From Candidatus Altimarinota bacterium (lineage in GTDB: Bacteria; Patescibacteriota; Gracilibacteria; JANQMV01): a stretch of DNA of 42,999 nucleotides. The stretch is taken from positions 1 to 42,999 of the forward strand of contig JANQMV010000046.1 of NCBI GenBank assembly GCA_028279865.1, read 5' to 3'. The position numbers and the translations under genes were made by a program. Positions 1 through 42,999 of this stretch are shown here, in pieces (the first letter of the stretch is position 1; every line of letters begins with the position of its first letter). Under the pieces are notes generated by a model. That model was not told where the DNA came from. It searched no databases and was given only the letters and a program-made list of their open reading frames with translations.

Positions 1-1058
1 GTTTCAATAAACGAATTAGCACTATCTCTTCATGAGATATTTTCTACAGAATTATCGCCCCTTTCTCCTTCCTGCCCCACTCATTTATCATTATCAGGCA
101 CCTCATCTGAATTAGTGCTAGTCATAGAACTATCATCTGGAGATAAGGTATTAGTATTTTGTTCAGCTAAATTACCTTCATCAGGCACTTGTTCATTTAT
201 ATTTTTATTTTCTAAATCTACATTATCTTCTTTCAGCTCTGCAACTTCCTCAGGATCTGTAGTTTCCCCAGAAGGCTTAACTGTTTTCGAGGGGGCTACA
301 GTATTCTTATCAAGCATTGAGGATATCTGTGCAGCATCTTCACCCACCACCATTTTTCCTGTAATATTACTCCAATAACCAACCTCCCTACCTTGTTCAT
401 CACGCACAGCAATAAGATTATCATCAACTTCACCTTGAACATAGTAAGTTTGACCATCTTGTTCTACAGTACGACGTATTTCTCCTGTATCAAGATAAGT
501 CTCGACGTCTAATACGGGCGTACCTACCTCTTTTCATCTTCTACTAACTTCAGCACTTCACGAACTTTGATATTTTTCTGCTATTCTCAAGCTATCTGGG
601 TCAAGTTCAGATTGACCTCTCGCCTCTGCTTTTTTTGTAATTTGTTCTTGAACTTTGCTAATTGGCGTAGGCACAACTACTATTTCACTTGGAAGAAAAG
701 ACGTTTCATATACATTTTTTTCATTAGGGCTATAGCAAGAAACACTGCGAGGCTTACCATCAAAATCAAATTTTCCTCAATTTTTTTTAAACTTTGCCCT
801 CCACACAGGATTATCAACTATTTCCCCATTAGTCTTAACATATTGCTGCTTCAACGCTTCAATTTCATCCGGGTTTCATTTACTAATGCTACCAAGATCA
901 AAATCTTTCTTAACATCAACCTTTCAAGGTTGAAATTCCGTAATATTAACTTCTCCTTTCAACAAGATTCCTAAATCAAAAAAAGCAAACAACGAGAAGC
1001 CAAAAGCCAAAAATAATCATACAAATATTTTCCCTATGTTTTGCGGATTTAATTTCAA
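1..1058 (-). CDS. Membrane-anchored/secreted protein of unknown function, C-terminus beyond window (UGA=Gly)
   Basis: I do not recognise this protein. The frame is open from a TTG start at 1058 (a TAG lies just upstream at 1062-1064) to the left edge, about 352 codons. It crosses eight in-frame TGA codons (low coordinates 30, 81, 534, 558, 777, 876, 924, 1017) that must be read as glycine. The N-terminus is KLNPQNIGK followed by a hydrophobic stretch (residues ~11-33), which looks like an uncleaved signal anchor. The rest is hydrophilic, and its C-terminal third is rich in E, D, N, T and P, like a surface stalk or linker. The standard code would show only a 108-residue fragment at 81-407. The gene lies divergent to fusA. 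The start is uncertain because no ATG precedes the hydrophobic segment; the coding call itself is supported by the long open frame. Confidence 0.75.
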
Positions 1059-1254
1059 AAGCTATTTCTATTAAATTTTCCCTAAATTATATCAAAAATC
1101 TCTCTAAAAAGCAACCTCACCTTGCCTTTTCTACTTTAGTCTGTATAATTTCTTCGAATTTTTAGCTAACAGCTAGAGGCTATTGGCTAACAGCCTTTAA
1201 ATTATTGATTTTAATTTAAATAAGCCTCCAATTTTATAAATTAATCAAAAAGAC

Positions 1255-3351
1255 ATGTCAGACCTGACCAAACTGCGCAATATTGGTATTATCGCCCACA
1301 TTGATGCAGGTAAAACAACTGTAACAGAGCGAATCCTTTATTACACAGGGAGAACTCATAAAATTGGTGAAACTCACGATGGTGAGTCACAAATGGACTG
1401 GATGGAACAAGAAAAAGAACGTGGGATTACAATTACTTCTGCGGCAACTTTCTGTTCTTGGAAAGATATTGATATCAATATTATCGATACTCCGGGACAC
1501 GTGGACTTTACTGTAGAGGTAGAACGTTCACTAAGAGTGCTTGATGGAGGTGTAGCTGTCTTTGATGGATCGCAAGGAGTAGAACCTCAATCAGAAACAG
1601 TCTGGAGACAAGCTGATAAATACAAAGTTCCTCGTCTGGCTTTCGTTAACAAGATGGACAAAATGGGAGCTGATTTCTACATGAGCTTGGAAAGTATTCA
1701 CGAAAGACTTTCTGACAAAGCTGTGGCGATGCAACTTCCTATCGGAACTGAAGCAGATCACATTGGAGTTGTAGATCTACTTGAGAAAAAAGCGTACAAA
1801 TTCGAAGGAGCAAGTGGGGAAACAATCACTGAAATTGATATTCCTGCTGACTTAGTTGATAAAACTGAAGAATACAGAGAAGCATTAATCGAAAAAGTTG
1901 CTGAAGTTGACGAAGTTGTTATGGAAAAATATCTCGGAGGAGAAGAAGTAACTTTAGAAGAACTTAAGGCAGGTATTAGAAACGCAACAATCGCCAACGA
2001 AATTTACCCTGTATTCTGTGGTACAGCACTTAAAAATGTTGGTGTACAACCGGTTCTTGACGCCGTTCAAGACTATCTTCCCTCACCACTTGACGTACCT
2101 CCGGTAACCGGTACAAACCCGAAAACCGATGAAGAAGAAACCAGAAAACCGGATAACTCACAACCATTTACAGCTCTAGCATTTAAAATCGCTACAGATC
2201 CATTCGTAGGTAAACTTGCGTTCTTCCGCGTTTATTCAGGTGTACTTAAATCAGGAAGCTATGTATACAACGCTACTTCTGGTAAAAAAGAACGTATCGG
2301 ACGTATTCTGAGAATGCACGCCAATAGTCGTGAAGAAGTAACTGAAGTAAAAGCCGGTGATATCGCTGCTGCAGTAGGACTTAAGAATACAACAACCGGT
2401 AATACTCTTTGTGACCCGGACAACTTAATCAACCTCGAATCAATCACCTTCCCGGAACCGGTAATCCATATTGCGGTTGAACCAAAAACAAAAGCCGATC
2501 AAGAAAAAATGGGCACAGCTCTACAAAAACTATCAGAAGAAGATCCCACTTTCCGTGTAAGAACTGACGAAGAAACAAATCAAACAATTATTTCAGGGAT
2601 GGGAGAACTTCATCTTGATATTATTGTTGACCGTATGAAGAGAGAATTCAAAGTAGAAGCAAATGTTGGTAAACCTCAAGTTGCTTACCGTGAAACAATT
2701 CAAACGACAGTTGATACAGAAGAAAAATACTCTAAACAAACTGGTGGTCGTGGTCAATATGGTCACGTAGTAATGACAATGGAACCACTTGTGCATGATG
2801 AGAATTCCGAAGAAGATGATGAAAACAAACATTTCGAATTTGTCGATGCCATCGTGGGAGGTAAAATTCCTAAAGAATATATTCCGGCTGTTGAAAAAGG
2901 TCTAAAAGAAGCGATGACAAGAGGTATTGTTGCCGGATATCCAATGGTCGATGTAAAAGTAACATTGAAAGATGGTTCTTACCACGAGGTCGACTCATCT
3001 GAATTAGCCTTTAAATTAGCTGCTTCAATTGCCTTCCAAGACGGAGCCAAACGAGCTCAACCAGCCCTACTTGAACCAATTATGGCGGTAGAAGTCACAA
3101 CACCGGAAGAATATATGGGAGATGTCATGGGTAACCTAAACTCAAAACGTGGGCAAATCGGAGAAATGTTTGACCGTGGTAACGCTAAAGTAATTAAAGC
3201 GAAAGTACCTCTGGCCTCAATGTTTGGTTATGCAACCGATCTTCGCTCGATGACCCAAGGTCGTGCGAACTACAGCATGGAATTCTCAAACTATGAAAAA
3301 GCTCCAAACAATATTGTAGAACAAATTAAGGAAGAAAAAGGAATTAAATAA
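1255..3351 (+). CDS. fusA: Elongation factor G
   Basis: Cytosolic translational GTPase that drives ribosomal translocation and, with RRF, ribosome recycling. It has 698 residues, the usual length for bacterial EF-G. The G-domain motifs are all present: AHIDAGKTT (G1, residues ~15-23), DTPGH (G3, ~79) and NKMD (G4, ~133). The domain IV region around [11 protein letters not shown] and GGRGQYGHV, and the C-terminal domain V with the [15 protein letters not shown] motif, are intact. There is no in-frame TGA although it has dozens of glycines. The ATG at 1255 is preceded by an A/T-rich leader without a Shine-Dalgarno. A hairpin terminator follows immediately, so it is probably transcribed alone. 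Identification is secure. Confidence 0.98.
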
Positions 3352-3370
3352 AATTATTTGAAATATAAAA

Positions 3371-3397
3371 AACACTTCCACTTCGGAGGTGTTTTTT
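3371..3397 (+). terminator. Intrinsic terminator of fusA
   Basis: The arm AACACTTCC (3371-3379) pairs with GGAGGTGTT (one T-G wobble) around a short ACTTC loop and runs into a T6 tract. It lies about 20 bp after the fusA stop codon. Confidence 0.88.
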
Positions 3398-3411
3398 AGT
3401 TTCAAACCCAC

Positions 3412-3439
3412 TTGACAAATAATTAATTTTACATATAAT
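3412..3439 (+). promoter_or_regulatory. Consensus sigma70-type promoter for the 3469 ORF
   Basis: TTGACA (3412-3417), a 16-bp spacer and TATAAT (3434-3439) match the housekeeping consensus at all 12 positions. The predicted transcription start near 3446 gives a leader of about 20 nt before the ATG at 3469. This is one of the strongest promoters seen in the window, although it drives only two small unknown ORFs. Confidence 0.85.
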
Positions 3440-3468
3440 AAACAACTTTTATATCTACCCTTTATGCC

Positions 3469-3753
3469 ATGTTAGAGCAAAGACCTAGAGGCACAGGCAC
3501 TATTCCAATCAAAGTTACTCTTGAAAGAGTCTTCCCCATCAGCGCAGAAAAAAACAGACAAATTGATGAACTAGTCATAAAAATACGATTAGAAAAAATT
3601 TCCAAACAAATCAGAATGCTCGTTGAAGAAATGAATTCAAAGCATAATCCCTATGTTCCCTCAATAGAATATAATAATTACCAAGACTTTAAAATAAAAA
3701 TTTTAAATATTACATTTAAAAATACCAGAAATGGATTTAAAGGATCAATCTAA
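3469..3753 (+). CDS. Small basic protein of unknown function (94 aa)
   Basis: Not recognised. The 94-residue product is lysine/arginine-rich, with a central amphipathic helical stretch (residues ~27-55, around IDELVIKIRLEKISKQIR). It has no signal peptide, cysteine cluster or obvious motif. The ATG at 3469 is chosen because the other ATG, at 3464, meets a TAG after three codons. A consensus promoter sits just upstream, so expression is likely. Its end overlaps the start of a second small ORF (3731-3835) by 23 nt in another frame, so the two may be translationally coupled. Alternatively, a +1 frameshift may have split one protein of about 125 residues. Confidence 0.6.
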   Translation: MLEQRPRGTGTIPIKVTLERVFPISAEKNRQIDELVIKIRLEKISKQIRMLVEEMNSKHNPYVPSIEYNNYQDFKIKILNITFKNTRNGFKGSI

Positions 3754-3835
3754 AGAATTCAAAGACCTGATTGCAGAAATCATAGCCTTAAAACAAAGAG
3801 AAGTCACACTTACTGAATTTCTCAATGCTTCCTAA
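3731..3835 (+). CDS. Tiny ORF overlapping the 3469 gene (34 aa)
   Basis: ATG at 3731, TAA at 3833-3835. The product begins MDLKDQSKEFKDLIAEI and looks like one charged helix. It overlaps the preceding 94-residue ORF by 23 nt in a different frame. The overlap and the shared promoter suggest coupling. It could also be the displaced C-terminus of the upstream protein after a frameshift. No function can be assigned. Confidence 0.4.
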   Translation: MDLKDQSKEFKDLIAEIIALKQREVTLTEFLNAS

Positions 3836-3853
3836 ATTAAGTTAAAAAAATAT

Positions 3854-3882
3854 TTGACCAACACTTGTTAGCACTCTATAAT
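3854..3882 (+). promoter_or_regulatory. clpB promoter P1 (inside the CIRCE operator)
   Basis: TTGACC (3854-3859), a 17-bp spacer and TATAAT (3877-3882). The -10 hexamer fills most of the nine-base spacer of the CIRCE inverted repeat, so bound HrcA would block RNA polymerase directly. Confidence 0.85.
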
Positions 3883-3894
3883 GTGGAGTGCTAA
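3868..3894 (+). promoter_or_regulatory. CIRCE operator (HrcA binding site)
   Basis: TTAGCACTC (3868-3876), nine bases, then GAGTGCTAA (3886-3894): a perfect match to the CIRCE consensus. CIRCE is the operator of the heat-shock repressor HrcA, usually found at groE and dnaK operons. Here it controls clpB. It predicts that hrcA is encoded elsewhere in the genome. Confidence 0.96.
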
Positions 3895-3925
3895 TTTGTT
3901 TAATGTAATAAATTAGACTCAAAGA

Positions 3926-3954
3926 TTGATTTTTCACCTTAAATCAGGTATAAT
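3926..3954 (+). promoter_or_regulatory. Second clpB promoter P2
   Basis: TTGATT (3926-3931), a 17-bp spacer and TATAAT (3949-3954) lie downstream of CIRCE. Transcripts from here would start near 3961 and would not be blocked by HrcA in the same way, which could give a basal level of ClpB. Confidence 0.7.
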
Positions 3955-3995
3955 ACAAGGATTAATCTAATAAAAACTCTAAACTTTCAAAAAAA

Positions 3996-6755
3996 ATGAA
4001 TTTCAAAAAATACACCATCAAGGCCTCAGAAGCAGTACAAGAAGCACAAAGACAAGCCGTAGAACTTAAAAACACTCAGTTTTCCCCCCTCCACTTGTTA
4101 AATGCTCTGGTACAAGAAAAAGATAGCCTCGTACGCACACTTTTAAACAATCTGAATATTGAACTGACAGACTTTGAAAACAAACTCAAAGACAAAGTTG
4201 CCTTACTGCCACACGTACAATCCAGCAGTCAACTGGCTATGTCTACCGAACTGCGTGATGTCTTCATAGAAGCGGAGAAAGTGATGGCAAGGCTCACAGA
4301 CGAATTCGTCAGCACCGAGCATCTTTTCATTGCTATTTCAAAAATCAGTTCACCTGCGAAAGACTTACTCAAGGAATATAATATTGACGAAAGTAAAATT
4401 CTAGAATCACTCCAAAAAGTACGCGGAAATCAAAGAGTAATTGACCAAGACCCGGAAAGTAAATATCAGTCCTTAGAAAAATACACCATTGACCTGACAG
4501 CAGAAGCTAGCCAAGGAAAAATAGACCCCATTATCGGTAGAGATGATGAAATCAGACGTACAATGCAAATTCTTTCGCGTCGGACCAAAAACAACCCTGT
4601 CATAATTGGAGAACCGGGTGTGGGTAAAACAGCAATAGCCGAAGGATTAGCACAGAGAATTGTCGCTGGTGACGTACCAGATACATTGAAAAATAAAAAA
4701 GTCCTAGCGTTAGATCTTGGAGCACTTGTCGCTGGTGCAAAATTTAGAGGAGAATTCGAAGACAGACTCAAAGCCGTACTAAAAGAAATTGATAATGCGG
4801 AAGGACAAATTATTCTGTTTATTGATGAATTACACACAATCGTAGGAGCCGGAGCAAGTGAAGGATCCATGGATGCTTCTAATTTACTTAAACCAATGCT
4901 TGCTCGCGGAAAACTTCGTGCCATTGGCGCAACAACTTTAAAAGAATATCGCAAATATATTGAAAAAGATGCAGCACTGGAGAGACGCTTTCAACCCGTA
5001 CTTGTTGAAGAACCAAGTGTCGAAGATACAATTACCATTTTACGCGGCATCAAAGAAAAATATGAAGTTCATCATGGGGTAAGAATCACTGATAGTGCTT
5101 TGATTGCCGCAGCAACCCTCTCAGACAGATATATTAATGATCGCCAACTGCCGGACAAAGCAATTGACCTTGTCGATGAAGCAACTTCATCACTAAAAAT
5201 GGAAATTGAAAGTGAGCCGATTGAAATTGAAAAACTCAATCGCACCATCATGAAACTGGAAATTGAAAAAGAAGCACTCAAAAAAGAAACAGATCAAGCC
5301 TCTCAAGAAAGAATTCGCAATATTAAAAAACGTATTGCCGAAATCAAAGAAACCAAAGACGCCTTGGATGTACAATGGAATGCAGAAAAAGAAAGTATTT
5401 TAGCAATTCAAAATTCTAAGACAACTCTCGATCAACTCAAAAATAACGCCGAAAAAGCCGAAAGAAACGGAGACCTGCAAACCGCAGCAGAAATACGCTA
5501 CGACAAAATTCCGGCTCTAGAAAAAAAGCTTAAAAATGCTGAAGAAAAAATTAAAAAAACTCAGAATGAGAAACAAATCCTCAGAGAAGAAGTTGTCGAA
5601 GCAGATATTGCCAACGTAATCTCGCGCTGGACAGGAATACCGGTTAGTAAAATGCTTTCCTCAGAAGCTGACAAACTTTCTCACATGGAAGCCGAATTAC
5701 ATAAAAGGCTAATCGGTCAAACAGAAGCAATTAAATCTGTCTCAAATGCAGTACGCCGTTCTCGTGCGGGAGTCTCGGAAGAGTCTCGCCCGATTGGCTC
5801 ATTTATCTTCCTTGGTCCAACCGGTGTTGGAAAAACCGAGCTAAGTAAATCGCTCGCCGATTTCTTGTTTAATGATGAAAATGCCATGATCAGAATTGAC
5901 ATGTCTGAATACATGGAAAAACACGCAGTCGCACGTTTAATCGGAGCACCTCCCGGCTACATCGGACATGATGAAGGTGGACAACTCACAGAAGCCGTAC
6001 GTCGCAAGCCTTATTCCGTCTTACTCTTTGATGAAATTGAAAAAGCACACCCTGATGTCTTTAACCTTCTTTTACAAATTTTAGACGATGGCAGACTGAC
6101 AGATAGCAAAGGACGTACTGTTAATTTTAAAAATACCGTGATTATCATGACTTCCAATCTTGGCAGCCAGATTATTCAACAATTTAGTAAAGATCTAATT
6201 GAAGATGAAGAATCGACAAAGGAAAAAACAGAAAAAGTTGCAAAATCAGAAGATAAAAGATTGGAAGCGGAAAAAACAACAAAAGAACTAATCAAAGTTA
6301 ACAATGATTTTAAGCAAAACACCAAATTAACCGATGAAGATGCCATAATTGCAGAGCTCGAAAACAAGAAAAAAGGAGAACGCAAAAAGGAGCTTCGCAA
6401 AAAAGTGATGGGAATCTTACAAGCTCATTTTAAACCGGAATTTTTGAATCGTGTGGATGATATCATCATGTTCCATAATTTGAGTAAACCCGAAATAAAA
6501 CAAATTGTTGAATTGCAGCTTATTGATGTTCAAAAACGTCTTAATAAGCAACAAATCAAACTTAAAATCAGCGAAACTGCAAAAAATTTAATTGTCGAAA
6601 AAGGCTATGATCCGGCTTTTGGAGCAAGACCACTAAAAAGAACTTTGCAAAATCTTTTGCTTGATGAGCTAGCCATGGAAATTATTGAAGGAAAAATCAA
6701 AGAAGGTGCTATCGTAAAAATAGATGTCGAAGAAGGAAAATTGACATTTAGTTAA
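3996..6755 (+). CDS. clpB: ATP-dependent disaggregase ClpB
   Basis: Hexameric AAA+ chaperone that rescues aggregated proteins together with DnaK. Domains in order: Clp N-domain (residues ~1-145), first AAA+ module with Walker A GEPGVGKT (~206-213), coiled-coil middle domain (~410-540), second AAA+ module with Walker A GPTGVGKT (~608-615), and the C-terminal small domain. The middle domain distinguishes it from ClpA and ClpC. At 919 residues it is about 60 longer than most ClpB. The excess is a highly charged insertion at residues ~730-795, between SNLGSQII and the conserved [11 protein letters not shown]. Regulation is by CIRCE/HrcA, with a second promoter nearby. No in-frame TGA. The ATG at 3996 has no Shine-Dalgarno. 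Confidence 0.97.
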
Positions 6756-6775
6756 CATAAATCCATATTAATTAA

Positions 6776-6804
6776 AAAGACTCGAGCAATGCTTGGGTCT
6801 TTTT
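6776..6804 (+). terminator. Intrinsic terminator of clpB
   Basis: AAAGACTCGAGC (6776-6787), loop AAT, then GCTTGGGTCTTT (two G-T wobbles), continuing into a T run. It starts about 20 bp after the clpB stop. Confidence 0.85.
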
Positions 6805-6824
6805 AGGTCTTAATAAGTTTATTT

Positions 6825-7070
6825 TTAAGCACTTTCCTCTAATTCAGGGAAATAGTCTTTTAATGTTGAAAATGGAAGAGCTTGCATTTGAGCAAAAGAA
6901 ATTTCTGGAAAGTCATATCTTAATCGATCCCGAAGATCCTGAGTGATATTTTTAAAAACTTCTGTAACTTTTGGATCAATATTCTCTAATGCCTTTTTAG
7001 TAATTCCGTATTTATCAAATGCTTTTTGTGTAAAATCTGGCAATTCCGGAGGCTGAAATTTTTTATTCAT
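6825..7070 (-). CDS. Small hypothetical protein (81 aa)
   Basis: Not recognised. It begins MNKKFQPPELPDFTQKAF and looks like a soluble, all-helical protein with a proline-rich N-terminus. There is no signal peptide, membrane segment or cysteine. ATG at 7070 and a TAA stop at 6825-6827; no in-frame TGA. It converges on clpB, with the clpB terminator between them, and is divergent to pdxS. The coding call rests on the open frame and its protein-like composition. Confidence 0.6.
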   Translation of the reverse strand: MNKKFQPPELPDFTQKAFDKYGITKKALENIDPKVTEVFKNITQDLRDRLRYDFPEISFAQMQALPFSTLKDYFPELEESA

Positions 7071-7226
7071 TGTGAAATAATTAGTAATTTAAAAACAACT
7101 CAACTCAAGTCAACCAACTCAGAATATAAACCAAAAATAGATACGTGTCAACCACATTTTCCCCTTCCCTTTTTGGCTCTAAATCCGTAAAATATTCGCA
7201 CATTTGATTATTTTATAAATTTAAAC

Positions 7227-8093
7227 ATGTACAACAAATCAGGAGTTGAGCTCGCAAAAATGCTTAAAAATGGCGTTATTATGGATGTAACCAACGTAGA
7301 AGAAGCAAAGATTGCAGAAGATGCAGGAGCTTGTTCAATCATGGCACTTGAACGCGTACCTTCCGATATTCGTAAAGATGGAGGAGTTGCCCGTATGAGT
7401 GATCCGAAAATGATTACAGAAATTAAAAAAGCTGTATCAATTCCTGTGATGGCCAAAGTACGTATTGGACATTTCGTAGAAGCACAGATTTTAGAAGCTT
7501 TAGAAATTGATTTCATTGACGAATCAGAAGTACTTACACCAGCTGATCCAAAACTACATATTGATAAAACACAATTCAAAATGCCATTTGTGTGTGGATG
7601 TAGAAATCTTGGAGAAGCTTTGAGAAGAATCGCTGAAGGAGCTTCAATGATCAGAACAAAAGGAGAAGCCGGAACAGGCAATATCGTAGAAGCAGTTACT
7701 CACCTACGCCAACTACACGGAGAAATTCGCGACATAAAAAATATGGACAAAGCACAACTAGTTTTTGCTGCCAAAGAAATGGGAGTATCAGTTGAGCTTC
7801 TAGAACTTGTTCAAAAAGAAGAAAAACTACCAGTTGTAAACTTTGCTGCTGGTGGAGTTGCTACTCCTGCTGATGCAGCTTTGATGATGCAACTTGGAGC
7901 TGAAGGAGTTTTCGTTGGTTCAGGGATTTTCAAATCATCTGATCCACAGCGCATGGCAAAAGCGATTGTCGAATCTGTAGCTTATTTTGATAATCCAAAG
8001 AAATTAGCGGAAATTTCCAATGATTTATGTTCGGCAATGCCGGGACTGGAAATGGAAACACTTGATACAAAAATGGCTGAAAGAGGAGTTTAA
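7227..8093 (+). CDS. pdxS: Pyridoxal 5'-phosphate synthase, synthase subunit PdxS
   Basis: PdxS builds PLP from ribose 5-phosphate, glyceraldehyde 3-phosphate and the ammonia delivered by PdxT (DXP-independent route). In the known family it forms a dodecamer of (beta/alpha)8 barrels. At 288 residues it is near the usual length of ~290-295. The PdxS signatures are present: the near-N-terminal GVIMDV, the Schiff-base lysine in VMAKVRIGH, the second lysine in TKGEAGTGN, and the phosphate-binding run [17 protein letters not shown] followed by GSGIFKS. The ATG at 7227 directly precedes the conserved start and has no Shine-Dalgarno. pdxT follows 140 bp later on the same strand, beyond two hairpins. 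Confidence 0.98.
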
Positions 8094-8109
8094 AAATCCT
8101 CTCCTTTTC

Positions 8110-8135
8110 ATTCCTCCGAAAGCCTTCGGAGGAAT
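8110..8135 (+). terminator. Strong hairpin after pdxS
   Basis: ATTCCTCCGAA (8110-8120), loop AGCC, then TTCGGAGGAAT (8125-8135): an 11-bp perfect stem 17 bp after the pdxS stop. There is no clean T tract, so it may act as a 3' stabiliser or partial terminator between pdxS and pdxT. Confidence 0.6.
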
Positions 8136-8188
8136 CTATCTTGGATTAATTTGGAAGTAAACGTTAATTTCACATTAAGTAAAAACAG

Positions 8189-8220
8189 ATCCCCGATCAA
8201 GTCGGGGATGACAATTTTTT
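8189..8220 (+). terminator. Palindrome plus T run just upstream of pdxT
   Basis: ATCCCCGA (8189-8196), loop TCAAG, TCGGGGAT (8202-8209), then a T6 run (8215-8220). The form is that of an intrinsic terminator, but it sits only 14 bp before the pdxT start. It could attenuate pdxT relative to pdxS, or be a dispersed REP-like palindrome. Confidence 0.5.
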
Positions 8221-8233
8221 GATTGTTTTCATT

Positions 8234-8815
8234 ATGAGCAATAAAGACAAAATCAACGTAGGTATTCTAGCCTTCCACGGCGATATCGAAGAACACGAAG
8301 AAGCAATTGCTTCTTTAGGTTTTTCAAGTATCCGCCTAAAATATTTAGAAGATTTGGATAATTTAACGCACTTAATTCTGCCCGGAGGAGAAAGCACCAC
8401 GATCAGCAAATTTCTTGATAAAACAGGAATAGGCAAAGCTATTCAAAAAAGAGCAAAAGAAAAAACTCTGCAAATTTATGGAACCTGTGCAGGAGCAATC
8501 TTGCTTGCCAAAGAAGTGGAAACACAATATCCCGTGAGTAATTTAGGTTTAATTGACGCCAAAATTTCACGTAATGCCTACGGAAGCCAAATTCACTCTT
8601 TTGAAACTGAACTAAACTTTAAACCAACTAAGCAAAATTTTGAGGCAATTTTTATTCGCGCTCCCAAAATCATTTCACACTCAGACAAAATTGATGTTTT
8701 ATGTGAACACCAAGAAGAAGCAATGATACTCGAACAAGACAATGTCCTCATCTCAACTTTTCATCCTGAACTCATTAGACCAGCAATTATTCACGAGTAT
8801 TTTCTAAGTAAATAA
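8234..8815 (+). CDS. pdxT: Pyridoxal 5'-phosphate synthase, glutaminase subunit PdxT
   Basis: Class I glutamine amidotransferase that hydrolyses glutamine and passes ammonia to PdxS. It has 193 residues, as expected. The N-terminal VGILAFHGDIEEH corresponds to the family's start. LPGGEST is the oxyanion loop, GTCAGAILLA carries the nucleophile Cys, and STFHPEL carries the catalytic His and Glu. The ATG at 8234 is preferred over an upstream in-frame TTG (8219), which would add five residues lying in the T-run of the hairpin. It stands next to pdxS, its obligate partner. Confidence 0.96.
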   Translation: MSNKDKINVGILAFHGDIEEHEEAIASLGFSSIRLKYLEDLDNLTHLILPGGESTTISKFLDKTGIGKAIQKRAKEKTLQIYGTCAGAILLAKEVETQYPVSNLGLIDAKISRNAYGSQIHSFETELNFKPTKQNFEAIFIRAPKIISHSDKIDVLCEHQEEAMILEQDNVLISTFHPELIRPAIIHEYFLSK

Positions 8816-8832
8816 CAGTACTTCAATAACCA

Positions 8833-8858
8833 AAGGCGACGTCACTTGAAGTCGCCTT
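8833..8858 (+). terminator. Probable pdxT terminator hairpin
   Basis: AAGGCGAC (8833-8840) pairs perfectly with GTCGCCTT (8851-8858) around a 10-nt loop, shortly after the pdxT stop. The T tract is weak. Confidence 0.55.
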
Positions 8859-8949
8859 CAGTTTATATCGACAAAAAAAATAAAAGGCACCGCCTTTCAA
8901 GCAATGACGTTAGCAAATTGTATTTGGTAACTAGAGCAAATAACGTTTC

Positions 8950-8993
8950 ATTCCGTAAGGGATAGCCAAGGCTATCCCCTACGGATACGGAAT
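8950..8993. repeat. Intergenic palindrome (REP/MITE-like hairpin)
   Basis: CCGTAAGGGATAGCC and GGCTATCCCCTACGG form a stem with a single mismatch around an A-rich loop. ATTCCGTA to the left and TACGGAAT to the right can form an alternative outer pairing. It is much longer than a terminator stem and has no T run, so it may be a dispersed palindromic element. Copy number cannot be judged from one window. Confidence 0.5.
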
Positions 8994-9154
8994 TAAATTG
9001 TTACCTTCTTCCTCAAAAATCAGTACTAAAAAAAGTAATAGCACAAAACTGGCGTTTTTTTGTTTTTAGCATTAAAATGACCATTGTTCCAAAAAACACA
9101 TAGATTCCCGTATATTTTATAATTTTTTATCTTTAATTTTTAATTTCAAACACC

Positions 9155-10174
9155 ATGGATTTCAAAAACTTTGACTGGTCTTTCAAATCAATCGCAAAAG
9201 TAATTGGATTGGTAATCGCAGGTATTGTCGTGCTTACGATTATCATCTCACTAATTTCACTTTCATTCAAGACTGTTTTTTATGGTGGTAATAATTACGA
9301 TAAATTAAACTATCAAAATCAGGGCTTCACAACAGAATTTACCAAAAGCGAATCAGACAGTATTCGCAGTTTAAACAGCAGAATCGTATTACCTCCTGAA
9401 CCAGGTCAACCTACAACAGGAGACACTGCCGAAGATTTTGAAATTAGAGAACACAACGGAACTATTCATACAAGAGAATTAGAAGAAACCTGCAAAGAAA
9501 TTGCCAAGCTAAAAGCTCTTGATTATGTTGTTTTTGAAAACGCAAATGAGGGAGAAAATTCATGTTACTACAATTTTAAAGTCAAAATTGAACAAGAAAA
9601 TGAAATTTTAGCAATGGTAAAAGCCCTTGATCCAGAAAGATTTAATACACAAATCCAGACAATTAAAAGAATTGTTGATGATTATGATAGCGAACTGGAC
9701 ATTTTAAACAAGAAACTCGAGTCCATTGAAACAACTCTGGCAGATGCCCAAAATACCTACGACGAACTACAAAAACTCGCCACAGCAAAAGAAGATGTCG
9801 AAAGTTTAGCTACAATTATTGACAGCAAATTAAATTTAATCGACCGGCTGACTCAACAAAGAATTGAGATCAGAACAGAAATTGACCAATTTAATAAAGC
9901 CAAATCAGAGCAATTAGACCGCCTAAACTATGCTTATTTCAATCTAAATATTTACGAAGATTTGTACATTGACATTGAGAGAATCAAGAAGACTTGGCAG
10001 TCAGAAATCAAAGCCTTTGTTCGCAATGTAAATGATATGCTTCAAAACCTAACGGTTAATTTAGTTGAATATGTTTTGAACTTCTTGCTCGTCTCAATTT
10101 ATTTCTTTATCTCCCTCGGCTTACTGAAAATTGTCTGGGTAGTAACAAAAAAAATCTGGCGAAAAAAAAACTAA
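9155..10174 (+). CDS. DUF4349-like membrane protein with coiled coil
   Basis: A 339-residue protein with an N-terminal membrane segment (residues ~16-38, VIGLVIAGIVVLTIIISLI). A globular part (~100-165) contains one Cys pair candidate. A long coiled coil (~175-265) follows, then a second membrane segment (~305-328) and a short basic tail. This order (helix, compact domain, coiled coil, C-terminal helix) is that of DUF4349 proteins, which are membrane proteins of unknown function. Here the coiled coil would lie outside the cytoplasm if both ends are inside. The ATG at 9155 fits the start of the hydrophobic segment. It is followed by a terminator, then rsmG. Family assignment is from pattern only. 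Confidence 0.7.
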   Translation: MDFKNFDWSFKSIAKVIGLVIAGIVVLTIIISLISLSFKTVFYGGNNYDKLNYQNQGFTTEFTKSESDSIRSLNSRIVLPPEPGQPTTGDTAEDFEIREHNGTIHTRELEETCKEIAKLKALDYVVFENANEGENSCYYNFKVKIEQENEILAMVKALDPERFNTQIQTIKRIVDDYDSELDILNKKLESIETTLADAQNTYDELQKLATAKEDVESLATIIDSKLNLIDRLTQQRIEIRTEIDQFNKAKSEQLDRLNYAYFNLNIYEDLYIDIERIKKTWQSEIKAFVRNVNDMLQNLTVNLVEYVLNFLLVSIYFFISLGLLKIVWVVTKKIWRKKN

Positions 10175-10205
10175 TCTAGCCTCAATTACTTAATTCATTT
10201 ATTGT

Positions 10206-10233
10206 AGAGACACTCAGATCGGGTGTCTCTTTT
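10206..10233 (+). terminator. Intrinsic terminator before rsmG
   Basis: AGAGACAC (10206-10213) pairs with GTGTCTCT (10223-10230), followed by TTTT. It ends the transcript of the DUF4349-like gene 16 bp before the rsmG ATG. Confidence 0.8.
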
Positions 10234-10248
10234 CATTGAAAAAAACAA

Positions 10249-10959
10249 ATGCTCACAAAAACCTTAAAATCCTTAGACTTAGCACTCTCAAAAAAACAAT
10301 TGCGGCAGTTTGAAAAACTTTTGGAACTCTATTTAGAATGGAATTCAAAAATAAACTTATCTGCAATTAAAGACGCAAAAGAAACAATCATCAAACACTT
10401 TTATGACTCTCTTTTGATTACTCAACTTGATGCCTTGAACAGCAAGCTTAAACTTACTGTTGCCGACTTGGGAACAGGCGGAGGTTTCCCGCTTTTACCT
10501 CTGGCAATTGTTTATCCGGACAATAATTTTTTGGGAGTTGACTCTGTACAAAAAAAAATTACAGTTGTAAAAACCATTGCCAAAGAACTGGATTTAAACA
10601 ATCTCAAAACAAGTATGGAAAGAGTCGAAACTCTCGGTCAAAAGCAAAAACATCGAGAAAAATTTGACATTGTCCTCACACGAGCGTTTGCAAAATGGCA
10701 CACCTTACTCGAACTGGCTCTTCCCTTAGTGAAAATCAAAGGAAAACTTATCGCCTATCAAGGTCCGCAAATTTTAGCAGAACTTGAACAATCGGAAAAA
10801 ATCATTGAATTATTAGGTGGAAAAATTCAAAAAATTTCACATTTTGAATTACCGGAAAATATGGGCGAAAGAATTTTTATAGAAATAGAAAAAATAAAAA
10901 ACACTCCAAAACAATACCCTCGAGAAATCGGCATACCTAAGAAAAAGCCACTAAGTTAA
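10249..10959 (+). CDS. rsmG: 16S rRNA (guanine-N7) methyltransferase RsmG
   Basis: SAM-dependent enzyme that methylates N7 of G527 in the 530 loop of 16S rRNA. It has 236 residues against ~210-240 usually. The N-terminal helical motif LYLEWNSKINLSAI is typical of RsmG. Motif I is VADLGTGGGFPLLPLAI, followed by GVDSVQKK and the catalytic-face LTRAFAKW. The C-terminus has the AYQGPQ segment and a long basic tail. The ATG at 10249 begins the family's first helix. It converges on a small unknown gene. No in-frame TGA. Confidence 0.95.
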   Translation: MLTKTLKSLDLALSKKQLRQFEKLLELYLEWNSKINLSAIKDAKETIIKHFYDSLLITQLDALNSKLKLTVADLGTGGGFPLLPLAIVYPDNNFLGVDSVQKKITVVKTIAKELDLNNLKTSMERVETLGQKQKHREKFDIVLTRAFAKWHTLLELALPLVKIKGKLIAYQGPQILAELEQSEKIIELLGGKIQKISHFELPENMGERIFIEIEKIKNTPKQYPREIGIPKKKPLS

Positions 10960-10968
10960 ATCACTGTT

Positions 10969-11400
10969 TTATGATTTTAAAATAGCTTCGGTCATCAAGT
11001 CGTTGTATTTCCTGTGAATGCTTTTAATCTCTTCAAAATCTCTGCTATAAAATTCTGCAGTAATTGCAATAATATTATCAACTGTAAGTTCTAAAGTGGG
11101 CTTAAAGCCAAAAGATGTTTCGGGGTTCACCCTATAAAAAAAAGTAAAATAATTAGCAATAAACAAACCTATCGCTGCTTCATCCTTTGTTAATTTTTCC
11201 TCTTCAAACAAGTTTTTTAGGATTGTTCCACTACTCAAACAGTCTTCTAAAAACAAAGCTGAAGTCTTGTGACAAAGATCTATCAAGCGCTTTTGAATTT
11301 CATTTGAAGCTCCACTACGAATCTTTTGCAATGCTTGATCAATTGGAAATGTCTCAACTTCTTGAACCGGAACGGTGAAACTGATCTCAGGATTTCCCAT
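10969..11400 (-). CDS. Hypothetical protein (143 aa)
   Basis: Not recognised. A soluble, mostly helical protein starting MGNPEISFTVPVQEVETF, with no signal peptide or membrane segment. The C-terminal part (IIAITAEFYSRDFEEIKSI) resembles by eye the C-terminal part of the next upstream protein (11477-11824: ALKIVAEVYNLQMEEVLTL). The two may be diverged paralogues in one operon, 76 bp apart. It overlaps nothing and ends in TAA. Confidence 0.65.
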   Translation of the reverse strand: MGNPEISFTVPVQEVETFPIDQALQKIRSGASNEIQKRLIDLCHKTSALFLEDCLSSGTILKNLFEEEKLTKDEAAIGLFIANYFTFFYRVNPETSFGFKPTLELTVDNIIAITAEFYSRDFEEIKSIHRKYNDLMTEAILKS

Positions 11401-11476
11401 AAGGCTTTTTTTTTATGAAATATCTAAATTAAGGCTAAGTGCAAAGTTGCTGAAAAAAACGAGCAATTAAAAAAAA

Positions 11477-11824
11477 TTAGTCCGCACTCAGCATTGGCTC
11501 AAACTTTTTTTGAAGAGTTAACACTTCTTCCATTTGTAAATTATAAACTTCCGCCACTATTTTTAATGCATTTTTATTCTGCCGATCCATTGAAGCAGCA
11601 GCTTCTTGAGAAAAAATTTGAACCTGATCAGAAATTTTTTCTCTGATTTTCCTGAGAATTAAAACAATAAAATGATGTATCTCTAGTTCTTTCATCGTAA
11701 TTCTGCCTTCCTTCAGACCTTTTTTAGTGCATGCCTCTTCTTTTGCATGTTGTCGAGCAAGTTCACCTGCTTCTTGCCTATATTTCTCACTATCAAAACC
11801 TTGGATATTAAATTTTTCCTCCAT
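11477..11824 (-). CDS. Hypothetical protein (115 aa)
   Basis: Not recognised. The ATG at 11824 (MEEKFNIQGF) is preferred over an upstream start at 11848, which would add eight unconvincing residues. The product is charged and helical, with a region ELARQHAKEEACTKKGLKEG and a longer helical C-terminus. It is weakly similar to the 143-residue protein just downstream (see that entry). Two small related soluble proteins in tandem could form a complex, which is speculation. Confidence 0.6.
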   Translation of the reverse strand: MEEKFNIQGFDSEKYRQEAGELARQHAKEEACTKKGLKEGRITMKELEIHHFIVLILRKIREKISDQVQIFSQEAAASMDRQNKNALKIVAEVYNLQMEEVLTLQKKFEPMLSAD

Positions 11825-12051
11825 AAAGCCTACTTTACAAAAAGACAAATCAGTGCTCAGATACGCATAATAATTAAAAAATAATTAAATTGCAAACTTT
11901 TTTTCTTTTTAAGAAAAGTAAAATAAATTAAAATAAAAAATTAATATAGGCTATATTTAAAAACAGTTCTAGTTACAGCAAAAAAACACTATTCTTCTAA
12001 TTTTTTTTATGTTAGAATGTAAAGAATTAAATCTTTATCATAAAAATAAAA

Positions 12052-14751
12052 ATGGAAAAACAAACAAGAATTACACAATTTTTCATCGACTTAAAGACTT
12101 CTCCGGAAGGATTAACCTGACCTGAAGCAAAAAAAAGGCTAGAGACACACGGACGCAACGAGCTTGACGTCAAGAAAAAAGATCCCCTTTGGTTAAAATT
12201 TATCCGCCAGTTTAAAGATTTAATGGTTTTAATTTTAATTGGAGCAGCCTTAGTCGCAATTGCAGTCGCCCTAATTGAAGGACATCCTGATGAGCTTACA
12301 GATGCCTATATTATTTTGGGAATTGTTTTTTTGAACGCAATCATTGGTTTTGTACAGGAATTTAAAGCAGAGAAAGCCCTAGAGGCATTACAAAATCTTA
12401 TTGCGCCCAAAACAAGGGTCATCCGTGATTGAAAAGAAATCATGATTGAAAGCAAAGAGCTTGTTCCGGGTGATCTCATTATCCTTGCAGAAGGAGATAA
12501 AATAGGTGCAGATGCACAATTATTTGAAGCAAATGAACTTAAAGTTGAACAATCCGCTCTCACCGGAGAATCTGTCCCCGTACTCAAAACAGCTGACCAA
12601 AAAGCCGAAACCTGCCATAACAAGCACGACTCAAAAAACACAATTTATATGGGGACCTCCGTTGCCTCAGGCTCAGGTAAAGCAGTTGTCATCGGAACAG
12701 GTATGCAAACTGAGTTTGGAAAAATTGCAAACATGACAGTCAAAACAACAAAAGATCAAAGCCCTCTACAAAAAGAACTCTTTAAAATCGGCGTTTTTGT
12801 TGCCAAAATAACCCTAGTAATCTCAATCGGGCTTTTCTTAATCGGTATTTATTTTCAAGGTTATTCAGCCGTAGAATCTCTCCTTTTTAGCGTTGCTGTC
12901 GCAGTTGCAGCAGTACCGGAGGGACTGCCAGCCACTATCACAATCGCACTCGCTCTAGGGGTGCAACGTTTAGCAAGAAAACACGCAATCATCAAGCAAC
13001 TCTCATCTGTCGAGACATTGGGTAGTACCACAGTAATCTGCAGTGATAAAACAGGCACACTGACAAAGAATGAAATGACTGTCACCAAAATCTTACTCGG
13101 TTCAGACAAACAAATCAGTGTTGAATGAATTGGCTACACTCCGGAAGGAAAAATCAACTTTCCCGAACAATACAATAAAACTGACTTTGAAAAACTCTTA
13201 GCCGTTTCTGCCGTTTGTAATGAAGCAAAATTAGTCAAAGAAAAATGTGAATGGAAAATGCTTGGAGATCCAACCGAGTGATCACTCTTAGTCATGGCAC
13301 AAAAAGGTGGATTTGATTTAAGTAAAAATCAGTATAAAACAATTCACACCTTTCCTTTTGACAGCGAAAGAAAGAGAATGAGTGTCCTACTTGAGGATGA
13401 AGTTTTTGCCAAAGGTGCGCCTGATGCGATTTTGAAGCTCTGTACGCATATTCAAGAAAATGGAAAAATCGTCCCCTTAACCCAAGAAGCCAGAAACAAA
13501 ATTCAAAAATCGTATGATCAAATGGCACAAAACGCCTTACGCGTACTTGCTATCGCCTACCGCAAAGATATTAAAAAAGCAATCACAAAAACCGAAGAAG
13601 CCGAAAAAGAATTAATCTTCTTAGGTCTCGTGGGCATGATTGACCCGCCAAGACCGGAAGTCAAACCTGCTGTTAAACTTTGCCAAAAAGCAGGTATTCA
13701 TACCGTTATTATCACCGGAGACTTTGGATTAACAGCCAAAGCAGTCGCCCAAAAAATAAATTTAGCTGATGCAAAAACTCCGATTATAACCGGCGAAAAT
13801 TTAAATCAATTAAATGAAAATGAGCTCAAGGAGGTATTACAAAAACATAAAAAATTAATTTTCGCACGAGTCGCGCCGGAGCACAAAAAAAGAATTGTGA
13901 ATGCTCTAAAGGAATTAGGTGAAGTCGTCGCCGTCACCGGAGACGGAGTAAATGACGCACCGGCATTAAAACGTGCAGACATTGGTATTGCCATGTGAAT
14001 TACCGGTACAGATGTGTCCAAAGAAGTAGCAAACATGATCCTCACAGACGACAGCTTTGCTTCAATTGTAACAGCCGTAGAAGAATGACGCCAAATTTAC
14101 CAAAACCTCAAGAAATTTGTTTGGAATATATTCTCCACCAACATAGGAGAACTAACCACTATTTTTCTTGCAATCATTATCAACATCCCTGTTCCGTTAA
14201 CAGCAATCTTAATCCTGCTGATCAATCTTGGCACAGATGTTTTACCAACACTTGCCTTGGGAGTGGATCACAAAGAAAAAGGCATTATGAATACTCCTCC
14301 GCGTGATCCCAAATCACATATTATGAATAAAAAGTTCGTGACGCATTTTGTTCTCTTAGGGATTTACATGGGGATAGTTACCATTTGCGTATATATATAC
14401 GACCTTTACAGCCAAGGATGGACATGGCAAATGCAAATTGAAAGAGATGGCTATATGCAGATGCACGCCTCAACTATCGCTTTTGCAACACTCGTAATTA
14501 TCCAATTGGTCAATGCGTTTAATGCTCGCTCAGCGACAACATCCATCTTTAGATTAAAACCGAACTTTTATCTTATAGGAGCAGTTTGTATTTCACTATT
14601 AATGGTAATTTCGATTGTTTATGTACCATTTATTCAAGCAAAAACATCGGTTGTTGCTTTAGATCAAAGTGATTGGATAATTGTTATTCTGGCAAGCTTA
14701 AGTGTTTTGGTCGTTGAAGAAACACGTAAGTTTATAATTAAAAAGCAGTAA
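12052..14751 (+). CDS. Type II (SERCA/PMCA-like) Ca2+-transporting P-type ATPase, six UGA-Gly codons
   Basis: An 899-residue cation pump that exports (or sequesters) Ca2+ using ATP. The frame is continuous from ATG 12052 to TAA 14749-14751 only if TGA at 12118, 12430, 13126, 13279, 13996 and 14086 is sense. The contexts are SPEGLT(G)PEAKKRL, VIRD(G)KEI, GDPTE(G)SLL, GIAM(G)ITGTD and AVEE(G)RQIY, glycines that are near-invariant in this family. Other motifs: ALTGES in the actuator domain, phosphorylated Asp in CSDKTGTLT, and TGDGVNDAPAL. Ca2+-site residues fit SERCA: PEGLP in M4, TNIGEL in M5 and NLGTDVLP in M6. About ten membrane helices. The promoter is unclear; AT-rich sequence precedes it. 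Confidence 0.95.
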
Positions 14752-14802
14752 AAAAATCACCTGTCTGGCAAATATCAAGTTCGTGATTAGTTTATTTTGT
14801 GG

Positions 14803-16005
14803 CTATTTAGCAATTTTTCTTTTTTGAAAAGTAACCGGCTTTTTTTCCGGCAGCTGCAAGCCATACAAAGAGAGATACTGTTCAATCAAATCGTCTTTTT
14901 TCAACTCATCATAAAAAGCTAATGCATTTTTAATAATAAGTTTGTAAATTTTACAATATTGATCATCCAGCTTCAAAAAATCTCCCTGGTTAACATAATT
15001 AATCCAAAAACAAGGAGGTTCACAGAAATTATAATATTTACATTTTTGGCAATCTTCGTATAAATTTTCTTTGGTCTGTTTTTTTAAAAGAACATGTAAT
15101 TTTTCTTTCTTTTTGCTCAGACAAAAACCTTTTTTAATTTCTCCAAAAATAAAATCACCCTGTTTTTTGGAAAATTGCGGACTGACATCCATATTCAAGA
15201 AACGATGACACAAACAGATTTTACCGTTAGCGGAAACCGTCAAACCCTTTCTTGCGGCCTGGCAGACATAATTACCTCTTTTGTTATGCAGTGCCTTCCT
15301 GACAATTATCTTATGGATACGACCAACCATTAATTTTTGATTTCTAGCAGTCTTCTCTTTAATTAAGTCGCACACTTTTTTAAGCTCTTCGTCACATAAT
15401 TTGAGTCTTTTTTTATTCCAATAATCATCGCCTGTCATACTAAAATTTGCACTAATTTGGTTAAATCCTTGTTGAAACAAATAATCTATTCCTTCTTTAA
15501 GCTTATGAATGTTGAAAGGTGAAACCACAATATGGGGCGCTCTCGACGGAAAATATTTTTGAAAAAGCTTAAACTTATCCTGAACCAGATGGTAGGTTGA
15601 TTTTCCTGTTTTAGAAATTCGGCTAATATCATGCATTTCTTTATCTCCATCTACACTTAATGTTAGCTGAAATGGCACTGTCTTAAAAAACTTACATTGC
15701 TCTTCTGTTAAAAGAGATCCATTTGTAGTAAGTTGGTACCAGATTTTAATCTGATTTTTTTGGGCAATCTGCTGACAATAGTTGATGATTTCTTTTACTA
15801 AATCATACTTCAAAAGTGGTTCTCCACCCAAAAAAGTCACTACATAACCACAGTTTTCATCTTTAATATCTTGAAAGTGGTAATCAATTGCATTTTTTGC
15901 AACTTCAAAAGTCATATCTTTATCATCTTTTTTCTGAACATAGCAATATTTACAATCAAAATTACAATTATTCGTAACCAGTAGTTCCAATTTTTTCCAT
16001 TCCAT
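14803..16005 (-). CDS. Radical SAM protein with SPASM-type C-terminus
   Basis: A 400-residue iron-sulfur enzyme. The radical SAM cluster motif is CNFDCKYCY (Cys 14, 18, 21), and GGEPLL is the SAM-binding loop. The C-terminal third has further cysteines (around ICLCHRF and CQKCKYYNFCEPPC) typical of SPASM auxiliary cluster domains. That architecture occurs in anaerobic sulfatase-maturase-like and peptide-modifying enzymes. I chose ATG 16005 because translation from the upstream in-frame start (16074) would overlap the divergent gene and precede the family's LELLVTNNCN start. Only 13 bp separate it from the divergent GNAT gene. No precursor peptide is apparent next to it. The substrate is unknown. 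Confidence 0.88.
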   Translation of the reverse strand: MEWKKLELLVTNNCNFDCKYCYVQKKDDKDMTFEVAKNAIDYHFQDIKDENCGYVVTFLGGEPLLKYDLVKEIINYCQQIAQKNQIKIWYQLTTNGSLLTEEQCKFFKTVPFQLTLSVDGDKEMHDISRISKTGKSTYHLVQDKFKLFQKYFPSRAPHIVVSPFNIHKLKEGIDYLFQQGFNQISANFSMTGDDYWNKKRLKLCDEELKKVCDLIKEKTARNQKLMVGRIHKIIVRKALHNKRGNYVCQAARKGLTVSANGKICLCHRFLNMDVSPQFSKKQGDFIFGEIKKGFCLSKKKEKLHVLLKKQTKENLYEDCQKCKYYNFCEPPCFWINYVNQGDFLKLDDQYCKIYKLIIKNALAFYDELKKDDLIEQYLSLYGLQLPEKKPVTFQKRKIAK

Positions 16006-16018
16006 ATTATAAATTTTT

Positions 16019-16561
16019 ATGACTGTAAAAATCGTACCAGCAACACCAGACTTGCACAAACAATTTAGAGCCAAGCTTTTTGAGATTTATTTTGAATCAA
16101 GTGCAAATGATTATCATGAGCAATTGTTAAATAGAGAGAAAGAAAGCAACCATTTAAATGATTTAATTCAAAACACCAATTGTTTGTTTGCCTTGGAAGC
16201 AGAAAACTTGACCGGCTTTCTTTTTGGCAAACCATTTTTACAAGATTGTTTTTTACCTGGTGATATTAAGAAAAGTTTTGACATAAAGCGTTGTTTTTAT
16301 GTCGCAGAATTAGCAATTGAAAAAGAATATCGTCACCAAGGTATCGGTACACAATTAATACAATCTTTACTCAAAAAATTAGACAAAAGAAGATATGATA
16401 ATGCCTTTATCGCAACTTGGACAAAGAATATTCCTGCGATGAATTTATACCAAAAATTAGGCTTTACTCCTGTTGGTAAAACAGTAGAACAAGAAAAAAT
16501 TAAAAAGGACCAAAGTGGTAAATTTAAAATATATAAACAATATTTTTGGAAAAAATTATAA
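16019..16561 (+). CDS. GNAT-family N-acetyltransferase
   Basis: A 180-residue acyl-CoA-dependent acetyltransferase. The acetyl-CoA loop is RHQGIGTQLI (~105-114), preceded by the beta-4 strand AELAIEKEYR and followed by NIPAMNLYQKLGF, the usual last helix and strand. Substrate unknown. ATG at 16019 lies 13 bp from the start of the divergent radical SAM gene. There is therefore no room for a normal promoter and leader between them, and the mRNA may be leaderless. Its TAA overlaps by six bases the stop region of the convergent second GNAT gene. Confidence 0.88.
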   Translation: MTVKIVPATPDLHKQFRAKLFEIYFESSANDYHEQLLNREKESNHLNDLIQNTNCLFALEAENLTGFLFGKPFLQDCFLPGDIKKSFDIKRCFYVAELAIEKEYRHQGIGTQLIQSLLKKLDKRRYDNAFIATWTKNIPAMNLYQKLGFTPVGKTVEQEKIKKDQSGKFKIYKQYFWKKL

Positions 16562-17119
16562 GTTAAATTGCGTTTGATAAAATTTATAAAACTCAGATCT
16601 ACGTAGTTCCATAATAATCCTATCAAAAAATTCTCCTCTAATTTTAATTTGATCTTTTTCTCGTCCAGATTTTTTAAAACCAGATTTTTTAAATAAATCT
16701 AAGGAAGCGCTATTGTACTCATAAATATACGCTGAAACCTTATTTAAGGATAAAAATGTAAAACCATAATCAAGAATCAAACCTACTGCTTCTCGGGCTA
16801 TACCCTTTCTATACATACAACTATCCAAAACAATAATAATGGAAGCTCTTTCATTTCGAAAATTAATATCATACAAACCTACTGTACCCAATATTTTTTT
16901 TGCTTTAAAGTCTGAAATTGTAAAGTATTGTTCAGTATTTCCACTTATAACTTTTTCATAGAATTTTTCCTGTTCATCCTTATATCTCAAACAACTTAAT
17001 TTTCATAAGTTAATTTCAACTTCTAATTTTTGGAAAATTTCAAAATATTTTCCCATTTCATCTTTGCACATTACAGAAAGACAAATGTTTTTCCCTTTAA
17101 TTTTAGGAATAATTTCCAT
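16556..17119 (-). CDS. GNAT-family acetyltransferase (RimJ/RimL-like), one UGA-Gly
   Basis: A 187-residue protein. Read with the standard code it begins at residue ~44. Reading TGA at 17003-17005 as glycine (residue 39) extends it to ATG 17119 and restores the usual RimJ/RimL N-terminus (start MEIIPKIKGKNICLSV). The core has GTVGLYDI, the acetyl-CoA loop MYRKGIAREAV, and the NKVSAYIYEYNSASLDLFKKS(G)F helix-strand. This class acetylates ribosomal protein N-termini or small amines; the substrate here is unknown. It lies 38 bp downstream of the 1490-residue surface protein gene on the same strand and may be co-transcribed. Confidence 0.85.
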
Positions 17120-17157
17120 TTTTTCAATAAAATATAAATCAGCTTTTTAGATTTTTG

Positions 17158-20100
17158 TTAAAAACCAATTTTTGAGCTTATATTATTATTACCTGATTCG
17201 CGTATGGATGCATTAAAATTTTTAGCTTTATTTTCTACACCAGTAAAACCGTTAATCTGGTTGCCCTCATTTAAAAACATACTAGCTCCTGCTGATTTTG
17301 CATAGTTTCTAATTCACCAAGAATTAAGGTTATAAGCTCCGTCAATACAAGATCCTGTCACATTAATAGAGTTTCAAGCTATTGATCAAATTCTTGCAAA
17401 CGATCAATGTCCAATGCTCTCAATTCCCATCCAAGAAGGTCATGTTATTGTATTATCAGTAATTTTACTAATATCCGAACCTTTGTTAAATATTGCACGT
17501 GAGCAGTTTCCAGTAACAGTAAAATCATTATTTTTAATAATAACACCTGAAGCATTACCTTTTACAAAGATACCCATATTCACATCCATGGAAAACCATA
17601 CCTCATTTGAACGAGATACTCTCGTATTTTCTATCCTCAAATTCTCAATTGTAATATCATTTCCGTAGTCATCTTTCCCCAAAAAAGAATTATCAGGTGT
17701 TCCATCAATTATAATACCAGTCTTAATCACTGGTTTATTCTCAGGATCACCGATTAAATGTGTATAGTGAGGAATATCAATATAGCTATTTCCGCTATAT
17801 TGACCTCTTGCAATAAAAATCGGACGAGGTTCCACATTTGATAAATCTCCTTTAAAATATTTTTGCTTACCATTTTTATGCACAAGAGCATGTACCTCGT
17901 CAACTGCAACTTGAATATCTCAAGCGTTTCCATTTGCCACTACTGTAAAAACCTTATTGCCGCAACTACCACAACTTCCTGCTTTACAAGCTGCAACACT
18001 ATAAGTTGCTGAAGTATTTGGGATAAACTTCTTATTGCTTAAAGAAGGATTAGAAACACTGGAGCCATTTTTACACAGTTGATACTCTGTCGCGCCATTA
18101 ACATCATTAAAATCTAAACTAAGCTGATTTCCACTCCATGCAACATTTGTAAGATTTGGAGCATCAGTTGGAGGACAAGCTTCAACCTCACAGGTCTCTT
18201 GATCATATGAACTATCCCCTTCTAAATTTCCATTATCACACTTTCTTTGGATTGAATCACAATTTTCTCCACAATCAACTGTCTCATCATCATATGCTGT
18301 TACACTCTCACCATGGTTAATCACTCCTCCCCATGGAAGATTACAACTACTTGCAGAATCAATACTACAAGTCGGTTCTACATAACTTCAACTTAACGAA
18401 CCATTCTTACATGTTCGTGTTTGCTTAACATCGTCACAACTCTCACCATATCCAACACTTGAGTCTGAATAATAATCTTTACTCGAATTATGAGCAACAA
18501 TTGATCAATCCGGACCTGTACACTTTTTATAACACTGACCATTTAATTCTGTTACATCCGCTTTACACTCATACGTACAATCCCCCGCAGTATTACTATA
18601 TTTCCAACTCTTCACCTCGCTCCAGCTTGAACCTCACCAAGTTTGCGTAAATGTATCCGAGCTGGTTTTCTGTCCATTTGGGTCTACCGATCACGCACAA
18701 TCTGCCTCTCGCGAATTAGCGACACAAGCTCCACCTTCTTCATGATAGCCACTTTCACATTCCCAACGACAATCACTATCAGATGGAACATAAGCAGAAC
18801 CATTCCAATTTGCTTCATACTTACCATTCTCACTCTCAACACCACTTGGCGATACCCATACAGAATTTACCGGTTTACCTTCACATGTTCCTGTTTTTTG
18901 ATCAGGATCACATGTTTTTTCTGCAGAGTTCCAATGCAAACCTGACTCACAAGTTTCTCCAAGAGCACAACTTCCATAGTCGCCATTATTACAATAACGT
19001 TTTCCAACTACACCATCGACAGAACAGCTTTTACTTCTGGTATTATAAGCCTCACCATAGTAATCAGACCATTCACCTTCACTATTCTGATAGCGTGTCC
19101 CCTGATCGACACAATCAATATCATCGTAATTCAAAGCCGTTCCTGTTTCACTACTACTACACCCGTACTGATCTTCCGGTTTAGCTGCATTACCGTTACA
19201 AGTTACATTTGATTTTTTTGTAACCGTCCTTGTAGAAATTCACGAATCATTACAAACGCTCCAATTTCCCGTATTCCAATCACTCTCAACACAATCCCTA
19301 ACTTCTTCTACATGACCACACTTATCTGAATTTTTCTCCTCCCTTCCATAAGTAACATAACCATCTTTACATTTTGCACGAGATTTATAAGTGGTACCAT
19401 CACATCTTGAAGCCAAATTTATACCATCACAAGGGTCACATTTTTGCTCTGTCGGTGGAACATAAGATCCCGGGGCTTTATCATCACAATCAGATTTTTT
19501 GACAATTCTTCTCGTTTGAGTTCCGTCTACTTGACAAATTCACCATGTTTTCTTTTCCCAGTCGGTAGCAGAATTTGTACAAACTCTTGTTTCTTCCACT
19601 GTTTGATCTGCCTCTTTTTCCGTATCTGTTGCTTCTTGTTCGGCAGAAATACGTTCTGCCTCAAGGCGTGCTGCCTCCTCTTCCGCAGCAATTCTCGCAG
19701 CTTCTGCGGCTTTCCTTTCTGCATCCAGACGTTTAGCCTCTTCAACTTGCCTCTTCGCCTCCTCTGCAGCTGCAATTTTTTCAGCTCTAATTCGTGCAGC
19801 TTCTGCCTCTGCTTGCTGCTTCGCAAGCTCTTCCTCCCTTTGTCTTTGAATTTCTGCCTGTTTACGTGCTTGCTCTTCTTCCAGCCTCTTCTTTTCTGCT
19901 AATTCTTCCAGAGCCTTTGCTGCGGCTTTTTGAACTTTATCCGAAGATGAAAGCTCTGCTTCTGCCTCCAGTCGTGCTTTTTCGACAAGCAATCATTCCG
20001 CACTCGCAATCAAGGCATCACTTACCTTAGAATTAGCATCTTTATCTTCCGCTTCAACATCAGAGCCTGTATCAAAACGAACCTGATAATCTTCGAGAAC

Positions 20101-21630
20101 TTGATTGATCACTTCCTTATCGTCCGTCTCTTTTGTTAAGTCCAGAATATCAGTCGCAAATCTTTTTTTATATTCAGTCTCTTTTATTTTCTTTTCCTCA
20201 TAATCTAATGTCGATTCTATCTCAAGTTCATACATCAATTCCTTCAAGTCATACATTTCAGAATCAGGCAAAATACTACCCAGTAATCTTTTGTGAAAGT
20301 CAAGAACTTCACCAATTTTATTTTTAATTTTAACTTGTTCTTCATTCGTAAGACCATGTTGGTCAATTTGCAAACCGACACTCTTTACCGTATTCTTAAA
20401 AGTCTGCACTAATTCCAGTGCCTTATCTTCCTTATCTTCCTTATCTTGTCTAAATAAAATATTAGCTTCAATCATTTTACGACTCGCAATTTCAAGCTCT
20501 GCAATAAATTTACGAAATTGGTCACCACTAACCCCCAAGACTACCTTATCTTTAATGTTCTTCAAGGCGTACAAAGGATTGTCCGGTAACATACCAGCAA
20601 CTGCCTGTTTATATGCTTCTTCTTCTTTTATAACTTGCTCAACATGCTGTTCATCCAAAAGAGCATTATCTTTCATCCATTCTGAAGTTTTTTCTGATTC
20701 AAGTAGCTCACGAGTTTCAAAAATTACATCTGTCTGTCAAGCTCTCTCTGACGCCTCAGTTTGTTCCGCTCCTTCATTTCCTTGATTCTTTATTTTTCAA
20801 TCCATTGCCTCATCAAGCCTCCCCTCACCAAGAGGATTAAATCCGTTCTTGACCTCATATCCATCTAAAAAACCATCGCCATCTGTATCAGGATTATCTG
20901 GATCAGTACCAAATAAAATCTCTTCATCATCAAATAAGCCATCATGATCACGATCACTTCGGAGTTGCTTTTTTATTCTGGTTTTATAGCCTTCCAAAAC
21001 CTGAGTTGTCCCCAAAATTTCTCCGCTTTTTTCATTCACAGCTGTTAAATCAACCGCATGTTGCGCAACAACAACTTCCGTCGCCTGAGTTTCCGCATCA
21101 ACTTTAATATCAAAAGCACTACCGCGTACTGCCGCAATCGTGTTGTAAGTTTCTACTTCGAAGGAAGAATCTTGAGTCACAATTTTGGTTACCTTATTCC
21201 AAACCTGGCCAGCATTCAGCTTTAATAAAATATTGGTCTCCATTTGATTTTCAGGGTTCACATCCATTTCTGTAATTTCCAAATTTGTCTTTTCTCGCAA
21301 ACGTGTCACCGAATTATCAAAAAAATCAATCAAAGCCTTCGCTCCTGTCGCAGTTTCTACGACATCTCCTACTTCTAAAATACGACTACTTTCAACACGT
21401 TCTCCATTTACATAAGCTTCTCCCTCCATCACAATCAAAGTCGTATGTGAATAATTTGCCTGCGTTACAGAAACATCCAAAATAAAAAGCTTTGGATCAA
21501 TCGTAAAAACAGCTCAAGCAAAAATAAAAATGCTTAAACAAATAGCCAAAAAGACTTTCAAAAAACTATGTCACTTGGGCTTATAAGAAGAACTTAAATC
21601 ATGGCTTTTGTTTTGATTTAAATCATTCAT
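17158..21630 (-). CDS. Giant Cys-rich surface protein: FecR-like, TSP3, coiled coil, Cys-rich repeats, beta-helix (17 UGA-Gly)
   Basis: One frame of 1490 codons from ATG 21630 to TAA 17158-17160. The standard code shows six separate ORFs, all in the same phase and separated only by TGA (17 in total; for example 17314, 17440, 17920, 18388, 18691, 19540, 19993, 20797, 21514). Order: basic N-terminus and membrane segment (~21-45); FecR-like domain (~67-210); Ca2+-binding thrombospondin-3 motifs such as DPDNPDTDGDG (~225-262); helical region with PDNPLYALKNIKDK resembling DUF5667 (~345-400); Ala/Glu/Arg coiled coil (~550-680); cysteine-rich repeats with CxxxC-type spacing (~683-1150); an FN3-like unit (~1155-1236); and a right-handed beta-helix (~1250-1490). 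Probably displayed on the cell surface. Function unknown. Confidence 0.88.
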
Positions 21631-21712
21631 AACAAGGTAAGATAAAATTCTAAAAATAGAAATATTTTTTAATTTCCCTTAATTATAGCAAATTTAAAAG
21701 AAAAAAGCAACC

Positions 21713-21751
21713 ATGGACTTTTGCAATCACGATTTTTTATTTCACCATTAA
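21713..21751 (+). CDS. Possible Phe-rich leader peptide ahead of pheT
   Basis: ATG 21713 to TAA 21749-21751 encodes MDFCNHDFLFHH: three Phe in twelve codons. It stands about 30 bp before two hairpins with T runs and 124 bp before pheT, the arrangement of a Phe-tRNA attenuation leader as in enterobacterial pheST. TTT is common in AT-rich DNA, so chance is possible. No clear promoter is seen upstream. Confidence 0.3.
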   Translation: MDFCNHDFLFHH

Positions 21752-21778
21752 AATCACAAAAGACAAAACAACATCCAA

Positions 21779-21807
21779 TTGACCCCTTAGGGTCTTTTCG
21801 TTAAACT
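21779..21807 (+). promoter_or_regulatory. Candidate pheT promoter
   Basis: TTGACC (21779-21784), 17 bp, TAAACT (21802-21807). The same -10 hexamer and spacing occur in the candidate infC promoter. It overlaps the hairpins described at 21781-21820, so either the promoter or the attenuator reading is right, not easily both. Confidence 0.4.
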
Positions 21808-21820
21808 CTTAACGCTTTTT
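21781..21820 (+). terminator. Two tandem hairpins with T tracts upstream of pheT
   Basis: GACCC-CTTA-GGGTC then TTTT (21781-21797), followed by CGTTAA-ACTC-TTAACG then CTTTTT (21799-21820). No + strand gene precedes them, because the upstream neighbour is divergent. They therefore have nothing to terminate except a pheT leader transcript. Confidence 0.45.
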
Positions 21821-21874
21821 AAACACCTGAAATTAGGAGAAAAAATTACAAAGTCTACAATTAAACTTTTAAAA

Positions 21875-24232
21875 ATGAAAATATCGCTCAACTGGTTACA
21901 AGATTTTGTAACCTTAAAAACCAAAGATTTTGACTTAATTCAAGAAAGAATCACAAATCGCTCCGCTGAGATAGAAGAAGTTATCAAAGAAGGAGACCTT
22001 TTCAATAAAGTTGTGGTTGGTGAAATCTTGGAAATAAAAAAGCACCCTGATGCAGATAAGCTTAATGTCACGCAGACAACGACAGGAGAACATACTTTTC
22101 AAATCATTTGTGGAGCACAAAATATAAAAGTAGGACAAAAAGTCCCGGTTTCCCTAATCGGAGCCAAACTACCAAACGGACTTAAAATTCAAAAAACCAA
22201 AATTAGAGGTATAGAAAGCCAAGGCATGATTTGCTCCGAAACAGAGCTTGGTATTGCCGAAGAATCAAAAGGCATTTGGGAATTACCCAACGATGCCAAA
22301 GTTGGCATGCCTCTTGCCGAATTTTTAGGAATGAATGATGTTACACTTGATATTGATAATACTGCGATTACCAATCGTGCTGACTTATTTTCTCATATTG
22401 GCTTTGCCAATGAATTTGTCGCAAATGATTTAGCCGAACAAAAAAAACAGCCGGAATTAAAAATTCCAGAATCAAAAAATAAATTTCCTATTGAAATTAA
22501 AATTCAGGATCCAGAAGCATGTCCTGTCTATACAACAGTTGTGATGAAAAACATCACCGTTCAAGCCAGTCCTGAGTGGATGCAAAAACGCTTACGTGCC
22601 GTCGGCATCAGACCTATCAACAATATCGTAGATATTACAAACTATGTCATGATGGAGCTTGGAATGCCTACACATGCCTTTGATTTAAAAAAAATTCAAG
22701 GTAAAAAAATTATCATGCGTAAAAGTAACAAACAAGATAAAATTACAACGCTAGACAGTATTGAAAGAGAATTGCCAGAAGGAATAATTGTCTTAGAAGA
22801 TAAGCAAAAGATTTTTGATCTTTGCGGCATTATGGGGGGAGAAAATAGTGAAATTGATCAAAGCACAAAAACAATTTTACTTCATACACCGATTTACGAT
22901 CCTATACTAGTTCGCAAAGCCATGCTTAGCTTAGCGCACCGCACTGATGCCTCCACAATGTATGAAAAAGGCGTCCCCTATATCAGGTCAATACAAGGCA
23001 TCAAAAAAGCCATTGGATTAATTCTGGAATTCCTACCGGAATCAAAAATTGACAGTGAAATTTTATCACTTAATAGCCTAAAAGCAGAGGAACGCATTAT
23101 TGATTTACCAAAATCAGAAATAAAACGCGTCCTCAACACAGATATTAGTGAAGAAAAAGTTTGCAAAATCCTCACAGATCTTGGATTTGAAGTCAAAATT
23201 TTACAGAAAGAATATCAAGTCAAAGTACCGCCTGAACGCTTTGGAGATATAACCGCCAAACACGATTTAATTGAAGAGATTGTACGTATCTACGATGTGA
23301 ATACTTTACCGGGAGTTCTCCCCATTACCTCGATTCAACCAACACAGCCAAATACAAGCCGTCTTTTGGAAAGAAAAATAAAAAACAAACTAGCTGAAAT
23401 CGGCTTTAATGAAATTCTCACCTACACATTCATTGGACCTGAACTTTATAGTAAAGTTGGGGTTGAAGTAACCAATGAGGTTATTGAAGTTGCAAATCCA
23501 ATTTCACAAGATATTTCACTCATGCAAACTTCTCTACTTCCAAGCTTAATGGAAAATGTTGAGAAAAACTCACGTTATCAAGAAAGTTTTAATATTTTTG
23601 AGTTCGGAAGAGCATTTTTTAAAACATCACAGACAGAACATCGCGAAGAAAAACATATTGCAGGAGCAATGGTAAACAATGGTTTTTATGCTTTGAAAGG
23701 AAAAGTTGAAGCTCTTTTTAAATCACTCGGACTCACGCCACGCTATGTAAATGTGAATAATATCGAAAAATTCATGCACCCGGGACGCAGCTGCGATATT
23801 TTAGTTGGCAAGGATATTGTCGGTTATATTTCAGAAATTAATCCTCAAGTGATTCAAAATTTTGATATTGAAAAAACTGTGAATGTTTTTGAAATTAACT
23901 TCACAAAGATTCTGGAAGCAAAACAAAGAAAAAAAACCTACAAACCCATCTCAAAATATCCACACATAAAACTTGATATCAGCATTTTAATTGATCAAAA
24001 AATACCCGCAGAAAATCTTTTAAGAGTAATCAAAAAAACAGACCAATTAATCTATTCTGCGGAAATCATTGATCTATATGAAGGCAAACAAATTCCCGAA
24101 GGCAAAAAAAGTCTCACATTTTCCATAATCTACCAATCATTAGAAAAAACTTTGACCGATGCAGATATTGAAATGATTCACCAAAAAGTTATTATTAATC
24201 TAGAAAAACAAGGAGCAGAAATAAGGCGCTAG
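21875..24232 (+). CDS. pheT: Phenylalanine--tRNA ligase beta subunit
   Basis: Beta chain of the (alpha-beta)2 synthetase that charges tRNA-Phe. At 785 residues it is close to the usual ~800. Domains in order: N-terminal tRNA-binding OB fold (~40-150, VGEILEIKKHPDADKLNV), B3/B4 editing domain (~210-390, including RPINNIVDITNYV and GIMGG), B5 (~400-475), catalytic-like core, and the C-terminal anticodon-binding FDX-ACB domain (~690-785). The ATG at 21875 begins MKISLNWLQDFV, the family's start. pheS is not in the window, although the two genes are often adjacent. No in-frame TGA. Possible leader control is described separately. Confidence 0.97.
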   Translation: MKISLNWLQDFVTLKTKDFDLIQERITNRSAEIEEVIKEGDLFNKVVVGEILEIKKHPDADKLNVTQTTTGEHTFQIICGAQNIKVGQKVPVSLIGAKLPNGLKIQKTKIRGIESQGMICSETELGIAEESKGIWELPNDAKVGMPLAEFLGMNDVTLDIDNTAITNRADLFSHIGFANEFVANDLAEQKKQPELKIPESKNKFPIEIKIQDPEACPVYTTVVMKNITVQASPEWMQKRLRAVGIRPINNIVDITNYVMMELGMPTHAFDLKKIQGKKIIMRKSNKQDKITTLDSIERELPEGIIVLEDKQKIFDLCGIMGGENSEIDQSTKTILLHTPIYDPILVRKAMLSLAHRTDASTMYEKGVPYIRSIQGIKKAIGLILEFLPESKIDSEILSLNSLKAEERIIDLPKSEIKRVLNTDISEEKVCKILTDLGFEVKILQKEYQVKVPPERFGDITAKHDLIEEIVRIYDVNTLPGVLPITSIQPTQPNTSRLLERKIKNKLAEIGFNEILTYTFIGPELYSKVGVEVTNEVIEVANPISQDISLMQTSLLPSLMENVEKNSRYQESFNIFEFGRAFFKTSQTEHREEKHIAGAMVNNGFYALKGKVEALFKSLGLTPRYVNVNNIEKFMHPGRSCDILVGKDIVGYISEINPQVIQNFDIEKTVNVFEINFTKILEAKQRKKTYKPISKYPHIKLDISILIDQKIPAENLLRVIKKTDQLIYSAEIIDLYEGKQIPEGKKSLTFSIIYQSLEKTLTDADIEMIHQKVIINLEKQGAEIRR

Positions 24233-24349
24233 ACCGACCTTAGAGAATCCTAAAATTGTTATCCCAGGTAAAAATAACATTGGTGCGGGATATCCGGACT
24301 CTAAAACTACTATCTACCAACTACATACTCATACTACTAGCTAATTATT

Positions 24350-24442
24350 ATGAAAAAAAACAAATTAACCAAGGCAGTCGTGATTGTGTGCGCATTAGTG
24401 CTTCTCGCCAGCGCAATTCTTCCCTTTTTTGCAATGCTATAA
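24350..24442 (+). CDS. 30-residue single-pass membrane peptide
   Basis: ATG 24350 to TAA 24440-24442. It starts MKKNKLTKAVVIVCALVLL and ends ILPFFAML: a basic N-terminus followed by one membrane helix. The pattern resembles the short DUF4044-type proteins of other bacteria, but the match is only in shape. It sits between pheT and a strong terminator, so it would share the pheT transcript. Its ATG is preceded by TAATTATT and has no Shine-Dalgarno. Confidence 0.45.
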   Translation: MKKNKLTKAVVIVCALVLLASAILPFFAML

Positions 24443-24447
24443 TAAAT

Positions 24448-24486
24448 AAAAAGTAGAGGCGTGATGCAACACGCCTCTACTTTTTA
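24448..24486. terminator. Bidirectional intrinsic terminator between pheT and nusA
   Basis: AAAAAGTAGAGGCGTG (24448-24463), a 6-nt loop, then CACGCCTCTACTTTTT (24470-24485): a perfect 16-bp stem with A and T tracts at both ends. It serves the pheT side on the + strand and nusA on the - strand. Confidence 0.95.
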
Positions 24487-24518
24487 TAGTTCTAACAACT
24501 AATAGCTATAGCTACAAA

Positions 24519-25637
24519 TTAGCCCTCTTCGTCTCCCTGTAATTCTTCCAACTTTTCTCTAAATGCCGGAAGTTCCTCAATGTTATACATATCAAGCTCG
24601 TAATCCGTCAGATCAGAAGCCAGACGCACGTTTTGACCTCCCTTACCGACAGCCATTGGACGCTGGTCTTCCTCAACAAAAACAGCCGCCCTCTTTTTAA
24701 TGGTTTTACCTGTTTGTTCGTCTTCCCAAGCAGTATCATTAACAATCACAATTTCAGCAATTTTTGCCGGTTGTAAAGCTTTTTTAATAAACTCTTTTTC
24801 ATCATCAGTGTATTCAATAATATCAACCCTCTCTCCATTTAGTTCATCCATAATTACCTGAATACGGCTCCCTTTTTGACCTACACAAGCTCCAATAGCA
24901 TCAATCTTGGAATCCACAGACTGAACAGCAACCTTGGTACGTTGTCCCGCATCTCTCGCAATACTTACCACCTCAACTTCGCCATCTCCGATTTCAGGAA
25001 TTTCTTGTTCAAGTAATTTAGTAACTAAATTTTTATGCGTACGAGAGATTAAAAGTTGTGGTCCTTTTGAGGTTTTTTTCACTTTATCAAGATAAACTCT
25101 AAGCCTTTTACCTACATAATACTGCTCTCCCGGAATTTGATTTGGATGAGTCAGAAGCACATTGTTTTTCTCAATACTTAAATAAACCCCCATATGCTCC
25201 GTACGACTTACAATCGCAGTAAGAAGTTGATCCTCCCTGTCTTTAAACATCGTATAAAGTGCCTCCTTTTCTGCCTCCTGTATACGCTGAATAATGACTT
25301 GCTTAGCAGCTTGTGCAGCAATACGACCATATCCGACAGGGGTAACATCTATACGAATTTCATCTCCTTCTTCGGCATCTTTTTTAATTTTACGTGCATC
25401 TTTGAGGGAAATTTCATAGTTATCGTTTTCAACCTCATCCACCACTTCTTTAATTAAAAAAACTGTCGGCTGAGTATTATCTCCTCCAAAAATAATTTCT
25501 ACTTCTTGCTCTTTATTACCATAATCTTTACGATAAGCCGTCACCAAAGCAGCCTGAATGGCTGTCATGACAGACTCTTGGGAAATATTTTTTTCACTAC
25601 AGATTTGATTAATTGCGGCAGAAAATTGGGAATTCAT
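24519..25637 (-). CDS. nusA: Transcription termination/antitermination factor NusA
   Basis: RNA polymerase-binding factor that modulates pausing, termination and antitermination. At 372 residues it is the short form without C-terminal acidic repeats. Order: N-terminal polymerase-binding domain (~1-125), S1 domain (~133-200, TAIVSRTEHMGVYLSIE), KH1 (~230-280, IGACVGQKGSRI) and KH2 (~300-350, MAVGKGGQNVRLAS). It ends in an acidic tail EELQGDEEG. ATG at 25637. A hairpin with a T8 tract lies in its predicted 5' leader. Divergent to the RsbW-like gene. No in-frame TGA. Confidence 0.97.
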   Translation of the reverse strand: MNSQFSAAINQICSEKNISQESVMTAIQAALVTAYRKDYGNKEQEVEIIFGGDNTQPTVFLIKEVVDEVENDNYEISLKDARKIKKDAEEGDEIRIDVTPVGYGRIAAQAAKQVIIQRIQEAEKEALYTMFKDREDQLLTAIVSRTEHMGVYLSIEKNNVLLTHPNQIPGEQYYVGKRLRVYLDKVKKTSKGPQLLISRTHKNLVTKLLEQEIPEIGDGEVEVVSIARDAGQRTKVAVQSVDSKIDAIGACVGQKGSRIQVIMDELNGERVDIIEYTDDEKEFIKKALQPAKIAEIVIVNDTAWEDEQTGKTIKKRAAVFVEEDQRPMAVGKGGQNVRLASDLTDYELDMYNIEELPAFREKLEELQGDEEG

Positions 25638-25660
25638 AGTGTGATTGATTATTAATTTTA

Positions 25661-25700
25661 CAAAAAAAACAAGACAGACTAGTCTTGTATAAATATTCTA
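25661..25700 (-). promoter_or_regulatory. nusA leader: hairpin with T8 tract and candidate -10
   Basis: On the - strand ACAAGAC (25688-25682 region) pairs with GTCTTGT around a 6-nt loop and runs into eight T residues, like an intrinsic terminator, 25-30 nt before the nusA ATG. A TAGAAT -10 (25695-25700) with a TTGCTT -35 16 bp upstream (25717-25722) would start the transcript at the hairpin itself. NusA is autoregulated at leader terminators in other bacteria; here that is inference. Confidence 0.45.
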
Positions 25701-25729
25701 ATGAAAAAACATAAAAAAGCAAATTTAAA

Positions 25730-25757
25730 TTGATTTTTCCTTAAAAAATGCTAGAAT
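25730..25757 (+). promoter_or_regulatory. Promoter of the partner-switching operon
   Basis: TTGATT (25730-25735), 16-bp spacer, TAGAAT (25752-25757) preceded by TGC, which gives an extended -10. The predicted start near 25764 leaves a leader of about 25 nt before ATG 25789. Confidence 0.7.
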
Positions 25758-25788
25758 AGTAAGATAAAATTTTCTATACAAAAAAATT

Positions 25789-26583
25789 ATGCGTACAAAG
25801 CCCACCATTGTTAACTTAAAAATACCTGCAGACTTAAGGTTTTCTGCCGGTGTTCGTGAGTTTGTTGATGAATTTTGTATCTATTGCAATTTTAATCACA
25901 CAACCTGCAATCAACTTAAACTCATCATTGATGAACTTTTTATGAATGCAATTCGTTATGGTTCAGGAGCAAACAGCGACGTTTCAGTCAAAATAACCTA
26001 TCAAAACAATCTGATTCAGGGCATAGTTGAAGACGCTGGAGAAGGTAAGTATAAAACCACTAGCCAGGACTTGGAAAAAATCATTTTAACCCAAACAAAT
26101 AATAACGTACTAACCAAAACTTCAGGACGTGGACTTGCTCAAATCGTTAAAGCTTGGACAAATAAAATGGAGGTAAAAAACAACGCTCAGGGAGGACTTA
26201 CCATTCTTTTTGAAAAAAATGTCGAGTTTGGCAAAGATCGCAAAGAAAGACCAAAGGATCCTTTATTAAAAATAAAACCGAGCAATCTGAAAGAGTTTAA
26301 GTTTGTTTTTGAAGGTGAAATAAGTGATGACAATATCAAAGCAAATAAAAAAATTGTTACAGATTTTCTCAGAGAGCATACCGGAGCTTATCGCATCGTC
26401 TTGGATTTTGATAAACTACGCTATTGCAATAGCACCTTTATAGGTCAAATCGCAGACTGGTATAACAAGATGAAAAAAAGAGAAGGAGAAATTGTTATCT
26501 TAAATCCAAATGAAGATATCTTGGATATCATTGACATGGTAGGCTTAACAAAAGTAATCCCTATTCAAAATATAAATAAATAA
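25789..26583 (+). CDS. RsbW-like serine kinase fused to STAS antagonist domain
   Basis: 264 residues. N-terminal HATPase_c_2 (GHKL) kinase domain (~5-145): N-box LKLIIDELFMNAIRYG, G1 box VEDAGEGKY and G2 box SGRGLAQI, so ATP binding looks intact. C-terminal STAS domain (~165-262): RIVLDFDKLRYCNSTFIGQI, where Ser215 (or Thr216) occupies the phosphorylated position of RsbV/SpoIIAA antagonists. In the known module, kinase, antagonist and PP2C phosphatase are separate proteins that control a sigma factor. Here kinase and antagonist share one chain, and the PP2C phosphatase follows 12 bp later. No sigma factor gene is in the window, so the output is unknown. It has its own promoter. No in-frame TGA. 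Confidence 0.85.
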   Translation: MRTKPTIVNLKIPADLRFSAGVREFVDEFCIYCNFNHTTCNQLKLIIDELFMNAIRYGSGANSDVSVKITYQNNLIQGIVEDAGEGKYKTTSQDLEKIILTQTNNNVLTKTSGRGLAQIVKAWTNKMEVKNNAQGGLTILFEKNVEFGKDRKERPKDPLLKIKPSNLKEFKFVFEGEISDDNIKANKKIVTDFLREHTGAYRIVLDFDKLRYCNSTFIGQIADWYNKMKKREGEIVILNPNEDILDIIDMVGLTKVIPIQNINK

Positions 26584-26595
26584 TCTGATTGAATT

Positions 26596-27777
26596 GTGAA
26601 AAGATTTTTTCAAAAAAGTGTAATTATTAAGGCATCCGTACTCAGTATAATGGCAATCGGTATTTATACCGGAGTCTTTTTCTATTTGGTAAAACAAGAC
26701 ATCAAAACAATTTCCAGCAATTTATTCTTTTTTAATATCATTGGTTTAGCAGTCATTTTTTTCACAGCATTTATCGTTTATATCGGCAAGCCTCTGGAAA
26801 ATATCTCCAGAGAAGTAAAAGCTCTTTTAACCTGAAAAAGATACAATCGTATTATCCCCACAACCATCGACGAAATCTGAATATTTACACATTTTTTTAA
26901 TGAAATTACTCTGAATTTAGAAAAAGTCTCTACAGATTTAAAGGAAGGAAAACGTATGTCTTCCGAACTTGACATCGCAAGCCAGATTCAAAATGACGTA
27001 CTACCGAAAGAAGCACCTATTATCAAATGACTTGATATTGTCGCAAAAACAAGATCTGCCGCAGAAGTAGGAGGTGACTGTTTTGACTTTATGCGCAAAA
27101 ATGAAAACTTTTATATTTACATCGGTGACGTAACAGGACACTGAGTTCCTGCAGGTTTAGTCATGATTATGGTTGATACTCTGATGCATGCTTGGGCGAA
27201 AATTGCAAAAAATGCCGAAGAAATTTTAATTCAAATCAACAGTTTTTTACATCAGCGTATGAGTTCGCAGCGTTTTATGACACTTTTGATGCTTCGCTGG
27301 AATGAGCAAGAGCAAAAAATGTATTATACAGGCGCGGGACATGAACATTTGTTAATTTATAGGCGCAAAACAGAAACAATCGAAACTATTCGTTCCGGAG
27401 GAATTGCTTTACGCATGATTCCCGATATTAGAAATATTGTTCAAGAAAAATCTGTGGAAATGGAAGAGTGAGACGTAATCTTGCTTTATACAGATGGTAT
27501 CACTGAAGCAAAAAATAAAAATGATGAAATGTATGGGTTAGAGCGGCTCAAAGAGTCTCTGCATAAGCATGGCAGACTTAATCGTACAGAAAAAATCTTC
27601 GATTATGTTACAAAAGACTTTAGTCATTTTGTAGGAGAATATGTCCAAAAAGATGATATTACAATGATTGTGATTAAAAATACAGGAGAAGATGAAGACA
27701 GCAATCACATCAAACTCACTCTCAACGTAGACGAAGAAAGAACCTTTCAGAAGAGCAAAGTTTGGGATTGGGAGTAA
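26596..27777 (+). CDS. Membrane-bound PP2C (RsbU/SpoIIE-type) serine phosphatase, five UGA-Gly codons
   Basis: 393 residues from GTG 26596 to TAA 27775-27777, open only if TGA at 26833, 26878, 27028, 27142 and 27469 is glycine. The last two fall in GDVTGH(G)VPAG and EE(G)DVILLYTDG, invariant glycines of the family. Two membrane helices (~9-31 and ~43-65) are joined by a loop of about eleven residues. A HAMP-like linker (KPLENISREVKALLT) and a helical segment lead to the PP2C domain (~115-370), whose metal-binding aspartates are in EVGGDCFDF, GDVTGH, YTDGITEA and KDDITMIV. It would dephosphorylate the STAS domain of the upstream protein. The short outer loop suggests sensing at the membrane. 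The TGA codons break it into three ORFs under the standard code. Confidence 0.92.
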
Positions 27778-27835
27778 ATTTTTTAGATATATCTGTGATT
27801 TAAGAAAATTTTTACTAAAATAAAAAGTTATAAAA

Positions 27836-30800
27836 ATGGTTGAGATTTCGACAGCTTCAGATCAAGAAAGGACCACTAACGATATAGTTGATACTTCTTT
27901 GATAAATGAAGATAAAACACCTAAAAACAATCCTACTAGCCTAGAACTTCATATAACAAAAGTACGGGAAAAACTGACTAAATATTTGCAAGATCCTAGC
28001 CCTTTGCGTAGTTTTTTTGATCTTGATAACAAAGAAACTGAATCACTAATTATTGGGCAAATTACTCAAGAGCCCCAAATCAAAGAACAAATAAAAAGAA
28101 AATTAATTGAATATATCGAATGTAGGCATACTAACGACGCTGCCGCATTAATCAGTATTACATCACCAACTTCTGCAGAAATCTTAAAAAGTCCTGATGT
28201 CCAAAAAGCTGTAAAAGCAGCTTTAATTCAAGCTTTAAAGGGGCGTACTCCGTATTATAACTGGAAAATTGGAGAAATTTTCCAATACCTATCTCCCTCC
28301 CAAGAGCTTGTCCAAAGTTTAGAAGTTCAAAAAACGGTACAAGAAGTGTTGCTACAGATATTAGAGAATTATCACACTCAAGTGACAGAACATAATAGTT
28401 ACAGTCTTAGCGATCTTTTTAGTGAAATTACAGAAATAACTAACGTTATTAAGCTTTCTCCCGAAGTCACTCAAAACTTAGAGCTTCGAGAAACAGCTAA
28501 GGCTGTATTAGCTAGTAAGGTGGAAGAACTATTTAATCCTCAAATTCCTCAGTATCACCAAAAAGATCACATTATCGAAATTACTGAGAATTTTCAGCTT
28601 ACGGAAGAAGTTATCTATCCAGTAGCTCAAAGAGTCATTATTGATCGTTTTCAAAAAGATGATTTGGAAGGTGCGTTTAAAGTTATTGAGGATTTTGACT
28701 ACCCAGATGAAGTGACTCAGTCACCTGAAGTTCAGCTAGAAGCTAAGAGAGTAGTTATAAAATGTATTGATGAGGTAAGTGGTGATATGGATGATGTCAT
28801 TCAGCAGGTTAAAGATGTATTTGGTCTTAGATTAGACTTAGATTCATGTAAAAGCATAACTAGCGAAGTTGAGATAATTACTCCTCTTGCATCTAAAATT
28901 TTTGAAGACTCTGAATTTTCCGCATTAACTCAGGATAGTGTTATTCGTAAACATTTTCGCATAAATGAACTTGCAGAAGTGTATACTAATAATCGTGGAT
29001 TGCTTGAAGAAAATCCAGCCAAAGTAGCTATTCAAGCCAGAATGGAATACCTAGAAACAGATGGCAACCTCGAACAAGAAGATGCTAAATGGTATAAGAA
29101 ACTATCAAAGATTTTTGGTAAAGAAAAAATTTCACATTTTATCGGTCTGGAAGATTACAGTTATTTTCATATTGCTGGAAGTTTTATACTTAAGGCATTT
29201 AATAACTCAGGTCTTTCAAGTAACGCATTTTACGGTCAAATCTTATCGCAAGTTGCTGATGATAGAGCTACTGGCACCGATGCTAAAACAGATTTCCTAA
29301 TGATTTGCTATAATTTAGATTATAACTTTGAGGAAGTGATTGGAGAAGCAAGGCAAATACCTAATCCGAGACTTCATCAGTTACTATCTAGTTTGGAAGA
29401 TGGTGGAGTTTTTTCTAGCTGGAAAAACCTGAAAAAGTTCAGCGAAATCTCACAGATTCTTAGTCAGCGTGAAGTATTAGAGAAACTTGAGCAACTAAAA
29501 CAAGATGATAAATCGCAACAATATGATTTCTTTTCACAATTAGCCTTCCATCCCAATATCTCAGTTAGAAAGGTTTTTGAGTTTATGAACGAGCCGGAAG
29601 AATTTCTTGAGCTTGAAGACGAAGATTGCGGTGAATCTCATGAGCGCAAAAAACCGAGTAACTATACAGCATTTCCACATCTCGACATAAGTGCTGAAGA
29701 CCTGCGTGATGCTTTGGTCGAGGGGAATATGGATCAATTACAATTTTTTCCTGAATTCACTGTTGATTACCGTATTCCTCAGCAAGAAATCACGAAAGAG
29801 TTTTTGGCACAAGAGCTGGTTCGTGCTCTGGGCAAACGTTCAGAGAAAATTCCGGGAGAAGCAAAAAATCCAAAAAAATTATTTAAAATATTAAATAAGA
29901 TATTTAACTCGCATAAAACAAGCTTACAAGCAGTTCTACAAAATCCCGAGAGTGTTTCTTCAGAATTGAAAAAAGAATTGGAAGGAGCTATTTATGAGGA
30001 AAAAATAGCTTTAAAAGATGACAGGCAATTTGATAATTATCGAGTAAAAGTTCATCTGAAATCTTCTCCCGAAGGACATGTGGCTGGTAATGACACGGCT
30101 TGTTGTATGCCTTTTGGTTCAGGTAAAAACAATATCTATATGTATAATCTTGCTTGTGCTACGCTCACAGTTCAGCGCGAGACAGGAGACAAGTACCGCA
30201 CAGTTGCCCAGAGTGTGATGACACCCGATGTTGATATCCAGCAAAACGTTTCTGAAGTTCTAAACTCGCTCATGGAAGACCACCAACAATTGCATGATGT
30301 ACTGGAGCAAGATCTTGGTTTCAACTCAGAAATTTTTCTTACTGCTGATAATATTGAGGTTTCCAAAAATTTCAAAGCAAAACATCATTTAAAATTCCTG
30401 TATCAAGATTTTTTATGTCGTTACATTGCTAAGCTGAATAATAAAAATATCAATCAAGAAAAAATAGTTATTGGTAAAGGCTATAGTGACCTCAGTGGTT
30501 TTGATGAAGAAGAAAATACTTTTGTTCCGCTTGCTCCTCCCGGATATAGTGATAACACTCACGAAAAGTGTTTTTTCTTGCCATTTGACACAGAGGTTAA
30601 AATAGAAGGTGCAGTGGCAAAAGAACACACATTTGATAAAAAAAATGAAAGCGAAGAAATAATACAGCTACCAAAAGGAGTTCGCCCTCTAACCTATCGT
30701 GACACGCTCGCTGTCGCTTATCTCGAAGGCAAAATCTATGCGGATAATGAATCGCTCATCCAATATCTGCATCGTATTGGTAATGAACTACTTGCAAAGG

Positions 30801-31213
30801 ATATAAATAACACTAGAAAAGATAGAAAAAATCTCTCTCTGGCGGTTGAAGACAAAAATGGAAAAATCTCTGGCTATATTATTGCCTACGAAGGAGTATT
30901 GGATAAATACGATGAAGAAAGTCAGCCGGTTATCTATGTTTCTGATCTGGCTTCTAGAGAGGAGAGTCTTTTAGCAGGAGGAAAGCTCATGAAGGGATTA
31001 CAGACAATGATAGAAGAAAACTATTTAAGAAACGATAACCCTATTCCATTGCTTGCTGAGGCTAGAGAGTCAACCAGTTATCCGATTATTCAAAAACAAA
31101 TAAATAAGTTGGGGCGTAAGTATGGCTATCGCTTTGAGATAGAAGAGCTTGAAGATTACTGGCAAGGTGAAGATATTATGCATCGCATGATACTCGTACC
31201 TCACAAAGTATAA
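27836..31213 (+). CDS. 1125-residue protein with N-terminal helical repeats and GNAT-like C-terminus
   Basis: Function unknown. Residues ~90-310 hold at least four copies of a ~70-residue helical unit marked by SPDVQKAVKAALIQAL, SLEVQKTVQEVLLQIL, LELRETAKAVLASKV and SPEVQLEAKRVVIKCI. The pattern is that of solenoid repeats in other CPR proteins. The middle is helical. A distinct segment at ~740-790 (GNDTACCMPFGSGKNN, then YMYNLACATLTV) looks conserved or catalytic. The last ~130 residues (SGYIIAYEG, VIYVSDLASREESLLAGG, LLAEARESTSYPII) suggest a GNAT fold. No signal peptide. It follows the PP2C gene by 58 bp on the same strand. It has about 45 glycines and no TGA, unlike its neighbour. Confidence 0.8.
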   Translation: MVEISTASDQERTTNDIVDTSLINEDKTPKNNPTSLELHITKVREKLTKYLQDPSPLRSFFDLDNKETESLIIGQITQEPQIKEQIKRKLIEYIECRHTNDAAALISITSPTSAEILKSPDVQKAVKAALIQALKGRTPYYNWKIGEIFQYLSPSQELVQSLEVQKTVQEVLLQILENYHTQVTEHNSYSLSDLFSEITEITNVIKLSPEVTQNLELRETAKAVLASKVEELFNPQIPQYHQKDHIIEITENFQLTEEVIYPVAQRVIIDRFQKDDLEGAFKVIEDFDYPDEVTQSPEVQLEAKRVVIKCIDEVSGDMDDVIQQVKDVFGLRLDLDSCKSITSEVEIITPLASKIFEDSEFSALTQDSVIRKHFRINELAEVYTNNRGLLEENPAKVAIQARMEYLETDGNLEQEDAKWYKKLSKIFGKEKISHFIGLEDYSYFHIAGSFILKAFNNSGLSSNAFYGQILSQVADDRATGTDAKTDFLMICYNLDYNFEEVIGEARQIPNPRLHQLLSSLEDGGVFSSWKNLKKFSEISQILSQREVLEKLEQLKQDDKSQQYDFFSQLAFHPNISVRKVFEFMNEPEEFLELEDEDCGESHERKKPSNYTAFPHLDISAEDLRDALVEGNMDQLQFFPEFTVDYRIPQQEITKEFLAQELVRALGKRSEKIPGEAKNPKKLFKILNKIFNSHKTSLQAVLQNPESVSSELKKELEGAIYEEKIALKDDRQFDNYRVKVHLKSSPEGHVAGNDTACCMPFGSGKNNIYMYNLACATLTVQRETGDKYRTVAQSVMTPDVDIQQNVSEVLNSLMEDHQQLHDVLEQDLGFNSEIFLTADNIEVSKNFKAKHHLKFLYQDFLCRYIAKLNNKNINQEKIVIGKGYSDLSGFDEEENTFVPLAPPGYSDNTHEKCFFLPFDTEVKIEGAVAKEHTFDKKNESEEIIQLPKGVRPLTYRDTLAVAYLEGKIYADNESLIQYLHRIGNELLAKDINNTRKDRKNLSLAVEDKNGKISGYIIAYEGVLDKYDEESQPVIYVSDLASREESLLAGGKLMKGLQTMIEENYLRNDNPIPLLAEARESTSYPIIQKQINKLGRKYGYRFEIEELEDYWQGEDIMHRMILVPHKV

Positions 31214-31229
31214 ACTTCTGAAAACTCCA

Positions 31230-31790
31230 TTATCTTTTTTTTATAACCATCACACCATCATCCTGATCCAAAGGAAGAATTTGGTAATCAAATTCTTTTT
31301 CTTTTTTCATCTGCTCCATAAATTTTTGCGTTTTCTCCGGAAATTTAAGCACATCATCTACTATCACAATACTTCCATTATGAATTTTAGTTTTTATCAA
31401 ATCCCAAAAAAGATGATAGTTTCCTTTCTGTGCATCCAGAAAAACAAAATCAAATTTTTGGTCTAATTGAGTCAAAATTTTAATTCCGTCACCAAATTTG
31501 AATTCAACAATATCCTCAAATCCTAATTTTGTAATGTTTTCTCTAGCTTGTTTTAAAGAAGGTGCAGAAAAATCAATTGAAGTTAATTTTCCCTCATTGT
31601 GGACAAAAGCTTCCGCAAGCCAAATCGTTGAATAACCATTCGCACACCCTATCTCCACCCCTGTTTTTGCTTTGGAAATTTTTACAATAAAATTCAAAAA
31701 TTTCCCCACTGTTTCAGAAACATTGGGAATATTCTTTTCAATTCCGTATTGTTTTAATTCCTTTAAAAAATTTTTTAGTTCTTCCCTCAT
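31230..31790 (-). CDS. Class I SAM-dependent O-methyltransferase
   Basis: 186 residues, close to the small bacterial members of O-methyltransferase family 3 (~200-220). Motif I is VEIGCANGYSTIWLAEA, then TSIDFSAPSLKQA, and FDFVFLDAQKGNY, where the metal-site Asp of this family sits. IVIVDDVL follows. The substrate is unknown; relatives methylate catechols or tRNA (TrmR), so no symbol is given. ATG at 31790. It lies downstream of the rplT terminator and converges on the 1125-residue gene. Confidence 0.85.
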   Translation of the reverse strand: MREELKNFLKELKQYGIEKNIPNVSETVGKFLNFIVKISKAKTGVEIGCANGYSTIWLAEAFVHNEGKLTSIDFSAPSLKQARENITKLGFEDIVEFKFGDGIKILTQLDQKFDFVFLDAQKGNYHLFWDLIKTKIHNGSIVIVDDVLKFPEKTQKFMEQMKKEKEFDYQILPLDQDDGVMVIKKR

Positions 31791-31861
31791 TATAAAATAT
31801 AAAAACTGATTTGATTCTATTATACCGCAGAAGCGTATTAAAATAAGCCTCTACATGAAAC

Positions 31862-31890
31862 AAAAAAAAAGGTACCCACAAGGGATACCT
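31862..31890 (-). terminator. Terminator of the infC-rpmI-rplT operon
   Basis: On the - strand AGGTATCCC pairs with GGGTACCT (one bulge) around TTGT and runs into nine T residues, just after the rplT stop. Confidence 0.8.
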
Positions 31891-31912
31891 CTAAAATTTT
31901 GAAAATTACACA

Positions 31913-32257
31913 TTATTTAACCGCCTCCACAACTTTATCAAAAACCTTTGGATTATGAATCGCCAATTCAGACATTGCTTTACGATTTAAAATCACATGC
32001 TTTTTTCTCAAGTTTCCAACAAAAGTACTATAGTTCAAACCTCTCTCTTTGACAGCAGCAGTCAAACGTAATATCCACAAAGCACGAAAATCTCTTTTCT
32101 TTTTTCGGCGATCTACATAAGCATGCATGCCAGCTTTTGCAACAGCATTTTTTGCCAATTTAAATAATTTTTTACGACCACCGCGAAAACCTTTTGCCAA
32201 AGCAATCACTTTTTTGTGTCTTCTTTTTGTGGTTACACCTCTTTTTACCCTAGTCAT
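31913..32257 (-). CDS. rplT: Ribosomal protein bL20
   Basis: 114 residues, the usual length. Extremely basic N-terminus (TRVKRGVTTKRRHKKVIALA) with GFRGGRKKLFKLAK and DRRKKKRDFRALWI, all L20 signatures. It binds 23S rRNA early in assembly of the large subunit. Last gene of the conserved infC-rpmI-rplT operon. L20 represses this operon in other bacteria; no such site is evident here. Confidence 0.98.
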   Translation of the reverse strand: MTRVKRGVTTKRRHKKVIALAKGFRGGRKKLFKLAKNAVAKAGMHAYVDRRKKKRDFRALWILRLTAAVKERGLNYSTFVGNLRKKHVILNRKAMSELAIHNPKVFDKVVEAVK

Positions 32258-32336
32258 AGTTTAGAATGTTAGAATATTAGACTTTAGAACTTAGAAAAAA
32301 GCTCAAAGCTCGCGGCTCATGGCTTGCGGCTTATGT

Positions 32337-32561
32337 TTATAAATTCGGAAGCATTTTTTGAATTTGTTTATTGTGGCTGCTGTCAACCATGATCCCCAAA
32401 CGCGCTTTGCGCTTTTGCTTTTTTGATTTTTGCAAAAGTAAATGGTTATGAGCAGCTTTATCTACTTTGTAGCTGCCTTTACCGTTTTTAGTCTTTTTAA
32501 TGCGTTTTTTTGCACTACTAAGAGATCTTATTTTTCCTACTTTTCCAATTTTACCAGCCAT
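32337..32561 (-). CDS. rpmI: Ribosomal protein bL35
   Basis: 74 residues (usually 64-66, so slightly long at the N-terminus and C-terminus). Lys/Arg-rich, with the AKKRIKKTKNGKGSYKVDKA core, HLLLQKSKKQKR, and ...QIQKMLPNL at the end. Middle gene of infC-rpmI-rplT; 79 bp separate it from rplT, a gap that contains a run of short AGCT/GGCTT-type degenerate repeats. ATG preceded by TTATTTTAAA, no Shine-Dalgarno. Confidence 0.96.
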   Translation of the reverse strand: MAGKIGKVGKIRSLSSAKKRIKKTKNGKGSYKVDKAAHNHLLLQKSKKQKRKARLGIMVDSSHNKQIQKMLPNL

Positions 32562-32585
32562 TTTAAAATAATTAATTATTAAAGT

Positions 32586-33122
32586 TTATTTAGAAACTTG
32601 AGGCAAGAGCAGTACAAAAATCTGATTACCTTGTTTGCGTGGAGGTTTGTCCGGCTTACAGATATCTTCTATTAAGCCGATAAACTCGTCGATCTTCGCA
32701 AAACCCAATTCACTGTGTTGCATTTCTCTCCCACGGAAAATCAAAGTAACTTTTACCGGATTGCCCGCCTCCAAAAATTTACGTGCGTTTTTTGCCTTTG
32801 TTTCAAGATCGTGACGATCAATCCTCGCACTTAGGCGAATCCCTTTGAGAGTCTTTTTTTTCTGTGATTGCTTTTGTTTTTTTTCAATCTTCTTTTGTTT
32901 GTAAAGATGTTGACCAAAATCCATAATCTTACAAACCGGAGGTTGGCTCTTCGGCGAAACTTCAACCAAATCTAACTCCTTAGATTTAGCCATTTCTATC
33001 GCCTTGCTAGTTGGTATAATACCTAACTTTTCACCACTTTCATCATCAATTAACATTACTTCAGCCACACGAATGTGTTCATTTATACGTAATTTTTTGA
33101 TATAGATTGTGATTAAAAAAAT
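32586..33122 (-). CDS. infC: Translation initiation factor IF-3, probable AUU start
   Basis: IF-3 keeps 30S subunits free and rejects non-canonical start codons. The domains are intact: N-terminal RINEHIRVAEVMLIDDESGE (~10-29), linker with KKIEKKQKQSQKKK, and C-terminal domain ending QGNQIFVLLLPQ. No ATG, GTG or TTG lies between the conserved RINEH and the promoter. An in-frame ATT at 33122-33120 stands 7-8 nt after a GGGAGGG Shine-Dalgarno (33136-33130) and gives a 178-residue protein, the normal size. E. coli infC also uses AUU for IF-3 autoregulation. Extension to the TTG at 33200 would read through the promoter and add 26 hydrophobic residues. ATC codons at 33113 or 33107 are weaker alternatives. 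Confidence 0.93.
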   Translation of the reverse strand: MFLITIYIKKLRINEHIRVAEVMLIDDESGEKLGIIPTSKAIEMAKSKELDLVEVSPKSQPPVCKIMDFGQHLYKQKKIEKKQKQSQKKKTLKGIRLSARIDRHDLETKAKNARKFLEAGNPVKVTLIFRGREMQHSELGFAKIDEFIGLIEDICKPDKPPRKQGNQIFVLLLPQVSK

Positions 33123-33156
33123 AAATGTTCCCTCCCAAAAGAAGAAAAGCGGAAAG

Positions 33157-33185
33157 AGTTTAGGAAAAATGAGATACTTAGTCAA
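33157..33185 (-). promoter_or_regulatory. infC operon promoter
   Basis: On the - strand TTGACT (33185-33180), 17-bp spacer, TAAACT (33162-33157). The transcript would start near 33150, about 15 nt before the GGGAGGG Shine-Dalgarno of infC. Confidence 0.65.
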
Positions 33186-33253
33186 GTTTTTTTCTGGCAA
33201 TCAATCAAAAATTATGTTAAAATGAGGCGAACTTTAAAATTAAAATAAAAAAA

Positions 33254-34714
33254 ATGAAGATCACATTTTATGGCGCAGCAAGAGCTGTCACAGGATCCAA
33301 GCACCTCGTAGAGACATCCTCAGGTAAACGTATTTTAATGGATTGCGGCTTTTTTCAAGGACGCAGAAAAGAGAGCGCAGAAAAAAACAGAAATTTTCCC
33401 TTTGATCCTTCCAGTGTTTCTTCCGTGATTTTGAGTCATGCGCATATCGATCATTCCGGAAGCATCCCCACACTGATAAAAAAAGGCTATAAAGGCGATG
33501 TTTTTACAACCTTTGCAACAAGAGATTTGTGTAATACGATGTTGCAAGATTCCGGACATATCCAAGAAACAGACGCCCGCTATTTTAATAAAAGACCTTA
33601 TCTAAAAGGACTTCAGCCGATTGAGCCGCTCTACACTGTCGAAGATGCCATCAAAAGTATGGAACATTTTCGCGGGGTAAATTTTCATCAACCTTTTTGG
33701 CTGCATCGTGATATTCAGGCAGAGTTTTTGGTTGCCGGACATGTCTTAGGCTCTGCTTTGACCAAGCTGACAATCAGAGAAGATGATCAAATTATCAAAA
33801 TCGGTTTTACAGGCGATCTTGGACGCAAAGGACTTCCCATTCTAAGAGATCCTGAATATTTTGATGATCTGGATTATTTAATCACAGAAAGTACTTACGG
33901 GGATCGCCTACATGACCCCATTGAGGATTCAAAAGTCCAATTAGCCAAGGCCATCAACCGCACAGTCAAAAGAGGCGGTAAGATTATTATTCCGGCGTTT
34001 TCTCTCGAAAGAACACAAGAGCTTGTCTACGATCTCCATATTTTAACAGACCAAAAAGAAATCCCCGAAATTCCTATCTATATCGATAGTCCTCTTTCAA
34101 CAAACATTACCCAAATTTTCAAAATGCACCCCGAGTGCTATGACAAAGAAACTCACGAAACTTTTACCAGAGAAAATCCTTTTGGTTTTGGTAAATTAAA
34201 ATATACGCACAGTGCCGAAGAAAGTAAAAAACTCAACGAAGTCAGGCAACCTTGCGTCATTATCTCAGCCAGCGGAATGTGCGAAGCCGGTCGTATCCGA
34301 CATCATCTGCGCAATAACATCACCGATCCCAAAAATACAATTCTGATCGTTGGATTTATGGCAGAAAACACACTAGGACGTAAGATTGTCGAGCAGAATC
34401 GTTTTATCAAAATTTTTGATAAAATGTACCCTTTACGCGCCGAAGTTGCGGTTCTAAATTCTTTTTCTGCACATGCAGATCGTGACGAACTTTTGGGCTT
34501 CATTAAACCGATTAAAAATCTCAAAAAAGTGTTTATTGTCCATGGGGAAGAAGGTCAAGCAATGGCTCTTGCCAACACTTTGCGTGAGTGGAAAAAATTT
34601 AAAGTGGAAGTTCCCGCAGAGGGAGACAGTTTTGACTTAATGAATAATGGGGAAAAAATCGAAACAGAGGAAATTCCCGTTGGTAAGAAAAGCTCAAACT
34701 ACGATTTAAAGTAA
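33254..34714 (+). CDS. Metallo-beta-lactamase fold / beta-CASP RNA-processing nuclease
   Basis: 486 residues. Metallo-beta-lactamase domain with the zinc motif SHAHIDHSG (HxHxDH, ~61-69), GHVLGSA, GFTGDLG and TESTYGDR. An inserted beta-CASP domain follows (~210-380, FSLERTQELV; SASGMCEAG), then the C-terminal RMMBL motif LNSFSAHADRDELL. This is the Ysh1/CPSF-73-like bacterial subfamily (YsgA/TTHA0252 type), not RNase J. It likely acts as an RNA endo- or exonuclease. Divergent to infC. The ATG at 33254 follows an A/T-rich leader with a TTAAAAT -10 at about 33214-33221. Confidence 0.93.
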   Translation: MKITFYGAARAVTGSKHLVETSSGKRILMDCGFFQGRRKESAEKNRNFPFDPSSVSSVILSHAHIDHSGSIPTLIKKGYKGDVFTTFATRDLCNTMLQDSGHIQETDARYFNKRPYLKGLQPIEPLYTVEDAIKSMEHFRGVNFHQPFWLHRDIQAEFLVAGHVLGSALTKLTIREDDQIIKIGFTGDLGRKGLPILRDPEYFDDLDYLITESTYGDRLHDPIEDSKVQLAKAINRTVKRGGKIIIPAFSLERTQELVYDLHILTDQKEIPEIPIYIDSPLSTNITQIFKMHPECYDKETHETFTRENPFGFGKLKYTHSAEESKKLNEVRQPCVIISASGMCEAGRIRHHLRNNITDPKNTILIVGFMAENTLGRKIVEQNRFIKIFDKMYPLRAEVAVLNSFSAHADRDELLGFIKPIKNLKKVFIVHGEEGQAMALANTLREWKKFKVEVPAEGDSFDLMNNGEKIETEEIPVGKKSSNYDLK

Positions 34715-34758
34715 GATTAATTTTTTCCCTCTTTTTTTAGAAAAAAAAATCGCATACA

Positions 34759-34790
34759 AAAAAAACAGACGGACTACCATCTGTTTTTTT
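34759..34790. terminator. Convergent terminator between the beta-CASP nuclease and rpmE
   Basis: An A-rich arm ending ACAGA (to 34769) pairs with TCTGT and a T7 run (34780-34790); GG/CC inside adds two more pairs across one mismatch. The A and T tracts let it work in both directions. Confidence 0.8.
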
Positions 34791-34812
34791 GATATTTATC
34801 ATAAAATTTTTC

Positions 34813-35031
34813 CTATTTTGCAGCTTTCTTAGCAGCTTCCTGTCTGGCACGGAATTTATCTACACGTCCCGCCGTATCCACTAATTTTTGTTTACCCGTA
34901 TAAAAAGGATGGCATTGAGAACACAAATCAGTCGTCACAGCCTTAACTGTCGAACCAATTTTAAATGTATGTCCGCAACTACACTTTGCAGTTGCATCCG
35001 CATGATATGTGGGGTGAGTTCCTTTCTTCAT
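34813..35031 (-). CDS. rpmE: Ribosomal protein bL31, zinc-binding type
   Basis: 72 residues. It starts [20 protein letters not shown] and keeps the zinc cysteines (CSC, then CSQC), followed by [20 protein letters not shown], the L31 signature. The presence of Cys marks the zinc-containing form. Its ATG is preceded by AAAAGATAAT. It lies 200 bp downstream of porA on the same strand. Confidence 0.97.
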
Positions 35032-35230
35032 ATTATCTTTTGTAAAAATCTAAAACGGTAGGGATTTTTTTAAATTTTTGATAAAAATATCTTCGTATTT
35101 TGCTGCAAAAATTTCCATCAACTTCATGTTTTGTTATAAAAAACAATCCGTTTCTGTCAAAAATCTCACTATCTGAAAAGCGAAAAGAGTTTAGACAATC
35201 TCCTTTTAAAATGCAAGTTGATTTTGACAA

Positions 35231-36382
35231 CTAAACAAAAACTGTTTTATTTGTACCTTTTTGTACTTCTTCGTAAATTTTTAATAAATCCTTATGCGTA
35301 ATATCTTTTCCACCCAAACCTGTTACAAAACTACTAATTTCAGCACTTAATTTGCCATAACAATGAGCTTTTAACTCCGTAGCAAAAACCCCCTCCGTTC
35401 CCAAAGAAATTGATTTATCAATCACTGCAATTTTTTGCACATTTTTCAGTTTTTCCACCACCTCCTCTGTAGGAAATGGACGTAAACTTTTAATTTTTAG
35501 AATACCGATCTTTTTTCCGCTTTCTCTCATTGTATCGACAAAATCTTTGATTGTCCCAATGACAGACCCCATTGAAATAAAAACTGTTTCAGCATCTTCA
35601 AGCTCATACCCTTCGGTCAGATCATCATTTCCTCTTCCTGTTAATTTTGCATATTCACCTAAGCAATCACGAACCACTTTTTCACTTTGCAAAAGATCAT
35701 TGTGGAATTTCTCACGCACATATTGATAACGACTTGGATCAGCAAAGGCTCCAAAAGTCTTTGGATTCTCTGGATCAAGTTTCACTTTTGGGTTAAAGGT
35801 TGGAAGATATTTTTTGATCAGCTCTTTTTCCGGGATAATGACAGGCTCAGCGGTATGAGTTAATAAAAAACCATCCACATTGATCATCACGGGAATGTTT
35901 GTTTTTTCTGTAACTTTGTAGGCAACAAAATGTAAATCAACCGCCTCCTGAATTGTTTCGGCAAAAAGCTGAATCCAGCCGGCATCACGCATTGTGACAA
36001 TGTCTTGCTGATCATTCCAAATATTCAAAGGACCACTCACTGCACGGCTAGCCACAGTAATAACCAAAGGAATTTGCATGCCTCCAATATCATACAAAAC
36101 CTCTGTCATCAAAAGTAACCCCTGAGAAGTTGTCGCTGTATAAGCCCGACTTCCTGCCGCTGAAGCACCAAGTACAATTGAAGCTGCAGCAAATTCACTT
36201 TCTGCATAAACATATTCTGCACTCAGCTCTCCATCAGCTTTCATCTTTGCCAGATGTTCTACAATATGCGTCTGTGGAGTAATCGGATAAGCCGAAATCA
36301 CCTGCGGTTCACAAACTTCCACAGCTTTAGCAATCGCCTGCGATCCTTCTAAAAACTGATGTTTTTCCGTTAATTGAGACAT
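35231..36382 (-). CDS. porA: 2-oxoacid (pyruvate):ferredoxin oxidoreductase alpha subunit
   Basis: 383 residues, the usual size of a stand-alone PorA. Markers: QAIAKAVEVCEPQVISAYPITPQTHIVEHL at the start, EYVYAESEFAAASIVLGAS, SQGLLLMTEVLYD, and the central loop RAVSGPLNIWNDQQD. With the beta, gamma and delta chains it decarboxylates pyruvate to acetyl-CoA and reduces ferredoxin. It follows a 47-residue acidic ORF and porGD in one operon with spacings of 10-20 bp. The beta (TPP-binding) gene that normally follows is missing: 198 bp of non-coding sequence and rpmE come next. Confidence 0.95.
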   Translation of the reverse strand: MSQLTEKHQFLEGSQAIAKAVEVCEPQVISAYPITPQTHIVEHLAKMKADGELSAEYVYAESEFAAASIVLGASAAGSRAYTATTSQGLLLMTEVLYDIGGMQIPLVITVASRAVSGPLNIWNDQQDIVTMRDAGWIQLFAETIQEAVDLHFVAYKVTEKTNIPVMINVDGFLLTHTAEPVIIPEKELIKKYLPTFNPKVKLDPENPKTFGAFADPSRYQYVREKFHNDLLQSEKVVRDCLGEYAKLTGRGNDDLTEGYELEDAETVFISMGSVIGTIKDFVDTMRESGKKIGILKIKSLRPFPTEEVVEKLKNVQKIAVIDKSISLGTEGVFATELKAHCYGKLSAEISSFVTGLGGKDITHKDLLKIYEEVQKGTNKTVFV

Positions 36383-36392
36383 TCAAGTAGGG

Positions 36393-36536
36393 TTAATCAA
36401 TAATTGCCAATATCTTTTTGACTTTCGGATCTGGATTGATTGCTTCTGGATCTTCATCTTCTAAGCCTTCTGTTAGAAGTTTAGCTTCTTCTTGAGTAAG
36501 CATTTCATCTGGACTTAAAAAAGGTGATTCTGGCAT
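36393..36536 (-). CDS. Small acidic protein (47 aa) inside the por operon
   Basis: ATG 36536 to TAA 36393-36395. The product starts MPESPFLSPDEMLTQEE and contains EGLEDEDPEAINPDPKVKK: strongly acidic with a short basic end. It fits tightly between porGD (18 bp) and porA (10 bp) on the same strand, which argues that it is translated. No family recognised. It could be an accessory or assembly factor of the oxidoreductase, which is inference from position only. Confidence 0.6.
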   Translation of the reverse strand: MPESPFLSPDEMLTQEEAKLLTEGLEDEDPEAINPDPKVKKILAIID

Positions 36537-36554
36537 TTGGCTTAAATTAAAATA

Positions 36555-37430
36555 TTATTTTTCATCTAAAACCATCGTAATTGCTTTCACAGGACAACCT
36601 TCCGCACAAATTCCGCATCCCTTACAGTAATCTAAATCAACCTCTCGGAAATGCTTACCGCGAGAGTTTACTTCATCCTTGACCTCGAAAATACAACCGT
36701 CAGGACAATTTAAATCGCACTTAGCACAATTAACGCAAACATCATGATCAAAAACAGGTTTAAAAGTTCTCCAAGAACCGGTCAAATTGTTCATTGTCGT
36801 ACCCGGACCCACAATTATTTCACTTAAATTTTCCGTTTTTTTCAAGACTTTACTTGGCTTAAATTCTCCCGTTAAAATCTGCGGCTCTAATTTTTCGGCA
36901 GCATGAAAAGCAGCTTCAACCGCTTGCAAATTCTTTGTTTGTATTTCTCCTGCAAACCGTTCCTCAACAGCTTTTTTGACAGAATCAAGCGAAATTAAGC
37001 CTGTAATTGCCGCAAAATAGCCAAGCAGCAGAGTATTAACAATTGGTTTGCCTAAAATTTCTAAGGCTGTCTCAGTCGCTGGCACAAGGTAAATCTGCAC
37101 ACCTTTTGGTAAATGCGGAATTTCTTCAATAGGGTAATTGGAATTAATAATCACCACTGTTTCAGTATTAATTCCACCAAAAACATTGACCTGCGCCAGT
37201 AATGTTGCATCTTGTACTATGACAAAATTTGGATGATAGACTTGGCTCCTAGTACGAATTTCCTTATCGGAAATACGCGCAAAAGCCTCTACCGGGGCAC
37301 CACTTCTTTCCACTCCAAAGTTTGGAAAAGCTTGAGAAATTTTTTGGTCAAAAAAAGCCGCCTTGGCAATCAACAAAGCCGCTGTCACAGACCCCTGTCC
37401 TCCTCTCCCGTGTATTCTGATTTCGTACAT
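36555..37430 (-). CDS. 2-oxoacid:ferredoxin oxidoreductase, fused gamma-delta subunit
   Basis: 291 residues. PorG-type gamma domain (~1-180) opens with MYEIRIHGRGGQGSVTAALL and has AFPNFGVERSGAPV. A PorD-type delta domain (~220-291) holds two [4Fe-4S] sets, CVNCAKCDLNCP and CKGCGICAEGCP. The gamma-delta fusion is seen in other bacteria and archaea. It passes electrons from the TPP centre to ferredoxin. First por gene of the operon, 51 bp after ribD on the same strand. ATG at 37430 follows AAAAGTAA, no Shine-Dalgarno. Confidence 0.95.
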   Translation of the reverse strand: MYEIRIHGRGGQGSVTAALLIAKAAFFDQKISQAFPNFGVERSGAPVEAFARISDKEIRTRSQVYHPNFVIVQDATLLAQVNVFGGINTETVVIINSNYPIEEIPHLPKGVQIYLVPATETALEILGKPIVNTLLLGYFAAITGLISLDSVKKAVEERFAGEIQTKNLQAVEAAFHAAEKLEPQILTGEFKPSKVLKKTENLSEIIVGPGTTMNNLTGSWRTFKPVFDHDVCVNCAKCDLNCPDGCIFEVKDEVNSRGKHFREVDLDYCKGCGICAEGCPVKAITMVLDEK

Positions 37431-37481
37431 TTACTTTTAGCTAAATTTGTAACCCGATTTTAACACAATTAAATAAAAACT

Positions 37482-38549
37482 CTAAGGTTTTAAATAAATG
37501 GTTTGTAAAAGATCTTTATCAAAAAATTCTTGACTAGCATCAAGCGCCTTTCTTTGAATTTCTTCTAAAACAGCTTCAACTCCCAAAGCCTCCCCGCCTG
37601 TCTCAAAAGGAGCTTTAAACCAATAAACTTTTTGTACTAAATTCTGTGCCAAAAAACTCTCATACACTTCTTTGCCACCTTCGACAAAAAGACTAGCAAG
37701 ATTCATCTCGCCCAAACGGATTAACATTAAATTCAAGTCAACTTTCTCTTTTCCGCATTCCAAAATCTTTCCTCCTTTTTTAAAATATTTTTGCTTGTCT
37801 TGATCGCTTTTACCCTCGGTTGTCACAACAATGAAATTACCATCGGCAAAAATTCTTTGATCTTCAGACAAGACTAAATTTGAATCCAAAACAACTCTAG
37901 TGGGATCATTTCCATTTTTAAGTAAATAAGTCGTCAGACTCGGATCATCGTTCTCGGCAGTCTTTTTGCCAATTAAAATAGCATCATACTCATTACGCAA
38001 TTGATGGACTTTCAAGCGTGATTCTTTATTTGTAATCCATTTTTTACCATCAGATCTTGTTATTTTTCCGTTTGCGGTTGTGGCAATTTTCAGAGCGACA
38101 AATGGAATTTTTTGTGAAATAAAGTGAATAAATTTTTCATTTAGTTTTTTTGCTTTCTTTGCCTCAATGCCAAGCGCCACTTCAATTCCATTTTCTGTTA
38201 AAAAGTTAATTCCCCGACCTGCAACCAAAGGGTTTGGATCCGGCATTGCGATATAAACTTTTTTGATTCCTGCTTGCAGAATTGCCTCGGTGCATGGAGG
38301 AGTTTTTCCATAATGGCAACAGGGTTCCAATGTAATATACATCTGAGCACCTTTTGTCTCATTTTTTGCCTGATTTAAAGCGTTAATTTCGGCATGAGCT
38401 CCCCCATATTTTTGATGAAAACCTTGCCCGACAATTTTTCCTTCTTTGACTATGACGCAGCCAACAAGTGGATTTGGAGAAACTTGCCCCACACCTTTGT
38501 AGGCTGATTTCAAAGCCATTTGCATGTATTTATTTTCATTTTTCATCAA
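37482..38549 (-). CDS. ribD: Bifunctional riboflavin biosynthesis protein RibD
   Basis: 355 residues. N-terminal deaminase domain (~1-145) with the zinc motifs GGAHAEINAL and LEPCCHYGKTPPC. C-terminal reductase domain (~150-355) starts at VALKIATTANGKI and has FVEGGKEVYESF. It performs the second and third steps of riboflavin synthesis (diaminohydroxyphosphoribosylamino-pyrimidine deaminase, then 5-amino-6-(5-phosphoribosylamino)uracil reductase). No ribA, B, E or H is in the window, and no FMN riboswitch is seen upstream. Two ATGs are adjacent (38549, 38546). Same strand as the por genes. Confidence 0.95.
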   Translation of the reverse strand: MMKNENKYMQMALKSAYKGVGQVSPNPLVGCVIVKEGKIVGQGFHQKYGGAHAEINALNQAKNETKGAQMYITLEPCCHYGKTPPCTEAILQAGIKKVYIAMPDPNPLVAGRGINFLTENGIEVALGIEAKKAKKLNEKFIHFISQKIPFVALKIATTANGKITRSDGKKWITNKESRLKVHQLRNEYDAILIGKKTAENDDPSLTTYLLKNGNDPTRVVLDSNLVLSEDQRIFADGNFIVVTTEGKSDQDKQKYFKKGGKILECGKEKVDLNLMLIRLGEMNLASLFVEGGKEVYESFLAQNLVQKVYWFKAPFETGGEALGVEAVLEEIQRKALDASQEFFDKDLLQTIYLKP

Positions 38550-38584
38550 ATCTATTTTACGCTTATTTCAAAATATATAAACAT

Positions 38585-38613
38585 TTGATATATAACATTT
38601 TTTGTGTTATAAT
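38585..38613 (+). promoter_or_regulatory. Promoter of the giant secreted protein
   Basis: TTGATA (38585-38590), 17-bp spacer, TATAAT (38608-38613). The transcript would begin near 38620 and has about 50 nt of leader before the ATG at 38671. Confidence 0.75.
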
Positions 38614-38670
38614 AATTCAGGTAATTTGAGTAAAATTAACTTAAAACAAAAAATTATTTATTAAAAAACC

Positions 38671-41600
38671 ATGTACACGAAAAAACAAAACAAAATAGTG
38701 TCGTACTCTCAGCGGAGTCAAAGAGTATCGAAACGCAATAGCTGAGACGTATCCCTTCGACTCGGTCCAGTGAACTTTTTTAAACTTATTTCAAAAATTT
38801 TAATCACAATTTTATTTTTTCAAATAATCTTACCCGCAAGTTTAATTCCTCAATCAAAAGCCTTAACAACAAGCGTTGATTATTCAAATATCGGTGATTA
38901 TGATTTAGAGGATAATACAAAAATTGAAGTTGCTGAAGGGAAGCTTCAACTTATTTGAGAGGGACTGGAAGAAAGAGTTGAAGATGTTTTTTCGACTTAT
39001 TTGTATACAGGGAATGGTGGTATGCAGACGATAGAGAATAGAGTTAACTTGGAAAGTAATGGGGGTTTAGTTTGGACAAAAGAAAGAGGAAATAGCAATC
39101 CAAATATAATTATTGATACTGAAAGGTGAAACAAGGTATTGCAATCTAATGCAACCTTAGCAGAATACAATGATTGAAACGTAAATATATCGTCTTACAA
39201 CTCTGACTGATATAGCTTAAATGTGGCTTGACCAGAAATTAACTGAAGTTGAAGAGAATACGCCTCCTGGACTTTCCGCGAAGCACCGGGATTTTTTGAT
39301 ATTGTGACTTATACCGGAAACGGCAGTGATAACCACGTAATTCCTCACCAATTAGGTATTGAGCCAGGGTTTATCATGACCAAGAGAATTGATTCTGCTG
39401 ATGACTGGACTTCTTATCATCGTGGTCTGGATGTAACAAACCCACACCAATATTGGCTTGAATTAAACAATAATTCTGCGAAGCAATTTGATTCAAAGGG
39501 AATTTGGTATCAAAATCCGGATAGCAATAATTTTTACCTTTCGTCTTATGGCAATGCGAATGCAAATGGCGCTAATTATGTTGCTTATTTGTTTGCGCAT
39601 GATCCAAGTACTGATGGTAAAATTCAATGTGGAAGCTATGCGGGCTGAACAGACGACTCTGTGTTTGTTGACTTAGGATGGGAACCACAGTGGCTTATGC
39701 TTAAAAGAAGCTCAGGTGGTTCAAATTGGGCAATACTTGATACCATGAGAGGGCTAAATGCTAACAAAGGTTCTTCTCCACCTAGTAGGTTAGAAGCAAA
39801 TCTTACAAATGCAGAAAATACAGTTGGGCTCAATGGTGCATATATTGATTCAGAAGGTTTTTATCCTTGGGGTAATGGTGGCGGAGATTGGAATGCTTCA
39901 AGCGGTGAGTATATTTATTGTGCAATTCGTTCACCACAAAAAACTCCAGTGAATAGTCGTGAGGTATTTGCAATTGACAATAGAGACGCGGATTATCCAT
40001 CATTTGATTCTGATTTTTCCGTAGACATGGCGATAATGAAAAGAACAACATGAGGAAGTTCATATAGTTATTCAAAAAAATTAGGCACTAAAGAATTAAG
40101 AATAGAATCAGTAAATCCGGAAGGCAACAATTCATCAGCTGTGTTTGACTATATGAATTGATGGTATGAAGGGACGGCACTTAGTGACATTTATTCCTAT
40201 ATGTTCAAACGCGCTCCGGGTTTTTTTGACGTAGTGGCTTATGAATGAAATGGTGTTGCAGGAAGGACGGTAGAGCATAATTTGGGAGTAGTACCAGAGA
40301 TGATTTGGGTTAAAGGACGAGATTATTCTTCAGAATGGATTGTCTATCATAAAGATTCTACAGAGTACCTATATGAAGATTCAGCAAGGACTCAGTTAAA
40401 TCTTAATTCGGCAGGCAAGGCTGAAAGCAGTAATGCTTGGCATAGTACAGTTCCGACAGAACAATATTTTACACAAGGGCACGTAGGTGACGCGAACTGG
40501 AACGGGAGTGATTACATCTCCTACCTTTTTGCATCAGTTCCAGATGTTTCGAAGGTAGGTTCATACAAAGGAAATGGAACAACTCAAACAATCAATGCGG
40601 AATTCACTCAAGGGGCAAAATATGTTTTGATAAAAAGAACAGACTCTACAGGAGACTGGTATGTGTGGGATTCTGTACGTGGAATTGTATCAGGCAATGA
40701 TCCTCATCTTTCTCTCAATACAACAGCCGCAGAAGTAACAGGAAATGATAGCCTTGATCCTGATAATTCCGGATTCATTGTCAATCAAAACAGCACAACC
40801 AATATTAACGTTAACGGAGGTGAATACATTTATCTGGCAATTGCAAATGATAATGGCAAAGTCCGCTGAGCTTATCCGACAGATAAAGCTTATACAGCCG
40901 TAACCAATTTGAATTCTCAGATAGACTCAACCACTTGGGCGGATATAAACAATGTCAGCGTGACAGAAACAGTTCCGGCTCAGACAACAGAAGTCGCTGA
41001 AGCGGTGGATTTTGACGGAGAGAATGATTACTTAAGCCGTTCGAGTGAACTGACAGGCAATGCAGACGGAAAAACATTTACTTTTAGTTCATGGATTTAT
41101 AAAACTGCTGCAGGAGACTATCTTTTACAATCAGGAGGTTCAACTCCAGGGCAAAGATCGTTAGACATTTTATTCTCTGGCAATTCTACTTTATGGATAG
41201 ATGCTCGGAATTCTTCAGGTGTTAATTTTATGTCTGCCTCAGTTGCAACAGGAATACAACAAAATACTTGGTATCATGTATTAGTTTCAATGGACATGGC
41301 TAATACGAGCAATAGGCATATATATGTGAACGATGTAGATGTTACACCTTCTGCTACTTGGTATGCTTGGGCAAATGACAGAGTAAATTTTGCAGGTGCT
41401 TCCAAACATTATGTAGGTACATACGAAGGAAGTGAACGATGGGAAGGGCGGCTTTCGAATTTCTACCTTGATTACACTTATCGTGATTTATCTCAAGAAG
41501 CAAATCGTAGATTATTTATTACGGCAAATGGAAAACCTGCTGCAAATCAAGAGTCATTAAGTCCAATTATATACTTACCGCTCAAAGATGCAGCGACTGC

Positions 41601-42999
41601 TGGACAGAACCTAGGAACAGGTGGAGATTTTACTGTCAATGGGGCTTTGTCTACGTCTGAAAGAGGTCCAAATCAACATAATGTAGCAGCGAGTGTTTTT
41701 GATGGCTCAAATTATTTGAGAAACTCGTCTCTTCCTGTGATGTCGGATGGTAAAGTTTTCACCTTCTACGGTAATGCAAAGTTTGATGATGGAAACAGAT
41801 TTTTCTCAATGGAGAATAGTAGTGGAAATGTAAATTTTTTGGTTTATACTTGACCAGGTTATTTACAAGTTACTGCTGCAAATAGCTCGAATGCTAGTAT
41901 CTTGAATATTTATTCTACAGACGCTGTTCCAGACCATTGGTATAGTTTTGCTTTTGCTGTTGATATGACAGATCAGAGTAAAACAAAAATGTTTGTAAAC
42001 GGAGAAGAAATTTCATATAACGTTAATGTTTTTACAAATGATAATATTGGTTTTTCAGGGTTTCAAGCTGGAGAAGCCTTTGTAGGTAGCGCAAACAATG
42101 GTTTTTATAAATTTGATGGAGATATCGGAGAAATTTGGTTTGATACCTCGTATGTTGATTTAGCGACTAATAACCCCTTCTGGGATTCAGATGAGAATAA
42201 ACCAGCAGAGCTTGGCGCTAATGGAGAATTACCAACAGGTTCTTCTCCCTTGATTTATATGCCAATGAGAGCAGATCAGCCCACTAAAAACCTAGGGACA
42301 ATAGGAGATTTTGCTCAGACAGGAGCATTCCATGGAGCACGTGGTCCGAGTGAATTCTGGGGAAATAGTGCGGAGTTTGATGGAAATACCGGATATTTGA
42401 GTAAAAGTGGAAATTCTGGATTTGTAAATGCTAAGACTCTTACTGTTGCAATGGCTGTGAATCTAGACGACATTGCAAGTAGGCAGGTTTTTGATTTTTC
42501 TGCATGAGGTCCTACCTATGAGGCGGTAAAATGGCAAGCAAATGGTGGCGATTTTGGTCTTATTTTAGAAGGTAGTGATGGTTCTATTATCTTAAATGCA
42601 GGTAAAGATATTGTTAATCCTGTTAGTACAGGGAATTGGCATACAGTTTTATTTTCTGTTGATTTGTCTTCTATTGATACTCGTCATTACTATTTAAATG
42701 GAGAAGAATGAACTACAAATTGGAGAACATATTCAAATCAATCTGTTGATTTAAGTAAAATAGTGAATAGTTACATTGGAGCATTTGGTGGAGGAAACTA
42801 CTATTTAGACGGTAAACTATGATTTTTATATATATCACAAAATTACATCGACTTCTCGCAGGAGTCGAACAGGCTTAAGTTTATTGACGGTCTGGGTAAC
42901 CCCAGATACATCGGTCAGAACGGAGAACTGCCTACAGGTTCAGCTCCACTGATCTACATGCCTTTCAAAGACGGGAATACTCTGGGCTACAACGCCGGG
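38671..42999 (+). CDS. Giant secreted protein with phage tail-fibre-type and LamG-like modules, 3' end beyond window (17 UGA-Gly)
   Basis: Open for 1443 codons from ATG 38671 to the right edge, provided 17 in-frame TGA are glycine (for example 38743, 39127, 39208, 39646, 40246, 41851, 42505, 42820). A signal or anchor helix is at ~36-60. Residues ~200-735 hold repeats marked by TYTGNGSDNHVIPHQLG / AYEGNGVAGRTVEHNLG, then GIEPGFIMTKR / VVPEMIWVKGR, YHRG and YVAYLFA. This pattern is found in tail fibres of marine phages (DUF7483-like). Three concanavalin/LamG-like modules (~770-990, ~1005-1215, ~1230-end) each begin with FDGxxxYL and are joined by a linker GANGELPTGSSPLIYMP also known from phage proteins. 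Likely a surface adhesin. GTG 38770 is an alternative start. Confidence 0.88.
38699..38774. repeat. Imperfect inverted repeat (REP-like) within the 5' end of the giant gene
   Basis: The left part contains CTCAGCGGAGTCAAAGAGTAT and the right part ATCCCTTCGACTCGGTCCAG, related as an imperfect inverted repeat (core GAGTC-A/G-AAG-A/G-G). It is GC-rich relative to its surroundings. It lies between ATG 38671 and the signal helix, so either it was inserted into the coding sequence or translation starts after it at GTG 38770. Confidence 0.45.

Follow-up and report, generated by a model that had tools for sequence, protein, structure and literature searches.

The long reading frame that closes the window (the whole stretch of DNA analysed, 42,999 bases, which is the entire contig C51 of a 1.48-Mb genome in 59 contigs, 95.8% complete) raises the question of why a code-25 CPR bacterium should encode a giant protein apparently made of phage tail modules. 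To our knowledge, little is known of how CPR bacteria single out the cells on which they live. A predicted surface protein consisting of whole phage tail proteins is a concrete and testable candidate for such recognition.

Re-translation left intact the still-open frame of 1443 residues reported by the first-pass annotation. Under table 25 the frame ran without a stop to the contig end, with 17 in-frame TGA codons read as glycine, and under table 11 it fell into short fragments. Reading TGA as glycine was also required by a P-type ATPase (12052-14751) and by a 1490-residue protein (17158-21630, minus strand) elsewhere in the window. The frame is open at 42999 because the contig stops there, this being a contig end and not a gene end, and no continuation of the gene was found on any contig of the genome. 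Six contig ends (C9, C34, C44, C51, C52 and C58) were located within this one gene family; its genes are therefore cut, and short-read assemblies will under-report genes of such families. Contamination or a false join was rejected, as TGA is used for glycine in both the A and the B part of the window gene (see the table) and as five further family members lie on other contigs with neighbours of their own.

Features of the reading frame and its surroundings (positions in the window; residues of the window protein)
Feature	Position	Strand	Remark
Promoter-like site, TTGATA-17-TATAAT with TG extension	38585..38613	+	about 57 nt 5' of the start codon; agrees with the consensus at 11 of 12 positions
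Whole open frame, 1443 aa, code 25	38671..42999	+	cut by contig end
Predicted signal peptide with long basic n-region, residues 1-64	38671..38862	+	hydropathy, charge, AxA-like end SKA
Linker, residues 65-103	38863..38979	+	separates the signal peptide from VEDVFSTYLY, which the paralogues also have
Module A, residues 104-727: two tandem DUF7483 domains, six beta units of about 100 aa	38980..40851	+	
Linker A-B, residues 728-774	40852..40992	+	tract common to paralogues
LamG unit 1 of module B, residues 775-1002	40993..41676	+	46 relatives among viruses; 52% in the best full-length alignment
LamG unit 2 of module B, residues 1008-1226	41692..42348	+	
LamG unit 3 of module B, residues 1232-1443	42364..42999	+	cut by contig end
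156 bp that match the end of the C52 paralogue at 98.7% identity	42844..42999	+	probable assembly break point

The secretion signal proposed earlier was confirmed by hydropathy and charge and by a protein start that is conserved in the paralogues on C52 and C58. Residues 43-59 (ILITILFFQIILPASLI) form the most hydrophobic 17-mer of the whole protein. The n-region preceding them is long and carries a net charge of +9, and PQSKA and then L come directly after the hydrophobic helix, the cleavage site after SKA being assigned by eye. The promoter-like site upstream is weak evidence alone, since three such sites were observed in the region and 2.0 were expected. A 101-bp stretch coding for the n-region (38690-38790) recurs in the C52 and C58 copies at 86-92% identity, is missing in C34 and is replaced by another sequence in C9; a dispersed repeat was sought in the n-region and was present at three paralogue starts only. 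The signal-peptide front end itself appears to have been exchanged between copies.

The repeats that had been described as EGNG/HNLG-type modules turned out to be six homologous units of the Pfam family DUF7483 (PF24299), which was matched in two stretches with an E-value of 7.8e-87 and 291.9 bits, well in excess of the curated cut-off of 27 bits; there are 11 DUF7483 matches in the genome. All pairs among the six units matched by profile at E <= 4.3e-8, and the module is two copies of a three-unit block, with unit u1 corresponding to u4, u2 to u5 (E 1.5e-46) and u3 to u6 (2.7e-29). The first-pass annotation had proposed structure prediction for each module; for module A, AlphaFold2 gave a confident, all-beta model (pLDDT 91.2, pTM 0.88), which compared with a phage DUF7483 protein at TM 0.90/0.85. 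No solved structural relative was found by sequence or by fold, either for the whole module or for its last two units, and a literature search found no mention of DUF7483. We know of no tested function for this domain, and its role in receptor binding is a presumed one.

Module A was present in at least 575 viral contigs of IMG/VR. Most of the 80 best loci have it as an ORF of its own, about 630-690 residues long, which begins some 20-60 residues ahead of the unit and ends at the unit end; the whole module aligned, for example, with an ORF of viral contig L194 (44.5% over 638 residues). Among isolated phages, 57 records matched, with mostly marine hosts, and the window protein also matched a PHROG tail fiber. 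All of gp45 of Roseobacter phage CRP-13 is an A module, adjoining tail-fibre genes, and module A of the window protein aligned with it at 45% over nearly the full length of the module. The viral homologues stay open without TGA as a sense codon, and the donor phages seen are therefore phages of other hosts.

Three LamG-like units had been noted behind the repeats, and all three were recovered as module B, together with the linker, which occurs in the window protein (NGELPTGSSPLIYMP and NGELPTGSAPLIYMP) and in a viral homologue (SGELPTGSSPLVYLP). In most of the 46 viral loci, B is a complete ORF of about 715 residues with exactly three LamG units. Viral contig proteins matched at 37-40% across all three units (for example L194:5884-8022), an ORF of L185 matched at 40% over 690 residues, and a protein of Thiohalocapsa phage LS06-2018-MD03 matched the first part of the module at 42%. 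The viral B-type proteins of L211, L213, L216 and L220 carry about 260 extra residues within the first LamG unit. The first-pass annotation had raised the prospect that the modules might match only ordinary bacterial LamG proteins, and this candidate was rejected: module B scored 421 bits to viral B as against at most 34 bits to the other giant LamG proteins of the same genome, encoded on C31, C33 and C52. In the comparison with Gracilibacteria and marine phage proteins, A and B aligned to whole viral ORFs, and among 353 class members full-length matches to B were found in this genome only, the others reaching at most 46 bits.

The order of the two modules also has a viral counterpart. In viral contigs L192, L194, L202, L207 and L212, A lies just upstream of B on the same strand. 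This is a minority arrangement, seen in 5 of the 30 B loci having at least 3 kb of upstream sequence, and of the top A loci, 36 had sufficient sequence downstream and none of these had a B-type gene there. The order in L194 is tail fibre, A, a tail-fibre piece, B, tail-fibre assembly and endolysin. The gene after A belonged to the tail-fibre assembly family phrog_4912 in 7 of 8 viral genes scanned, that of L207 being of unknown function, and by eye a gene of the tail-fibre-assembly type follows A in most of the 36 loci. The sole viral fusion seen, CRP-603 gp52, has a LamG unit before A, in the opposite order, and the fusion of A and then B was seen in the bacterium only. Because A and B are separate, complete viral genes and A is upstream of B in five contigs, fusion is the simplest reading of the gene, so that the window protein would most simply be a signal peptide followed by the whole of phage protein A and the whole of phage protein B. 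The earlier picture of joined modules is thereby corrected to one of two complete phage-type proteins in series, encoded by a gene that has several relatives elsewhere in the genome.

At least six family genes occur in the genome, on C51 (the window), C52, C9 and C31, with N-termini on C58 and C34, and they apparently encode very large exported proteins. The C31 copy is complete, with 5395 residues and two DUF7483 domains within a chain of bacterial-type LamG domains; it ends in a domain lacking a Pfam name, and no other copy of this C-terminus was found. C44 continues the N-terminus on C58 or that on C34, having an exact 94-bp overlap with both, and its copy (L023:5833-8970) is truncated by a TAG inside the second LamG, with nothing homologous past the stop. 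In the C9 copy, A is followed by a domain related to gp33 of Roseobacter phage CRP-738 (43% over 89 residues) and to CRP-13 gp43 (30% over 145 residues). As CRP-13 gp43 is encoded two genes downstream of the A gene, the phage order of genes may be retained in this second copy too. The copies have diverged to 52% identity. Pairwise dN/dS values between them were 0.19-0.35, with dS near saturation, and the copies are therefore held by purifying selection. Runs of identical codons were shared by C51 with C52 (25 of 25 at residues 748-776; 0 of 2000 shuffles), with C44 (24 of 25 at residues 734-760; 1 of 2000) and with C9 (24 of 25 at residues 657-684; 3 of 2000). Such near-identical local patches between different pairs would fit segment exchange between copies.

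Are these genes phage genes at all? The neighbours in the window are housekeeping genes (those for EF-G, ClpB, PdxS/T, GidB, PheT, NusA, a SpoIIE-type phosphatase, IF-3, a 2-oxoacid:ferredoxin oxidoreductase and RibD). The copies on C52, C31, C9, C58 and C34 are also flanked by housekeeping genes, and the flanking phage structural genes that the first-pass annotation had considered as a sign of a prophage were not found beside the window copy or the others, nor were phage replication genes. The phrog_4912 family was not found in the bacterial genome. With these housekeeping neighbours and without phrog_4912, the gene is phage-derived and not a phage gene, and a prophage gene was rejected as a candidate. 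Likewise rejected was a target of a diversity-generating retroelement, as no reverse transcriptase (RVT_1) was found in the 95.8% complete genome, with positive controls. Plasmids and E. coli, which were also searched, gave no match. Two further large frames lie in the window. The 1490-residue code-25 protein mentioned above, with FecR, DUF5667 and one TSP3 match, a cysteine-rich middle and a pectate-lyase-like end, is probably another large surface protein; and a 1125-residue frame without a Pfam match (27836-31213, plus strand) directly follows the SpoIIE phosphatase and anti-sigma-like/STAS genes.

In an unrooted tree, the five bacterial A modules grouped in a single clade (SH-aLRT 100) with viral sequences all around it, in agreement with one capture that was followed by duplication. 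Unit u6 exists in two forms, which matched viral sequences at 74-78% as against about 62% to each other; this would suggest repeated phage input, and in an AU test on u6 a single origin was not rejected (p 0.80). In cells, DUF7483 was found at 16 loci in 84,980 species genomes, several of them on short MAG contigs, and, within the phylum, in 8 of the 380 members that were sampled. Although the tree is unrooted, transfer from phage to bacterium is favoured by the abundance of the modules in viruses, by the viral gene order, by their rarity in cells and by an A-then-B fusion that only the bacterium has. Phage origin and domestication are thus well supported.

Two opposite views of this origin can be set against it. 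That the genes still belong to a phage, or are prophage remnants, would agree with the strong viral homology and with the C44 copy, which is truncated as decaying prophage genes are, and yet this view is scarcely credible in the face of housekeeping flanks at six copies, signal peptides, the fusion, 17 TGA codons, purifying selection and the lack of a tail-fibre chaperone. That ordinary bacterial adhesin domains were instead taken up by phages is allowed by the unrooted tree and by the few Patescibacteria that hold DUF7483. It is highly improbable, however, considering the at least 575 viral contigs as against 16 cellular loci, many of them on short MAG contigs, the small share of the phylum that carries the domain, and the restriction of full B-type proteins to this one genome of the class.

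Our best explanation, to which we assign as a whole a probability of roughly two in three, is that: the gene product would be a Sec-exported giant surface protein, the known extracellular part of which is built from two complete phage tail proteins, joined in viral order behind a bacterial signal peptide in a code-25 CPR bacterium; the tail-fibre chaperone genes would have been lost; the gene would have been duplicated to at least six loci, after which the copies diverged and swapped segments; the protein, displayed on the cell, would bind glycans or proteins of another cell, much as in presumed phage adsorption; and the copies would together offer a range of binding specificities. The variable genes with which marine phages recognise their hosts are those for tail fibres and lectin-like proteins (PMC3909814). 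Tail fibres move with their chaperones as modules among distant phages, some fibres working without a chaperone (PMC10579305). Bacteria related to the present one have giant surface proteins and live attached to other bacteria, which they consume (PMC8080830). Since phage tail fibres recognise hosts and relatives of this kind attach, attachment to a host or prey cell would be the most likely use of the protein. The first-pass annotation had suggested a domesticated phage receptor-binding protein used for attachment to host cells; the tail origin and the reuse as a surface protein found strong support, and the attachment to a host cell is, by analogy, the best reading and a rather probable one.

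Other uses of a displayed, phage-derived protein have to be weighed against attachment to another cell. The protein might bind the bacterium's own surface glycans, masking phage receptors or forming a surface layer. Phage tail proteins do bind bacterial surfaces, a captured one could bind its captor if the donor infected the lineage, and the evidence for phage origin applies equally; such self-coating is unlikely nonetheless, as PADLOC found no defence family, as 52% identity between copies fits varied targets better than a single self-ligand, and as the donors that were seen infect other hosts. Carbohydrate binding is common among LamG/ConA-like domains, and the exported protein might gather polysaccharide or detritus with no partner cell; host compounds or detritus have been described as what one Gracilibacterium lives on (PMC6851277). 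This is very unlikely too, because the phage versions belong to clusters of tail-fibre genes, the target of which is a cell surface, and because no catalytic domain was detected in the window protein. Returning to attachment to another cell, a bolder version of it, which we regard as doubtful, is that the lineage maintains a set of adhesins derived from phage tails, which recombine and are replenished with further phage alleles, and so relies on phage receptor specificities in choosing the cells on which it lives. If that were true, the phage relatives of each copy would point to its host.

Among known systems, the nearest are the marine phage DUF7483 proteins themselves (CRP-13 gp45, CRP-603 gp52, PHROG 24898 and 19943), with which A aligns over nearly its whole length and of which CRP-603 gp52 likewise fuses a LamG unit to A. 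They differ in having no signal peptide, in using the standard code and in standing alone among tail genes, usually with a chaperone. The viral three-LamG tail proteins align with B over all units, but are separate genes in viruses and fused behind A here. The giants of Vampirococcus lugosii and of other host-dependent CPR bacteria are similar in being very large predicted-exported proteins with recognition modules in a small genome; for Vampirococcus the domains listed are WD40, TRP, PKD, DUF11, fibronectin and others of this sort, and the available part of the report does not mention a phage tail origin (PMC8080830). Receptor-binding parts of phage tail fibres are also reused by cells in eCIS and tailocins, where, as far as the accessible part of the source describes them, the fibre stays in the tail particle (PMC12923769), whereas here it would be a Sec-type surface protein; no tail tube, sheath or baseplate genes of an eCIS or tailocin lie within the window, the genome-wide search having been for the fibre chaperone only. 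A variable extracellular protein in a code-25 relative, the hypervariable surface gene of a Gracilibacterium, broke assembly as well, but it varies in a PTD tripeptide repeat and not in phage modules (PMC6851277).

The present case documents phage tail parts reused as a single exported protein and not as a tail particle, and suggests that bacteria can turn the cell-recognition parts of phages into attachment proteins of their own. As some of the related phages have known hosts (Roseobacter, Pelagibacter and cyanobacteria), knowledge of phage receptors might help to predict the hosts of CPR bacteria. A second and independent case of phage-protein capture is apparently provided by a class-mate (genome G007), in which one entire phage protein, of another type, lies inside a protein of over 3600 residues, 98% of 761 residues aligning at 38% with an SPRY-domain protein of Methylophilales phage MEP301.

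The giants on C31 and in G007, although the two class-mates are distant, are each followed by a small exported-type protein and then by a weak WxL-interacting-like protein (L028:9199-11516 and L176:1468-4027), the latter below the Pfam cut-off in both. The gene beside C31 scored 20.8 bits against a cut-off of 27.3, and the window gene had no WxLIP match. One such small protein matched NCBIfam CPR_Pam_pilin_C below the cut-off. In Ca. Nomurabacteria Ike-200m-9, lone phage-type A genes occur at L071:7999-9843 and L079:7941-9871, with no phage genes seen near them. Their frames are broken in or near the first third and their neighbours are housekeeping genes, including one clpP, and they have the appearance of captured genes in decay, in a CPR lineage other than this one.
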